This document shows, in pieces, positions 1-64,000 of a stretch of DNA of 64,000 bases. Numbering within the stretch: the stretch's first letter is position 1; each line of letters begins with the position of its first letter. This DNA comes from Arsukibacterium sp. UBA3155 (GTDB lineage Bacteria > Pseudomonadota > Gammaproteobacteria > Enterobacterales > Alteromonadaceae): assembly GCA_002364615.1 (NCBI GenBank), contig DEYP01000025.1, positions 1-64,000 of the forward strand, given 5' to 3'. The position numbers and the translations under genes were made by a program. Under the pieces are notes generated by a model. The model saw nothing but the letters and a program-made list of their open reading frames with translations. It was not told where the DNA came from and searched no databases.

Positions 1-43
1 GCCGCCAGCGTTCAATCTGAGCCATGATCAAACTCTTCAATTA
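1..43 (-). rRNA. 16S ribosomal RNA, 5' end only (partial)
   Basis: The reverse complement carries the universal 16S 5' sequence (AATTGAAGAGTTTGATCATG, then GCTCAGATTGAACGCTGGCG). The gene runs off the left edge, so only about 43 nucleotides are present. The mature 5' end is placed at 42-43 by comparison with the E. coli start. The promoters and boxA upstream (168-492) confirm that this is the start of an rrn operon. Confidence 0.97.
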
Positions 44-167
44 AAGTTTTTTCGGAACCGACGTTCCAGCTCAGCATTACTGACTAAATCTTACATTTGG
101 TCACTCATACTGATTTTTTCGTTTTACACGAACATCATCATAAGTGCCCACACAGATAATTGATTGC

Positions 168-182
168 TAATTGTTAAAGAGC
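168..182 (-). promoter_or_regulatory. boxA antitermination element of the rrn leader
   Basis: The minus strand reads GCTCTTTAACAATTA, a close match to the gammaproteobacterial rrn boxA core TGCTCTTTAACA, which recruits NusB/S10 so that the rRNA transcript resists Rho. It lies about 125 bp before mature 16S, a normal place. Confidence 0.85.
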
Positions 183-213
183 GTGCTTCAAACTCGTTTG
201 AAGCGGGAGGCGT

Positions 214-241
214 ATGTTACACTTCCCAGATTTTAAGTCAA
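214..241 (-). promoter_or_regulatory. rRNA promoter, proximal
   Basis: On the minus strand -35 TTGACT (236-241) and -10 TAACAT (214-219) are 16 bp apart. They are followed by the GC-rich discriminator ACGCCTCCCGC, typical of stringently controlled rRNA promoters. Confidence 0.8.
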
Positions 242-354
242 GCGTGATGATTTATCTTTTTACCAAACACATCATCACGATTGACTCTTTCACTATTTGG
301 TACTGCTAACATCGCATTTCAGGGCTTTCGTTACCACCCTGAAGCGAGGGCGCC

Positions 355-382
355 ATTTTAGTGATTTAAACCTGACTGTCAA
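355..382 (-). promoter_or_regulatory. rRNA promoter, middle
   Basis: On the minus strand -35 TTGACA (377-382) and -10 TAAAAT (355-360) have a 16 bp spacer. The discriminator GGCGCCCTCGC is GC-rich, as expected for ppGpp/DksA-sensitive promoters. Confidence 0.8.
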
Positions 383-464
383 GCGTCTTTTTGAAAGATT
401 TTTGCAATCCGGCTTATCTCACCTGAGGCGCTACTTTCGCAGCGCTCCGCATGACATGGCGCGC

Positions 465-492
465 ATTATAGAGAGTTCAGCTGTGGGTGCAA
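465..492 (-). promoter_or_regulatory. rRNA promoter, distal
   Basis: On the minus strand -35 TTGCAC (487-492) and a perfect -10 TATAAT (465-470) have a 16 bp spacer. The discriminator is GCGCGCC. An AT-rich tract (about 494-510) directly upstream of the -35 is placed like an UP element. Confidence 0.85.
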
Positions 493-580
493 GGGTTAAT
501 CAATTAAAAACATGCAGAACACGATTGTTCGCGCAAAAAGCAAACGATTTAGCGAAAACACCTACAAATTATGCCTGTTT

Positions 581-1705
581 CTAACCCAGGCCAACAACGA
601 TAGCAGCTTTAAGCCGTTTTTTACCATAGCTGAAAGCTTTGCTAAACACCTTGTACTCAATTGGAATATATTGTCGCTCTGCTGTCGACAACCAGGGAAT
701 GTCGGCTGTGTCAGGATCGTTTATATAGATAAAATTATCATCGGCCGCGCACACTACTACCCAATGCGGCGCTTTGCTCTTATCAAATTGCCAGGTACTG
801 ATCAGAGCAATGATAAGCTTATCTTGTTGCAGATACCGCTTAATTGCACTAACCGTAAGCTCAGCATGATGAACTGTGACACCTTGCTGCTCCGTTTGTT
901 GCCTGAAAGAGTCATGAACCCGTTGCAGAACCGCTTTTTTTACCTCACTTCTAACACTGTCACCAAACAACAAGCCATCATTGTTCAGATAAACTTCGGC
1001 AGAAAACCCTCTGCGATGCGCCGCCAGTGCTAATCCTCTCGGACCACAGCCGCCATGGCCACTGGTCATAAAGATGGTAGTGGCCTCCCGCCATAGCTCG
1101 ATTTCATGCTGATAAGGGTTAAACAAGCCCGGCTTAAAATAATTAAAAGCCATTAATAAACTGGCTGGCCCACAGGTAAATGGAGTGGTTTGGGCGATGT
1201 ACGGAACCTGACGGGTACCCGAGTCACGCTTAAACTGGATCACTTGCTTCTGCATACAGATTGCATCTGAATGATCTTCATAGAAGTCATGCTTTATTGC
1301 AAACTCATGGTACTGCAACTTCTTATAAAGTTTTATTGCCGCCTCATTATCTTTGCGTACCTCTAAACGCAGCAATGCACAATGCCGGTTAGCTGCCTGG
1401 ACCTCTGCTTCCGCCATCAGCTTTTCAGCAAAGCCCCGCTGCCTGAATGCAGGATCCACAGCTATTGAATACAACCGCGCCAGACTGGTGCCTCTGCGGT
1501 AGATTAACAAAAAGTATCCTGCCAGCGTGTCGCCCACTTCAAGCACAAGCAAGTCACTACGTTTTTCAGTAATAAAACGCCTGAAACTACGCACACTTAA
1601 TCTGTCTGAACTAAAGCAACGTTGTTCTATAAACTGTAAAGCAGCAACATCAGCCAGCATCGCAGGTCGTAATCTGATATCGTTCGCCTGTTCTGACTTA
1701 ACCAT
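581..1705 (-). CDS. GNAT acetyltransferase fused to a C39-like peptidase domain
   Basis: A two-domain cytoplasmic protein of 374 residues. Residues about 10-150 are a GNAT fold with the acetyl-CoA loop QRGFAEKL near 89-96. Residues about 165-370 resemble the C39-like papain fold: TPFTCGPASL puts the presumed nucleophile at Cys178, and the HWVVV segment followed by NDPD could supply His and Asp. It has no signal peptide or membrane segment. It is divergent from the RimK-type ligase at 1866, with 160 bp between starts. As I recall, this fusion beside RimK genes is a known neighbourhood predicted to make or process peptide tags. The substrate is unknown. The family call is firm; the function is inference. 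Confidence 0.85.
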   Translation of the reverse strand: MVKSEQANDIRLRPAMLADVAALQFIEQRCFSSDRLSVRSFRRFITEKRSDLLVLEVGDTLAGYFLLIYRRGTSLARLYSIAVDPAFRQRGFAEKLMAEAEVQAANRHCALLRLEVRKDNEAAIKLYKKLQYHEFAIKHDFYEDHSDAICMQKQVIQFKRDSGTRQVPYIAQTTPFTCGPASLLMAFNYFKPGLFNPYQHEIELWREATTIFMTSGHGGCGPRGLALAAHRRGFSAEVYLNNDGLLFGDSVRSEVKKAVLQRVHDSFRQQTEQQGVTVHHAELTVSAIKRYLQQDKLIIALISTWQFDKSKAPHWVVVCAADDNFIYINDPDTADIPWLSTAERQYIPIEYKVFSKAFSYGKKRLKAAIVVGLG

Positions 1706-1865
1706 ACACTTTTACCCTTAACATCATTCTTAATAGCAACCTAAATACATCACAACAGTTATGCGTTTGAAATGCCAGTAAGAAATTCTGATGCTATGCT
1801 GAAAATAAATTTGCTGTCTTTCACTGCCATAATCAGTCAGGCTTGACATGCTAACAGGAGGCAAC

Positions 1866-3332
1866 ATGGCGAAACTGATAATAATAGTAGATAAAGCTCA
1901 GGACTGGGCACCTTTTCATCAATATGACGGTGTAATGAGTTTACCCGCTTACCTTAAGTGGTCTGCCAAACAAAAACAGCGTGTGCGGGTGATTAACCTG
2001 TGTCGCCAGTCACACTATTTGGGAAGCGGCTACTATTGTTCCCTACTGGCCGAGGCCCGTGGGCATAATGTAATGCCATCGGTGCGGGCATTTAATAAAT
2101 TTAATCGCCATGAAATTGCAGATATCGCCGACGAAGTGCCATTGGCATTGCTGCAACAGCTGAACAAAGACCTGGCTGAAGAAACCGCAAGCCAGCTGAC
2201 GTTTAATATTTACTTTGGGGAGACAGAGCATAAAGCTTTAAAAAAGGTTGCCTCCTATCTGTTTGAAGCTTTTCCGGTACCTATCCTCAGAGTGGAACTA
2301 CAGAAAAAAGTCCGCTGGCAGGTCAAAACCCTGAAAATTGGCAGCGTAAACAAACTTACTGAAACAGAACAGAGTTTATTTGGCAATATTCTGGAGAAAT
2401 ACAGCCATAAAATATGGCGCCTGGAACCCACGAACCGCAAGTTTAAATACGACCTTGCCGTGTTAGTTGACCCAAAAGAAAAGTTTCCGCCATGCACACC
2501 AAAATCGCTGGATTTATTTGTCCGAGCTGCGAAAAAAGCGGCGATGGATGTTGAGCAAATTACCGCAAAAGATATTCACCGGTTAGCAGAATTTGATGGT
2601 CTGTTTATCCGCGAAACAACAGCAGTGAATCATCATACCTTTCATATGGCACAAAAAGCAGAGCGCGAAGGATTAGCGGTAGTGGATGATCCCAGCTCTA
2701 TTTTACGCTGTGGTAATAAAGTGTACCTTCATACTTTGTTTGAACAGCATAAGGTGCCAATGCCTGACGGTATTATGTTATTCAAGCAGGATGAAGACAA
2801 CCTGGAACGCGCAGCCGATAGTCTTGGCCTGCCGCTAGTGTTAAAAATTCCTGATGGCAGTTTTTCCCGCGGCGTAATAAAAGTAAAAACCCTGACCGAA
2901 TTACGCTCTACTCTAGTCACTCTGTTTGAACAAAGCGCTATTATCCTGGCGCAGCGGTATACCTTTACCGAATACGACTGGCGGATTGGCGTGTTGAACG
3001 GCCAGGCTATATTTGCCTGTAAGTATTTTATGGCCCGCAATCACTGGCAAATTTATAAGCATGGTAAGGCTAAAACCGAAAGTGGTGGTTTTAGCACCTG
3101 CGCAGTGAATGAAGTGCCGGCACATGTATTAGATGCAGCTATTCGTGCCTGCGCACCAATTGGTGACAGCCTTTACGGAGTAGATGTTAAACAAGACGGC
3201 GATAAAGTTTATGTAATAGAAGTAAACGACAACCCGAATATTGATGATGGTGTGGAAGACTTGCACCTGGGTAACAAACTTTACGACATCTTAGTCGAAG
3301 ACTTTATCCGTCGGATAGAACTGAAAAGATAA
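1866..3332 (+). CDS. RimK-family ATP-grasp ligase (RLAN domain type)
   Basis: About 488 residues. An N-terminal domain of roughly 180 residues is followed by an ATP-grasp domain ending in VIEVNDNPNIDDG, where Glu and Asn bind Mg-ATP. RimK relatives add amino acids, usually glutamate, to a protein or small-molecule carboxylate. This long form is not RimK itself (about 300 residues) and its substrate is unknown. The start is set at 1866 because AGGAGG (1856-1861) sits four bases before it; an upstream ATG at 1848 has no ribosome site. Its divergent neighbour is the GNAT/C39-like fusion, which suggests a joint modification and processing system. Confidence 0.85.
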   Translation: MAKLIIIVDKAQDWAPFHQYDGVMSLPAYLKWSAKQKQRVRVINLCRQSHYLGSGYYCSLLAEARGHNVMPSVRAFNKFNRHEIADIADEVPLALLQQLNKDLAEETASQLTFNIYFGETEHKALKKVASYLFEAFPVPILRVELQKKVRWQVKTLKIGSVNKLTETEQSLFGNILEKYSHKIWRLEPTNRKFKYDLAVLVDPKEKFPPCTPKSLDLFVRAAKKAAMDVEQITAKDIHRLAEFDGLFIRETTAVNHHTFHMAQKAEREGLAVVDDPSSILRCGNKVYLHTLFEQHKVPMPDGIMLFKQDEDNLERAADSLGLPLVLKIPDGSFSRGVIKVKTLTELRSTLVTLFEQSAIILAQRYTFTEYDWRIGVLNGQAIFACKYFMARNHWQIYKHGKAKTESGGFSTCAVNEVPAHVLDAAIRACAPIGDSLYGVDVKQDGDKVYVIEVNDNPNIDDGVEDLHLGNKLYDILVEDFIRRIELKR

Positions 3333-3337
3333 ATTAA

Positions 3338-3513
3338 GAGGGATGCCTGCACGGATTGCAGGCACATAAAACTGACGGGATCAGTTTTAGACAGCTTCAG
3401 CTGGCCTGCGTAGCAGGTATTTACCATGGATGGTAAAAACACAAAAGCGCCGGGAGTGCTTTTGGACAGCCTAAGGCTGGTCCCGAGGGATGCCTGCACG
3501 GATTGCAGGCACA
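3338..3513. repeat. Array of short hairpins with a 29-bp direct repeat
   Basis: A 29-bp sequence beginning GAGGGATGCCTGC occurs at 3338-3366 and identically at 3485-3513. Between them lie more hairpins: 3368-3388 (loop CGGGA), 3420-3437 (loop TGGA) and 3443-3463 (loop includes CCGGGAG); the 29-mer itself folds with loop CGGAT. The loops share a (C/T)GG(G/A) core while the stems differ, so the array looks modular. It lies between the RimK-like stop and the tRNA terminator. Reading frames cross it on both strands, but I regard them as by-products of the repeats. Confidence 0.75.
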
Positions 3514-3535
3514 AAAAAACCGGCCTTGGCCGGTT
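3513..3535 (-). terminator. Intrinsic terminator of tRNA-Leu
   Basis: On the minus strand an 8-bp stem AACCGGCC/GGCCGGTT (3518-3525 and 3528-3535) is followed by a run of seven T (3519-3513). It starts five bases beyond the CCA end of the tRNA. Confidence 0.85.
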
Positions 3536-3539
3536 AATT

Positions 3540-3625
3540 TGGTGCAGATGGAGAGACTCGAACTCTCACGCCTTGTGGGCACAAACACCTGAAGCTTGCG
3601 TGTCTACCAATTCCACCACATCTGC
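3540..3625 (-). tRNA. tRNA-Leu, anticodon CAG
   Basis: An 86-nt tRNA with a long variable arm. The acceptor stem GCAGATG pairs with CATCTGC, followed by A and an encoded CCA (3540-3542). The anticodon stem-loop CAAGC-TTCAGGT-GTTTG shows anticodon CAG, reading CUG. The T arm contains GTTCGAGTC. It has its own promoter (3661-3688) and terminator. Confidence 0.97.
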
Positions 3626-3660
3626 GTTATGTTTTGCACCAGGTGCCTAACATGGCGAGC

Positions 3661-3688
3661 AGTATAGCGATTCAAAATAACTAGTCAA
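3661..3688 (-). promoter_or_regulatory. Promoter of tRNA-Leu
   Basis: On the minus strand -35 TTGACT (3683-3688) and -10 TATACT (3661-3666) have a 16 bp spacer and a GC-rich discriminator (GCTCGCC). This is the usual layout for a stable-RNA promoter. It lies about 35 bp upstream of the mature tRNA. Confidence 0.8.
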
Positions 3689-3751
3689 CTATTGAATTCA
3701 ACTATTCTGCTCGTTTTTATCCGTTCGCTTATTTGCTGAGCAAGGCGCTAT

Positions 3752-4699
3752 TTATTTCGCCTTTTTAAGCAAGCCAATTTCCTCTAAACGCTGCATTAAA
3801 TAGTCGTTAGAGTTTATAGGCTCTGGATAACGGTTTGGCCGTTCTGCACTAATACAACTATCCAGTGTTTCAATTACATAGTCCGGATTAGGGTGCATAA
3901 AGAACGGGATCGAATATCGTGGCTCGCCCGCGGCCATACCGGCCGGATTTACTACCCGATGAGTGGTAGAAGGCAACACATGGTTAGTTAAGCGCTGAAG
4001 CATATCGCCAATGTTGACCACTATGGTGCCTTCAATGGTCGTTACCGGTAACCAGCTGCCATCACGACGCAGGATTTCCAGGCCTGCTTCGTTAGAGCCA
4101 ACCAATAAGGTAATCAGGTTAATATCTTCATGCTGGCCGGCCCGAATAGATTCCGTGGAGGTATCCTTAATTGGCGGATAGTGAATAGGCCGCAAGATGG
4201 AGTTACCGTAATCTACTTTATCAGCAAAATACTGCTGTGGCTGGCCAAGGTATAACGCTAACGCCTCCAACACCCGATTGCCTAACTTTTCCAGCTCAGC
4301 AAATAAGGTGTAAGTGGCCTCTTTAAAGCCAGGCACTTCAGCAGGCCAGATATTCGGGTATAAGCTGGGGTGCGGTGCCGGACCTTCCAGCTCGCGACCA
4401 ACGTGCCAGAACTCTTTTAAATCAGGATGATTAGAGTCTTTAGCTTTTTCGACCCCAACGGCGGTATAACCCCTGGCACCGCCCTGCCCTGGTTTATGAT
4501 ATTTGGTCTTCACCTCGGTCGGTAACGCGAAAAACTGCTTAATCGCGCTGTAAGTATTTGCTACCACTTCGTCTGGAATACCGTGGCCACTAATGCCGCA
4601 GAATCCAAACTCAGTGTAGGCCTTGCCAATTTCGGCAACAAAGTTATCTTTGTCGGTGGCAAACCGTCTTATATCTAACGTTGGAACTTGCTGTGTCAT
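3752..4699 (-). CDS. 2-oxoglutarate/Fe(II) oxygenase, isopenicillin N synthase-like family
   Basis: A cytoplasmic protein of 315 residues with the N-terminal DIOX_N region and a C-terminal jelly roll. The iron ligands are visible as His190 and Asp192 (QHEDIN) and His247 (TTHRVV). Arg261 and Ser263 (PRYSIP) would bind 2-oxoglutarate. Family members hydroxylate or oxidise small molecules. It is the last gene of a tight operon after uridine kinase and a nucleoside transporter (16 bp gap), so a nucleoside, pyrimidine base or related compound is a reasonable guess for substrate. Thymine 7-hydroxylase and relatives belong to the same superfamily. The exact reaction is not known. Confidence 0.85.
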   Translation of the reverse strand: MTQQVPTLDIRRFATDKDNFVAEIGKAYTEFGFCGISGHGIPDEVVANTYSAIKQFFALPTEVKTKYHKPGQGGARGYTAVGVEKAKDSNHPDLKEFWHVGRELEGPAPHPSLYPNIWPAEVPGFKEATYTLFAELEKLGNRVLEALALYLGQPQQYFADKVDYGNSILRPIHYPPIKDTSTESIRAGQHEDINLITLLVGSNEAGLEILRRDGSWLPVTTIEGTIVVNIGDMLQRLTNHVLPSTTHRVVNPAGMAAGEPRYSIPFFMHPNPDYVIETLDSCISAERPNRYPEPINSNDYLMQRLEEIGLLKKAK

Positions 4700-4715
4700 A
4701 TAAAAGACCTGTTTT

Positions 4716-5924
4716 TTAGCCTAAGGAAAAAAAGAACCCTGCAATTGCAGCGCTCATTAAGTTAGCTAATGTTGCAGCAAGCAGCGCTTTTAAGCCCAGC
4801 TCAGCAATATCAGCCCGACGACCTGGCGCCATACCACCCAGCCCGCCTAATAAAATAGCAATTGAAGAAAAGTTAGCAAAACCACACAGGGCAATTGTCA
4901 CGATTACCTGAGTATGGGCACTTAGCTGTTCTTTCACCTGCACAAAGTCGAGGTATGCGACAAATTCATTAATAACTAATTTCTGGCCAATAAAACTGCC
5001 CGCTAAACGCGCTTCATCCCAGGATACGCCAAGAATAAACGCCAGCGGCTGGAACACATAACCGAATATCAGTTGCAGCGTCAGGTTCTCCATGCCAAAC
5101 CAGCTACCAACGCCACCAACAATACCGTTAACCAGGGCAATTAAACCAACAAAGGCCAGTAACATAGCACCAACATTCAGCGCAAGTTGCATACCACTGG
5201 ACGCGCCAGCCGCTGCGGCATCGATAACATTCGTATGCGGTTTTTCCGTGCTTATTTCGGTTAATTCATTCTTCGGTTGTTCGGTTTCAGGCAATATTAT
5301 TTTGGCCATTAAAAAGCCACCAGGGGCGGCCATAAAGCTGGCCGCTATCAGGTATTTAAGTTCAATACCTAAACCGGCATACCCTGCCAGCACTGAGCCG
5401 GCTACTGATGCAAGCCCCCCCACCATTACGGCAAATAGTTCTGAACGGGTCATTGTTGGAATAAAGGGCCTGACCACTAATGGAGCTTCAGTTTGACCAA
5501 CAAAAATATTGGCAGCTGCCGACATCGATTCTGGCCGGCTGGTGCCGAGTAATTTTTGTAAACCACCGCCGATTAACCGGATAACCCAGCTCATTAAACC
5601 AATATGGTACAACACCGCAATTAACGAAGAGAAAAAGATAATAATCGTTAGTACGTGAATGGCGAATATAAAGCCCTGAGAAAAGCTCCCTAAATCACCG
5701 AACAAGAACAGTATGCCCGCGTTGGCATATCCAATAACATTGGCGACAACCTGCGACACGCGGTACAACACGTCCTGACCAAAAGGCACATAAAGTACAA
5801 AAGCACCAATCACCAACTGAATAGCAAAAGCCCCGCCTACCGTGCGCCAGTTGATACGATTGCGATGTGCAGATGCAGCAAACGCCACCAGTAATAAGGC
5901 AAAAATGCCCACTAATCCCATCAT
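4716..5924 (-). CDS. Concentrative nucleoside transporter (CNT/NupC family)
   Basis: An inner-membrane protein of 402 residues with about ten hydrophobic segments, the usual size of bacterial CNT carriers. Family motifs are visible: [10 protein letters not shown] in the first re-entrant half, NEFVAYLDF, and [11 protein letters not shown] in the second half. CNT proteins import nucleosides with Na+ or H+. Twenty bases separate it from udk upstream, and the oxygenase follows closely, so uridine or cytidine entering here would meet the kinase at once. The substrate range cannot be read from sequence. Confidence 0.93.
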
Positions 5925-5944
5925 ATGTTATTCCCTGATTATTA

Positions 5945-6577
5945 TTATTCTGCCAGTAACTGGCGAATTTTTGCTTTTATAATATCGATTGCAATCTGAT
6001 TTTTACCACCGCGGGTAACCACTAAATCAGCATATTGCTTAGACGGTGCGATAAACTCGAAAAAAGCGGGCCGTACGGTTGTTTCATATTGTTCAGTAAC
6101 AGATGCCAGGCTTCTGCCGCGATCTTCTAAATCACGCTTAATTCGCCTTAGCAGACAAATATCCAGCGGCGTATCCATAAATACACTGATATCAAACTGC
6201 CCGCGCAGCTTTTCATCATTCAGCAGTAAAATACCCTCTACCAGTATAACTTTGGCGGCCTGCACTTTTATAGACTCATCCAGCCGGGTATGTAATTTGT
6301 AACTGTACTGCGGCATTTCAATACTTTGACCAGCACGCAAGCGCTGCAAGTGCTCAACCAGTAAGCTATGTTCAAACGCAGAAGGATGATCGTAATTAGT
6401 CAGGATCCGCTGATCAAAAGACAGATGGCTTTGGTCACGGTAATAAGCATCTTCCGATAAAATAGCAATACGCTCGCCGCCCAGTTCAGCAACCAACTCC
6501 TGATAAACGGTTGACGCAAATAAACTTTTACCAGATGCAGAGGCACCCGCAATAGCAATAATAGTATTTTTAGCCAC
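5945..6577 (-). CDS. udk: Uridine kinase
   Basis: A 210-residue P-loop kinase that phosphorylates uridine and cytidine to UMP and CMP in pyrimidine salvage. The Walker A motif GASASGKS lies near residues 10-17, and LSEDAYYRD and [10 protein letters not shown] are typical of Udk. The length matches E. coli Udk (213). The start is GTG at 6577. It is the first gene of the operon with the CNT transporter and the 2OG oxygenase. An upstream terminator (6651-6680) isolates the operon from the TonB receptor gene. Confidence 0.95.
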
Positions 6578-6650
6578 AACATCGCCTACTTTGTGGAAAA
6601 CAGCTGGCGATTATCGCTAATAATGCAGCAGATAGAAATAAAAACAGCTA

Positions 6651-6680
6651 AAAAAAATGCCCGCGTTACGCGGGCATTTT
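6651..6680 (-). terminator. Intrinsic terminator after the TonB receptor gene
   Basis: A 12-bp perfect stem (AAAATGCCCGCG, 6654-6665, with 6669-6680) and a 3-base loop. In minus-strand reading a T run (6657-6651) follows. It lies 21 bp beyond the receptor stop codon. Confidence 0.9.
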
Positions 6681-6700
6681 AGTTTTTAGCTTAACTAATC

Positions 6701-9700
6701 TTAGAAGCGGTAGCTTACACCTACTTTCAAACGCCAGGTTGAATCATCAACATAAAACGTATCAAAGTTGTTAGTATTGGTTGAAGGGTTACCATAAACA
6801 TACTGACGGGTTTCCGGGTCAACAGTAAACTCAACCAGTTCAGTAGTACCGAAGTTACTACCGTACACCTTGCCCTTGCTGCTATCTATCAGATTCAAGA
6901 AGTTATCTATTGTCAGGTAGACCATACCTTTGTGGCCTTCTTTAAAGCCTGGTACTTCCTGACGGATGCTTAAATCCAGGGTCGTTACCCAAGGAGTTGT
7001 ATTGACACCTTTTGGTAAATAACCACCCGCATACTGGTTTAACCCAAGCTGGTTAATGGTATTGAAGAACGTAGCTTCAGCTGCTGCTGAAACAAACCGT
7101 ACATTAGGATCACCTTGCGTTGGAATATAAGGCAGGAACGAATCATTAAACGTACCTGGGCTTATTAGGCCATATGGGTCACTACCCGGACCAGAACGCC
7201 CATCTAAATCAGCGCCATCGGCATAATAGGTTATTGGCTTACCTGAACGGCGCTCAAAGAACATATTAATGTTGGTGTTATAGCCTTCAAAGAACTGATG
7301 CTCATAACCAAAGTTAATAACAAAGCGATGCTCAGTTTCAAAGGTTGAACGGCCAACAACTGCCTCATTACGGTTTATTGCAGTATTAAAGCCATAGTTG
7401 CTGGAAGCAGTAGAGCTGGTACTGGTGTGCGCATCTGTAATGTCTTGATTAGTATAAGAGGTCGTTACATTGATACCATTATCCCATTTCTTGCTCAGGA
7501 TAGTGCTGAAGACAATAGAACGGCCATCTTTATCGGTATTGGTCAGCATCAGATCGCGAGTATTGCCATCTGCATCGTCATAAATGATCCGGCCACCATC
7601 AGCGGTCGTGCCATCTTCGTCACCAAACAGACTTGCGTCTTGCCAGAAAGCGGTATTTTCGCCTTTCTTGTACATTAACTCGTTTGTCCACAAGAAATCA
7701 TCACCCAACATTGGGATATCGAAGCGATAATCTGCAGCAATCTGAACGCGCCAATCGGACGGCAGCTTAAAGTTTGGATCAGTAAAGTTGGTGCTGCCAT
7801 AAGCAGTTGCATTAGCTACTGCATCTCGCAGTTCTTGTGGTACCTGAGTTAAGCTTACATTAGTGAAATCTTCACCGCTTTCTCTTGCGATACCTACACC
7901 TGGGTTAGAATAGGAATTAGATACCCATACAGTTGGCTGACCTCCGGAGAAGCGACCAACACCACCGCGAATTACTAAATCATCAAACCCATCCCATTTG
8001 AATGCCAAACGTGGTAATAAAATACCGATGCCATCCAGACTTTCGCTATTATCTAAGCCACCCGTTCTGGCCGCCATCTGATCGTTAAATAGTGGCTTAT
8101 CATCTGATGCCAGCATTTCGTAACGTAAACCTATGTCGAAAGTGAAGTTTTCATCAAAAGCCCACTCGTCATGCACATATATTGCATGTTCATCACGCAC
8201 GAACGAAGCTGCTGCATCATTCGGGTCCAAGCTGTTAGCGTTCTGGTAATCAATTGAAGCAGCAATTCTATTTTCAAAGTCTGCAAGGCTCGCAAATTCA
8301 TACTCACCCTTGGTGCGCTGTAAAAACAGGTTAAAAATGTCTAAACGCTTAAACTGATAACCAAAACTTATGCTGTGATCGCCAACCAGATAATCTGCGT
8401 CCATGCCTAAGATAAATGATTTCTTTCTTAAATCATTTGAGTGCCTGGAGTAGTCAGAACCCAGTGCAATATCACCAGAACTTGTTTCAACTAATACATC
8501 ACCAAAGTCACCAAATGATGCTTGTATAGTCGGGTTGTCAAGGTAGGTAAGGCTGAACTGGGTGGAGAAATCAGGTGTCCAGTCAGAATATAATTTAAAG
8601 GCATAATTAGAAAGCTCTTCAACCCGATTATACCAGTGCGAAGATAAGCGCAGTTCAAACGGGCTGCTGCTTTGATTCGAGGTGCGGTTACCTTTGGTAT
8701 ACTGGTAAGTAAACGCCGCACGGTGTTCATCGTTAATGTTCCAGTCTAATTTTAACAGTAACTTTTCGTCATCCGTTATCGGTGCAAGATCCCATACCCC
8801 AGGATCAACGCCGTAAACGCGCTGGGCAATATCTCTAACTGCATTATAATCAGCCAGGTTAGCTCTTGATTGGTTAGGCGCTGAACTTCCTGCCGGGCCC
8901 CACTCAATTGGCGCAGTCGCTTCGTAGTACTCGTATGATACGAAATAGAACAATTCGTCTTTTACGATAGCACCACCAAGGGTAGCGCCGTAAGTTGTTT
9001 CATCAAACTTTATAGGGATCTCGTTCGTACCGTCCTGAGGTGTACCGGCCAGGTCGTCATTCTGTGTTTCATAAAACACAGAGCCAAATAACTTATTGCC
9101 ACCTGATTTGGTTACAGCATTGATTTTTGCACCCTGAAAGCCACTGTCTTTGGCGTTAAAAGGGGAAACATCAATCGTGATTTGATCAATGGCTTCTAAA
9201 GAAATGGGTGACCGGGTAGTAGGATAACCGTTGGCATTTAAACCAAAGTCATCGTTTTGAGCAATACCATCTACACTAATGCTATTAAAGCGTGGGTTGG
9301 TGCCTGCTACGCTTAATTCACCATCTTTAGATGATAAAACTGCCAACGGATTATTACGAACGATATCTTTGATATCGCGGTTAAAACTAGGTGAATTGGC
9401 AATGTCTTCAGCACCAAAATAACTGTTGCTGCCAATGTTCTGGGCGACTATAGAACTACCAGTAACTGTAATACGTTCAACTTGCTGAGCAGACTCGACC
9501 TGAGCATTTAAGCGCAGGGTATCATCCAGCGACAGATATATATTGTTATAGGTTTTTACACCCTGAGCGCTGGTAATTGTAATTGTATATGGACCACCAA
9601 CCCGCAGGCCAGTGCTGGAGAAAGCACCAGACTGGTTAGTTACTGCCGTTGAACGGGTACCAGATGGTACATGGACAATTTCAACTTTGGCGTCGGCTAT

Positions 9701-9820
9701 AACCTGACCAGCAGGGCCTGTAACATTACCACGGACACCAGAAGAGGTATCATTTGCCATAGCGATATTAACCGAGCCCAATGCGAGTGTTACGGCTAAC
9801 GCTAAATGTTTTATTTTCAT
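6701..9820 (-). CDS. TonB-dependent receptor, Oar-like, with N-terminal carboxypeptidase-regulatory domain
   Basis: An outer-membrane protein of 1039 residues. The signal peptide starts MKIKHLALAVTL and ends near IAMA. A CarboxypepD_reg-like Ig domain follows (about 25-105), then the plug (about 120-240), then the barrel, ending with the aromatic residue in SYRF. The start is set at ATG 9820, preceded by AGGTG; a GTG 12 bases upstream is less likely. Oar-like receptors carry large or peptide ligands, but the substrate is unknown. It is transcribed alone: a strong terminator follows, and the endonuclease-family gene on the other side is divergent. Proximity to the nucleoside operon may be coincidental. 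Confidence 0.92.
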   Translation of the reverse strand: MKIKHLALAVTLALGSVNIAMANDTSSGVRGNVTGPAGQVIADAKVEIVHVPSGTRSTAVTNQSGAFSSTGLRVGGPYTITITSAQGVKTYNNIYLSLDDTLRLNAQVESAQQVERITVTGSSIVAQNIGSNSYFGAEDIANSPSFNRDIKDIVRNNPLAVLSSKDGELSVAGTNPRFNSISVDGIAQNDDFGLNANGYPTTRSPISLEAIDQITIDVSPFNAKDSGFQGAKINAVTKSGGNKLFGSVFYETQNDDLAGTPQDGTNEIPIKFDETTYGATLGGAIVKDELFYFVSYEYYEATAPIEWGPAGSSAPNQSRANLADYNAVRDIAQRVYGVDPGVWDLAPITDDEKLLLKLDWNINDEHRAAFTYQYTKGNRTSNQSSSPFELRLSSHWYNRVEELSNYAFKLYSDWTPDFSTQFSLTYLDNPTIQASFGDFGDVLVETSSGDIALGSDYSRHSNDLRKKSFILGMDADYLVGDHSISFGYQFKRLDIFNLFLQRTKGEYEFASLADFENRIAASIDYQNANSLDPNDAAASFVRDEHAIYVHDEWAFDENFTFDIGLRYEMLASDDKPLFNDQMAARTGGLDNSESLDGIGILLPRLAFKWDGFDDLVIRGGVGRFSGGQPTVWVSNSYSNPGVGIARESGEDFTNVSLTQVPQELRDAVANATAYGSTNFTDPNFKLPSDWRVQIAADYRFDIPMLGDDFLWTNELMYKKGENTAFWQDASLFGDEDGTTADGGRIIYDDADGNTRDLMLTNTDKDGRSIVFSTILSKKWDNGINVTTSYTNQDITDAHTSTSSTASSNYGFNTAINRNEAVVGRSTFETEHRFVINFGYEHQFFEGYNTNINMFFERRSGKPITYYADGADLDGRSGPGSDPYGLISPGTFNDSFLPYIPTQGDPNVRFVSAAAEATFFNTINQLGLNQYAGGYLPKGVNTTPWVTTLDLSIRQEVPGFKEGHKGMVYLTIDNFLNLIDSSKGKVYGSNFGTTELVEFTVDPETRQYVYGNPSTNTNNFDTFYVDDSTWRLKVGVSYRF

Positions 9821-10143
9821 ATCGTTAATCACCTGGTAGTTAGTAGTTTTGTTCTAATCCGTTTGAATACAAAAATCTGTGTTCAATTAAGGGCAAAAGT
9901 GTAACGCAATTTTATGTCACTTTGATTACACCACAATTTAACCGGGAACTTTTAAGCTCTTCTTTAGTCAAAGTGCGCCTGTCATCCAAGTGTAACATGG
10001 CTGGTCAGAGTTGCGAATAATCACGACCTAAATTGATTAAAAAATATCAATTTTTGAATAAAGCGGCAGCATGCTGGTGTTTCAGCATTCGCTTGGTTAT
10101 GCTACCAACTCCTTGCAGCCCCTTGAAAAACTATCGTTTATCT
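9821..10143. other. Divergent intergenic region
   Basis: A 323-bp AT-rich stretch between the TonB receptor and the secreted phosphodiesterase-like gene. Promoters for both must lie here. I could not pick convincing -35/-10 pairs or an operator. Confidence 0.5.
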
Positions 10144-11325
10144 ATGTTTAATCATTCTGTGTTTTATTTTCTTTTGCTGTTTTCCGGAGTAGCTATGGCC
10201 GATCACGTCAACGAGCTTAAGGTCGCAACCTTCAATGTCAGCATGGAATCTTCTAATTACCTGGCGCAAGGTGAAACCGGGAACAACCGGGTATTGGCGT
10301 CAATTCTGGCAAATGGTGACAACCCGCAGGTAAAAAATATTGCCGCAATAATTCAGCGTGCAAGGCCCGATGTCCTGTTATTAAATGAGTTTGACTATAT
10401 TACTGACCCCAAGCAGGGTATTCAGGCTTTTATTAAACACTATTTAAACCAGCCTCAAGCGGGCAGCGAGCCTATTAACTATCCGTATTTTTACTATTCT
10501 ACCGTAAATACCGGACAGCCCAGCCCGTTTGATTTGGATAATAGTGGTAAAGCTACCGGTGTCGGTGCCGATGCCTGGGGTTATGGCTTTTACCCGGGCC
10601 AGTACGGTATGGTTTTGCTATCGAAATACCCGATTGATCTCAAAAACGTTCGCACGTTTCAGCATTTTAAGTGGAAAGATATGCCACAGTTTATGCCCAC
10701 ATTAAAACCTGACGGCAGCCCCTGGTATAGTAGTGAAGCATGGCAGCAAATGCCATTGTCGTCTAAGTCACACTGGGATATACCAATAAAAGTTGATAAC
10801 ACCACGGTGCATATTCTGGCAAGCCACCCTACTCCACCGGTATTTGATGGACCGGAAAACCGCAATGGCATCCGCAATCACGACGAGATCCGTTTCTGGC
10901 TGGACTATCTGGATCCGGGTAACGCTGGCTACATTTATGATGATGAAGGCAATAAAGGTGGTTTGGCAGAAAACAGTCGCTTTGTGTTACTCGGCGATTT
11001 AAATGCGTCAGCGGATGGCGATGGTGATGCTATCAGCAGTGCCATTAAAGCACTGGTAAGCCATCAGAGAATAAGCCAGAGCGTTACCCCAGAAAGTAAA
11101 GGAGCGGCTGAAAACTCGCCCGAACAGGCACATGCTAAATATCACACCGCGGCATGGCGGATGCGGGCAGATTATGTGCTGGCTTCTGACTTTGGTTTTA
11201 ACACTACCGATGGTGGGGTTTTCTGGCCGGCAAAAAATGAAGCAGACTATGCTATGGTCGGCACTCGTGGCGCCAGCTCAGATCATCGTCTGGTTTGGCT
11301 GAAGCTTGAATTAAGCGCTGAGTAA
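10144..11325 (+). CDS. Secreted endonuclease/exonuclease/phosphatase family protein
   Basis: About 393 residues after choosing ATG 10144. That start gives a clean signal peptide (MFNHSVFYFLLLF, cleaved after VAMA); an in-frame start at 10033 would put a poor leader in front. EEP-fold catalytic motifs are present: LNEFDYI (metal-binding Glu), GDLNAS (Asp/Asn) and SSDHRLVW (Asp-His). Enzymes of this fold cleave phosphodiesters or phosphomonoesters in DNA, lipids or small molecules; secreted versions often scavenge phosphate. The substrate is not predictable. A small hairpin (GCGCTGA/TCAGCGC, 11315-11333) overlaps the stop and may act as a weak terminator. Confidence 0.85.
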   Translation: MFNHSVFYFLLLFSGVAMADHVNELKVATFNVSMESSNYLAQGETGNNRVLASILANGDNPQVKNIAAIIQRARPDVLLLNEFDYITDPKQGIQAFIKHYLNQPQAGSEPINYPYFYYSTVNTGQPSPFDLDNSGKATGVGADAWGYGFYPGQYGMVLLSKYPIDLKNVRTFQHFKWKDMPQFMPTLKPDGSPWYSSEAWQQMPLSSKSHWDIPIKVDNTTVHILASHPTPPVFDGPENRNGIRNHDEIRFWLDYLDPGNAGYIYDDEGNKGGLAENSRFVLLGDLNASADGDGDAISSAIKALVSHQRISQSVTPESKGAAENSPEQAHAKYHTAAWRMRADYVLASDFGFNTTDGGVFWPAKNEADYAMVGTRGASSDHRLVWLKLELSAE

Positions 11326-11366
11326 TTCAGCGCGCAACTCTGTTCGGGACAATATTTAAGACACGC

Positions 11367-12449
11367 TTAAAATTTCAAAACCAGGTTTTGCACGTGTACC
11401 GTAACTTCTTCACGGTCATGGTAAAGATGCTTAACCTGTAAACGAAACTTAATATCGGCTTCTACCAGGCGCTGCTCCAGTTGAGCCAATATGTCTGTTA
11501 CTGTTTCGTAGCGCTTTTTCATCGGCAGTTTTAAGTTAAATATCGCTTCCTGACACCAGCCATTAATCAGCCAGTCGCCCATCCGCTGTGCAACCCGCTG
11601 TGGCTGTTCAATCATGTCGCAAACAACCCAGTAGACATTTTTCTTTTGCGGCTCGAACTTAAAACCATCTACCGTTAAATGCTTGACCTGGCCAGTTTGC
11701 ATTAGCGATTCAGCCATTGGCCCGTTATCGATAGCGGTCACCATCATGCTGCGCTTGACCAGCTGATAAGTCCAGCCACCGGGGCTGGCGCCTAAATCAA
11801 CCGCATTTAAGCCACCGCCCAATCGCTTATCCCATTCAGATTTAGGAATAAACTGCAGAAACGCTTCTTCCAGTTTCAACGTGCTACGACTGGGCGCTTC
11901 GCCAGGAAACTTCAGCCGCATAATACCGTTTTCCAGCGGGCTATTATTCTCTGGATAAGACACGCCAACATACCCTTGCTGACCACTGAGCAATAAAATA
12001 TGCAAAACCGGCGCTCGCTTTTGCTCTTTTAACAATAATACGCCTGCTTTGCGCAGTGACTGGCGAAGAGGCACGGTTAATTTACGTGCCAGGGTTGATA
12101 ACGTTTTACCGTCGTTTGTTTCAGGATATTCGACCCGTAGCTCACCACAGCCGGTTAGTTCAGCAGCAAGAAGAGCTTCAAGCACCGGCGCTATTCGATC
12201 TTCAGATGGTAATTCAAGCAGTTGCGCCTGCAACAGACACCATTGGCGTATAAAAATAAAATGCTCAAATGGATAATCACGATAAAACTCTGCCAGACCA
12301 TCAGCATCATAAGCTTCAAAAATAACAAAGGCTGAATTCGCCGTTAGTTTACAAAAACCAAAAACGTCATAGCTGCTGGCTTTGTCCTGAATTTCCGCGG
12401 CACATTCTTTTTCAAAACCGGCACGGCAATACAATAGTAATTGTTTCAT
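11367..12449 (-). CDS. rlmM: 23S rRNA (cytidine-2498-2'-O)-methyltransferase
   Basis: 360 residues, close to E. coli RlmM (366). It carries an N-terminal THUMP-like region and a Rossmann methyltransferase domain with the SAM loop VDLGASPGGWTYQL. Lysines and Asp in the RrmJ-type catalytic arrangement are present (for example CDMIEQP and LKLPMKK). It methylates the ribose of C2498 in 23S rRNA. A good ribosome site (AAAGGATG) precedes the start. It overlaps the DUF423 gene by four bases; gcvA-ygdD(DUF423)-rlmM is also the order in enterobacteria. Confidence 0.96.
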   Translation of the reverse strand: MKQLLLYCRAGFEKECAAEIQDKASSYDVFGFCKLTANSAFVIFEAYDADGLAEFYRDYPFEHFIFIRQWCLLQAQLLELPSEDRIAPVLEALLAAELTGCGELRVEYPETNDGKTLSTLARKLTVPLRQSLRKAGVLLLKEQKRAPVLHILLLSGQQGYVGVSYPENNSPLENGIMRLKFPGEAPSRSTLKLEEAFLQFIPKSEWDKRLGGGLNAVDLGASPGGWTYQLVKRSMMVTAIDNGPMAESLMQTGQVKHLTVDGFKFEPQKKNVYWVVCDMIEQPQRVAQRMGDWLINGWCQEAIFNLKLPMKKRYETVTDILAQLEQRLVEADIKFRLQVKHLYHDREEVTVHVQNLVLKF

Positions 12450-12823
12450 CTAACATCCTTTCGCCAGGCGCTTATTGCAAGCATCAACCAGCCAATAATC
12501 AAAATTTGTCCACCTGTTGGTGCTAAGGCAGAATTATACAACGGTAATTTCAGCACGCCGGCACATAGCGTCCAGACAAACAGCCAAAGCCCCAGATGCC
12601 AGAATAACGCAACAGCTTTTATCAGCCTGGCAGAATCGGGCTGACGCCCAATAACCATCAACGCCAGAGTATGAAATGCCAGGATACTGATAGCACTTAA
12701 CAGGCGACCAAACTCTTTACTATCGAGCCCAGCCCACAGATGCATCAATGCCGCCGCCAACCCTACTACTGCTGCACCATACAAAGCAGAGAAGCTGTTA
12801 CTGGCTGACCAGAAGAATTTCAT
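12446..12823 (-). CDS. DUF423 family small membrane protein (YgdD-like)
   Basis: 125 residues with four hydrophobic segments. The layout, length and position between gcvA and rlmM match E. coli YgdD. Its biochemical function is unknown. The start has a GAGG site. The gene overlaps the hydrolase gene upstream by 26 bp and rlmM downstream by 4 bp, so translation is probably coupled. Confidence 0.9.
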   Translation of the reverse strand: MKFFWSASNSFSALYGAAVVGLAAALMHLWAGLDSKEFGRLLSAISILAFHTLALMVIGRQPDSARLIKAVALFWHLGLWLFVWTLCAGVLKLPLYNSALAPTGGQILIIGWLMLAISAWRKDVR

Positions 12824-13418
12824 CTATTACCTCACTGCAATATGCTGCGGCCTGCTCAATCAGTTGTTGCTGCCGTAATTTGCTGGCTTTAGTCGGTTTA
12901 AAATCATGATCTGCGCTCGCCAGCCAATGTATCCTGACTTCTGGCCAACTTAAATCCGCTAACTCTGTACGTTTACCAAACGGGTCTCGCTCGCCCTGTA
13001 TAATATACAAAGGTGCTGTCAACCGGGCAAAGTGTTCAGTACGCCAGCTGTTATTACCTGGCGGGTGAAAGGGATAGCCAAAAGCAAATATCGCCTTAAA
13101 GCGCGGCACCTCTGACAAACTCAACATGCTGGCAACCCGACCGCCCATCGACTTCCCACCAATAAATAATGGTGTACTGGCGTTGGCCATGTCAATTTGC
13201 GCTAAGAACTCTTGCTGCAATACTGTCATTTTCCCCGGAGGTCGTTTACGCCCCAGCTCAATGCTCTGCTGCATGTAACCGAAATTAAAACGCTGTACTT
13301 GAATGTTTTGCGCCCCAAGCGCCTCGGCCAGAGCATTCATGTAATGGCTATCGCAGGAGGCTCCGGCACCGTGAGCCAGAATTAAACAGGCTTTGGGGTT
13401 AGTCAAGGGCAACAGCAT
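12798..13418 (-). CDS. Alpha/beta hydrolase of the KANL3/Tex30 type
   Basis: 206 residues, cytoplasmic. ILAHGAGAS forms the oxyanion strand-loop, GGKSMGGR carries the nucleophilic Ser elbow, GERDPFG the Asp and ADHDFKP the His. This compact dienelactone-hydrolase-like family has no well-defined substrate. It is embedded in the gcvA-rlmM operon with overlaps on both sides (20 bp with gcvA, 26 bp with DUF423). Confidence 0.85.
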   Translation of the reverse strand: MLLPLTNPKACLILAHGAGASCDSHYMNALAEALGAQNIQVQRFNFGYMQQSIELGRKRPPGKMTVLQQEFLAQIDMANASTPLFIGGKSMGGRVASMLSLSEVPRFKAIFAFGYPFHPPGNNSWRTEHFARLTAPLYIIQGERDPFGKRTELADLSWPEVRIHWLASADHDFKPTKASKLRQQQLIEQAAAYCSEVIDEILLVSQ

Positions 13419-14334
13419 TAGTAAATTGTTGTTCAGTGAATAGTTGTTGTTCCGCTGTTACCATATCGACCATCCACTGTCGAAACGCTGTAATTTTACC
13501 CAGCTCGGTCTGACTTTCCCGGCACACCAGATAATAGGCATCTTTACTAATCAGCACATGGTTAAACGGCACAATTAAACGACCGGAGTTAATATCTGGC
13601 CGTGCCAGCACGTTGTGCGCCAAAGCTACACCCTGGCCATGAATAGCCGCCTGCAGCACCATTGAAGAATGACTGAAAATTGGTCCCTGATTAACATTAA
13701 ACTGTTTATAGCCCTGGCTGGTAAACCAGGCTTTCCAGGCCCGGCGTGAGCTATCATGAAGTAAATTATGTTTTGCTAAATCTGTAGGTTCGTTCAGCGG
13801 TTTTCCGCTGTTAAGCAACAATGGCGAACATACCGGTAACAAATATTCCGTGTGCAACTTATCTGCATGTAAATTACGCCAGTTGCCCCGACCATAATAA
13901 ATGGCCACATCTACGTCATCAGTTAATGACCCTTCATCCAGATCCACCGCTTTAATCCGGACGTCGATATCCGGATGCTGTTCACTAAACTGATTTAAGC
14001 GGGGTACCAGCCACTGAATTGCAAAGCTTGGTTGCAAACTTACGGTTAACGAACCTTTAGCACCGCGTACCAGTAACTTCTCTGTCGCCTCATGCAACTG
14101 CAGAAAAATCTCTTTGATGTCCAGAAAATAGCTTTGACCCTCTTCTGTCAGCAACAGCGAGCGGTTTTTACGCATAAACAATTTCAGACCAAGATGATCT
14201 TCTAACGCCTTGATCTGATGACTTATCGCAGCCTGTGTTACATACATTTCTTCGGCAGCCTTAGTAAAACTAAGGTGTCGGGCGGCTGTTTCGAAAGCCT
14301 TTAACGCATTTAGTGGTGGCAGACGACGCGCCAT
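13399..14334 (-). CDS. gcvA: LysR-type regulator GcvA (glycine cleavage)
   Basis: 311 residues. The N-terminal winged HTH (about 1-65) includes SFTKAAEEMYVTQAAISHQI, very close to E. coli GcvA; a LysR substrate-binding domain follows. GcvA activates or represses the glycine cleavage genes in response to glycine and purines. No gcv operon is in the window. It heads the gcvA-hydrolase-DUF423-rlmM operon. Confidence 0.9.
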   Translation of the reverse strand: MARRLPPLNALKAFETAARHLSFTKAAEEMYVTQAAISHQIKALEDHLGLKLFMRKNRSLLLTEEGQSYFLDIKEIFLQLHEATEKLLVRGAKGSLTVSLQPSFAIQWLVPRLNQFSEQHPDIDVRIKAVDLDEGSLTDDVDVAIYYGRGNWRNLHADKLHTEYLLPVCSPLLLNSGKPLNEPTDLAKHNLLHDSSRRAWKAWFTSQGYKQFNVNQGPIFSHSSMVLQAAIHGQGVALAHNVLARPDINSGRLIVPFNHVLISKDAYYLVCRESQTELGKITAFRQWMVDMVTAEQQLFTEQQFTNAVALD

Positions 14335-14354
14335 AAATTTACTTAGCTCAATAG

Positions 14355-14627
14355 TTAACTGGCTGGGGGCTTATAGCCTTCAATCTCAATATCTTCGCCC
14401 TGAAACAAGAAGGCATCCATCTGTTGCTCCAGAAATTGCCGATGTTCAGGATTCATCATATTGAGCTTTTTCTCGTTAATCAGCATTATTTGCTTGGCCT
14501 GCCACTTGCTCCACGCCTCTTTGCTAATCGACGCAAAAATTTTACTGCCAAGCTCGCCCGGATATAACTGAAAATCCATTCCAGGTGCCTCTTTTTGCAA
14601 ATACTGACAAAAAACCGTTCTACTCAT
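14355..14627 (-). CDS. yggX: YggX, oxidative-stress/Fe(II) trafficking protein
   Basis: 90 residues, nearly the full length of E. coli YggX and easily aligned by eye: [20 protein letters not shown] with the conserved Cys, and [16 protein letters not shown]. YggX protects Fe-S clusters and helps their repair. The start is ATG 14627, one base inside the mutY stop (TGATG), so translation is coupled. mutY-yggX is a common gammaproteobacterial pair, and MutY has an Fe-S cluster. Confidence 0.97.
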
Positions 14628-15724
14628 CAACTTTTCTCCTCATTACGGGGTTGTAATGCCTGCAACTGTTGCAGCAGGATTTTAGCAGGTGCAGATAACC
14701 CCACCTGCGGTAATTGCGCTATTGTAAACCATTGCGCTGCCGTTTGCTCCTGCACCAGCTCAGGTTTTGTCGCAAGCTGCACTAACAGAGGGGTTATCCA
14801 TAAGCGAAAATGACTGAATGTATGTCGAAATGCCGGTAATTCAAGCGTTGCTGCTACTTTTAAGTTATTTAACAACTGGTAATCTGTTCGATGCTGTTCA
14901 TTGCCAAACTCAATAAAGCCGTACAGGCCGCCCCATAACCCACTTGCAGGCCTTTGTTGCAATAGTATCTGCTGCTGATACTGCAGCATTAACCAGAAGC
15001 TTTGTTTCTCAGGGATGGTTTTTGCAGGCTTTTTCCCAGGGTACGCGGTTTGTTCACCAGCCTGAGCTGCCCGGCAGTTTAAATGCAGTGGACATTGTGC
15101 ACAACGGGGTTTGCTGCGACTACATAGTGTCGCCCCCAGGTCCATCATTGCCTGATTAAATGCCGAGACCTGTTCTCCCTGCGGGGTAACCTGTTCAGCC
15201 AGATCCCATAACTTTTGTTCGACAGCTTTATTACCTGGCCATCCACAAACCGCAGAAAACCGGCTTAATACCCTTTTGCAATTGCCATCTAAAATAGGGT
15301 AATGCTGGCCCAGTGCCAGCGATAAAATGGCACCTGCGGTAGAGCGGCCAATCCCGGGTAGGGCAAGTACCCGGGCAAATTCAACCGGAAACTGTCCATC
15401 ATACTCAGTCGCTATTATCTGAGCCGTTTTATGTAAATTTCGGGCACGGGCATAATAGCCAAGGCCAGTCCACAAATGCAGCACTTGATCCAGTGGCGCC
15501 GCCGCTAAACTTTTCACATCAGGAAAATGCTGAATAAACTGCTCAAAATAAGGAATTACCGTACTCACCTGGGTTTGCTGCAACATCACCTCACTGAGCC
15601 AGGTTTTATAAGGTGTTTTATTTATCTGCCATGGCAGCGTTTTACGGCCGTGTAACTGATACCAGCTAAGCAGCTGATCTGAAAACCAATTAGCAGTATC
15701 TTTTTGCAACAGCGCTCTCCACAT
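14627..15724 (-). CDS. mutY: A/G-specific adenine DNA glycosylase
   Basis: About 365 residues. It removes adenine mispaired with 8-oxoguanine. Catalytic Glu is in [10 protein letters not shown]. The helix-hairpin-helix [11 protein letters not shown] is followed by catalytic Asp in ILDGN. Cysteines in [17 protein letters not shown] give the C-X6-C-X2-C-X5-C 4Fe-4S site. The NUDIX-like C-terminal domain reads 8-oxoG. I prefer the internal ATG at 15724 (MWRALLQKD); the frame is open to 15784 but the extra 20 residues do not look like MutY. Divergent from trmB. Confidence 0.95.
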
Positions 15725-15851
15725 CTCAGCCAACTTGCGAATAGCTGCGCAGTATAAGCAGCTTGCAGTTGAAAGCCAACGCAAAACGTCAGTTGAGCTT
15801 CTGCCCTAATATCCGCATAATGTGCGCCGCAGTTTGATTATGGAGCCATAA

Positions 15852-16592
15852 ATGACCACCACCCCAGAGCAACCAGAAACGCAAAAACCGGCCGCAGGGC
15901 AAGACGAAAACGTGCCTTACATGCGTAAAATCCGCTCTTTTGTACTGCGAGAAGGCCGGCTGACCAAAGGCCAGCAAAATGCCCTGGATAACCACTGGTC
16001 CGCATTTGGTCTGGCTTATCAGAACTCGCCATTAAACCTGACTGAAGTGTTTGGCCGCGCTGCGCCGGTGGTACTGGAAATCGGCTTTGGCATGGGAAAG
16101 TCACTGGTTGCCATGGCTCAACATGCACCCGACAAAAACTTTATCGGTATTGAAGTTCATAAACCCGGCGTGGGAGCTTGTCTTGGTGATGCGGCGGCGG
16201 CGGGTCTGAGCAATTTGCGTTTATTCGAACATGATGCGGTGGAAGTACTGAACGACACTATAGCGGATAGTAGTCTGAGTACCGTGCAGCTGTTTTTCCC
16301 CGATCCCTGGCATAAAAAACGCCACCATAAGCGGCGGATAGTTCAGCCTGATTTTGTTCAGTTGCTGCGCCAGAAACTACAGATTGGCGGAGTGTTTCAT
16401 ATGGCAACAGACTGGCAAAATTACGCTGAGCATATGCTCGAAGTAATGCAGGTAGCTGAAGGCTTTGCCAACGTATCTGCAACCGGCGATTATGTTGAAC
16501 GTCCGGAACAGCGCCCTCTAACCAAATTTGAACAACGTGGGCAGCGTCTTGGCCATGGCGTCTGGGATCTTATGTTTGAAAGGATAAGTTAA
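15852..16592 (+). CDS. trmB: tRNA (guanine-46-N7)-methyltransferase
   Basis: 246 residues. SAM-binding motif [11 protein letters not shown], then [12 protein letters not shown], the signature [14 protein letters not shown] and the C-terminal [17 protein letters not shown] are all diagnostic of TrmB. It makes m7G46 in many tRNAs. The stop overlaps the rsmC start by one base (TAATG). Confidence 0.97.
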
Positions 16593-17611
16593 TGCTCACT
16601 AACACCAGTCAGATGCTACTGCGGAATATTGCCGATTTAACCGGCAATATATTAATTGTTGAACCAGAAGCTGATGAACTTTGCCGCAGCCTGCTGGCAA
16701 ACCTGCCTACGGATGCAACATTAAGCTGCTACACCACAAATGCAGCCGTTGCCAGCACCTGGCAGCATTCTTCAGCAACCTGCCACTTCAGTGCACTGCC
16801 AACATTTAACCAGCAATTTGATACTGTGGTAATTTTTTACCCGAAAAGTAAAGAGCAACTTAATTTAACGCTGGCAAACCTGGCTCCTGCCTTAGCCGAC
16901 AACAGTCAGCTCTATCTGGTTGGTGACAATAAAGGCGGTATTAAAAGCCTCAGCAGTCACGCCGATAAGTTAGGCTTGCAGGTTAACAAACTGGATAATG
17001 CTAAGCATTGCCTGTGGTACTACTTAAGTGGCTCACTGCAAAACCTTGCCAAACCTGCATTCAGCCAGCACAAACTAACCATTAACAGCACCGAACTTAA
17101 CATTTGCTCCATCGCCGGAGTGTTTAACCATGGCAAACTGGATATTGGTACAGCTTTATTACTTGATAATCTGGAACATATTGTTAAAGGCACTGTTTTA
17201 GATTTTGGATGCGGCAGCGGCGTTATCGGTGCTTATCTGAAAAAACGTCACAACGCGCTTAATTTGTATTGTTCGGACGTTAGTGCACTGGCCGCTGAAG
17301 CCACCCGTCAGACCCTAAGCGCTAATAATCTGCAAGGCACGGTAATAACAGCAGACGGCCTGCCGGCACAACCAGCAAGCTTTGATCATATTGTCAGTAA
17401 CCCGCCGTTTCATACCGGCATAAAGACCGACTACAGTATAAGTGAAGCGTTTATCAGTCAGAGTAAAAGCCGCCTGAATGCTGGTGGTAGTTTAACGCTG
17501 GTCGCCAACTCGCATCTGGCATACCACACATTACTTGAACAAACCTTTGGCAAAGTGGCAATATTGGCTAAAGCCAATGGTTTTGTTATATATCAGGCAA
17601 TTAAAAGGTAA
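16592..17611 (+). CDS. rsmC: 16S rRNA (guanine-1207-N2)-methyltransferase
   Basis: 339 residues, the E. coli RsmC length (343), with a degenerate N-terminal methyltransferase copy and an active C-terminal one. The SAM loop is LDFGCGSGVIGAY and the catalytic motif is NPPFHTG. It methylates G1207 of 16S rRNA. It overlaps trmB by one base and is followed after 4 bp by a small exported protein gene. Confidence 0.95.
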   Translation: MLTNTSQMLLRNIADLTGNILIVEPEADELCRSLLANLPTDATLSCYTTNAAVASTWQHSSATCHFSALPTFNQQFDTVVIFYPKSKEQLNLTLANLAPALADNSQLYLVGDNKGGIKSLSSHADKLGLQVNKLDNAKHCLWYYLSGSLQNLAKPAFSQHKLTINSTELNICSIAGVFNHGKLDIGTALLLDNLEHIVKGTVLDFGCGSGVIGAYLKKRHNALNLYCSDVSALAAEATRQTLSANNLQGTVITADGLPAQPASFDHIVSNPPFHTGIKTDYSISEAFISQSKSRLNAGGSLTLVANSHLAYHTLLEQTFGKVAILAKANGFVIYQAIKR

Positions 17612-17615
17612 GGCA

Positions 17616-17951
17616 ATGAAAAAGCGGTTAATGACGCTGGCATGGCAAGTGCTGGGGTTTACCCTGGTTGTAGCAGTAATAATGCCAGCACACGCCGATG
17701 TGCCACAGCAGTGTATTCAAAATAAAAACCGGTTTAAAGCCTGCCCTCACCAGCTGTATCGGGCCGATACTCTGCCATCTCAAAACGAATTACAGTTACT
17801 TTGTATTTGCGTGACAGATTTTCTGCCACTGCTGCAACAACCCGGCAGCGAACAGCAAAGAATTGAACAAAACATGACCCGGCGCCAGTATCAGGCGCAA
17901 TATAAAGAAGATTTACCTGTGATCCTGGCCATCCTCAAGCGGCAACGTTAA
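17616..17951 (+). CDS. Small exported protein of unknown function
   Basis: 111 residues. The signal peptide begins MKKRLMTLAWQVLGF and is cleaved around AHADV. The mature part has four Cys, two in a CIC pair, and is rich in Gln. No family is recognised. The start at 17616 is preceded by AAAAGGTAAGG and lies 4 bp after rsmC, so it is probably in the trmB-rsmC operon. Its last 4 bp overlap the convergent DUF3293 gene. Confidence 0.7.
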   Translation: MKKRLMTLAWQVLGFTLVVAVIMPAHADVPQQCIQNKNRFKACPHQLYRADTLPSQNELQLLCICVTDFLPLLQQPGSEQQRIEQNMTRRQYQAQYKEDLPVILAILKRQR

Positions 17952-18346
17952 TCAGCCAGTAAAATAACTCTGCTATCGAATAAGCCAAGATACTCTTCTG
18001 TCTGCTTGTAAAGTACAGGAACCAGATACAACTTATTATTTGTTACCCAATAAAGGGCATTTTGCTGTAAATCACGGGCCAACTGCATTGCCTGCAATTT
18101 TTCGCACAATACTATCCAGCTTTTTTCCTGAAACCTTAAATCGGCAGAGGCGCCGATAACCGCCCGAAAAGGCATGCGCGCTTGTTGCAATATATCTTCA
18201 AATTGTTTGTCGAGGCACAAGTTGACATGCGAATTTTTGATTTCACCGGCAGGATTCTGGGCACTAATAATCGCAAAATCTAATTGAGTTGCCAGGCGTT
18301 GCCGGCAGATAAACACACTGTCTTTGTAAGCTTGCCATAACGACAT
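17948..18346 (-). CDS. DUF3293 family protein
   Basis: 132 residues, cytoplasmic, no membrane segments. The pattern (FAIISAQNPAGE near the N-terminus, FRAVIGASAD in the middle, LYLVPV near the end) fits the DUF3293 family, small proteins of unknown function common in gammaproteobacteria. It stands alone and converges on the small exported-protein gene. Confidence 0.75.
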   Translation of the reverse strand: MSLWQAYKDSVFICRQRLATQLDFAIISAQNPAGEIKNSHVNLCLDKQFEDILQQARMPFRAVIGASADLRFQEKSWIVLCEKLQAMQLARDLQQNALYWVTNNKLYLVPVLYKQTEEYLGLFDSRVILLAD

Positions 18347-18468
18347 ATGTTACACCTACTTGAAACAATCCAGCTAACTATACCCGCCAGCCAGAAAATT
18401 ACCAAACAGGTTTGCTAAAACGTCCTTAACTGCATAACATCAATGCTTAATCTGGATCAGTTGCAGCA

Positions 18469-20202
18469 ATGTCAGCTAAAAGTGAGCAATGCATGAAAGC
18501 AGTAGTCAACACCAGTTCAAAAACCAGTACTATCAGAAGTGCGTTGTTTGTCGGTGTAATGGCCATTTGCAGCCTGACAATCTGTGTTGCAATGCTTGCT
18601 TCAACGTTGCACGATATCGGACAACAGCGTACAGCGCTGATTAATGAACTAAAAACATATGCCAGTGTTATTGCGTACAATGCCCAAGTTAGCTTTATCG
18701 CAGCAGAGCAACGCATCGAACAATCAGAGGCAAAAACTACCGATGAAAAGGAAAACATTTATAACGACTTTGCCCACATAGAAGAAAACCGATTGTATTC
18801 TTTTGAAGCCGTTCCAATGTTACACAACATTCACATATACCGGCTGCAAGCGGCCTCCGATAAATTAGCACTCTACTCAATTTACAACGCCAGAGGTATT
18901 GGTCCTTATCCAACGCAGTACGACAAAGTAGCTTCTTTTTTAACCCCGTATTTAACTGACAATCATATAGAGTTGAGTCAGGAAATCAGGGTTGGCGATA
19001 CGCTTGCAGGTTATGTTTACGTCAGAGCAAGTCAGCAAAAATTGCAGACCTATATCCAAAACAACGTGTTAATTGATCTGTTGATTATTCTCTGCGCTTT
19101 AACCATTGCTTATTTTCTGACCAGAAAGCTTGATCAGCGCTTCACCACACCTATACATCAGCTATTGCAGTTAGTGCAGCGTATTGCCAAAGATAAAGAA
19201 TATCACCTGCGTGCGCAGCAAACTAATGTGGCAGAATTCAATACTTTTGGTAAAGCGCTGAACACTATGCTCGACAAAGTTGAGCGACAAATTATTAAGC
19301 AACAACAAACTGAAACAGAAATTCGTGAGCTTTATCAAGGTCTGGAACAAAAAGTAAGTGAACGCACCGATGCGCTGAAATCATCAAATCAGGAACTGCT
19401 GAATACCCTTGCTACTTTACATCAATATCAGAATCAAATCGTCGAAACAGAAAAAATGGCCAGTCTTGGCCAGATGGTGGCAGGCGTTGCTCATGAAGTA
19501 AACACCCCCATTGGACTGGGCGTAACTGCGTCAACCTTGCTACAGGATCGGTTGACCCAAATAGAACGTGCTTATACCGAGAAAAAACTGACCTCTTCCC
19601 AACTGGGTCGATTTTTAAGTGAAAGCAAAGAAAACCTGGGCATTATTTATCGCAACCTGGAGCGCGCGGCGAGTTTAATCAGCAGCTTTAAACAAGTAGC
19701 GGTCGATCAGTCGCATGACAGTCAGCGCAGCTTCAATATGGCGCAACTGATAAATGAAGTATTACTTTCTTTGCGACCTAACCTTAAGAAAAATCACCAT
19801 CAAGTTGTGGTTGAATGTCCGCCAGAACTTATTATTGAAAGCAAAGCGGGACCGATAAACCAGATTCTGATTAACCTTATCATGAATAGTCTTATTCATG
19901 CTTTTGACAACACTGACCAGGGTAACATAACTATTGCAGTAAAAATCAGTGGCACGCGTTGTAAACTATCCTATCGCGATGATGGCAGTGGTGTACCTGA
20001 AAGTATTAAAAAACGAATTTTTGATCCCTTTGTTACCACTAAACGCGGCGAAGGAGGCAGCGGCCTGGGTTTACACCTGGTATATAATCTGGTTACCCAG
20101 GCTTTAAATGGCACAATCAGTTTTACCAGCACTCTTGGTCAAGGTGTGCAAATACTCATCGACTTTCCGGTAATCAATAATAGCCATCAAAACAAAAGTT
20201 AA
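18469..20202 (+). CDS. Membrane sensor histidine kinase, orphan, upstream of arcA
   Basis: 577 residues. TM1 at about 23-45, a periplasmic or extracytoplasmic sensor region at about 46-198, TM2 at about 199-217, then HAMP (about 218-275) and a coiled coil. The HisKA domain has His342 in VAHEVNTPIG. The catalytic domain carries the N box (INQILINLIMNS), G1 (DDGSG) and G2 (GGSGLGLHLV). It has no receiver or HPt domain. No dedicated response regulator is adjacent; the next gene is arcA, 195 bp downstream with its own promoter. The start may instead be ATG 18493; neither has a strong ribosome site. Confidence 0.88.
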   Translation: MSAKSEQCMKAVVNTSSKTSTIRSALFVGVMAICSLTICVAMLASTLHDIGQQRTALINELKTYASVIAYNAQVSFIAAEQRIEQSEAKTTDEKENIYNDFAHIEENRLYSFEAVPMLHNIHIYRLQAASDKLALYSIYNARGIGPYPTQYDKVASFLTPYLTDNHIELSQEIRVGDTLAGYVYVRASQQKLQTYIQNNVLIDLLIILCALTIAYFLTRKLDQRFTTPIHQLLQLVQRIAKDKEYHLRAQQTNVAEFNTFGKALNTMLDKVERQIIKQQQTETEIRELYQGLEQKVSERTDALKSSNQELLNTLATLHQYQNQIVETEKMASLGQMVAGVAHEVNTPIGLGVTASTLLQDRLTQIERAYTEKKLTSSQLGRFLSESKENLGIIYRNLERAASLISSFKQVAVDQSHDSQRSFNMAQLINEVLLSLRPNLKKNHHQVVVECPPELIIESKAGPINQILINLIMNSLIHAFDNTDQGNITIAVKISGTRCKLSYRDDGSGVPESIKKRIFDPFVTTKRGEGGSGLGLHLVYNLVTQALNGTISFTSTLGQGVQILIDFPVINNSHQNKS

Positions 20203-20266
20203 TAATATCTCATTGTATTAAAACATGTTTTTATTCATTCACAGACAGTTGCTAATAATGAAACGT

Positions 20267-20313
20267 CAATTGTTAACAAAATTCTTGTTAACAATTGGGC
20301 GGCCCGCTATAAT
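20267..20313 (+). promoter_or_regulatory. arcA promoter with a palindrome over the -35 box
   Basis: -35 TTGTTA (20285-20290) and a perfect -10 TATAAT (20308-20313) have a 17 bp spacer. A perfect inverted repeat with 12-bp arms, CAATTGTTAACA (20267-20278) and its complement (20286-20297), covers the -35. The two TGTTAAC units resemble ArcA half-sites (GTTAA), but their 15-bp spacing is not the usual 11. An operator for autoregulation or another repressor is likely. Confidence 0.65.
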
Positions 20314-20397
20314 TGCGCCAATATTTGACATGTCCACGGCAACTATAGTAATTAGTACGCTATACTGTTCACAAAAAAAACATAAGGTTTAACTCTA

Positions 20398-21105
20398 ATG
20401 CAAACACCTGTGATTCTGATCGTTGAAGATGAAGAAGTTACCAGACTCAATCTGGTTAATCTGTTCCAGGGTGAAGGCTATGATGTCATCGAAGCAGTTA
20501 ATGGCGAAGAGATGTATCTAAAGCTGGAACAAAATCCGGTTAACCTGGTTGTTATGGACATCAACTTACCCGGCAAGAATGGCCTGATCCTGGCACGTGA
20601 ATTACGCCAGAAAGAAAACATCGGTTTAATTTTCCTGACAGGTCGTGACAGTGAAGTTGACCGGATCCTGGGTCTGGAAATTGGTGCTGATGACTATCTG
20701 ACCAAACCTTTTAACCCACGTGAATTAACGATTCGTGCCCGTAATCTGCTGGGCCGCACAGTCGCTCAACCGGTGGTTGAAGAGCATAAAAGTATTGTTA
20801 AGTTTAACGGCTGGACGCTGGATGAAAACAGCCGCAACCTGACTTCACCTACAGGTATGGCTCGTCGTTTACCGAAAGGCGAATATCGCGCTCTGCGTTT
20901 AATGCTGGATACACCAGGCAAAATATTTACCCGTGAACAGCTTATCCGCCATATGACCGGCCGTGAATTACGTCCGAATGACCGCACGGTAGATGTGACC
21001 ATCCGTCGTATCCGCAAGCATTTTGAATCTGATATCGACAGCCCGGAGTTAATCAGCACTATCCATGGTGAAGGTTACCGTTTCGTTGGTAAAATCGATA
21101 AGTAA
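20398..21105 (+). CDS. arcA: Response regulator ArcA (anoxic redox control)
   Basis: 235 residues, nearly identical in layout to E. coli ArcA (238). The receiver domain has the acidic pocket EDEE, phospho-acceptor Asp in VVMDINLPG (about residue 54), and Lys in [10 protein letters not shown]. The C-terminal winged helix contains [19 protein letters not shown]. Phospho-ArcA represses aerobic respiratory genes when the quinone pool is reduced. Its sensor ArcB is encoded convergently next door, an unusual linkage. Confidence 0.96.
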
Positions 21106-21114
21106 AGATAGCGA

Positions 21115-21135
21115 GCTAACTACCGGTTAGTTAGC
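21115..21135. terminator. Hairpin between convergent arcA and arcB
   Basis: GCTAACTA (21115-21122) pairs with TAGTTAGC (21128-21135) around a 5-base loop. It sits between arcA and arcB and includes the arcB stop codon. There is no long T run on either side, so termination efficiency is uncertain. Confidence 0.5.
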
Positions 21136-23418
21136 TTCTATAAATTCTTGCAGAGCAGCCAGGTGCTGCTCTATTTTTAAATGATAGTCTACCAGTTGAC
21201 GTTCCATGCCCTGCCAGCCTTCTGGCCCCTGCTCGTACATTTTTGCCTGTTGCTGCACCCAAAGCAGGCCAACTGATGCGGCCGCACCCTTTAGCTTATG
21301 AGCCGACTCTTTAAACTCTACCTGGTTTTGCTGCACCGCAGCTTCAATCATCTTATTAATGTAGCCGGGCAATAGCTGCGCAAATAGCTGGGCGCTGCGT
21401 TTCATCGCATCAGGCCCCAATGACTGCATGTAGTCGTGCAAAGTTGCCATATCCAGGATCTGATTCTCGGTATCAATCTCAGTGCCGGGGTGTAACTGTT
21501 GCAGCTTTAACGCACTGGGCGAAAACAGTTTCGCCAGCATCTGATCAAGCTTGTTAGTGTTTATTGGTTTTGCTAAAGCGCCATCTACCTGAATATCAGT
21601 TAACTGCTCTTCAGCCTTCCTGACATTTGCACTAAGTACTACTATGGGTATAGATTGCAAATGGCTTTCACTACGAATATAGCGGGCAATCTGGTCACCG
21701 CTCATATCAGGCAACTGCATATCAAGAAGCACCAAATCAATATCGTCCTCGGTCTCCAGCAAGGCTATGGCATCTTCGCCTGTTTCTGCGTGGATAACGC
21801 TATGTCCGCGTTGCTCCAGCAGGGCTATGGCAATTTCCGCATTTAATGGTACATCTTCAATCAACAATATAACCAGTTCCGGGCAGGACACCGTGGTATC
21901 GCTTGGCGCACTTACCTGCTCAGTTGGCAGCAAGACACTAAAACAACTGCCCTCGCCGGGTTTGCTGGTTAAGGAGACTTCTCCCCCCATAGCTTCAACC
22001 AACGCACGGGACACAGACAAACCAATGCCAGAACCAACAATACTTAACCGACGGCCATCAGTAGATTTATAATACATGTCGAAGATACGCTCTTGCTCAG
22101 CGCTAGCAATGCCAATGCCGGTATCCTGAACTTTAAACAGCAGCTGCGAAAGGTCAGTATTGAGTGTGCAATCAAGGGTTATCTGGCCCTGAGCAGTAAA
22201 CTTCACGGCATTATTCAGCAGGTTCCATAGCACTTGACGCAGCCGGGTTGCGTCAAGTTTCAGATAGGTTTCCATATCTCCCTGACAACGCAGTACAAAA
22301 TGCAGCCCCTTTTGCTGACAAATCAGCTCGGCGAAGTTTGCAATATCATTTAAAAAGCCCTGAATGTGGATACTGTGAAAAACAATGTCTAAGTCCTGGC
22401 GATCAATTTTGTCTAAATCAATAATATCATTGAAAATATTACCAAGAGTTTCCGCACTGCTGAATATAGTATTAGCCCAGCTGTGCTGCTCGGGTCCTAA
22501 GGTGCTATCAAGTAAACGCCGACTTAGCCCGACAATGCCATTAAGTGGCGTTCTAAGCTCGTGGCTCAGAGTGGCAATAAATTTACCTTTGTCCTGATAG
22601 GCTTTTTCAAGGGCCTGCTCTGCCAGCTTCCGTGAGGTAATATCGCGGCCAAAACCCAGTAAGCCGATATAGCGACCCTGGCCGTCGTAAAATGGTACTT
22701 TACGCATTTCAAACCAGAGGATCTGGCCGTCCTGCTTCACAAACTCAACATCCAGCGTTAGCTCAGTGTGTTCTGCTGCTGCTTCATATTCCGTTAAAAT
22801 AGCAGCCTGAGCACTGTCTTCGGTATACAGTTCAGCAGGATGAAAGCCAATAAGCTCCTGCGATGTTTTACCCATGATAATTTCAAACATTTTGTTGCAG
22901 CTGGCCAGATGGCCGTTTTCATCGCGGTAGTAGAATAAATCGGGCGAGCTATCAACAATAGAACGGATCAGTAAACTCTGCTCTTCAAGTTCCTGCTGGG
23001 TTTTTTTACGCTCAGAGATTTCCTTGCGTAGCTCATCAACAGCACGTCTTTTCGCCTGAAACGCCTTCTTACGTTCTTCTATTTCAAAGTTCAGCTGACG
23101 GATACTGTCCTGCATATTCTGGTTTAGCAGGCGCTCCTGATGGGCAGAGTCTTTCAGGTACAGCAAGGCAGCATTGAGGTGCAGTACCAGATAAAAAACG
23201 ATAAGAATAACAATGGGGCTGGCGAACATGACAAGGATCAACTGGGCCTGCAGCATTAACCAGTCGACCTCTACCGCAAATAACGCAGCGTAGGTGTAGT
23301 GCCCCATTACCAGCAATGCCAGCAAACATAGCCATGATAAAAGGCCGAGACGAAAATTACCCCAGCGCTTTATCAATGCAGCAAAAGCTTTAACCTTTGG
23401 GTGTACCGGACTTTGCAT
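21127..23418 (-). CDS. arcB: Tripartite hybrid sensor kinase ArcB
   Basis: 763 residues (E. coli 778) with the full ArcB layout. Two TM segments (about 24-48 and 56-80), a coiled coil (about 100-150), PAS (about 150-265), HisKA with His286 in SHELRTPLNG, HATPase (N box about 397-406, G2 GSGIGLSVS), receiver with Asp566 in LLDMQLPDMSG, and HPt with His707 in KESAHKLKG. These positions parallel E. coli His292, Asp576 and His717. The phosphorelay ends on ArcA, encoded convergently 21 bp away. Shewanella, by contrast, splits this function between ArcS and HptA. A redox-active Cys in the PAS region may correspond to Cys174. Confidence 0.94.
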   Translation of the reverse strand: MQSPVHPKVKAFAALIKRWGNFRLGLLSWLCLLALLVMGHYTYAALFAVEVDWLMLQAQLILVMFASPIVILIVFYLVLHLNAALLYLKDSAHQERLLNQNMQDSIRQLNFEIEERKKAFQAKRRAVDELRKEISERKKTQQELEEQSLLIRSIVDSSPDLFYYRDENGHLASCNKMFEIIMGKTSQELIGFHPAELYTEDSAQAAILTEYEAAAEHTELTLDVEFVKQDGQILWFEMRKVPFYDGQGRYIGLLGFGRDITSRKLAEQALEKAYQDKGKFIATLSHELRTPLNGIVGLSRRLLDSTLGPEQHSWANTIFSSAETLGNIFNDIIDLDKIDRQDLDIVFHSIHIQGFLNDIANFAELICQQKGLHFVLRCQGDMETYLKLDATRLRQVLWNLLNNAVKFTAQGQITLDCTLNTDLSQLLFKVQDTGIGIASAEQERIFDMYYKSTDGRRLSIVGSGIGLSVSRALVEAMGGEVSLTSKPGEGSCFSVLLPTEQVSAPSDTTVSCPELVILLIEDVPLNAEIAIALLEQRGHSVIHAETGEDAIALLETEDDIDLVLLDMQLPDMSGDQIARYIRSESHLQSIPIVVLSANVRKAEEQLTDIQVDGALAKPINTNKLDQMLAKLFSPSALKLQQLHPGTEIDTENQILDMATLHDYMQSLGPDAMKRSAQLFAQLLPGYINKMIEAAVQQNQVEFKESAHKLKGAAASVGLLWVQQQAKMYEQGPEGWQGMERQLVDYHLKIEQHLAALQEFIEAN

Positions 23419-23457
23419 TATTCGATACCCTTTACAAGGTTATGTTCCACAAGCACC

Positions 23458-25299
23458 TTAATTGGCGGGTTGCAGATCTACCATCATATTGCGATATGAA
23501 CAGTATGCAACGTCTTCTGCTTGCTGTCTAAAACTACCCTGGCGGGTATAAGAACTATGGTCTTTATAAATTGTCACGGCATAGCCCTGACCAACTTTAA
23601 TGGCACGCCCTTCCGCCTGTCGAGCCTGAGTCATGCAAAGCAAATGACTCACTTGCTTATAATTGTCACGGTCGAATATATCACCCGAGCTCAGTAAAGG
23701 TTGCGCCAGATTATTGGGTGCAAATTTCCAGTTGGCAAAGCGGCTTCGCATCTGGTTTGCGTTTATTTCTAATTCATCACCCCGGGTCAGATAATGGGTT
23801 GCCACATTACGCAGCGCTAAGGCATTGCCTTCACCACTGCTATTAGCATCACTCATATCAACAACATAAACACCTGCCTCACCAATTACCGCCATTCGTA
23901 CAGCAGGCTGTTCAGGATTAGCACCAAAACCCACCAGTAAACCGGTATTTTCATCAATACCAAAGCCAAAACGACTTTGCGTATCGTGCAGTAAGCGGAT
24001 CAAACGCCCTTGCCGACCACGCTCTGAAAAATGGGTATCGAGCACGCCCCAACGAAATAATCCCAGACCACCGCTTGCGCTATAGGTAAGATGGCTTTCT
24101 GCCAGACCATTACTGCAACTTGAATCTTTATCGCAACCTACCTCCGGTGCTGGCAGATCGAAAGCACCAAATTGCATGGCATTAAAACTATCACCATTGG
24201 TAATCATCGGGGTGCGTTGTCCGTTAAAGCTACCACCTGACATCACGGCCGTACCGGCGCTGGTGCCTGCCACCACAATTTGACCAGCTGCCAGCATTCG
24301 CTCTATCTGCTGCAGTTCGGCTGAGGCAGAGCCGTCATCCAGCCGCAGGGCTTTCAGGGTCAAACTCTGATCGCCACCATTAAAAAAGATACCATCTGCC
24401 CGACGAATCTTTGCCACAGCGCCTTTACTGCCAGCCTGGCAAAACTCAGTTTTCTGGGTCATTAAATCAGCGTACACCCGCTGACGTTGATAACTGCCAT
24501 GCTGCTCTGCCAGATGTTTATCCAGTTCTGCACAACTATTTTTATCGCCGCTCTGCCATGCAGCCTGATAGGCTGCGCTAATAGGCAACCAACTAACATC
24601 AGCTCCGGCTTCAGTAAATAAATTAGTATAAAAATCGACAGCCGCAAAAGGATCGCGTGATGACGCAGTAACAACCAGGATCCTCGGTTTACGTTGCTCA
24701 CCCGCTATTTGCTGAGCCATCGCTACAAACTTCTGATACAGTTCCACAGTAAACTTATTTTTAGTGTTGGCCAGGTCAGCAAATTCCCGGCTCCGCTGAC
24801 TGGTGCGGTTTGCACTGCTTTCAGTCATTACCGGTACTTCCAGTTGGTCCAGCACGAAATTCAGTTCACGGCCACTTAAGCCCTCATAAACCGTGCGACC
24901 AGAAACCCAGATACCATCCACTTCAATCTCAGCGCTGCGCCATAATCTAAGCAGTTCACGTTCAGGCACGGCGTCGTTAGCCAACTGTCCCCGCAAAAAT
25001 TCTAAAATGGCCAGAGTTTGCTGCTGTTCGATAATCCGATCTTCGGACCAGAATCCCTGACTGTTTATTGCTTGCAGATGCTCTGCAGTCAATTGGAACA
25101 AACTATGCTTTTTAGCCGCAGCAGAAAATACTTCATTATTTACACAATGCCGGGTGCTGGTTGAGCTACAGGCAGCAAGCCCGCCCCCCATTAGCAGCAT
25201 TGAGTACTCAGGCATCGTTTTATTTTCATCATTGGCACTAAGAGTAAAAACCGGCATTGCCACTAAAATGGCTGATAAACAAGCAGTTATTTTTTTCAT
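23458..25299 (-). CDS. Secreted cyanophycinase (peptidase family S51)
   Basis: 613 residues. An N-terminal signal peptide (MKKITACLSAILVAMP) is followed by an extension of about 180 residues and the S51 core. The nucleophile elbow GTSAGTAVMSGG and the preceding FNGGDQSL loop are characteristic of cyanophycinase and peptidase E. Cyanophycinase cuts the Asp-Arg polymer cyanophycin into beta-Asp-Arg dipeptides. It is longer than cytoplasmic CphB (about 270), as extracellular versions are. It is divergent from a TonB receptor, YfcC permease and isoaspartyl dipeptidase, which together form a utilisation pathway. The family is certain from motifs; the substrate is inferred from context. Confidence 0.88.
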   Translation of the reverse strand: MKKITACLSAILVAMPVFTLSANDENKTMPEYSMLLMGGGLAACSSTSTRHCVNNEVFSAAAKKHSLFQLTAEHLQAINSQGFWSEDRIIEQQQTLAILEFLRGQLANDAVPERELLRLWRSAEIEVDGIWVSGRTVYEGLSGRELNFVLDQLEVPVMTESSANRTSQRSREFADLANTKNKFTVELYQKFVAMAQQIAGEQRKPRILVVTASSRDPFAAVDFYTNLFTEAGADVSWLPISAAYQAAWQSGDKNSCAELDKHLAEQHGSYQRQRVYADLMTQKTEFCQAGSKGAVAKIRRADGIFFNGGDQSLTLKALRLDDGSASAELQQIERMLAAGQIVVAGTSAGTAVMSGGSFNGQRTPMITNGDSFNAMQFGAFDLPAPEVGCDKDSSCSNGLAESHLTYSASGGLGLFRWGVLDTHFSERGRQGRLIRLLHDTQSRFGFGIDENTGLLVGFGANPEQPAVRMAVIGEAGVYVVDMSDANSSGEGNALALRNVATHYLTRGDELEINANQMRSRFANWKFAPNNLAQPLLSSGDIFDRDNYKQVSHLLCMTQARQAEGRAIKVGQGYAVTIYKDHSSYTRQGSFRQQAEDVAYCSYRNMMVDLQPAN

Positions 25300-25720
25300 C
25301 GGCTCTTTCTTATTGTTTTTCAGGCCACCAGGGCCTGCAGACTACTGATAATGCGCCAGGCGCGAACCCCATATTTAAGGCATACAGATTATCCTGTATT
25401 GACATCTTTGCCAATTAGAAGTAGAAATAAGATTGTGATCGGCACTGATTTAGATCAGTGCCGATCACAAAATAAGGCAATTTATAATTAATAACTCACT
25501 TTTCAAAGTAGCGATATGTTAAAGAAAGCACTAATGCTCGGCTCATATCACTATTCGTCCTACTACCTTTCTGAGTGGTTTAACGAATAGAAACCTATCA
25601 GGCAACTGCGGTTGACCTGAGGTGTTCTATTTAAACAAACCCATTAAAGCAAAAATAAAGCAAATAAGTGGCTGTGCCGATCCTTAGCTGATCGCATGCC
25701 CAAAAAACACAGGTGTAACT
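25300..25720. other. Divergent control region of the cyanophycin locus
   Basis: A 421-bp region between the cyanophycinase and the TonB receptor. It holds a perfect palindrome (25433-25470), an 8-bp inverted repeat CTATTCGT (25551-25558) with ACGAATAG (25583-25590), and a second GTGCCGATC at about 25672-25680, close to the receptor start. Clear sigma-70 promoters were not assigned. Confidence 0.6.
25433..25470. promoter_or_regulatory. 38-bp perfect palindrome, candidate operator
   Basis: Arms TTGTGATCGGCACTGAT (25433-25449) and its exact complement (25454-25470) around a 4-base centre, TTAG. It lies between divergent genes, so it does not end either transcript by position. It could be a regulator site or an mRNA leader hairpin for one of the genes. 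No regulator gene is adjacent. Confidence 0.6.
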
Positions 25721-28645
25721 ATGCGTAAATTAACCCCACTGGCGCTGGCTATTGCTGGCAGCTTAGTCGTGTCTCCTTTTAGCTATGCACAAGAAACGGC
25801 CAACGAAGAACAAAAAGTAGAACGAATTGAAGTAACAGGTTCACGGATCAAAGGTGTTGATCTGGAAGGCACGCAACCGTTGGTTGTTATTTCTGCCGAA
25901 CAGATTAAAAATTCTGGCGCCAGTTCAATTTATGATCTGCTTAAAGATCTAGGTCAGGTACGAGGTGGTAGTGGTACCTTTTCTACTTCTGAGAGCGGCG
26001 CAACGTCTACTTCGACTCCAGCAGGTCAGGCTGCAGCATCGCTGCGTGGTCTTGGTCCCTCTTCAACATTGACGCTGGTAAATGGCCGCCGGGTTGCAGC
26101 CTCTTCGTTTGCAGCCGGCACTCAGAACTTTGTTGACGTAAACAGCATTCCGCTGGCAGCCATTGAGCGGATAGAAGTGCTGGCAACCGGTGCTTCAGCA
26201 ATCTATGGTGCCGACGCTGTGGCCGGGGTTATTAACTATATACTGAAAACAGATTATGAAGGTGCAGAACTCAACGTATCCTACGGCAACAGTACTGCTT
26301 CATCAGATGATGCGAAAGTTAACGCCAATATTGTGCTGGGTACAGAACTGGCCGGCGGTAATCTGACCATATTTGCTGATGTCTATGATCGCAAGGGCTA
26401 CACTGCGCAGGATCGTGACTTTACCCGCAACCCAAACCTGGTAAGTAACTACTCTTACTTACCAAAAGGCGTACCTAATATTTATTTCTTTTCAGCCGTT
26501 AGTGGCGATGAAATAGCCAGCCCGGGCTGCACCAGCCAACTGGTTACCACCGAATTTGGCGAGCAAATCTGTGCATACTATGCAAACGAGGATGATGTAT
26601 TAGAAACGCCGTTTGAAAGTGCCTCAGCCGGCTTTAATTTCCGCAAAGAGCTGGGCAACAACCTGATATGGAATACCGACTTTTTCTACAGCCACACCTC
26701 GTCGGTTTCTTCATCCAGCCCGGCACCAATTAATCAGGTTGATGACAGCGAGGGCGCCTGGGTTCGGGAAACCGCACTGGATGTGTTCCCTGACGCCGTG
26801 CGCGACTCGTTGCTCGATCAAATTTATATTGACCCGTTCACCAGTGTGGCGGGTCAGCGGTTGTTTGGTTTTCAGTTCGATGCTCGCTTTAATACACCAA
26901 GAACTGTTGAAGTTACCAGCGATTCGTTCCGTCTTGTTAGCAGTATCGCTGGCAGCACTGAAAACTGGGACTGGGAAACTGCAGCGCTGTTATCACGCTC
27001 TGAGTCAGAGCAGCGCGCCATAGCCGGGATTTACAACCGCTATAAATATCATGCTGCAATCGCCGGTGAGCTTTGCCAGGACGGTACTATCGCCAGTTAC
27101 AATAGTGATGCCGACACGTTAACGTGCGGCAGTGGTGCAGGTCTGGCGGGTGTTTATAATCCGTTTTTAGCCAATGATGCCGGTAATGAAGCACTGTTAG
27201 CACTGGCTCAGGAGGTACCTACCCGCGATGGCGTCAGCACAGTTTATGGTTGGGATGCACGGATAAGTGGCGATTTATTTGAGTTGAATGGTCAGCTGGT
27301 ACGCTCGGCATTTGGTCTTGAATTACGTAAAGAAGAAATTACTGATACGCCATCTGCTAACGCTCAGGCCAGTGCCGCCAATGGTTACCTGGTAGATGTC
27401 TTCGGCTTTGGTTCCAGCCTCTCTGCTGCTGATCGAACCCAGATGGCCGCTTTTGCCGAAATTTATGCGCCATTAGGTGATACGGTTGAGTTACAGCTGG
27501 CTGGCCGCTACGACCACTACGACGATTTTGGCAGTACCTTTAACCCGAAAGTGGGTATTACCTGGCGTCCGCTGGAAAGCTTAGTGATTCGTGGCTCCTG
27601 GGCCACGTCATTCCGGGCACCGTCACTTACTCAGGCAGGGGTAAAACTAAGAACCACTACCGCAACCTTTGATTGTAGTGCTAACCAAACCGTTTCTGAT
27701 TTGTACTGTGACGGTGCCGGTTTTACCAGCAGCCCGAATGTACTGGAACTGGGTAATGCTGCGCTTGAAGCCGAAACTTCAGAGTCTGTCAGCGTTGGTT
27801 TTGGCTGGAGCCCGACTCAGGACACCACGCTAACCGTCGATTACTGGCAGTTTGAGCATAAAAAACTGGTCGATACCGATATGACCGCGATGCTGGCCCG
27901 CACGGCAACCGATGCCAGTGTCCGTCATTGTGGCCTGGTGCCTGATGGCGAACTGGGTATCTCTTACGATCCTGACTTGTGTGATGTTACCGATCTGGCC
28001 GGCAGAACTGTTGAAGATGACGGCGCCAATATGGCAGAAATCTTGGATGCCTGGGTTGAGTACGACGATCCGCGCTTTGCTGAATTGCCGCTGTTCCGTG
28101 ACCATGTTATCCAGCTGGATAACGTTGGCCGTCAGGATGTTAGCGGTATTGATGCTAGTTTCAGCCATACACTTGATTTGGCCGGTGGCCGCTTAGGGCT
28201 GGATCTTGACTGGACCCACTATCTGGAGTTTGAGCGCAATAAAGCCGGCTCGGATGAAGTTGAAGCACTCATTGGTACTTTCCGCTACCCGGAAAATATC
28301 GGTAGTGCCCGCATTTCCTGGAGTGGCGAAGCGCTTTATCTGGGCCTGACAGCACTTTATACCTCGTCATACCTGGACGATACTGCGCGGTTACGCAGTC
28401 GCAACCTGGACGAGCTTGATGAGTTAGGTCTGATTGACGCTGATGGCACTCGTGATGTCTCAGCCTGGACCACACTGCGGGCCAACATTGGTTATGATTT
28501 TGAGCATGCATCGCTTAACTTCACTATCGACAACCTGCTGGATCGTGACCCACCAGCGGTATATGGCAGCAGCCGCGGGTTCGACTCTATTAACCACAAC
28601 GCCTTTGGCCGCAACTATCGTGTATCCTTTAGCTACTTCTTTTAA
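25721..28645 (+). CDS. TonB-dependent receptor, cyanophycin locus
   Basis: 974 residues. The signal peptide starts MRKLTPLALAIAGSL and is cleaved near SYAQ. The TonB box region and plug follow (VERIEVTGSRIKG, then SAEQIKNSGASSIYDLL), then a large barrel ending YRVSFSYFF. There is no CarboxypepD_reg domain, unlike the receptor at 6701. Its place between a secreted cyanophycinase and a permease plus isoaspartyl dipeptidase suggests that it imports beta-Asp-Arg dipeptides or short cyanophycin fragments. That substrate is inferred from neighbours only. Confidence 0.9.
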   Translation: MRKLTPLALAIAGSLVVSPFSYAQETANEEQKVERIEVTGSRIKGVDLEGTQPLVVISAEQIKNSGASSIYDLLKDLGQVRGGSGTFSTSESGATSTSTPAGQAAASLRGLGPSSTLTLVNGRRVAASSFAAGTQNFVDVNSIPLAAIERIEVLATGASAIYGADAVAGVINYILKTDYEGAELNVSYGNSTASSDDAKVNANIVLGTELAGGNLTIFADVYDRKGYTAQDRDFTRNPNLVSNYSYLPKGVPNIYFFSAVSGDEIASPGCTSQLVTTEFGEQICAYYANEDDVLETPFESASAGFNFRKELGNNLIWNTDFFYSHTSSVSSSSPAPINQVDDSEGAWVRETALDVFPDAVRDSLLDQIYIDPFTSVAGQRLFGFQFDARFNTPRTVEVTSDSFRLVSSIAGSTENWDWETAALLSRSESEQRAIAGIYNRYKYHAAIAGELCQDGTIASYNSDADTLTCGSGAGLAGVYNPFLANDAGNEALLALAQEVPTRDGVSTVYGWDARISGDLFELNGQLVRSAFGLELRKEEITDTPSANAQASAANGYLVDVFGFGSSLSAADRTQMAAFAEIYAPLGDTVELQLAGRYDHYDDFGSTFNPKVGITWRPLESLVIRGSWATSFRAPSLTQAGVKLRTTTATFDCSANQTVSDLYCDGAGFTSSPNVLELGNAALEAETSESVSVGFGWSPTQDTTLTVDYWQFEHKKLVDTDMTAMLARTATDASVRHCGLVPDGELGISYDPDLCDVTDLAGRTVEDDGANMAEILDAWVEYDDPRFAELPLFRDHVIQLDNVGRQDVSGIDASFSHTLDLAGGRLGLDLDWTHYLEFERNKAGSDEVEALIGTFRYPENIGSARISWSGEALYLGLTALYTSSYLDDTARLRSRNLDELDELGLIDADGTRDVSAWTTLRANIGYDFEHASLNFTIDNLLDRDPPAVYGSSRGFDSINHNAFGRNYRVSFSYFF

Positions 28646-28656
28646 TTAGCAAAGAC

Positions 28657-28691
28657 GCGGGCGTAAATACTACAACTGGTATTACGCCCGC
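28657..28691 (+). terminator. Hairpin between receptor and permease genes
   Basis: GCGGGCGTAAATAC (28657-28670) pairs with GTATTACGCCCGC (28679-28691), with one bulged A and an 8-base loop. No T run follows, so it is more likely a partial terminator or mRNA-stabilising hairpin that lowers permease expression relative to the receptor. Confidence 0.5.
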
Positions 28692-28723
28692 TAATTACCG
28701 ATAGCTATTACAAGGCTTACATT

Positions 28724-30208
28724 ATGGCTAACCAAGTAAAAAAACCGGTAGCAATGCCGGACGCCTTTGTCATCCTGTTTTTTGTGATGATTCTGGCTGC
28801 GGTTGCATCGCATCTGGTCCCTGCCGGCTCATTTAGTTTACTCGAGCCTGCGCCGGTGGCCGAAGGGGCAGCCAAACTTAAGGGTAAAATTGACCCAAAC
28901 AGCTTTACGCTGGTAACAGATGCACAACAAGGTGTGCCGCTGTTTGCGGAGGGCGGTGGCATTGGCTTTTTTAACTATGCCTTTGAAGGGCTGGTATCCG
29001 GCGATAAGTGGGGATCAGCCATTGGTGTAGTGGCTTTTATTCTGCTTACGGGTGGTGCTTTTGGCATCATTATGAAAACCGGTGCTATTCACAACGGTAT
29101 TCTGGCGCTTATCGAAAAAACCAAACGAATGGAATTTGTATTTATTCCACTGATGTTTGGCTTATTTTCACTAGGTGGTGCGGTATTTGGTATGGGCGAG
29201 GAAGCAATCGCTTTTTGTATCATTTTGCTGCCATTGATGCTGGCACTTGGTTATGACGCCATCACCACGGTGTTGGTTACCTACGTTGCTACCCAAATTG
29301 GTTTTGCAACCTCCTGGATGAACCCGTTTAATGTCGCTATTGCCCAGGGCATTGCGGAAATTCCATTAATGTCTGGCAAAGACTTACGCATCGCTATGTG
29401 GGTGATTTTCACTTTGTTTGGCATGGTTTTCACCATGCGCTATGCCGCCAGAATAAAAGCGCAGCCAGAGCTGTCGTTAAGTTTCAATACCGACCAGAAA
29501 TTGCGGGCACAACAAAGTGCAGAAGCAAAAAACGACTACAATCAGCTCGATAGCATTATTTTACTGGCATTCTTCGCCGGCCTGGTCTGGATTATCTGGG
29601 GTGTAACCACTCGCCAATACTATATTCCGGAGATTGCCAGCCAATTCTTTACTATTGGTATTATTATCGCCGTTATCGCGGTATTTGGTAAACGTTTAAC
29701 CATGAATGAAGCGGCCGATGGTTTTAAACATGGCGCTGCAGAGCTTTTACCCGCCGCACTGATTGTCGGTATGGCCAAAGGCATAGTGCTGTTGCTAGGT
29801 GGCGATGAGCCCAATTCGCCGTCGGTACTAAACACCCTGCTTTATTACAGCGGCCAGGCGCTTGGCGATTTACCGTCGTACTTGTCCGCCTGGTTAATGC
29901 TGATTATTCAGTCGGTCATAAACTTCTTTGTTGCTTCTGGTTCAGGTCAGGCGGCGCTAACTATGCCACTTATCGCGCCGTTGGCCGATTTAGTCGGACT
30001 GTCGCGCCAAATTGCGGTATTAGCATTCCAGCTCGGTGATGGTTTGACCAACTGCATTATCCCGACGTCAGCGGCGTTAATCGGTTGTTTAGGTGTGGTA
30101 AGGGTTGACTGGACCGTGTGGTTTCGTTTTGTCTGGAAATTACAGCTTTGGCTGTTTGCGCTGGCCAGCAGCTTTATGCTTATCGCTGTGGCAATAGGTT
30201 ATCAATAG
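28724..30208 (+). CDS. YfcC/ArcD-like inner-membrane permease
   Basis: 494 residues with about 12 hydrophobic segments. Matches the YfcC family (COG1288-type, related to basic amino acid and C4-dicarboxylate carriers): PDAFVILFFVMILAAV at the start, the GMGEEAIAF motif, and a C-terminal NFFVASGSGQAALTMP segment. In this locus it could carry beta-Asp-Arg dipeptides across the inner membrane, or exchange arginine. It lies 78 bp after the TonB receptor and 29 bp before the dipeptidase start. Confidence 0.85.
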   Translation: MANQVKKPVAMPDAFVILFFVMILAAVASHLVPAGSFSLLEPAPVAEGAAKLKGKIDPNSFTLVTDAQQGVPLFAEGGGIGFFNYAFEGLVSGDKWGSAIGVVAFILLTGGAFGIIMKTGAIHNGILALIEKTKRMEFVFIPLMFGLFSLGGAVFGMGEEAIAFCIILLPLMLALGYDAITTVLVTYVATQIGFATSWMNPFNVAIAQGIAEIPLMSGKDLRIAMWVIFTLFGMVFTMRYAARIKAQPELSLSFNTDQKLRAQQSAEAKNDYNQLDSIILLAFFAGLVWIIWGVTTRQYYIPEIASQFFTIGIIIAVIAVFGKRLTMNEAADGFKHGAAELLPAALIVGMAKGIVLLLGGDEPNSPSVLNTLLYYSGQALGDLPSYLSAWLMLIIQSVINFFVASGSGQAALTMPLIAPLADLVGLSRQIAVLAFQLGDGLTNCIIPTSAALIGCLGVVRVDWTVWFRFVWKLQLWLFALASSFMLIAVAIGYQ

Positions 30209-30237
30209 CAGCAAATCGGCTGTTCGAGGTTAATATT

Positions 30238-31419
30238 TTGAATTCAATTGTACTTATAAAAAATGCCGAGCTGTTTGCGCCACAGCCACTTGGCAAATTG
30301 GACGTAGTAATAGCCGGCGGTCGTATAGCCGCCATTGGCAATGACTTTAACATGGCTGGCAGCAATTTGCCGGTGACGATTATCGATGGCAGTGACTATT
30401 ACCTGACCCCGGGTTTTGTCGACTCGCTGGTACACTTTATTGGCGGTGGCGGTGAAGGTGGTTTTGCCACCCGCACCCCGGAAATGCAACTTACTGATGC
30501 CACCTTAGGGGGTGTGACTACTGCTATTGGTGTGCTGGGGACCGATGCCACCACCCGCACATTAACCAACCTGCTGGCCAAAGCACATGCACTAGATATA
30601 GAAGGTATTACCACCTACTGCCATACCGGCTCATATGAAATTCCCTGCCGTACCTTAACGGGTAGTATTACTGATGATTTAATCTTAATTGATAAATTTA
30701 TTGGTGTAGGTGAAATCGCGATAAGTGATCATCGCTCATCACAGCCTACCATTGATGAGATCCGTAAGATCGCAGCAGCAGCCAGAGTGGGCGGTATTTT
30801 GGCAGGTAAGAGTGGGGTCGTCAGCGTGCATATGGGTGCTGGCGAACGTATCCTGCAACCTATTTATCAGGCGGTTTCTGGCACAGAATTAACCTTAAAG
30901 CAGTTTTATCCTACCCATATGAACCGCAACCGCCGGGTTTTCGAAGCCGGCCTTGAATTTGCTAAAAAAGGCGGCGTGATTGACTTCACCACCAGTACCA
31001 CAGAGTACGATCTAAAACACGGCGAAGTCGCAGCAGCAGCGGCGCTGGCTGAGGCACTGCAGGAAGATATCAATCCGCTGCATCTGACGCTTAGCTCAGA
31101 CGGCAATGCCAGTCTGCCAATTTACACGGACAACGGTGATTTACTGGGGCTGCAAGTTGGCCAGGTAAGCACGCTATATCAGTCAGCCCGCGATGCAATA
31201 TTAAAGCACAAGGTAAGTATCAGTGACGCCATTTGCGCTATCACCCAGTCGCCAGCGGCTGTGTTAGGACTAAAGCTAAAAGGTCGATTGGCAATCGGCT
31301 TAGATGCCGATTTGGTATTGCTTAATCGCGACGATCTGGCTATCAACCAGGTATTTGCCAAGGGCAAACAGCTAGTAAATTCAGGCAAAGCCACGGTAAA
31401 AGGCATGTTTGAGCGCTAA
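30238..31419 (+). CDS. Isoaspartyl dipeptidase-like amidohydrolase (IadA family), altered metal site
   Basis: 393 residues from a TTG start at 30238. That start is chosen because CGAGGT lies 8 bp upstream and the length then equals E. coli IadA (390). The family pattern is clear: HFIGGGGEGGFATRTPEMQL, VGGILAGKSGVV, YPTHMNRN and LSSDGNAS. These keep the beta-metal histidines (SVHMG, PTHMN) and the Asp base. The first His of the HxH pair is Leu (DSLVHFI), and the carbamylated Lys position reads Gly-Glu (GVGEIAISD). It would split beta-Asp-Arg into aspartate and arginine, ending the cyanophycin pathway. Activity is inferred. Confidence 0.87.
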   Translation: MNSIVLIKNAELFAPQPLGKLDVVIAGGRIAAIGNDFNMAGSNLPVTIIDGSDYYLTPGFVDSLVHFIGGGGEGGFATRTPEMQLTDATLGGVTTAIGVLGTDATTRTLTNLLAKAHALDIEGITTYCHTGSYEIPCRTLTGSITDDLILIDKFIGVGEIAISDHRSSQPTIDEIRKIAAAARVGGILAGKSGVVSVHMGAGERILQPIYQAVSGTELTLKQFYPTHMNRNRRVFEAGLEFAKKGGVIDFTTSTTEYDLKHGEVAAAAALAEALQEDINPLHLTLSSDGNASLPIYTDNGDLLGLQVGQVSTLYQSARDAILKHKVSISDAICAITQSPAAVLGLKLKGRLAIGLDADLVLLNRDDLAINQVFAKGKQLVNSGKATVKGMFER

Positions 31420-31479
31420 CATTGCACTAAGCACGTTTAGCATAAATATATGCAAACCAAATGTACTACTAGAACTTAG

Positions 31480-31504
31480 AAAGCTGCTTCGGCAGCTTTT
31501 TTTT
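31480..31504 (+). terminator. Intrinsic terminator of the cyanophycin operon
   Basis: AAAGCTGC (31480-31487), a TTCG tetraloop and GCAGCTTT (31492-31499), followed by a T run to 31504. It lies 61 bp after the dipeptidase stop. Confidence 0.92.
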
Positions 31505-31818
31505 ATGCCAAAGTAATATTGATGCTGGAAATAGCGCCAATTCATGTAATTTATTTTCATTTTCAGCCGGGCAATTTCAAAATCAAACAGACGGCCAGAC
31601 GGATAAACTTCACTTGCTTTTTTAGCTTATTCTTAGTATACCTGTTCAGCTTGGTGGCTGCAGAGCGCCAATCAAAATAGAGTAAAAACACTACAGCGCA
31701 TAAATTACTGAAAGAGACCTCGTTATTTTCTTTCATTTGCAGAAAAATTGGTTTTAAGAATAATAATTCATTTTTTGTAAATATTTATATATTTTCAAGG
31801 CAAGTTTGGAGGTAAGTC
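31505..31818 (+). other. gltB upstream region
   Basis: A 314-bp AT-rich stretch between the terminator and gltB. The ribosome site GGAGG (31808-31812) is strong. The gltBD promoter must be here, but I see no unambiguous -35/-10 pair or known riboswitch. Confidence 0.5.
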
Positions 31819-37723
<5,905 letters not shown>

Positions 37724-38117
37724 CCACCTGTTTATGCCAGCTGCTAGGACGAAGGTTATAAGCGTGATTAGGTTTGCCCTAAGCTAACCGTTGAAGCCCC
37801 CGGGGATGGGTTTACGGCGTGTTAGCGCGGGCAAACCGGTTCGAGCAGTGCACACTAATCTACACTGAGATTATAAAAGCCAGCTCCATGCGTCCATCCA
37901 GATAGTAATTTTAGACAACTGTCGCCGTTGGCAAACCTATGCGTTTTCAACTGCAATGCACCCGCCTTTGTCAGCTTTTTTTACAAAAAATAACTAGCCA
38001 CAATTAACACAAACCTATGCTGTTGATATATATCATATATTATATAGTGGTTCATTTTTTGCAAAGATCGCTGCGGCAATTGGAAATAATAACTATCAAA
38101 ATAAGAGAAGTATTCTA
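37724..38117. other. Intergenic region after gltD
   Basis: 394 bp. It contains a hairpin AAGCCC/GGGTTT with a CCGGGGAT loop (37794-37813), built like the hairpins at 3338-3513, and the left copy of a 15-bp inverted repeat (37833-37847). A canonical gltD terminator with a T run is not evident. No gene is believable here. Confidence 0.5.
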
Positions 38118-38726
38118 ATGAAAAAAGCATTAAGTCTGATTTTAGCTTTATCGGCGTGTTCAGCAAACGCTGCAATTATTGATATTGAGTATGAGTGGGA
38201 CGGCTCAACCTTTACTTCTATTTATGGCAATAACCTGTTTGGCACTGTGCTGAATGTAGGCGATACATTAAATCTTACATTTACAGCACTCGATACTAAT
38301 TACTGGGACTTCTCGGCTGTTAGCATTACAGGCAATGTAAACCTTGGTTTTGAGTACCCTGGTTCATGTGGTACAAGATCAAGCGAAGGTTCTTACAATG
38401 CCGGCTTTGATGGCTCGTCAGTTTTATCTGCCAATTATTCTGAGGGCAGCCAGTCATGTATTCATATGGGGCCTGAGAATATCGATTTTAGCTCTGTTAA
38501 TATGATTGACAGTTTCAGTATCTCTTACACCATGAACTCATCAACTGCAGGTGAGAATATTGTTGGTTCCTATAGCGAAACAACCTGGTGGCAGATATGG
38601 GAGCAGTTTGGCATGACCGGACGTAACGTGGTGATTGGTGAGGTTGCCACTGAGGTACCAGCACCTAGTTCACTGGCTTTGTTTGGTATCGCACTATTAG
38701 CATTACGTAGATTCGCAAAACGCTAA
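38118..38726 (+). CDS. PEP-CTERM sorting domain protein
   Basis: 202 residues. A signal peptide (MKKALSLILALSACSANA) precedes a Ser/Asn/Gly-rich mature region. The C-terminus has the PEP-CTERM layout: APSSLALFG, a short hydrophobic helix, and a basic tail (RRFAKR). Such proteins are processed by an exosortase and sent to the surface or matrix; no exosortase is in the window. The PEP triad is here VPAPSS, as in common variants. The mature function is unknown. Base composition is more AT-rich than gltBD. Confidence 0.85.
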   Translation: MKKALSLILALSACSANAAIIDIEYEWDGSTFTSIYGNNLFGTVLNVGDTLNLTFTALDTNYWDFSAVSITGNVNLGFEYPGSCGTRSSEGSYNAGFDGSSVLSANYSEGSQSCIHMGPENIDFSSVNMIDSFSISYTMNSSTAGENIVGSYSETTWWQIWEQFGMTGRNVVIGEVATEVPAPSSLALFGIALLALRRFAKR

Positions 38727-38772
38727 TTAAAAGTTATTTTCAAAAAGTATCAATGAGCCACCAGGCTCAAAT

Positions 38773-38838
38773 ATGATGACTCGCCTCGGTTCCTAAATTA
38801 GGATTTCGGCAATCAGCCGGAATGAGGCGAGTCATCAT
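38773..38838. repeat. 66-bp inverted repeat with 15-bp perfect arms
   Basis: ATGATGACTCGCCTC (38773-38787) pairs with its complement at 38824-38838. Inside are two small hairpins (CCTAAATTAGG, and TTCGGC with GCCGGAA). It lies 46 bp after the PEP-CTERM stop. There is no T run, so it may be a cruciform-type repeat element or a transcript-end stabiliser rather than a simple terminator. Confidence 0.65.
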
Positions 38839-39066
38839 AGTAATTAAGACTAACTCACAGAGAGTTTTTTACTGGTTATAAAATCAACAGGTAAGTCCAG
38901 CCCTTCAACGCCATTTGCAATCAACGACTATTCCCCCTTAATTTAAATCAATGGCTCAGGCCCTTTAGATTCAAGTTGGCAACCGCTAAGCCAAAGCTGA
39001 TCAGCGAGATTAAGGGGCAAACTCCGGTGTAATGCTCGAACCGGTTTATCGTTTCTGGTTTCAGGT

Positions 39067-40614
39067 TCACTTAAGCTCAGGGGCCTTTTGCATGGTTATC
39101 TGCAGCAACCAGTCTGCGAGATTACTCAGTAACATTGGCGATAATGTTTGGCTGATACTGGCGTATTCATCCCAGCGCCCGGTGTCTGCTTCCTGAAACA
39201 GGTGATTAAGTCCTTGTAATTGGATCACCTTATATTGAGTGTTTCTGGCTTGCTGCAGCGCCTGTTCAATGGCAGCAATATTGATCTCGGCATCCAGTTG
39301 CACATCCTTACTGCCATACAATACCAGCGTAGGCAACTTGGTTTTGCTGAGCCAGCGATGCGGATCATGTTGCTGGAAGTAGCGAAACCACGCGTTCTGC
39401 AATTCGGCCAACCGCTCTTTCGACAATGCCCCGCCACCCAAAGGCAGCAGTTGTTGCTTAATCTCGTCGGGTAATTTCTGCCACTGCAATTGATAATACC
39501 CGTTCAGCTCTGCCGCAGTGGGCTGCCTGGGTTTTGCCGCGAGCTTGTTCATATTGGTATAAATCGCAGTTGCATGTCTGACCGTTGTTTCAGGCAATCC
39601 CTGCGAGACAAGCATCTGCTCAAACTGATTAGCAGATATTTCGGCGCCGGTGATACCGGGGGCAGCCAGCAGCACCAGGAAACTGACGCCCTCCTGTTGC
39701 TGCGCTACCACAGGGGCTATCAGCCCTCCTTCGCTGTGGCCAATCAAGCCAATTTGATCGGCACGAATTTCTATTCGCTGCTGCAAATAGCGCACCGCAG
39801 CAGCAACGTCAGTGGCAAAATCCAGACTGGTTGCCTGATAAAATGTCCCGCCAGACTTGCCAATGCCCCTGTCGTCAAACCGCAGTACCGCGAAACCCTG
39901 GCGGGTTAAATAGTCAGCCAGCACCAGAAAGGGTCTGTGGCCGAGCAGTTGCTGATCTCTGTCCTGCGGCCCCGAGCCTGAAATTAACACCACTGCCGGC
40001 ACAGCGTGCGAGGTATCAGCCGGCCGGGTCAGCGTGCCAGCCAGTTGAATACCGGCAGCCGTATTGTTAAAACTGATTTGCTCTTCAATATACGGATAAG
40101 GTTTTACCGGATCCTGCGGTTTGCGCGCTTCCTGTTGTTGCCGGCTTAACGTCAAATCAAACGCCTGACCGCCTTGTTGCCATTGCCCCTGTATTTGCTC
40201 AGACGCTACCTGGTATTCACCGACATAAAGCACCTGCGCAGCGTCTATTTCCAGCTCAATGTGCTGTTGCTTAACGGTAACCCGACTAACCGGAATGCCG
40301 CTGGCGCCCTGATCAATGCTGTCCATGGTTGCCTGATATGGCTGATCTTGTTCTCGGCTGACATTAAAGCGTAAACGCAACTTGTTATCCCCAACCTGCA
40401 ACGTGCCAACCCAGGCCCCCTGCAAATCAGGTTCAGCATCAGCCACAGTATTCGTAACAGTATCAGCCTGCGCACTCAGTACTAACATGCTCAGCAGCAC
40501 ACCGGCTATCAGGCCGGCCCTGCGAAACGCTTTGCCTGTCACGCTAAGCAGTCCGCTAAGCAAAAATAAAAAAAATATATGGGTAGTAGTTAGACTTCGC
40601 TCAAACGTATTCAT
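39067..40614 (-). CDS. Alpha/beta hydrolase with N-terminal beta domain, membrane-anchored or secreted
   Basis: 515 residues. Two hydrophobic segments near the N-terminus (about 12-28 and 33-50) suggest an export signal or membrane anchor. Residues about 55-160 form a beta-rich accessory domain. Then an alpha/beta hydrolase fold shows VVLISGSGPQDR (oxyanion region), LIGHSEGG (Ser elbow), a late Asp (YGSKDVQLD) and His (GLNHLF). This arrangement is common in peptidase- or esterase-like proteins of unknown substrate. A ribosome site AAGGA precedes the start. It overlaps the small upstream membrane-protein gene by 4 bp, so the two are cotranscribed, divergent from a GntR module. Confidence 0.85.
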   Translation of the reverse strand: MNTFERSLTTTHIFFLFLLSGLLSVTGKAFRRAGLIAGVLLSMLVLSAQADTVTNTVADAEPDLQGAWVGTLQVGDNKLRLRFNVSREQDQPYQATMDSIDQGASGIPVSRVTVKQQHIELEIDAAQVLYVGEYQVASEQIQGQWQQGGQAFDLTLSRQQQEARKPQDPVKPYPYIEEQISFNNTAAGIQLAGTLTRPADTSHAVPAVVLISGSGPQDRDQQLLGHRPFLVLADYLTRQGFAVLRFDDRGIGKSGGTFYQATSLDFATDVAAAVRYLQQRIEIRADQIGLIGHSEGGLIAPVVAQQQEGVSFLVLLAAPGITGAEISANQFEQMLVSQGLPETTVRHATAIYTNMNKLAAKPRQPTAAELNGYYQLQWQKLPDEIKQQLLPLGGGALSKERLAELQNAWFRYFQQHDPHRWLSKTKLPTLVLYGSKDVQLDAEINIAAIEQALQQARNTQYKVIQLQGLNHLFQEADTGRWDEYASISQTLSPMLLSNLADWLLQITMQKAPELK

Positions 40615-40826
40615 TTCACATCCTTATTGCTATCGCTTACTAAGTTGCAGCAAGGTTTACGACGGCACACGCCGTATTGCAGCAGCGAATGGCTGCAGCA
40701 CCACAGCGCAACAGCACAGAATAACCAGCTACCCGATTGCCCGGCATCACGGAATACCCAGGCAAACAGCAGAATAATCGCGGCCCAGAACAGGCTATGC
40801 AACACAATAACGGGTGGTTTTTTCAT
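40611..40826 (-). CDS. Small membrane protein
   Basis: 71 residues with two hydrophobic segments (about 6-24 and 32-47) and a Cys-rich tail. No family recognised. It is a real gene by its strong ribosome site (AAGGAG, 7 bp spacing) and a 4-bp stop/start overlap with the hydrolase. It is the first gene after the GntR operators. Confidence 0.75.
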   Translation of the reverse strand: MKKPPVIVLHSLFWAAIILLFAWVFRDAGQSGSWLFCAVALWCCSHSLLQYGVCRRKPCCNLVSDSNKDVK

Positions 40827-40906
40827 CAGTATCTCCTTATTACTGCACGCGGCGCGGCAGTTAATTTAGTTAAAATCGCACTTTTGATACACACGCATGA
40901 CCCACA

Positions 40907-40977
40907 TGCACCACTAGTTCAAATAGTACATGTTGTAAGCAGACTAGCACCGGTGTACTATTAGATCAAGTAGTACA
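40907..40977. promoter_or_regulatory. Two GntR(YtrA)-type operators in a divergent promoter region
   Basis: Site B is TGTACTA (40954-40960), 10 bases, TAGTACA (40971-40977): perfect 7-bp arms. Site A is TGCACCA (40907-40913), 10 bases, TAGTACA (40924-40930): same layout with two changes. The spacers are also alike (CTAGTTCAAA and TTAGATCAAG). The sites are 47 bp apart. The YtrA-type regulator encoded 28 bp from site B is the obvious ligand, controlling both directions. Confidence 0.8.
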
Positions 40978-41004
40978 ACAAAATCAGGATTTAGCGGGGG
41001 GCAT

Positions 41005-41397
41005 ATGGAAATTCTGATTGATACCGACAGCACAGAGCCGATTTTTAGCCAGCTGATCAGCCAGATTAAGCAGTTGGTCAACGCAGGAACCTTGCAGCCA
41101 GGCTTTCAGTTGCCCTCTATTCGCCAGTTAGCTGCCGATTTAGGCATTAACCAGAACACAGTGGCCAAAGCCTATAAGCTGCTGGAACGTGACGCAGTAA
41201 TTGTCGGCAAAGGGTATCGCGGAACTTTTATTCACGCACAGGCAAACCAGAATTGCCTGATTGATCATAGCCAGCAAGCCCGGCAACTGCTGACAACAAC
41301 GATTATACAACTGCGGGATCTCGGGCTGACCGACTCTGAAATTCGCCTGCAGTTTGCTGAACTTATCAAAGAGCCAACGTTAACGGAGCCCTTATGA
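41005..41397 (+). CDS. GntR-family regulator, YtrA subfamily
   Basis: 130 residues. The N-terminal winged HTH includes QLPSIRQLAADLGINQNTVA, followed by only about 50 residues of helical dimerisation region, as in YtrA-type regulators that lack a large ligand domain. A GGGGGG tract precedes the start. It overlaps the downstream membrane-protein gene by 4 bp (ATGA). Operators at 40907-40977 suggest autoregulation and control of the divergent hydrolase operon. Confidence 0.92.
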   Translation: MEILIDTDSTEPIFSQLISQIKQLVNAGTLQPGFQLPSIRQLAADLGINQNTVAKAYKLLERDAVIVGKGYRGTFIHAQANQNCLIDHSQQARQLLTTTIIQLRDLGLTDSEIRLQFAELIKEPTLTEPL

Positions 41398-42146
41398 CCA
41401 TCATGCATCTGGCGATAAATGTGATATTTGCGCTGCAGTTGGCGCTGCTTTCTGGCTGGTTGCCTCATCGTTGCCAACAGCAGCACCCGCTACAGCCCAA
41501 TAAACCGCTGCTACGCGTTTATTTCAAATGGATAAACAGGCTGGTGTTATTGGCAGGTTCGGCTTTATTGCTGGCCCAGTTGTCTGGCTGGATAGCACTG
41601 AACATATCACTACTGCTGGGTTTCACCAGCCTGCAGGTTTTTTTATTGCTGGTACAACGTCAATGGCTACAACCCCCGCCAATAGTGCCAACGCAGCGCA
41701 AAGCCAGTTTACAACCGCGCCGGGTACTGGATTATGTGCAGCCAGCCGATCGAGTCATGGCGGTATGTGCCGTGCTTACCGTGCCGCTGTTAGCCGCCAT
41801 TTTGGTAATTAGCGGTAACTGGGCACCTGATATGGCAAAGCTATGGCGGTTAATCACTGTCGGTTTGCTCACCAATACGGCGTTATGTGCCGCTGTGTAT
41901 TTCACGGTGTTTCGCAAGCGGCGAAATTTTGACGATACCCCGGAGCTCCAGCAGTTGCAGACGCAGCGTAAAGTTAACCATTATCTTAAGGCGATCATCG
42001 GCTTTAATTTGCTGCTGGTGCTATTTTTATTATTAGGTGCATTTCAGGCAAAGCCGGAACTGCTGTATATCGTGCTTAGTTTGTCACTACAGCTAATGCT
42101 GCTGCAAACCCGACAGCGGCCATCTGCCGATAGCCTGGCATACTAA
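41394..42146 (+). CDS. Polytopic membrane protein in the GntR module
   Basis: 250 residues with about six or seven hydrophobic segments. No family recognised with confidence; it resembles DUF1648-like or ABC-permease-like accessory membrane proteins that accompany YtrA regulators. Translation is coupled to the GntR gene. No ATPase gene is nearby, so an ABC system is not supported. Confidence 0.75.
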   Translation: MTIMHLAINVIFALQLALLSGWLPHRCQQQHPLQPNKPLLRVYFKWINRLVLLAGSALLLAQLSGWIALNISLLLGFTSLQVFLLLVQRQWLQPPPIVPTQRKASLQPRRVLDYVQPADRVMAVCAVLTVPLLAAILVISGNWAPDMAKLWRLITVGLLTNTALCAAVYFTVFRKRRNFDDTPELQQLQTQRKVNHYLKAIIGFNLLLVLFLLLGAFQAKPELLYIVLSLSLQLMLLQTRQRPSADSLAY

Positions 42147-42199
42147 TTACCAGCACTAACAATACGTCCTGATTAAAAAATTTAGCAAGAGGTTATGCC

Positions 42200-42682
42200 A
42201 TGCCACCATTTACCCTGCCCGACTTATGCGACGCCCACGCCGACTGCATTCGCGTAGCCGAACCCATTTTCACCAACTACGGCGCTACCACATGCTTTGG
42301 CGGTGAAATTGTTACGGTAAAATGTTTTGAAGATAACTCCAAGGTAAAACAGCTGGTGGCAACCAACGGCCATGGCAAAGTGCTGGTGGTAGACGGTGGC
42401 GGCTCAAAGCGCCATGCGCTACTGGGTGATATGCTGGCTGAACAAGCAGCAAGCAACGGCTGGCAAGGCATTATTATCAACGGTTGTATTCGTGACATTG
42501 ACATCATCCGCCAAACGCCACTTGGCGTGCAGGCATTGGGTATTCACCCGATGAAAACCGACAAGCGTGATTTAGGTGATATTAACCTGACTGTTACCTT
42601 CGCCGGGGTAGACTTTATCCCCGGCCAGTATGTCTATGCCGATAATAATGGCGTGCTGGTAGCGACTAAACCGTTGTTGTAG
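42200..42682 (+). CDS. RraA family protein
   Basis: 160 residues, matching RraA (161). Visible motifs are TPDLCDA-like [10 protein letters not shown] near the N-terminus, [29 protein letters not shown], and [11 protein letters not shown]. RraA binds RNase E and inhibits it; close homologues are class II aldolases for 4-hydroxy-4-methyl-2-oxoglutarate, which share the GxxRD motif seen here. Sequence alone does not separate the two roles. AAGAGG precedes the start. Its end overlaps the convergent MarR gene by 17 bp. Confidence 0.9.
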
Positions 42683-43199
42683 CCGCAGCGCTATCCTGGT
42701 TTAAACCCTGCTGTACTTTAGCCAGCAGGCTTCTTAACTGTGTTTTCTCCTCAGCGGAAAAATTTGCCAGCACTTGTGCTGCCAGCTGAAAACGCACCTT
42801 GGTTAACTTGTCTATCAGCGCCAAGCCCTGCTCTGTCAACTGTAATGGCTTAGAGCGCAAATCTGTCTGGCTGGGCACCCGGCTGATCAGCGACTTTTCA
42901 ATTAAACGGTTAAGGCAGGTGGTTAAAGCGCCCGACGTAATACGCACCTCTTCTAACAACAGTGCCGGCGTTACCTGATAAGGCGGTCCCTGGCGCCTGG
43001 CACACGCCAGCACATCATGCTCGGTCTGGCACAAAGCGAACGGCTTGAGTTGCTGCACGCCGAGCGTATCGGCATTAGCGCCGACGCCAATCAGCAAACC
43101 AATCAGCACTGCATCGTCAACCGGCAACTGTGGGTGGATTGCTTTCCACTGCGAAGCCGCCCGCTGTAACAGAGCGGGTACCTGATTGAGTTTATTCAT
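42666..43199 (-). CDS. MarR-family transcriptional regulator
   Basis: 177 residues. The winged HTH lies in the middle and C-terminal half ([20 protein letters not shown], then [20 protein letters not shown] with the wing). It is the second gene after the serine hydrolase (47 bp gap). The palindromic site at 44666-44683 upstream of that operon is the likely operator. The ligand is unknown. Confidence 0.88.
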
Positions 43200-43246
43200 C
43201 TAAAATTCTCCAAAACGCTTATTCAACTGCATATGACGCACTTAAC

Positions 43247-44617
43247 TTACGGCAGCTTTTCACCGCGTAGCGTATTACCGTTAATACTGATGATCATGTT
43301 ATTACCGGCAAAGCCAATGCTGACTTCATCGGTATAGGTAAGTCGTAAGGTGTTATCAGGCCGCACCGCCATCAGTTCATCATTCATAAATACTTTGCCG
43401 TCTATTGCCTGCAAGGTGACAATGTTGGACTGCATCATCAAATGTTTCTGCACCTCGTCTGCAACAAAACTGTAGCGGCCTAAACGGGGCGTAAACTGTG
43501 ACTCAGACGCTAAGCTGCGCTTATCCGGCAAGGTGTAATCCATGTCGTTCAGCACAAAGAACAGCCCTGCCATCAGCTGTAATACCGGCGTATTGCCCCA
43601 GTTTGCGGTAATAGCGATAAAGTCATCTTGCGATGCCGAACGCAGCATAACGCTTTTGGTGCCAAAGCCACTGCCTGCAGCAAAATACAGCATGCGGTCA
43701 CCGAAGGGTTTTAGCGTCCAGCCATAGCCGTGGCTATCGCCCTCTGCCGATGTCAGCTGTTGCTGAAAAATTTGCCGGGTGGTTTCTGCCGAAAGTAGTT
43801 TGTGCTGCTCCAGCGCCAGCACAAATTGATATAGGTCGTTGACGTTAGAATACATGCCGCCACCGGGGTTTACACCTAAATGCTTCGACCTCGCCGCAGT
43901 AGCAACCCCCTCTGGTGAAATACGGTAGGGTGTCGCCTGGCGCTCGACCACCTTTTCCGCCAGATATACGCCGGTATTACTAAGCTTAAGCGGTTTGAGA
44001 ATGTGTTCGGTAATGTAGCTGGCAAAATCTTGTTTAGACGCCGTTTCTATTATCCGGCCAAGTAAAATAATGCCAATGTTGGAATACTCATAACGGCTAC
44101 CCGGTTCAAACAGCAGCGTCTGATTATTAACCAGCTGCGTAATCTGCTGGCTAAGGGTTAAGTTTTGATGTGGCTGAATGCCCGACTCCCGCGGCAAGCC
44201 ACTACTGTGGGTCAACAAATGATGCAGAGTGACTTTGTTAGCCCAATCGGCACTTAGCTCGGGAATATAGGCCGCCACCGGCGTGTGCAGCTTAAGCTTA
44301 CCTTGCTCTGTCAACTGTAGCACCGCCGCAGCAGTAAAGGTTTTCGACATAGAGTTAATTGAAAACCTCACATCCGCTCTGTTGCTAATACCAAACTCGC
44401 GGTTAGCCAAGCCATAACTGGCAAGCAACACTTCCTGCCCTTGCTTTACTACCTTTACCGTGCCGGAAAAACCATACACATCCGCATAAGCCTGCGCCAC
44501 CTCAGCCAGCTTAGCGGCAGTAGCTGTCTGCTCTGGGGGTTGTTCAGCTTTCGCCGCAGCTGAACCTAAAGTCAGTAACATGCAGATAGATATTGCTGCA
44601 GCAAATACACGCACCAT
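43247..44617 (-). CDS. Serine hydrolase, class C beta-lactamase/DD-peptidase-like, periplasmic
   Basis: 456 residues with a signal peptide (cleaved near SAAAKA). The SxxK motif is SMSK, the YxN motif is YSN (YEYSNIG), and a GDSHGYGW segment takes the place of the third box. A C-terminal domain of about 110 residues follows the lactamase fold. This family includes esterases, D-aminopeptidases and true beta-lactamases, so resistance should not be assumed. It is the first gene of the operon with MarR, with AAAGGAGAG before the start. Confidence 0.88.
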   Translation of the reverse strand: MVRVFAAAISICMLLTLGSAAAKAEQPPEQTATAAKLAEVAQAYADVYGFSGTVKVVKQGQEVLLASYGLANREFGISNRADVRFSINSMSKTFTAAAVLQLTEQGKLKLHTPVAAYIPELSADWANKVTLHHLLTHSSGLPRESGIQPHQNLTLSQQITQLVNNQTLLFEPGSRYEYSNIGIILLGRIIETASKQDFASYITEHILKPLKLSNTGVYLAEKVVERQATPYRISPEGVATAARSKHLGVNPGGGMYSNVNDLYQFVLALEQHKLLSAETTRQIFQQQLTSAEGDSHGYGWTLKPFGDRMLYFAAGSGFGTKSVMLRSASQDDFIAITANWGNTPVLQLMAGLFFVLNDMDYTLPDKRSLASESQFTPRLGRYSFVADEVQKHLMMQSNIVTLQAIDGKVFMNDELMAVRPDNTLRLTYTDEVSIGFAGNNMIISINGNTLRGEKLP

Positions 44618-44649
44618 AGTGGCTCTCCTTTGTGTTATGCATTGAGAGC

Positions 44650-44683
44650 ACTATAGCAACAGATTTATCTTTACGTAAAGATA
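44650..44683 (-). promoter_or_regulatory. Promoter and palindromic operator of the serine hydrolase-marR operon
   Basis: TATCTTTACGTAAAGATA (44666-44683) is a perfect 18-bp palindrome, a size and AT pattern typical of MarR sites. On the minus strand -10 TATAGT (44650-44655) lies 17-18 bp downstream of TTACGT/TTTACG inside the palindrome. Binding would therefore block the -35. Confidence 0.7.
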
Positions 44684-45023
44684 TAATTTTTTGCAATGTC
44701 CAGCGCATAGCTAAAATCCGGTTTGCAAAACATTAGAAACAGCAGACTCGTAACAGGGTAGTGCGGGCATTTCAAAAGCGAGTGTCGCGCTTGAAGGTCT
44801 GATTAAACTAATCAGTAAACCAAGCAAGAGTAATTACCTCCGACCAGTTTTCATTTCTATGTTGCGGTACGTAGCTTTGGTGGCGCTTTAACTGGCAACC
44901 AAATAATACCCGCTATGATCTATGGCACAAGCAATACAAACAAAGGATCGCAGCCAAACCAGCGATTAACTACCGCGTGCTTTAGCTGGATCCTTTGCTC
45001 TGCTTTGCTGGTGCCTAATGCAC
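44684..45023. other. Intergenic region with a candidate terminator
   Basis: 340 bp without a gene. CAAAGGATC (44941-44949) and GATCCTTTG (44989-44997) form an inverted repeat. In minus-strand reading it is followed by a T-rich tail, so it could terminate the exported-protein gene at 45024. Nothing else stands out. Confidence 0.45.
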
Positions 45024-46037
45024 TTATTGCTGCACTTTTTGCTGCACTTTAAATTTACTCCACTGCCCTGCTGCGCCCTGGCCAAACAGCCGTTCTGACA
45101 TTGGAATAGATACACTCAGCTCGGGCGCATCCGGATGTTGATAGGGGTAGGCATCCAGTAAGCTAAATAAACCGTGACCAATGACAAACGAGTTCAGCCG
45201 GTCTTTTAATGGTTCGCCATCACCGGTAGAGGGCGCATAGCCAGTATAGGGCACGCCTTGTTTGTCTAATGGTATGCCGACATTATCAACCCGGGCAAAC
45301 AGTTCGCCATTGAGAAAATACTCAACAAACGACGCGTCCGGCCCACGGCTGTAGCGAATGGCAACGCGCTGCTTTTTGCCTGCTTTAATATCTACTTCTC
45401 TGATAATCTGGGTGTAAGCAAGGTCTAATCCGGTGCCGGGGCTGCCGGTTACTACCGTAGGTAAACGCTCAATTAGTGCGAAGGCTTTATTGCCGGAAAT
45501 AAACCAATCAAATAATTGCCCGGTTTCAAAATTAATCATATTTAACACAACACCTGCCTGCTGCCCCTCCAACACGGTTTGCTGATAAGGAATGTCGCAC
45601 GGGTCTGTCGGGCTAAGATATGAAAATGCCGGGCCATAGCAGCCCTGAATCAATCTGTCAGGCTGGGTACCCGGTGTATGGGCAATAATCTCAGCTGAAA
45701 ATTCTAACGAGCCATGTTCAGGTACCTGAAATGTTTGGGTGCTTACAGCAATGTATTTCAAATGATCGAAAACACTAAAGTCCGCCCCCACCTGAAAAGG
45801 AATAGCGCTCACTACAATTTCCTGCTCTGACACAGACAAGCTGCCACCGGCGGCTAACTCTAGTGGCCCGTATATGTTGGCCCATTTTTGCTGGTACTCA
45901 GTAATGCTTTGTGCATCATACTTGACGGTATAGTTGCCGGTTTCGTCTGCGACAACGCTCGGGTTTACTGATGCCAGACTAAGAAGAAAAATTGCAGCGA
46001 CCCTGGAGTAGCCGCTGAACGGCAATGCTGTTTTCAT
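45024..46037 (-). CDS. Exported beta-rich protein of unknown function (DUF6081-like?)
   Basis: 337 residues from ATG 46037, chosen because AGAGGG sits 7 bp upstream and a signal peptide follows (cleaved near SVVADE). The mature protein is rich in beta-type sequence: LEFSAEIIAH, VEYFLNGELFARVDNVG and a C-terminal WSKFKVQQ strand. It looks like a concanavalin/LamG-type jelly roll; DUF6081 is my best memory match but is not certain. Transcribed alone. Confidence 0.7.
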   Translation of the reverse strand: MKTALPFSGYSRVAAIFLLSLASVNPSVVADETGNYTVKYDAQSITEYQQKWANIYGPLELAAGGSLSVSEQEIVVSAIPFQVGADFSVFDHLKYIAVSTQTFQVPEHGSLEFSAEIIAHTPGTQPDRLIQGCYGPAFSYLSPTDPCDIPYQQTVLEGQQAGVVLNMINFETGQLFDWFISGNKAFALIERLPTVVTGSPGTGLDLAYTQIIREVDIKAGKKQRVAIRYSRGPDASFVEYFLNGELFARVDNVGIPLDKQGVPYTGYAPSTGDGEPLKDRLNSFVIGHGLFSLLDAYPYQHPDAPELSVSIPMSERLFGQGAAGQWSKFKVQQKVQQ

Positions 46038-46332
46038 AATGTTGCCCTCTGCGATATTGTTTGAAAAACGTTGGTATGCATTTATACATTTGCATCTGAA
46101 GTGCCAACCACCAACATCGTTAAAACAAAGCAGATACTCCACAGAGCCTTATTATTAACATAATGTTTTAATATGGTTTTTATAAATGACCACATCTCAG
46201 CACTACTAAGTAGCCACGCATTAAGCGCGCCAACAAATTAATATCAATGCTATCAACAACTAGGAATTGAGCAGGTAAATTAAGCGGAAAAATGGACAGA
46301 AAACTGTAAACTTTACTGACGACCTGAGAAAG

Positions 46333-46457
46333 TTAGCTCTCGGGGTCATCAATTTTATGGGCAAATAACGCATAAAACGACACACCTACTGTTTCGCCTT
46401 TGGCGAGGATTTTTTGTCACAAATGGCAATAATTTTTTGTTTTAAGCTGTCGCGCAT
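46333..46457 (-). pseudogene. Truncated small gene, copy 1 (DUF6500-like)
   Basis: Reads MRDSLKQKIIAICDKK up to a run of six A. A one-base backward shift there continues ILAKGETVGVSFYALFAHK, then IDDPES and stop (TAA 46333-46335). The peptide matches copy 2 at 48801-48975, which has the rest of the C-terminus. As I remember it, the pattern fits the small DUF6500 family (about 70 residues). Without a shift it stops after 23 codons. It starts 20 bp after the DUF4440 remnant's stop, the same spacing as in copy 2. Confidence 0.65.
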
Positions 46458-46476
46458 AACTGAAGATTTCCGAAGA

Positions 46477-46533
46477 TTATGGTGGATTAAACGCGGTGCC
46501 CTGATGAAAAATCGCCTGCCAATTTTTATGCCA
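46477..46533 (-). pseudogene. C-terminal remnant of a DUF4440 gene
   Basis: Translates to WHKNWQAIFHQGTAFNPP and stop, matching the end of the intact DUF4440 protein at 48995 (KWQMVFHQGTPCGPL). Upstream the homology ends inside the 3' end of the XRE gene, which overlaps it by 8 bp in another frame. The rest of this DUF4440 copy has been lost or replaced. Confidence 0.75.
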
Positions 46534-46840
46534 CTGACTTGCTGATATTTTGCGAAACAACATACGCCTTATACTGGGCGTCAATTCTAAAGAACACGTC
46601 TACCGGCGCGTTATAAACCCGCTTAATCTTGGTTGCCAGGTCAATACTCAACTCACTTTCGCCGTTTATAAAACGGGTAATGGTAGATTTAGCCACATTC
46701 AAATCACGGGCAGCATCAGCTGCTGTCAGGTTCTTACGTTGCAGGAAGCGTTTGAAATGTGCACCAGCCCCTTTTGGCGCGCCAATCAGGCCCATCTCAC
46801 GCAGGTTGTCACTGGTCAGTAATTCAGTAGTATTTTTCAT
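46526..46840 (-). CDS. XRE-family HTH protein, HigA-like
   Basis: 104 residues. The HTH (about 40-90) includes LTAADAARDLNVAKSTITRF, with the INGESELS turn seen in HigA-type antitoxins. No toxin gene (HigB/RelE-like) is adjacent on either side. Its 3' end runs into a DUF4440 remnant, so it may have arrived by rearrangement. An AAAGG site lies about 11 bp before the start. Antitoxin role is not supported by context. Confidence 0.8.
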   Translation of the reverse strand: MKNTTELLTSDNLREMGLIGAPKGAGAHFKRFLQRKNLTAADAARDLNVAKSTITRFINGESELSIDLATKIKRVYNAPVDVFFRIDAQYKAYVVSQNISKSVA

Positions 46841-46873
46841 TTTATTAATTACCTTTGCTCAGAACAGCGTATC

Positions 46874-46905
46874 GAAACACTGAAACACTGAAACACTGAA
46901 ACACA
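46874..46905. repeat. 8-bp tandem repeat, four copies
   Basis: GAAACACT is repeated four times (last base of the final copy is A). It lies 34 bp upstream of the XRE start codon, within the likely promoter region. Confidence 0.9.
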
Positions 46906-47067
46906 TGAATATTCTGGACGCAAGTTTCGCAACCCGCAACTTCTGATGGTAAATTAGTGGCGGTTAAGCAGCTGTTCACCACGTCTGAGAATTTATGCTT
47001 GGCATTTTTGCTGCTCTATTTATAATCAGTCACTTATAAAAAACACCATCTAAAAGGATTTTCTAAC

Positions 47068-48804
47068 ATGCGCTGTAGGATTAATGGATTTTATCTACTT
47101 ATCACCGTATTGCTGCACATTTTCGTGTTTCAGGTGAGTGCTGAGGAAAACGATTTTGCCTTACACATTCATGTGCGTTATCAGCAAAATGACGATCAAT
47201 GGCAGGTCATCTATCAATTGCCGATAGCGGTGGATCATGTCGCTTTTAACCGCAACAGCAATTTTGACCGGCGCAATTTATACCAACTTGACCCGACAAA
47301 ATTTGTCTGGGACAAAGCTGGCGACGTGTTGCTGATCAGAAGCCTAGACGGCAGCAAGTTCACATCACTGGAACTGAGCTTTAGTTCTTACTATGACTTT
47401 ATCCAGAAAGACTATACCCACAATATAAAATACACCGATGGCAGTACGCTGTTATATACCAACCATCTGACGCTTGGCGCCAATATTATTGAGGACAAAG
47501 CCGTAAGTCCTATAGGAGCGTCCTTTAGCGGCACCCAATTCCATTTTTACGCCCCCGGGCAGAACATTATTTTTCTCGGCCAAGCATACTCGGACCAGAC
47601 CCATTGGACCTTAGAAAATGAAGGCACCTATATCTATTTTGGTAATATAACGCCGATTGAAACGGACAATATGCTGGCTATCGTCGACCCGCAACTGCCG
47701 AAATGGGTATGGAACCAGACACTGAAATACTTTCCGCAGCTGTTTGACTACTACCAATCAAAAACGGGCCAGGCGTTGAATTTCAAGCCGGTTGTGTTTT
47801 TTAATTACGACCAGCTTGACGGTGACTATTCGAACTACAGTGGCGGCACCTTAGATGGCCTTGTACAGCTAACCATAAACGGCAAGCGCTGGATTGAAGA
47901 AAATGACCGGCAGTTCAATACCCTGTTTTATTTCTTAGCGCATGAAGCCGCGCACTTCTGGAACGGCCAAATGTTTACATTTGAAGAGCAACATCACGCC
48001 TGGATGCACGAAGGCGGCGCTGATGCTTTTGCCAATTTTGCCATGCTGGAATTCGGCCTTATTGATAACAGCCAAATGATGTTGCGATTCGAACAGGCCG
48101 CTAATAACTGCGTGTTAAACAAAGGTACGGAGTCACTGGAGCAAGCTGCTGAATTATGGCGCTATCGGAACTATTACGATTGCGGTGCGGCCATGGCACT
48201 GGCCAGCCATCTGGCAATACAGGCAGAATCTCCGGAGAAATCTGTGTTTGATGTTTGGCAAGGGATATTCAAAGCCAATGCAGTAAGCAGGAGCTACAAC
48301 CAGCAAGATTATTTTGACCAGTTAAGCTTATTAACGGGCTCGGAAACGCTGACACAAGCCCTAGCGCGCTTTAGCCGCGACACTGAGCTTGATAACCAAA
48401 CAGAAGTGGCAAGCTGGTTTAAGCAGTCTGGCACAACCGTTTCATTATCGGAAGATTACCCAGCTGCGGTAAAACAACATTGGGGCAAGCAAATTGTCTC
48501 TGATCTTATGCGGACGCATTGCAATGCCATCAGTATTAGCAGTTATGATGACTATCTAAAAACCTACCCGATAGAATCTTGTAAAGCTTTCGAGAAAAGT
48601 TATGAAATCCAATATGTTGGTAACTTCGATATTTACAAAGAGGGTATTGCGGCATATCAGCTGTTTCGCGAAAGCTGCGTGAACAAACGGAGTATCGTGT
48701 TAAAAAACAGAGCGAAGCAAACAGAAGCGGAGATTAGCTGTTTAAGCATCCCGCAAAACATCAGCCCTTACATGAAATTGGTAACTACAACTAGTGGCGA
48801 CTAA
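47068..48804 (+). CDS. Exported gluzincin metallopeptidase, M1-like
   Basis: 578 residues with a signal peptide (cleaved near VSAEEN). The zinc site is HEAAHFW with the third ligand Glu in WMHEGGADAF, the HExxH-(18)-E spacing of M1 and related gluzincins. The N-terminal 200 residues are beta-rich like M1 domain 1. The GAMEN exopeptidase motif is not seen, so an aminopeptidase activity is uncertain. AAAGGA precedes the start. It sits between the two copies of the DUF4440 module and overlaps the 3' end of the copy 2 pseudogene convergently. Confidence 0.85.
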   Translation: MRCRINGFYLLITVLLHIFVFQVSAEENDFALHIHVRYQQNDDQWQVIYQLPIAVDHVAFNRNSNFDRRNLYQLDPTKFVWDKAGDVLLIRSLDGSKFTSLELSFSSYYDFIQKDYTHNIKYTDGSTLLYTNHLTLGANIIEDKAVSPIGASFSGTQFHFYAPGQNIIFLGQAYSDQTHWTLENEGTYIYFGNITPIETDNMLAIVDPQLPKWVWNQTLKYFPQLFDYYQSKTGQALNFKPVVFFNYDQLDGDYSNYSGGTLDGLVQLTINGKRWIEENDRQFNTLFYFLAHEAAHFWNGQMFTFEEQHHAWMHEGGADAFANFAMLEFGLIDNSQMMLRFEQAANNCVLNKGTESLEQAAELWRYRNYYDCGAAMALASHLAIQAESPEKSVFDVWQGIFKANAVSRSYNQQDYFDQLSLLTGSETLTQALARFSRDTELDNQTEVASWFKQSGTTVSLSEDYPAAVKQHWGKQIVSDLMRTHCNAISISSYDDYLKTYPIESCKAFEKSYEIQYVGNFDIYKEGIAAYQLFRESCVNKRSIVLKNRAKQTEAEISCLSIPQNISPYMKLVTTTSGD

Positions 48805-48975
48805 AGCCCTGCCATAACCAACTGCTTTATTTTCAGCGCTTTCTCAAAATGGTCCAGGCGGTGGGTTTGGATCCACCACGTCGCCGCTTCCATAAGCAGC
48901 TGGGGGTCATCATTTTATTGGCGAGGATTTTTTGTCACAAACGGCAATAATTTTTTGTCTTAAGGCATCGCGCAT
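48801..48975 (-). pseudogene. Frameshifted small gene, copy 2 (DUF6500-like)
   Basis: Starts MRDALRQKIIAVCDKK, then the same run of six A as copy 1, and stops after IK in the zero frame. In another frame the C-terminus DDPQLLMEAATWWIQ...LVMAGL continues to a stop at 48801-48803. Compared with copy 1, about 40 bp coding for the middle part is missing and one T is lost before DDP. It lies 20 bp after the intact DUF4440 gene. Confidence 0.65.
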
Positions 48976-48994
48976 CGGCGGGTAATTCCTGTGG

Positions 48995-49366
48995 TTAAAG
49001 TGGTCCGCACGGTGTGCCTTGATGAAAAACCATCTGCCATTTTTCACCATCAAAACGCCAGATTGAGCTACGCACCGAGTAACTTGGCTCATTGTCTGCA
49101 CGTTGTATCGTGGCGCGATAAGTTAGCTGCGCTAGTCCTTCAGCTAAAACCCGGCATGCAAAATCTTGCTGGCTAATAACCGGCGGCGTTTCAGTTGGCA
49201 GGCGCTTAAGCACATCGGCTTTACCGAAACACCGGCCGGTAGCAGCAATCTCATAAAAATCATCAGCCAGATAGCGGTTAAGTAGCTCAGCAGATATCCG
49301 GGTAGCAGGCTGCACCAGTAGCTGTTCCAGCTGAACTAATTGCTGTTTAAGGATATCGCTATTCAC
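48995..49366 (-). CDS. DUF4440 / NTF2-like family protein
   Basis: 123 residues. Cytoplasmic cystatin-like alpha+beta fold: N-terminal helix (LKQQLVQLEQLLVQP), LADDFYEIAATGRCFGKADV, and the C-terminal SSIWRFDGEKWQMVFHQGT strand pair, all typical of SnoaL/NTF2-like DUF4440 proteins. The function is unknown. A paralogous remnant lies at 46477-46533. Confidence 0.85.
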   Translation of the reverse strand: MNSDILKQQLVQLEQLLVQPATRISAELLNRYLADDFYEIAATGRCFGKADVLKRLPTETPPVISQQDFACRVLAEGLAQLTYRATIQRADNEPSYSVRSSIWRFDGEKWQMVFHQGTPCGPL

Positions 49367-49560
49367 TTTTTAAAAACTCCGCTAAAACCGGTCTAACACT
49401 CAATACAGGCCAAGGTGACGTTAGCCCAAAGCCAGGTTGTTTATGCGGATAATAGTACCAAGATTTTGAGACTAGAACCCGCGCTTGAGTAGCAAAGTCA
49501 AAAGGCAAGACCTGACCCTGAAGGCTGTGCTGAAGGCTCAGTAATGGTTATAAAGTACGC

Positions 49561-49776
49561 ATGATTATTCATCCTGTGTATGGAACACATAGATTGATAG
49601 CAATATTAGATGAACAGGATAAAATTGTAGCAGCAGGCTTTGCTAATCTAAGTGGCGGAAGTAGCGGCGGTAACTATTACATTCGATCTGTGACAATAGC
49701 TTCTAATAGAAAATCGGTTAAGGTTTGTACCGCAATTGAGGGACAAGATCCGGTTTGTTATCATATGACATACTAA
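49561..49776 (+). CDS. Hypothetical small protein (doubtful)
   Basis: 71 residues, with a Gly/Ser-rich centre (NLSGGSSGGNYY) and a C-terminal VCTAIEGQDPVCYHMTY. No ribosome site and no recognised family. The AT-rich composition differs from its neighbours. It may be a real orphan gene or the 3' part of a decayed one. Confidence 0.35.
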   Translation: MIIHPVYGTHRLIAILDEQDKIVAAGFANLSGGSSGGNYYIRSVTIASNRKSVKVCTAIEGQDPVCYHMTY

Positions 49777-49866
49777 ATTTAACTCACGCACCTTAGTCGG
49801 AACAACCTACTAAGGTGCTTTGAGCAATTAAAATTGAAGCAATCACAGCATTTTTTTCAATAGATC

Positions 49867-50898
49867 ATGAAAAAAAGAGGCACACCAACCTTGACTATTA
49901 AGAAACCAATTACAACTCTATTTGCCACTTTGTTTATTATGCTTATTGGCTGGTGTTTGTGTACGCTACATTTAACCGAGTTAGCACCCATACAAAATAC
50001 CCTTAAGCAAGTTGTCGACACCGAACTGGAAGTTACATCTTTAACACCTGCTCTGCCAGCCGACGAAGCAATAGAAGACTACTTTGATATCGCAGTAGCC
50101 TTGCATAAATTGGCAATGACCGGGGACGTTAACAGTCAGTTCGAACTTGGTCGTATTTTAAGTGTTTGTACTATTGTAGCTTACGACCGCGAAATCTTGG
50201 TAAATAACTTACATATGCTCTATGCGTATGCCGATGAACTGCCTGCCAACGTAATACCGGACTTAGAGCGATTAATGCAAGCGTGTGCACATTTTTATCC
50301 TGAGAATTTGGAATTGTTTTTTCCTCAAAATGAGCTCTATTTAAGTCGCTTTGCTAGTGAATCAGATATTTCATGGAGCTTAGGTTTTTACTGGCTCGTT
50401 CAGGCCGCACAGGCAGGCCATGAGCAAGCTGTCATCAATATTTTAGGTATCCCTCTGCTGCCACCAATGACCGTGAATATTGATCTCCCTGAAATAAATG
50501 CTTTCCTGTCAGAGCAGCTTCAAGCAGGAAACCCTGATATTCTGTCTAGCGTTAGTAGTTGTGTAGATATGGATCAAAGTCAATCCGTAGTATTAATGGA
50601 GATAGCCTGCGAGAAAACCTCCCAGTGCCGAATGCTACATCGCTATGAGAGCTCATTGATACTTCAGCTCAATAGCCTTGATCATGTTGAAAATGACATT
50701 GAACAGCCTACCCTTATTGGAAGCTTAGAAAATAATATTCGATTTATGGACTTACCCAAAATGATTAATGAATTTAAACTCACTGAGCCCAATTATCAAG
50801 AACATAAAGAACAGTTACAGAGTTCCTTGCAAGATGAGCAATTTAGGTCCGATTTAATTGAGAAATGTGCGCAACTTATGCTGCATCGTGCTGATTAG
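49867..50898 (+). CDS. Membrane-anchored hypothetical protein
   Basis: 343 residues. One N-terminal TM (about 15-35) after a basic stretch, then a large extracytoplasmic or cytoplasmic helical domain. MTGDVNSQFELGRIL and a second AAQAGHEQAVINIL resemble single Sel1-type helices. Eight or so Cys are scattered. No family is recognised. There is no good ribosome site before the ATG. Composition is more AT-rich than the surrounding genes, suggesting acquisition. Confidence 0.65.
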   Translation: MKKRGTPTLTIKKPITTLFATLFIMLIGWCLCTLHLTELAPIQNTLKQVVDTELEVTSLTPALPADEAIEDYFDIAVALHKLAMTGDVNSQFELGRILSVCTIVAYDREILVNNLHMLYAYADELPANVIPDLERLMQACAHFYPENLELFFPQNELYLSRFASESDISWSLGFYWLVQAAQAGHEQAVINILGIPLLPPMTVNIDLPEINAFLSEQLQAGNPDILSSVSSCVDMDQSQSVVLMEIACEKTSQCRMLHRYESSLILQLNSLDHVENDIEQPTLIGSLENNIRFMDLPKMINEFKLTEPNYQEHKEQLQSSLQDEQFRSDLIEKCAQLMLHRAD

Positions 50899-51035
50899 AT
50901 TAAAATATTTAGCCACACCACACTTCGGGCGAGTTATTGGGGCCAGAACAAAATTAAAGTCAGCTCAGGCTATTTAATTTTGATCTGCCCCTTATATTCA
51001 GTAAACAAACGCCAGGTTTACCAGCATGGCAGCTA

Positions 51036-51764
51036 TCAGCATCTTTTGCTTAGTATTAGGTTGGTGGCTTTTACTATGGCAGCGGAACCGTCTTTGGGGT
51101 TTGCCTGCAGAATAAAGTGCGGGCCGTTAATTTCTGCGAACGTTATATTGCTATAGGCCTGCTCAAACTGCTGTTTTTTTATTGCCGGCACCAGCCTGTC
51201 GTTTGTCGCCGCTATATATACTGCAGGTACATTTGAAGTAAACCCATCATACTTAGCCTTAGCAATTACCCTGAGCCTTGCCTTAAGAACATTGGCAGGA
51301 ACAGTATTTAACGCAGCCTGAAACAATGTCATTTGCGCGGGTGTGGCGTTTTTACCTAGCATCAACAACCGGTAGACAGCACCAGAAAATGGCAACATGG
51401 TTAAATGGCGGATTGGTAAAAACGATGCCAGCAAGGCGATTAGTTTTTTAGGGCCTGACAGGAACGACGCAACAAATATAATGCCTTTTAAATGCGGCAC
51501 AGGCTGTTGAGACAGGCAGGCGGCAATGCCGCCTGAGAATGATTCGGCAACGAGCACAAAGTCTTCTGTTGGAAGTTGCGCTACTACGTTGGCTGCTAAG
51601 GTGCGGTAGTCTTGGGCTCCGTCCGTTGGCAAAGGTAAAACCTGTATTGCCAGGCTATGATCTTGGCCTGCGTGTTCTTGCGCTGTCCCGTTTTGAAAAT
51701 ACTTTACCAATGGTTCAAACAACAGCCCGGTTCCATCCATTCCTGGCAACAGTACCAACTTCAA
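51036..51764 (-). CDS. Alpha/beta hydrolase
   Basis: 242 residues from a TTG start at 51764 with AAGGCG upstream. LLPGMDGTGLLF is the oxyanion loop, VAESFSGG the Ser elbow, AATNDRLVP the Asp and NGPHFIL the His. It looks like a compact esterase or lipase of unknown substrate. It follows the CPBP protease gene after 26 bp, so the two may share a transcript. Confidence 0.85.
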   Translation of the reverse strand: MKLVLLPGMDGTGLLFEPLVKYFQNGTAQEHAGQDHSLAIQVLPLPTDGAQDYRTLAANVVAQLPTEDFVLVAESFSGGIAACLSQQPVPHLKGIIFVASFLSGPKKLIALLASFLPIRHLTMLPFSGAVYRLLMLGKNATPAQMTLFQAALNTVPANVLKARLRVIAKAKYDGFTSNVPAVYIAATNDRLVPAIKKQQFEQAYSNITFAEINGPHFILQANPKDGSAAIVKATNLILSKRC

Positions 51765-51790
51765 TTTCTATCGCCTTTTAAAGATTACAG

Positions 51791-52699
51791 TCAGCATGTA
51801 CGCGCCGATTTTGTTTCAGCAGCCTGCGCCAGGCGCTCCGCGGCTGATGAATAAAACCGCTGCTGTTTTTTTGCCAACCAGAGTAAAGCGGCTACTGAGA
51901 TAATTACCATGGCGAGGGTAATTACCGAGTCTTCCGGTCCTACCACGCCGCCGGTTAACCAGTTTGGGCCGTGATACACACTTTGCAGTGGCGCCATTGC
52001 TTGCCAGTCGTCCAGACCGGATAACGGTAACCCGGTTAGCACCACGGTAAAGTTCCAGGCGGCATGATGCGCCGCCACCACCCAGACATTGCGGACATAA
52101 ACATACATCACTGTCCAGAGCGCGCCAATTAAGGTGCCGGATATCACGGTAATAATTAGCGCCTGCAGGTCCAACTGGCCGTCAATATTAGCGATATGCA
52201 GCAAGGAGAAAATCAGCGATTGCAGCCACAGTGCTGTTACCGTGCCCCACTGGCTTTCCAGTGCCTGAAACAACACCGCCCGGAACACAATTTCTTCAAT
52301 AACAGCGGCCACCAGAATTACCAGGGCAATATCGGCTAAGCCGCTTTGCCAGCCACGGTAAGCGGTTACTTCGTATACACCTCCAGCAAATAAAAGTGCT
52401 GACACCAGGACAATCATCCCAGCGCCGGCCAATAAGCCGACCGCGACCTTGCTAACTGGAAATCGTAACTCGGTAACAGGCCGCTTTTCGCCGTAGCGCA
52501 CATATACACCGTAGGCCAATAATATAACCAGCAAAATACCCACCCGGCGCAGCAGTGCTGTAGTGGGCTCATCCAGCTGAAACAGCCACTGTAAAGCCGG
52601 TAACATCAGCCAGCGGTATGCCATCACCGCCAGCGCGATAATGGTGATCGCCAGTAGCAATTTAGCCAAAACCGCTTTAATAGATAAAATAACCGGCAA
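51791..52699 (-). CDS. CPBP-family intramembrane protease (Abi/CAAX type)
   Basis: About 302 residues with seven or eight TM segments. Motif 1 is EEIVFRAVLF (EExxxR), motif 2 is FSLLHIANID (FxxxH) and motif 3 is HHAAWNF (HxxxN/B), the catalytic set of the CPBP superfamily. Start: TTG 52699 has AAGGAG 6 bp upstream; the ATG at 52756 would add 19 residues that do not look like a leader. The role is unknown; relatives process prenylated proteins or bacteriocins. Confidence 0.87.
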   Translation of the reverse strand: MPVILSIKAVLAKLLLAITIIALAVMAYRWLMLPALQWLFQLDEPTTALLRRVGILLVILLAYGVYVRYGEKRPVTELRFPVSKVAVGLLAGAGMIVLVSALLFAGGVYEVTAYRGWQSGLADIALVILVAAVIEEIVFRAVLFQALESQWGTVTALWLQSLIFSLLHIANIDGQLDLQALIITVISGTLIGALWTVMYVYVRNVWVVAAHHAAWNFTVVLTGLPLSGLDDWQAMAPLQSVYHGPNWLTGGVVGPEDSVITLAMVIISVAALLWLAKKQQRFYSSAAERLAQAAETKSARTC

Positions 52700-52909
52700 C
52701 GACGACTCCTTAGCTCTGCAAAGAACATGACAACCATACATGGCGTTATGCCGCAACGGGTTTTGGGCTAAGCGCTTGATAACACTAGCAGGCGTGATGT
52801 GAAATAAAAAATATTATTAAGTAACAAAAGATGTCTGCAAACTGTTGTAGCTAAGGCAGAACACTGGGAGCAGTGACACCAGGCATTAACCCCAAGCAGG
52901 CCGGCCCGC

Positions 52910-53209
52910 TTAAGCTTTTACCGGGTTCGCTGCGCCCGCGCCCACGACAGTATGCCAGGCTTTTACCTGCCAGTTTGTCACCAGGCCGTTTACTACGTAA
53001 GGGTCGGCTTTGGCAAAGGCGGCTGGAATATCCGCACTGTCGCAGCTGAACAGCAACAAGGCGCTGTCTGCTGGCTCGCCCACCGCGCCGCCCAGCTGTA
53101 ATTCGCCGCGCTCAACGGCTTGCCAGGCCAATGCCAAATGCGCCTGGCGAAATTCAGCCCGGCGCTGTAAATAATCTGGCGCGGTGTCATAGATAAGCAG
53201 AAAGTGCAT
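52910..53209 (-). CDS. YciI-like protein
   Basis: 99 residues. A ferredoxin-like fold of the YCII family: MHFLLIYDTAPDYLQRR at the start with the conserved Asp, RQAHLALAWQAVERGEL, and DPYVVNGLVTNW. Its function is unknown in most bacteria. A strong AGGAG ribosome site precedes the start. It stands alone. Confidence 0.9.
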   Translation of the reverse strand: MHFLLIYDTAPDYLQRRAEFRQAHLALAWQAVERGELQLGGAVGEPADSALLLFSCDSADIPAAFAKADPYVVNGLVTNWQVKAWHTVVGAGAANPVKA

Positions 53210-53350
53210 CGGATAACTCCTTTCTTAATCAAAAATATACGGTTTCAGGTCGTCTTTTTATCACCCTAAACGTTGGGGAACATATTACAATAGCTTTCCG
53301 GTCGGTTTAGCGTAAATTGAATTTTTTTAAAATAGTAGAGCAACATTTTG

Positions 53351-54379
53351 ATGAGTCTGCACCAGTTTGACGGTAATGCCAGCATTACGGAAGTATCTCC
53401 GGGGGTGTATGTTGACCTTAATGGCCACCAGCTTTCACCGAAGCAAGTGCGCGAGGTGGTTACCCCGCACGATTTCACGGTAGCCAATGCCCTGGTGGGT
53501 CGCTCCCTGGCAAAGCCTTGGCGCCGTGGTGTGGCAATAGTCCTGGATGGTGTGCTTATCGCTTTACTTACCTCCGGTAGCTTTTTATTCCTGCTACCTG
53601 TCGCGGCTTATCTGGCTTATCGTTGCCATTTGCAACATAACAACCGGCGCCGGAATATTGTCATCACCTTCGCACTGTTGTCGTTGTTTTTATTACCACT
53701 GATGCAGGTGGAAACCGACGAGCACAGCGACTACAACGTAAAAGAAGGTGTACTAATTACCGCAAGCGCCATTGCGCTTACCAGCACAGACTGCAATGCT
53801 GAATGCGCTGATAAGCAGTTAGAGAATATCAGCGAACAGTTACGCGGCAGTAAGCTTACCGACGATGAAATTAACAGCATGATTAAAGACTTGCTTGAGG
53901 ATTCAATACTGACACCGGCAGAGCAGACGGTGGCACTGAATAAAGCAATGAGCAATATTAAACAGCATCGCCAGCAAGCCGCACAGCAGGCTACCGATAA
54001 GTTAATTAAGACAACCACCCAGTCCGAAGCAGACTCTTCCTGGTGGCAAAAGTTAGCCCAATCAGATCACAGTGTTCTTAAATGGCTGCAAGGCATTTTA
54101 ACTGATTTAGGCATTGGCTTTGGTTGGGCGGTGTTTTATTTCACCCTGTTTATTAGTTGGAATGGTGGCCAGACACTTGGCAAAGCCTGTATGGCGATAA
54201 AAGTGGTGCAGCTAAATAACACACCGCTTACGCTGTGGCAGGCATTTGGTCGCCAGGGTGGCTATAGCGCAGGCTTTGCCACAGGATTGCTGGGGTTTAT
54301 TCAGATATACTGGGATCCAAACCGGCAAGCTATTCAGGATAAAGTAGCCGATACCTTAGTACTTAAAATAAGTACTTAA
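53351..54379 (+). CDS. RDD family membrane protein with a central soluble insert
   Basis: 342 residues. TM1 (about 62-82) follows WRRGVAIVLDG, the Arg/Asp of the RDD fold. TM2 is about 97-115. A helical, Gln/Lys-rich stretch (about 130-235) separates it from TM3 (about 245-265), and the final Asp lies near IQDKVADTL. The insert is longer than in ordinary RDD proteins. Function is unknown; some RDD proteins are Na+/H+ antiporters. The last six codons and the stop are part of a 13-bp tandem repeat. Confidence 0.82.
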   Translation: MSLHQFDGNASITEVSPGVYVDLNGHQLSPKQVREVVTPHDFTVANALVGRSLAKPWRRGVAIVLDGVLIALLTSGSFLFLLPVAAYLAYRCHLQHNNRRRNIVITFALLSLFLLPLMQVETDEHSDYNVKEGVLITASAIALTSTDCNAECADKQLENISEQLRGSKLTDDEINSMIKDLLEDSILTPAEQTVALNKAMSNIKQHRQQAAQQATDKLIKTTTQSEADSSWWQKLAQSDHSVLKWLQGILTDLGIGFGWAVFYFTLFISWNGGQTLGKACMAIKVVQLNNTPLTLWQAFGRQGGYSAGFATGLLGFIQIYWDPNRQAIQDKVADTLVLKIST

Positions 54380-54422
54380 AATAAGTACTTAAAATAAGTA
54401 CTGAAAATAAGTACTGAAAATA
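54358..54422. repeat. 13-bp tandem repeat, five copies
   Basis: AGTACTTAAAATA is repeated three times and AGTACTGAAAATA twice, with no gaps. The first copies encode the C-terminus and stop of the RDD protein, so copy-number change would barely alter the protein because the unit supplies its own stop. Confidence 0.95.
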
Positions 54423-54568
54423 TAAGCTGAATATACCCATTCCTGATACACCGCCTGGGCAATAATCTGGTTTACATTGGCCGCCCGTGTATTTACATTA
54501 AAACCCTCTACATTAAATCCCTATACATTAAATACAGTGTTATAAAAATAATAAAAACTGAGGCTACC

Positions 54569-56713
54569 ATGAAACTAAAAATGATCGTCACGGTTGCAAG
54601 CATATCTTTACTAAGCGCATGTAACCCTGCAGATACTGCAAAGCAAGCCAATCAAGAAGTGCAAACGCCCATGACAGCAAGTATTAGCGACGCACCGCTA
54701 TGGTTAGAAGAAGTTGAAGGCGAACAGGCCCTTGCCAAGGTGACCAACTGGAATAAACGCACGCTGGATAAACTTACCAGCGACCCGCGTTTTAGTCAGT
54801 ATCAGCAAGCGGCGTTAAATATCGTCAATGCCACCGATAAAATCCCCTATGGCACTTACCGTAACGATATGGTGTACAACTTCTGGCAGGATGAAAACCA
54901 TGTCAGGGGTGTGTTACGCCAAACCAGTCTGGCAGAATACAGCAAAGCGCAACCAGAATGGCAAACGTTGCTGGATATTGATGCCCTCTCTGCCGCCGAA
55001 GGTAAAAACTGGGTGTTTAGCGGGACAACCTGCGCAGAAAGCGATTACAACCTGTGCATGGTTTCGCTATCGGATGGCGGCAAAGATGCAGTAGAAATGC
55101 GCGAGTGGGATCGCGCCAGTAAAAGCTTTGTTGATAAGGGTTTTTATCTGCCGGAAGCAAAAACAGCCCTAAGCTGGAGCAGCCCCGACAGCCTGCATGT
55201 TGGCACCAACTGGGGTGATGGCATGCTAACCGACAGCGGCTACCCCTATGTCATTAAACAACTGCAACGCGGTCAGTCACTGGACGAAGCAGTAACGGTA
55301 TTTAGTGGCAATAAAACCGATGTCGGGGTATTTCCCTATGCGCTGAAGCATCAGGATCAGCAGTTAAATATGGTAGTGCGCGCCATTACTTTTTACGAGT
55401 CTGAGTACTATTGGTTACCGGAAAATGGCGACCCGGTGCAGTTACCTATTCCCAACACGTCCAGTATTAACGGTATTTTTAAAGGGCAACTTATTTTAAG
55501 CCTGAAACAAGACTGGACCCCAGATGGCAGTGCCACCAGCTTTAAAAGTGGCGACTTAGTGTCTTTTGATATACAAAACTGGCTGCAGAACAATAAAATT
55601 GGTGCCGTGCAATTGGTTTATCAACCGGATGAACGTGCCACGCTGGATGGTGTAGCCATTACCGCCAGCAAACTGGTGCTTAATCTGCTCGAAAACGTAG
55701 TTAACAATATCTATGTGTATGACTTCAAAGACAGTAACTGGCAGCACAGCAAGCTGGCCTTACCCGATAACAGCACGATGTCGGTCTCTTCAGCCAATGA
55801 CGACAGCGACATTATTTTTGTTAATCAGGAAAACTTTGTCTCGCAAGACACCCTGTATCAGGTCAATGTCAGCAACGCTGATATTGTAGCGATTAAATCT
55901 ACACCGGCCCGGTTTGATGCCGCGGATTTGGTGGTGCAGCAATATTTTGCCAGTTCCACTGACGGTGAAAAAATACCTTATTTTGTGGTGCACAAACAAG
56001 GTATTACCCTCGACGGCAGCAACCCTACCCTGCAATACGCCTACGGTGGCTTTGAAGTATCGATGAAGCCCAGCTATTCCGGTATTCTTGGTAAAAACTG
56101 GCTGGAACAAGGCGGTGTTTATGTGCTGGCCAATATCCGCGGTGGCGGTGAGTACGGCCCGGCCTGGCATCAGGCAGGGTTAAAAACGAAGCGCCAGGTT
56201 ATTTTCGACGATATGATTGCGGTAGCAGAAGATATCATTGCCAAAAAAATCACTTCGCCAGAGCATCTGGGGGTAATGGGTGGTTCAAATGGCGGCTTAT
56301 TAATGGGCGTGATGTATACCCAGCGGCCTGATTTATGGAATGCCGTGGTGTGTCAGGTGCCATTGCTGGATATGTTGCGTTATCACACCCTGCTGGCCGG
56401 CGCTTCATGGGTAGGTGAGTTTGGCAGCCCGGATATTCCGGAAGAGCGCGCTTTTCTGGAAAAGATATCGCCGTTACATAATATTGATCCTCAGGGCGAG
56501 TATCCAGCCATATTCTTCGTAACCTCCACCAAAGATGACCGGGTGCATCCGGCCCACGCCAGAAAAATGGCTTACATGTTAGAGCAGTATGGCCACAATT
56601 TTGAATACTATGAGAACATTGATGGCGGCCACTCGGCAGCGGCAAATCTGCAGGAAACTGCTAAAAGATCGGCGCTTGAGTACACCTTTTTAAGTCAGCA
56701 GTTAATGAAGTAA
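54569..56713 (+). CDS. Prolyl oligopeptidase (S9A), lipoprotein
   Basis: 714 residues. The N-terminus ends in a lipobox (SLLSAC, Cys18), so it is probably anchored in the cell envelope. The seven-bladed propeller region spans about 100-430. The C-terminal hydrolase has Ser in GGSNGGLL, Asp in STKDDRVHP and His in DGGHSAA. ANIRGGGEYGP is also diagnostic of S9A. It cleaves proline-containing oligopeptides. Transcribed alone, with a strong terminator after it. Confidence 0.95.
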   Translation: MKLKMIVTVASISLLSACNPADTAKQANQEVQTPMTASISDAPLWLEEVEGEQALAKVTNWNKRTLDKLTSDPRFSQYQQAALNIVNATDKIPYGTYRNDMVYNFWQDENHVRGVLRQTSLAEYSKAQPEWQTLLDIDALSAAEGKNWVFSGTTCAESDYNLCMVSLSDGGKDAVEMREWDRASKSFVDKGFYLPEAKTALSWSSPDSLHVGTNWGDGMLTDSGYPYVIKQLQRGQSLDEAVTVFSGNKTDVGVFPYALKHQDQQLNMVVRAITFYESEYYWLPENGDPVQLPIPNTSSINGIFKGQLILSLKQDWTPDGSATSFKSGDLVSFDIQNWLQNNKIGAVQLVYQPDERATLDGVAITASKLVLNLLENVVNNIYVYDFKDSNWQHSKLALPDNSTMSVSSANDDSDIIFVNQENFVSQDTLYQVNVSNADIVAIKSTPARFDAADLVVQQYFASSTDGEKIPYFVVHKQGITLDGSNPTLQYAYGGFEVSMKPSYSGILGKNWLEQGGVYVLANIRGGGEYGPAWHQAGLKTKRQVIFDDMIAVAEDIIAKKITSPEHLGVMGGSNGGLLMGVMYTQRPDLWNAVVCQVPLLDMLRYHTLLAGASWVGEFGSPDIPEERAFLEKISPLHNIDPQGEYPAIFFVTSTKDDRVHPAHARKMAYMLEQYGHNFEYYENIDGGHSAAANLQETAKRSALEYTFLSQQLMK

Positions 56714-56744
56714 TTATTAACTGAATTTCTGCTCCTCAGTACTG

Positions 56745-56784
56745 AAAAAAGGAGGGTTACAGCGCGGTTGTAACCCTCCTTTTT
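56745..56784. terminator. Bidirectional intrinsic terminator
   Basis: AAAGGAGGGTTACA (56748-56761) pairs with TGTAACCCTCCTTT (56769-56782) around a 7-base loop. A and T runs on either side let it work for the prolyl oligopeptidase gene (+) and the PRC-barrel gene (-). Confidence 0.92.
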
Positions 56785-56864
56785 ATTAAGTCACCTAATA
56801 AAGGTGGAGCGTTTCATTCTAAGAGTTACCCAGCACAAGCTGCATAACACGAGCAGGAGTGAAT

Positions 56865-57392
56865 TTAGTTAGTCGCGTCATCAATATCGTCGCCCAACTC
56901 TTCAGCTCCTTCCTCTATCTCATACCATGCTGACGCAGTGGCTTCCTTGGTGTTCTCCCAGGCGCTTTCACTTACGCGCTTGGTTTCCTGCCAGGTCTTT
57001 TGCAGCGAAGCACTGGTTTGGTTCCACCAGTCCTGGCTGTACTCCGGTTGTTGTTTTAACTGGTCCTGGGTCATTTCCAGATGAACTTCATACTCCACAT
57101 TAGTGAAACCCTTTTTGCCGGACTCTGGCACAACGGTAAAAGCACCACGGTGAACGACGACTTCTCTGCCGCCAAGCCCCAGTATTTCGCCAGTTTCAAT
57201 AACTAATGAATGTACGGACATACCGTTACCCATCAGGATATTCTCGACCTCACCTATTTCTTTACCCGTGCTGTCGAAAACATCAGCATCTTCAAGTTTG
57301 TCCATGGAATATAAACCCTCTGCCGCGAATGCAGAACCAGCCATTAAACTGGCAATAAGTGCAGGAAGGGCGAGTTTTTGAATATATTTCAT
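56865..57392 (-). CDS. Periplasmic PRC-barrel domain protein
   Basis: 175 residues from ATG 57392, preceded by AGGAG. The signal peptide starts MKYIQKLALPALIAS and ends near SAFAAE. The PRC barrel (about 30-95) contains VFDSTGKEIGEVENILM. An acidic, Trp-rich helical tail follows. Exported PRC-barrel proteins of this kind are common in Alteromonadales and may respond to stress. The function is unknown. Converges with the prolyl oligopeptidase. Confidence 0.88.
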   Translation of the reverse strand: MKYIQKLALPALIASLMAGSAFAAEGLYSMDKLEDADVFDSTGKEIGEVENILMGNGMSVHSLVIETGEILGLGGREVVVHRGAFTVVPESGKKGFTNVEYEVHLEMTQDQLKQQPEYSQDWWNQTSASLQKTWQETKRVSESAWENTKEATASAWYEIEEGAEELGDDIDDATN

Positions 57393-57502
57393 AGTTTTCT
57401 CCTTTAATGGAAAAATGTGCATGAATGCCCCGGAAAAGAGCGGGCATTCACCGGGTTCAATATATAAGGAGCAAAACTCATACCAAATTAGCTAGCAGTA
57501 AG

Positions 57503-57783
57503 TTAGTCACCGGCCTGGTGAACCCAATCCATTACTAGCTCAACCCATTCGACATGCGGCAGATAGAAGGCACCATGCAACTTGCCGGTAGCAATTTTGA
57601 GCTCTTTAAACGACTGCGGCTGCTCGGTCAGCTCTGAAAGTGACTGGCAACTCGTTGCCAGGGTATCGCTGGACTCGTAGACCGAAAGCACATGGCCGGT
57701 TAGTCGCAGTTGGCTTGGCATTGAACCGTGAGAGCAAGCCGCCAGCAGTACAAAGCGAATAAAACAAAAAACCAGGTCTTCAT
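57503..57783 (-). CDS. Small lipoprotein interrupted by a one-base shift
   Basis: ATG 57783 has a good site (AAGGAG, 6 bp) and starts MKTWFF, but in that frame it ends early. A one-base backward shift at the six-T run (57766-57771) continues CFIRFVLLAACSHGSMPSQL, a proper lipobox (LAAC), and stays open to 57503. So the intended product is a lipoprotein of about 93 residues with a mature part of no known family. The frameshift may be a mutation, slippage or a sequencing error. It lies 33 bp after the MBL-fold gene. Confidence 0.65.
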
Positions 57784-57816
57784 CGACTGCTCCTTGTAGA
57801 TGCTTCTGGTTTACAT

Positions 57817-58626
57817 TTATTGCGCTAATGTGTGCAGGGTTCTTTCGATAAATCTGATAAGCGCCTGCTCTGCGACGTATGGCTGCACGTTATTGACATT
57901 AAAGTTTTCATAAATGCTTCTGATTTGTTCATCTTTGCTGATGTCGCTGGCCGCCATGTTATCATCGTTAAGCGCCTTTACTCTGGCTACCCAGGCTGCG
58001 GTGTTTTTTCTGAATAACGCTAATTCTTCTTTACTTGCGGGCTCGCCGTGCCCTGGAATAACAACTGCCGAGCTATCGCCCAGCGCCTCAATGCCTGCCA
58101 CGGCAAGGTTAAACCCAGCCAGACCGCCAGACCAGAATGAAGGAATGGCTTTACCTCTGGTTTCATAGATGTCGCCGACAAAAATGCTATTGCTTTGCTT
58201 GTGATAGAACACCTGATCGTTACTGGTGTGGGAACTGAAGCGTAGCGCCTGAAGCTCATCAAAATTGTCGACATTGTCGATAAGCGCGCAGCCTTTGGAC
58301 TGAAAATAATCGTTTCCGCTTGTATGGTCAGGATGACCATGGGTATTTAACACAAAGCATGTTGCATGTGGAAACGTATCAGCGACAAATTGGCGTAATT
58401 GTTCCAGATTAGCGCTTCCTGCGGCCGGATCAATTAACACCACACCCTGATCTGTATTTATTAAACCAATATTTGTCCATGAATTTGAAAACCGCAACAC
58501 ATAAGCCTGGTCAGACAATTTATTTATCAGCTTGTTTTCTGATGCAGCCAGGGTTTGCGGACTATATAAATAAGTTGCAGCAAAAAGCAGCAGTGCAGCA
58601 ACAGCGTTACAGGTTAGCTTGTTCAT
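57817..58626 (-). CDS. Periplasmic MBL-fold metallohydrolase
   Basis: 269 residues from ATG 58626, with GAGG 8 bp upstream. The signal peptide is cleaved near TLAASE. Zinc-site motifs are THGHPDHTSG (HxHxDH), VGDIYETRG (Asp) and VIPGHGEP (His). The family includes lactamases, lactonases and glyoxalases; nothing fixes the substrate. It is followed by a small lipoprotein gene. Confidence 0.88.
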   Translation of the reverse strand: MNKLTCNAVAALLLFAATYLYSPQTLAASENKLINKLSDQAYVLRFSNSWTNIGLINTDQGVVLIDPAAGSANLEQLRQFVADTFPHATCFVLNTHGHPDHTSGNDYFQSKGCALIDNVDNFDELQALRFSSHTSNDQVFYHKQSNSIFVGDIYETRGKAIPSFWSGGLAGFNLAVAGIEALGDSSAVVIPGHGEPASKEELALFRKNTAAWVARVKALNDDNMAASDISKDEQIRSIYENFNVNNVQPYVAEQALIRFIERTLHTLAQ

Positions 58627-58904
58627 AATCATTTCCTCGCAGCGATAGCCGCCAGCTAATTTGCAATCAGTGAAAAATCTAGCACGAATTGGCGGTAAAT
58701 CATCGTAAACGCTGCTCAGTTTTGTAACAGAATCTTACATTCCAGAATTCACTGCACCCTTGAATTTTACACAAAGCCTATGATATTAATCGAAATACTC
58801 CAATGATTTATATTTACGATTGGCTACTCAAACCAGAAATTGCTGGTTTATCACTTAAATCAATTCACCGCCGAGGGAACGAACTGTATAAGCGGCTAAA
58901 CATA

Positions 58905-59363
58905 ATGAAAAAATCAGTTGTTCGCACCATGCTTGCTTTGTCAGCTTTATTTATGATACTTGCCGGATATCTATGGCTGACCTTTGCCAGCCCCTATGGT
59001 TATCACCCCAGGGGCGAACTACCGGCGATTGACGATAACGCCCGTTATTCAGTATTTGTTTATGGCACGCTTAAGCAACCCTGGGTGCGCTATCTGGTAA
59101 TGGGCCGTGCCGGCACTGGTAACCCCGCCACCCTGCCCGGCTATCAGAAAGAAGCGCTGAATATAACGCCTGCCCCCGGCGCGGTTACCAAAGGTCTGGT
59201 TATTACCGTAAGTGGCACCGAGCTTAGGGCGCTGGACCGATATGAGCGGCTGGGTGTGCGTTATGAGCGGGTAGAATTACCGCTTGAAAGTGGTGAGACA
59301 GTCTGGGTTTACCAACTTATGGACCCACTGGTGCAGGAGCTGACAGACGAGCTTGCCAATTAA
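58905..59363 (+). CDS. Gamma-glutamylcyclotransferase (AIG2)-like membrane-anchored protein
   Basis: About 152 residues from ATG 58905 (MKKSVVRTML); an in-frame ATG at 58803 would add a 34-residue leader without a clear ribosome site. One TM (about 8-25) is followed by the GGCT-like fold: VFVYGTLKQPWVRY (the YGTL loop), TKGLVITVSGTELRALD and RYERLGVRYERVELP. Such proteins cut gamma-glutamyl amine bonds, releasing 5-oxoproline; the substrate is unknown. Confidence 0.8.
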   Translation: MKKSVVRTMLALSALFMILAGYLWLTFASPYGYHPRGELPAIDDNARYSVFVYGTLKQPWVRYLVMGRAGTGNPATLPGYQKEALNITPAPGAVTKGLVITVSGTELRALDRYERLGVRYERVELPLESGETVWVYQLMDPLVQELTDELAN

Positions 59364-59380
59364 AACGGCAGGCGCGCTGG

Positions 59381-60505
59381 CTATCCCCGCTGCGATCGGG
59401 ATGTTAATCCCAGAGTCAGGCCGGTAGTAAATAAGCCGGCTTCCAGCATAGCGCTGATAACACCAGCTGCATCGAAACCTTGCGCTGTGCTGAAGCCCTG
59501 TGCCGGACTAAAGCCATCCATCGCCAGCAAGCCAGCGGCGGCGGCATCCGGAAACTCTGTCGCCAGTTGCGCCAGACTGCCTGCCAGCAACACCCCACCG
59601 CCAACACTGATTAGCAACCCAGCCAGCAGACCGGGCACTGCTGCCATAACCACAGTAAGGTAGTTAAAACGCTGCGGGCTGGCAGAGCGACGGGCAGTTA
59701 ATAGTAACCAGTAACTTATGCTTGCCGCCAGGCCAATTATTAACCCCTCGGTGGCACCGGTAATATGCGCCGGGCTGCGCCCCAGAAATAACAAAAAGGT
59801 TTCCTGCAGCAATAAGCTGACAAAGGCACCGATTAATAAACCCGCGGCGCCTCCACCGAGTAACAGATAGCTGAGTTTTTTGATCCGCAGCTGCTTTTGC
59901 TGCTGCCCCGACGGCTGGATCAGCCACATTTTCGCCAACGCCAGGCCGGATGCCACCGCCGCTCCGGCCAGTATTGCAATCAGCGTGGTAACCGTAAGCA
60001 TCACCAGCAGCACCGAAAGCGCCTGGCTGCCGGTTGCCAGCGCCTGTGCTGCGCCAAACAGCCCATACAGCCCACCGCCAATCAGCCCGGCTACAGCAGC
60101 ACCCAATGCCCCCTGCCCGGTTAAATGCCAAAGCAGCTGGCGCCGGTCTGGCTTAACAGGCGGTTTTTCGACTGCTGCAGCTGGGCTTGAGCAGCTTACC
60201 GCGGCAATAAAGCGATAACCATGTTTAGGTACCGTTTCGATAAAACGAGGCGCAGCTGCACTGTCTTGCAATTGCCGCCGTAAACTGCGAATGCACTGGG
60301 TGAGCGCTTCGTCACTTACCACCGTGCCCTGCCATACTTCATCAAAAAACTGCTGTTTGCTGATTAGCTTGCCCGAATCCTGCACCAGTAATACTAACGC
60401 ATCCAGATAACGGGCATTCAGCTCCAGCTGCCGGCTACCACACAACAACTGTCGCTGTGCCGGATCCAAAACAAAATCGGCAAAATAATAACGCTGTGCC
60501 GTCAT
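59381..60505 (-). CDS. Winged-helix (OmpR/CadC-type) protein with a polytopic membrane domain
   Basis: 374 residues. Residues about 1-105 are an OmpR/PhoB-type winged helix (LDALVLLVQDSGKLISKQQF, then TQCIRSLRRQLQDS and VPKHGYRF). The rest is about seven or eight Gly/Ala/Leu-rich TM segments, instead of the single TM and periplasmic sensor of CadC or ToxR. It is likely a membrane-bound transcription factor; the signal is unknown. It follows the membrane protein gene at 60562 by 56 bp. Confidence 0.82.
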   Translation of the reverse strand: MTAQRYYFADFVLDPAQRQLLCGSRQLELNARYLDALVLLVQDSGKLISKQQFFDEVWQGTVVSDEALTQCIRSLRRQLQDSAAAPRFIETVPKHGYRFIAAVSCSSPAAAVEKPPVKPDRRQLLWHLTGQGALGAAVAGLIGGGLYGLFGAAQALATGSQALSVLLVMLTVTTLIAILAGAAVASGLALAKMWLIQPSGQQQKQLRIKKLSYLLLGGGAAGLLIGAFVSLLLQETFLLFLGRSPAHITGATEGLIIGLAASISYWLLLTARRSASPQRFNYLTVVMAAVPGLLAGLLISVGGGVLLAGSLAQLATEFPDAAAAGLLAMDGFSPAQGFSTAQGFDAAGVISAMLEAGLFTTGLTLGLTSRSQRG

Positions 60506-60561
60506 AAGGCAAAACTACTCCCGGCTTATGCAGCCCGAGAGGCTACATTACAATGGCTTTA

Positions 60562-61128
60562 TTATGCATCAGAAGCCGCGTTTGCGGCGAGTATTGTGCC
60601 GGCATTTCGTAGTAACCCGGCTGCCAATAACCATAGCAGCGCAAAAGCGGCATTGATAACCGGCGCGGCACCCAGCCCGGCGACCTGAATTACCAGTTCT
60701 ACTGCGATTTGCAAACCGGCAGTAAATAGCAACACATAACTCATAGCCTTAGCTTTAAAGCGCACCAATAATCCGCCCAGTGGCACTGATGCAAGCACTG
60801 CCAGATACAGCAGATTCGCCGGATTATCTTCGCTACCAATTATGCCCACTGCCAGGTTTATCCAAATCAGCAGCAACGAGGTTAATACGGCTACTGCCCA
60901 ACCAGCGCGACCGGCACCACTTCGGCTAAAGCGACAGCCAAGTTCAATTAATAAGCCGGTACCACCAAGCAGAATACCGGCTGCCACAAAATCAAAAGCA
61001 GTCCAGTTGACCTCCGCGGTAAATTGCATAGCGATAAGCGGTAGCAGCAACAGGCTGACAATCAGCCCCCAGCCTGCTTTACGCCATGGGTTTTGCCAGA
61101 ATGTTTTTTTAGGTACAGATGTTTGCAT
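60562..61128 (-). CDS. Polytopic membrane protein
   Basis: 188 residues with about six hydrophobic segments and an N-terminal basic cytoplasmic stretch. No family recognised with certainty. AGGAAA precedes the start. It lies just upstream of the wHTH-membrane regulator, so the two may work together. Confidence 0.7.
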   Translation of the reverse strand: MQTSVPKKTFWQNPWRKAGWGLIVSLLLLPLIAMQFTAEVNWTAFDFVAAGILLGGTGLLIELGCRFSRSGAGRAGWAVAVLTSLLLIWINLAVGIIGSEDNPANLLYLAVLASVPLGGLLVRFKAKAMSYVLLFTAGLQIAVELVIQVAGLGAAPVINAAFALLWLLAAGLLRNAGTILAANAASDA

Positions 61129-61251
61129 AGCGTATTTCCTGATGATTGCCTAAGCTGCAGCATGACCTGACCAGACTGAAAATACATGAGCAAAAGATGA
61201 GGAAGTGCTGAGATTTAAAGGAAAAGTGTTGTATCCGGCATAAATACAGCA

Positions 61252-61851
61252 TCATTGTGGCGTCAGCAACACCCACCAGGTCAGGCCCGAGACCACCAGC
61301 CACAGCAGCGGTATAATAGCGCTTAGCCACAGTAGCCAGCCTCTTAGCATAATCAGCAGCAGGCCCAGGGTGACAATAGCGGTAGGATCAGCATAAATGC
61401 CAAACACCGCTGCCTGAAAACTGCTATTCCCGCTTAGCAGGCCTATAAACGGCCAGCCCACCAGCCCGGTTAAGGCGAGCGCCAAGCCAATAACGACCGC
61501 TGGCCGTTTGTCTGGCGCTGTTTTAGCAAGGCCTTTGCCGCTTAGCGCGATACACAGCAGCAATAGCGCCTCGGCAATAAAAGCATAGCCAATATAATTA
61601 CCGGCCCAGTTCAGCTCTGCATAATGCTGCAGGAAAAAACCATAACCTACAAAAAGCCACAGTGGTGCCAGCAGCATGCAGCCGGCGCTGGCTTTATGTC
61701 GTAGTGCCAGCAGCAGCACTATTACACCGAGTAAAAGCGTAGCAATATGCCAGGGCCAGTAAGTTTCACCAATCCGCTCCAATAGCCGCAGGTAAACATC
61801 GCTGCTAAACGGGATAAATTGCTGTAACTGGTAACCTGCACCGCCGCTCAT
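61252..61851 (-). CDS. DUF6064-like membrane protein
   Basis: 199 residues, about six TM segments. The layout FIPFSSDVYLRLLERIGETY-WPWHI, with a conserved WP near the first TM, and the GYAFIAEALLL segment fit my memory of DUF6064 membrane proteins of unknown function. A strong AAGGAGG site precedes the start. It lies 40 bp after the aldo/keto reductase and is probably cotranscribed with it. Confidence 0.7.
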   Translation of the reverse strand: MSGGAGYQLQQFIPFSSDVYLRLLERIGETYWPWHIATLLLGVIVLLLALRHKASAGCMLLAPLWLFVGYGFFLQHYAELNWAGNYIGYAFIAEALLLLCIALSGKGLAKTAPDKRPAVVIGLALALTGLVGWPFIGLLSGNSSFQAAVFGIYADPTAIVTLGLLLIMLRGWLLWLSAIIPLLWLVVSGLTWWVLLTPQ

Positions 61852-61891
61852 AGCGCCTCCTTTTTAGTGTCTCCGTTTATCGTGCTTCCAT

Positions 61892-62857
61892 TTATAAGGC
61901 AGCAAAGTAACGCTGCATCCGCTTCCGGGCGCTGGCAGACGGCATTGGCCCGTGACCTGCGCTCATATTCTCCTGCATATGGGCTACTTGCGTAGTGGCA
62001 GGAATAGCGCAAGTCAGCGCCGGGTGGCTGACAATAAATTTCAGTAAAAAATCGGCCCAGTTAGTGCAACCGCACTCCGCTTTGGCCCAATCGGGCAAGC
62101 TTTCGCCACGGCGCTGCAACCCTTTAATTAAACTGCCGCCATCAAAAGGCCGGTTGGCGATCACCGCTATGCCCTTTTCCTGCGCTAAAGGCAGTAAGCG
62201 CTGCTCAGCTTCGCGATGGGTGATGTTGTAAGTTAGCTGAATAAAGTCGATATCCTGCGAGGTCATTATCTGTTCCAGCTCCTGGTGGCGCCGGCCATGT
62301 GATGTGGTAATACCGATATAACCAAGGCTGCCCTCAGCTTTCATTTGTTGTAATGCCGCCAGATGTTCGCGCCAGTCGGTCAGGTTATGCACCTGTACCA
62401 GATTAAATTGAGCGACCTGCCAGCGCTTTTTCAGCTCAGCCACCTGCTCACGCGCTGAGCCACCCGCCGGGCTCCAGACTTTTTCTGCTGAAAACAGGCT
62501 GTCGGGTATGCCAAGCTTTCGCAGGGCATAACCCATCACGTCAGGGGCCGAGCCGTACATCGGCGAGGAATCAATCAGACCACCGCCTAGCTCAAAAAAA
62601 GCCTTTACCACTTGCGTTCTGGCATCCAGTAATTTCGGATCGCTGCCAACATTAAAAGTGCGCCAGGTACCCATACCAATAACCGGCAGCGTGTTGCCCT
62701 GTTTACCAATTGGTTTTCGTAGCAAAACTGCCGGGCTTTTATCAGCTGCGCTGACTAATGCCGGCGTAGCCACAACTGGCAAAGACGGCAGCAAACCAGC
62801 AGCGACTGCTGCCCCTAGTAATTTCAAGCTTTGCCTGCGGCTTAACCGAGTATGCAT
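61892..62857 (-). CDS. Tat-exported aldo/keto reductase
   Basis: 321 residues from ATG 62857. The Tat signal has the SRRQSLKLLG twin-arginine motif and is cleaved near PVVATPA. The aldo/keto reductase barrel follows: catalytic Asp and Tyr in DSSPMYGS, Lys in SAEKVWS and His in VQVHNLTDW. Export with NADPH pre-bound through Tat would explain a periplasmic reductase. A site AGGGGG precedes the start. The substrate is unknown. Confidence 0.88.
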   Translation of the reverse strand: MHTRLSRRQSLKLLGAAVAAGLLPSLPVVATPALVSAADKSPAVLLRKPIGKQGNTLPVIGMGTWRTFNVGSDPKLLDARTQVVKAFFELGGGLIDSSPMYGSAPDVMGYALRKLGIPDSLFSAEKVWSPAGGSAREQVAELKKRWQVAQFNLVQVHNLTDWREHLAALQQMKAEGSLGYIGITTSHGRRHQELEQIMTSQDIDFIQLTYNITHREAEQRLLPLAQEKGIAVIANRPFDGGSLIKGLQRRGESLPDWAKAECGCTNWADFLLKFIVSHPALTCAIPATTQVAHMQENMSAGHGPMPSASARKRMQRYFAAL

Positions 62858-63070
62858 CAATTACCCCCTGCCAGATCAACCCGGGCTATCCGTGTGAAAT
62901 CATAAATAAAGTAAAGCATAACAGCACAAGCAATATGTCGCCAAACTACAGGTAAAGTGACAACTAACAGGCTTTTTATGCTATTTAGCTTTACAATAGC
63001 CTGTGGATTGATGCTAAGACGTCGTTGCAGGCAAGCTACACACCTGGTGATGTCTGAACAAAGGTGAAAA

Positions 63071-63934
63071 ATGAGCGCGTTATCGCCCGAAGGGCTATCC
63101 CACCTCGGTTTTCGGCTATTCGCCCCCCATCCGGCCTTAACGGGTTTTGTGGAATGCCTGTGGACAATTGGTGGGCCCGGCACTGCGCCGGTAAGCTCTG
63201 CAGAAAAACTTTACCCGGATGGTGGTTGTAGCCTGACAATTGATATTCACCAGTACCAGACAACAGCCTGGTTTGAATGTAACCGCCACCCTCAAATCCA
63301 GCAGTTTTCCACCGGTAGCCTGCAAATTAGTGCCAGGTTTACGCCAGGTGCTTTGTTCACTCTGTTCGGATTGTCGCCAACTGAACTACCTGAACGGCGT
63401 ACCGACGCCTTAGCACTGTTAAACGGGCCGGTAAAAAGCAGTTTCCAACAGCTGTTACAACGACTGGCGGCTAACAGCCGCTTGCTGGCAGTAACTGACT
63501 TTGAGCAGTGGTTAATCCAACAGGCAGCTAATTCTGCCATGCCCGCCAGGTTACAGCAGGCACTTAAACTGCTGCGAACCACTGAGCAAACCGTTAGCGC
63601 TGTCGCTTCGGCATTACTTATCAGCCGGCGCACCTTAGAGCGGCAGATGACATTGCAGACGGGCTTTAACCCGGCTTACTACCAGCAATGTCAGCAAATA
63701 AAAAGAGCCAGGCATTTGCTTTGCAGACCCGAATTTAAACTGGCTGATGTCGCGTTAGCATGTGGCTTTTATGATCAGGCTCACTTTACCCATGTGTTCA
63801 GGGGTTTTGTCACGGAAACGCCGGCATTGTACCGCTTGCGCAAGTTGTCGAAGGATGAGGAAGGTTGTCGCAAATTTACAATACCCAGCGAAGCCCTGCA
63901 GTTACCATCGCGAAAGTTAAATAATCAGGAGTGA
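63071..63934 (+). CDS. AraC-family transcriptional regulator
   Basis: 287 residues. An N-terminal DUF6597-like domain (KLYPDGGCSLTIDI) is followed by the AraC double HTH at about 160-265: SAVASALLISRRTLERQM and LADVALACGFYDQAHFTHVF. AAAGGTG precedes the start. It is followed after 3 bp by another gene, probably its target or partner. Confidence 0.9.
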   Translation: MSALSPEGLSHLGFRLFAPHPALTGFVECLWTIGGPGTAPVSSAEKLYPDGGCSLTIDIHQYQTTAWFECNRHPQIQQFSTGSLQISARFTPGALFTLFGLSPTELPERRTDALALLNGPVKSSFQQLLQRLAANSRLLAVTDFEQWLIQQAANSAMPARLQQALKLLRTTEQTVSAVASALLISRRTLERQMTLQTGFNPAYYQQCQQIKRARHLLCRPEFKLADVALACGFYDQAHFTHVFRGFVTETPALYRLRKLSKDEEGCRKFTIPSEALQLPSRKLNNQE

Positions 63935-63937
63935 ATA

Positions 63938-64000
63938 ATGAATAAATTAGTCAGTCTGCTGGTGCTCAGCTGTCTTGCTTTTTTGCTAGCTGAAAATGCC
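63938..64000 (+). CDS. Exported protein, 5' end only (partial)
   Basis: Starts MNKLVSLLVLSCLAFLL with AGGAG seven bases upstream, and runs off the window after 21 codons. Only a signal peptide is visible. It is 3 bp after the AraC regulator, so the two are cotranscribed. Confidence 0.7.
   Translation, partial: MNKLVSLLVLSCLAFLLAENA

Follow-up and report, generated by a model that had tools for sequence, protein, structure and literature searches.

Cyanophycin is a nitrogen store of cyanobacteria and, released from dying cells, a nitrogen source for other organisms. The locus described here, from Arsukibacterium sp. UBA3155, raises the question of whether a marine gammaproteobacterium carries a complete gene set for scavenging this polymer, and how such a set would be controlled. 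The window, i.e. the whole stretch of 64,000 nucleotides analysed (contig DEYP01000025.1), contains a secreted S51 peptidase gene divergent from genes for a TonB-dependent receptor, a YfcC-type permease and an IadA-like dipeptidase (Table 1). An initial annotation had proposed these four genes, followed by a strong terminator, as a pathway for polymer utilisation. Open reading frames and family models agree with its four gene calls, and the terminator was retrieved as a hairpin (-13.1 kcal/mol, z -4.9) that a simple hairpin scan did not pick up. Considering the gene set, the CphE residues, the linkage and co-loss of the genes, and the conservation of a leader and its hairpin, we estimate at roughly 75% the probability that the locus as a whole serves cyanophycin scavenging, with arrest-leader control of the operon.

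Table 1. Features of the cyanophycin locus and its surroundings (positions in the window)
Feature	Coordinates	Strand	Remarks
ArcB-like hybrid histidine kinase	21127..23418	-	ArcB model 784.6 bits, under cut-off 838
Secreted S51 peptidase	23458..25299	-	613 aa; CphE active-site set
Perfect palindrome, 38 bp	25433..25470	.	S51/receptor intergenic region
24-codon leader ORF, unannotated	25516..25590	+	MLKKALMLGSYHYSSYYLSEWFNE, stop TAG
Hairpin just 3' of leader stop codon	25593..25623	+	-14.7 kcal/mol, z -3.2
TonB-dependent outer-membrane receptor	25721..28645	+	974 aa; Plug and TonB_dep_Rec_b-barrel
YfcC-type inner-membrane permease	28724..30208	+	494 aa; NF008611 equivalog, 712.7 bits, cut-off 500
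IadA-like isoaspartyl dipeptidase, LxH variant	30238..31419	+	TIGR01975 beta-aspartyl-peptidase equivalog, 499 bits, cut-off 331.25
Intrinsic terminator, end of receptor-YfcC-IadA operon	31478..31501	+	UUCG hairpin, then U's

The cyanophycinase serine motif noticed earlier in the S51 protein was confirmed, and lies within a full CphE active-site set in a protein whose nearest fold is cyanophycinase. This set comprises a Ser-His-Glu triad with GxSxG (S347, H423, E450) and the Gln/Asp/Thr/Arg/Arg/Arg pocket (Q311, D421, T422, R427, R429, R432), so that all published CphE pocket residues are present. As far as the description of CphE_al from Pseudomonas alcaligenes DIP1 extends (PMC3235067), the two proteins share a Sec signal peptide (apparent here from a by-eye reading), the triad, the pocket, an identical spacing from D to E, the His-to-Glu distance of 27 and the Thr-for-Gln swap. 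They differ in size (613 aa here against about 419 aa, or 1260 bp), and the match to CphB covers model residues 30-522 with 257 aligned, which means long additional sequence within the S51 core and behind it. The protein passes the Peptidase_S51 model (28.1 bits, cut-off 23.9) and fails the TIGR02069 cyanophycinase equivalog cut-off (109.7 vs 126.6 bits), which counts against our preferred explanation; because of this, we claim a CphE-like active site rather than an equivalog.

This shortfall leaves room for a locus acting as a general scavenger of isoaspartyl peptides, in which S51 would free beta-aspartyl peptides from another substrate, such as Lys-rich soluble cyanophycin or isoaspartyl-damaged protein. 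A second, lipoprotein-like S51 of the same genome does exceed the TIGR02069 cut-off (178.3 bits), and promiscuity in vitro is reported for an IadA and an IaaA dipeptidase, each from a cyanophycin cluster (PMC10206079). We nevertheless regard this alternative as unlikely, given the retention of every published CphE pocket residue, the three arginines included, and the occurrence of the leader and LxH-iadA with a Lys/Arg/Orn-type binding protein elsewhere.

Membership of the dipeptidase in the IadA family stood, whereas the canonical metal site did not: Leu64 replaces the first zinc-binding histidine, turning HxH into LxH. Leucine occupies this position in 123 of 123 cluster copies (counted over redundant sets), and histidine is found in 10 of the 22 comparison copies chosen outside clusters. 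Since the missing ligand is canonical and its absence general in the clusters, activity is not assured. The Type I enzymes CpsIadA and LmIadA, as presented in the portions of PMC5517026 and PMC10206079 used, share the TIGR01975 family, the metal-binding Glu and the remaining His/Asp residues with the protein described here, the leucine being the difference. An LxH enzyme would be predicted to have a one-metal site. This dipeptidase is a natural test of the number of metals that IadA requires. Its start in the mechanical ORF list is GTG 30118, within yfcC; the true start is likely TTG 30238, preceded by GAGG, and from its residue 4 or 5 on, the form beginning there aligns with IadA of solved structure.

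Plug and barrel domains were both matched in the receptor, with 0 of 18 listed NCBIfam receptor models at or above cut-off, and the YfcC family is annotated as a putative basic amino acid antiporter family. The receptor, previously described as dedicated, is genuine at this locus; of the 68 named loci that have both YfcC and IadA, however, 7 show no adjoining receptor match. We infer the substrate, the direction of transport, leader translation, arrest and its ligand. Secreted S51 would trim cyanophycin outside the cell to beta-Asp-Arg dipeptides, and these or short oligomers would pass through the TonB receptor and then the YfcC permease into the cytoplasm, where the LxH-type IadA would split dipeptides into Asp and Arg. 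Of the polymer pathway proposed in the initial annotation, the active site, fold, linkage and co-loss are backed by observation, the substrate and transport steps remaining predictions.

Co-occurrence of the genes in relatives, put forward earlier as a check, was found: S51, YfcC and IadA recur together across the order in three arrangements, in other families and at other genomic places. In the S51 tree, iadA adjoins 55 of 56 motif-intact rows and 0 of 14 motif-dead rows, indicating that catalytic residues and import/dipeptidase genes are lost jointly. Many copies in the genus lie at one shared arcA-gltB location, as expected if the genes were chance neighbours there with no common function; this idea is barely credible, being already contradicted by the recurrence elsewhere and by the co-loss of the gene set with the S51 catalytic residues. 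Clustering of S51, iadA and a transporter corresponds to a cyanophycin utilization locus, with the cyanophycinase recognised by its active site and not as an equivalog. Counting against our preferred explanation, two Idiomarina genomes carry motif-intact S51 without IadA or YfcC at E <= 1e-15, and in genome G001 a motif-intact S51 adjoins only an IadA remnant. No cyanophycin synthetase scored above the TIGR02068 cut-off in the 31 genomes of the genus, UBA3155 included, as expected of a locus for scavenging.

The catalytic residues of S51 were lost six separate times, never with uptake or dipeptidase genes adjoining. Such copies are located where the module has gone, and could be mere decaying pseudogenes; their dN/dS within the genus (0.069-0.105 in 4 usable pairs, of which 3 come from a single set of three sequences) also exceeds that of most genus pairs with an intact motif (0.034-0.080 for 8 of the 10 finite pairs). 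Decay is nonetheless rather improbable, as these values are far below 1, all 14 copies are open reading frames of 558-642 aa, six cysteines are conserved in at least 13 of the 14, and one motif-dead clade covers five species of another family. Judged from these patterns, motif-dead S51 is a recurrent pseudoenzyme under purifying selection. With six conversions away from adjoining uptake genes, the job remaining to the enzyme after pathway loss becomes directly testable.

A small ORF, absent from the initial annotation, directly precedes the receptor gene. Its consensus is M..KKA..L..Y.Y..[YF]YLSEWF[DN]E-stop, and it was found at 118 of the 122 module loci checked. All 89 distinct versions have 24 codons and end with UAG or UAA, never UGA. 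The amino acids are strongly conserved while codons change synonymously, including TCN vs AGY for Ser19. A hairpin of varying sequence usually lies right behind the stop (in 67 versions, z averages -2.28 across the first 40 nt). TnaC and SpeFL are arrest leader peptides upstream of catabolic or transport genes, and they share with the present ORF a short length and a C-terminus conserved to the stop. The sequence is unrelated, however, the hairpin directly follows the stop, and TnaC ends with UGA. A short ORF conserved to its stop upstream of a presumed controlled gene is one mark of an arrest leader, and the peptide looks like one of the TnaC/SpeFL type; conserved in many related bacteria, it probably controls the uptake genes. 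The transcript of the operon would begin with this leader, its RF1-type stop and the hairpin, and most likely the presence of a product of the pathway, be it Arg, Asp or beta-Asp-Arg, would pause the ribosome at the stop, blocking hairpin formation and letting expression continue into the operon.

The same pathway could instead be accompanied by a functional small protein, for instance an envelope micropeptide, with no cis-acting role. Synonymous change under strong amino-acid conservation does signal selection on the peptide, yet constant length, the UAG/UAA bias, the persistence of a folded hairpin through sequence change and, in the cases examined more closely, a location ahead of a gene for a receptor, a permease, S51 or a binding protein make this comparatively unlikely. 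Against leader control itself count the 31% of the 67 versions that fall short of a hairpin z of -1.5, the absence of the leader from four S51-YfcC-IadA loci of one sub-clade, and the lack of an exact match in 6 of 13 f25 genomes with iadA. It is also absent at the two Idiomarina S51 loci and at the G001 S51 locus.

In 5 genomes the leader further precedes S51 genes of the PPC type, and another family has it before an Arg/Lys-binding-protein/iadA operon. It also precedes receptors without IadA seen adjoining (C11 of the same genome; G395 C6), so its regulon appears wider than dipeptide use, a further point against our preferred explanation. Just short of an even bet, in our estimate, is a broader proposal: that these 24-codon peptides form an arrest family not described before, which detects a product of cyanophycin breakdown at an RF1 stop and, with the hairpin just behind it, coordinates a cyanophycin regulon of several unlinked loci, namely receptor-YfcC-IadA, secreted cyanophycinases of the PPC type, and ABC uptake of Arg/Lys together with IadA. 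If it does sense a metabolite, the leader would be a new family in a small class, and YLSEWF[DN]E-stop a cheap genomic marker for cyanophycin-use genes.

The novelty first attributed to the receptor/permease pathway did not hold. As early as 2012, a cyanophycinase gene with a TonB receptor next to it was reported from Citromicrobium sp. JLT1363, with import of cyanophycin products predicted from gene context (PMC3400609); the portion consulted is a gene-context remark, with no mention of a YfcC/IadA operon or leader. A Bacteroidetes 'cyanophycin utilization locus' with cyanophycinase, iadA and transporter, for external scavenging as here, was described by Ben Hania et al. 2017 (cited in PMC10206079). 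Set against that secondary description, the present locus differs in its plug/barrel receptor, YfcC permease, LxH IadA, leader and gammaproteobacterial host. The idea of cyanophycin utilisation is itself already known; the leader, the recurrent S51 pseudoenzyme and the LxH IadA, for none of which an earlier report was found, appear new.

Two further features lie in or beside the locus. The intergenic palindrome would form a hairpin stronger than that of the terminator (-29.2 kcal/mol, z -10.0); no perfect arm of at least 10 was present in 18 relatives checked, and it is probably outside the mechanism. The ArcB-like kinase gene shares the strand of S51 and lies 39 bp downstream of it; it is probably co-transcribed with S51 and is no part of the pathway.

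The locus is organised as two divergent transcription units, one with the secreted S51 protein (peptidase family S51, with the CphE-type cyanophycinase active-site set) and the other with the TonB-dependent receptor, the YfcC permease and the IadA-like dipeptidase (the module), and it lies between arcA and gltB. The genome that contains it (3.9 Mb, 30 contigs) is 99.8% complete, and the close named relatives of this locus belong to Arsukibacterium and Rheinheimera. The divergent intergenic region also holds a perfect 38-bp palindrome (25433-25470) that was not found in the relatives checked.

Features of the S51, receptor, YfcC and IadA locus in the window
Feature	Position	Strand	Remark
Secreted S51 protein	23458-25299	-	
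ArcB-like hybrid kinase		-	starts 39 bp past S51
Leader ORF, 24 codons, MLKKALMLGSYHYSSYYLSEWFNE-stop	25516-25590	+	130 nt ahead of receptor start
TonB-dependent receptor	25721-28645	+	
YfcC permease	28724-30208	+	
IadA-like dipeptidase	30238-31419	+	
UUCG terminator ending the receptor-YfcC-IadA unit	31478-31501	+	-13.1 kcal/mol, z -4.9

Excerpts of earlier papers already report a TonB receptor adjoining cyanophycinase (PMC3400609), a cyanophycin utilization locus (earlier description cited in PMC10206079), the clustering of cyanophycinase and dipeptidase genes in 45 of the 52 genomes without cphA1 surveyed in PMC10206079, and an extracellular use of cyanophycin inferred from a cyanophycinase gene in a Thalassotalea genome (PMC7564069). 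The association of the four genes in a single locus, as proposed by the initial annotation, was borne out by the comparison of neighbourhoods. Among 78 named loci, retrieved with a pattern that demanded part of the catalytic motif, 61 encoded receptor, YfcC and IadA, seven more YfcC and IadA but no receptor match, three receptor and YfcC only (two of these on cut contigs), one (L172, the locus of genome G001) nothing more than an IadA remnant and a distant YfcC (31%), and six none of the three. S51 was detected in 31 of 31 genomes of the genus (E <= 0.001), and full YfcC and IadA ORFs accompanied it at 24 of the 32 loci obtained from the 30 genomes besides the own one, two of which contributed two loci each. 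At the order level, it was found in 39 of 394 genomes (E <= 1e-20), with YfcC and IadA ORFs at 30 of the 38 non-genus places fetched out of 39. Three arrangements were observed: S51 divergent from receptor-YfcC-IadA and, all in one direction, receptor-YfcC-IadA-S51 or S51-YfcC-IadA. Among the exceptions traced further, YfcC and IadA were present elsewhere in the genomes of L129, L146 and L148, a 41% IadA elsewhere in that of L165, and neither was detected genome-wide (E <= 1e-15) in the Idiomarina genomes of L166 and L171. The S51 copies of these two genomes (L166:9998-11674, L171:9905-11581) have intact motifs and lie near pyrE, as judged by eye; those of L106 and L107, in a similar place, are motif-dead (catalytic residues lost). 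No cyanophycin synthetase passed the TIGR02068 cut-off in the 31 genus genomes. In L036-L055, receptor and YfcC/IadA identities did not parallel S51 identity (at L042, receptor 53%, YfcC 93%, S51 79%), which suggests that operon parts may have been exchanged between species.

According to an excerpt of PMC10206079, zinc is bound in E. coli IadA and LmIadA by the two His of an HxH pair. The first of these is replaced by Leu (LxH) in all 123 IadA copies of the clusters, counted over partly redundant sets, the other eight positions checked being the same as in the Glu type. LxH represents a wider IadA type rather than a cluster-specific one, since 22 chosen comparison copies from outside the clusters comprised 12 LxH with Glu, five HxH with Glu and five HxH with Lys. 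E. coli NagA is a one-metal amidohydrolase, and by analogy with such enzymes LxH IadA may work with one zinc. The accessible part of the CpsIadA paper (PMC5517026) describes two IadA types, LxH not among them. In family f9, an LxH-iadA follows an apparent amino-acid ABC transporter without a YLSEW leader (L201:4866-9141).

A block of ~110 bp between S51 and the receptor, nearly invariant in eight loci (the window and seven relatives), contains the leader ORF. Homologues of this leader were located upstream of the module at 118 of 122 module loci (22/24 in the genus, 28/30 elsewhere in the order, 68/68 named loci), the named set overlapping the other sets; at L081, L157 and L169, the receptor start escaped the automatic count, and the placing of the leader relied on position or on the next ORF. 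The four module loci without it (L066, L067, L103, L104) form a single clade with one-direction S51-YfcC-IadA. Outside this clade, it was present at all ten loci (seven genomes) where YfcC-IadA was kept and the receptor missing. It was absent at 15 of 15 loci without the module (14 with dead S51, plus G001), at the two Idiomarina loci and at L129. Taking as start the last in-frame ATG yielding 19-32 residues, the leader had 24 codons in every one of 89 distinct nucleotide versions (67 peptides), with F or W at position 22, D or N at 23 and E or N at 24. As these versions were gathered with the pattern YLSEWxxx-stop, the invariance of YLSEW is built in; length, codon degeneracy and stop bias were not imposed by the pattern. 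Leader stops were TAG (63) and TAA (26), never TGA, whereas the 440 distinct genes for S51, receptor, YfcC and IadA at these loci end in TAA (296), TGA (73) or TAG (71). The first 40 nt past the stop folded at a mean of -12.0 kcal/mol (mean z -2.28, 69% of 67 below -1.5), compared with mean z values of -0.23 for each of the next two 40-nt segments and -0.66 for a segment within the leader. Eight distinct Rheinheimera-type sequences showed one pair of this hairpin in which both bases differ (G-C to A-U), and no broken pair. Literature searches returned nothing for the peptide string and nothing related, judged by title and start of abstract, for leader peptide, TonB-dependent and ribosome stalling; as far as they show, the leader family is new.

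The leader also occurs away from the module, outlining a candidate regulon. The degenerate pattern YLSEW[..][DN]E-stop was matched 40 times, in 38 of the 394 genomes of the order, and its reversed control never. Thirty matches fall at S51 loci by coordinates (G377 by contig only), eight in family f25, and two are further copies in genome G395. A binding-protein gene follows the leader at 8/8 f25 loci, then an LxH-iadA at the 7/7 not cut by a contig end; one of these binding proteins, put to NCBIfam, exceeded the Lys/Arg/Orn subfamily cut-off (277.7 vs 256.35). The exact match was missing in 6 of 13 f25 genomes with iadA, and no leader was seen at the four f9 loci checked. At class level (369 genomes, 365 from other orders) only the own genome matched, a weak absence because the pattern omitted GAG at codon 24, which 37 of 89 known leaders use. 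Allowing up to three mismatches produced chance hits at the reversed-control rate (0-5 per genome), so that only matches with 0-1 mismatch were counted as new copies, plus one on contig C4 of G082 by its neighbour gene.

The own genome holds three leader copies (window, contigs C1 and C11). On C1, a leader ending HLSEWFDE-stop precedes tandem secreted S51 genes (L069:8663-10072 and 10141-11199) with a DTHF motif and PPC in the first. Such leaders also stand ahead of PPC-bearing S51 genes in G274, in G082, in the Colwellia genome of L148 and, with PPC below its cut-off, in G395. The leader copies ahead of PPC-S51 genes end for the most part in HLSEWFD[EL], and their starts are less clear. On C11, a second TonB receptor (L250:10120-12729) stands behind a 22-codon leader ending YLSEWFNN-stop, with neither IadA nor YfcC seen beside it. 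A second cyanophycinase is the lipoprotein-like S51 (by eye) on C29 (L068:8928-10292; canonical DQHF motif, 178.3 bits on TIGR02069), with no TBDT, YfcC or IadA match within its 19.5-kb neighbourhood.

In the pathway we propose, S51, with its active site present, would cut cyanophycin outside the cell; the product would cross the two membranes via the receptor, missing in some species, and YfcC, as their families suggest, and LxH-IadA would act inside as a dipeptidase. Conservation further points to a control in which translation of the leader peptide would be followed, in the presence of product, by a ribosome pause at UAG/UAA that would hold open the hairpin beyond this stop. That the leader turns up repeatedly together with genes for cyanophycinase-like S51, isoaspartyl dipeptidase and Arg/Lys-type binding proteins suggests a signal that contains arginine.

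The S51 tree (71 rows, i.e. 70 of the S51 family of the window and the lipoprotein-like paralogue) included 14 motif-dead rows. GGDQ and G[TS]SAG were both broken in all 14, the catalytic Ser was absent in 13 (L058 retaining a Ser within a broken motif) and the His in 11, every row being without at least one of the two. The dead/intact state required six changes on this tree, all six forced by starred branches, a number reached by 0 of 500 shuffles (mean 12.9). An IadA ORF lay within the fetched locus for 55 of 56 motif-intact rows vs 0 of 14 motif-dead ones, and independent pairs agreed in direction, on average, in 5.8 of 6 cases (median sign-test p 0.031). Ten of the 14 genomes with dead S51 had no full IadA anywhere; in G420 and G013 one was present alongside another S51 locus that is intact, and in G109 and G182 there was a distant copy (40-41%). 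The dead copies keep open reading frames (558-642 aa) and six cysteines, each conserved in 13 or all 14 of them; their dN/dS is 0.069-0.105 (four unsaturated pairs, three among the same three sequences), that of motif-intact S51 being 0.034-0.585 (14 pairs with finite dS). Their retained role could, as a guess, be binding or scaffolding at the cell surface. No literature linking cyanophycinase with a pseudoenzyme was found, and PDB 7uqv, titled 'pseudo-CphB', retains the serine motif, unlike the motif-dead copies; judged by these searches, the recurrent S51 pseudoenzyme is new.

The sole motif-intact row without an IadA ORF in its locus is that of G001 (L062), where the module is lost and a 63-residue IadA remnant lies upstream. 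Motif-intact genus pairs had a dN/dS of 0.034-0.080 in 8 of 10 cases and 0.169-0.197 in the two with G001 (0.17-0.20 against its two near relatives among the S51 genes of L060-L062), perhaps a decay in progress. In family f16, a free-standing Hpt protein follows the dead S51 where others have the ArcB-like kinase, as if ArcB had been reduced to its Hpt; at L085, L088, L102, L105 and L109 this Hpt-like protein is ~123 aa long, and Pfam confirms Hpt in two of the five (L085, L088).
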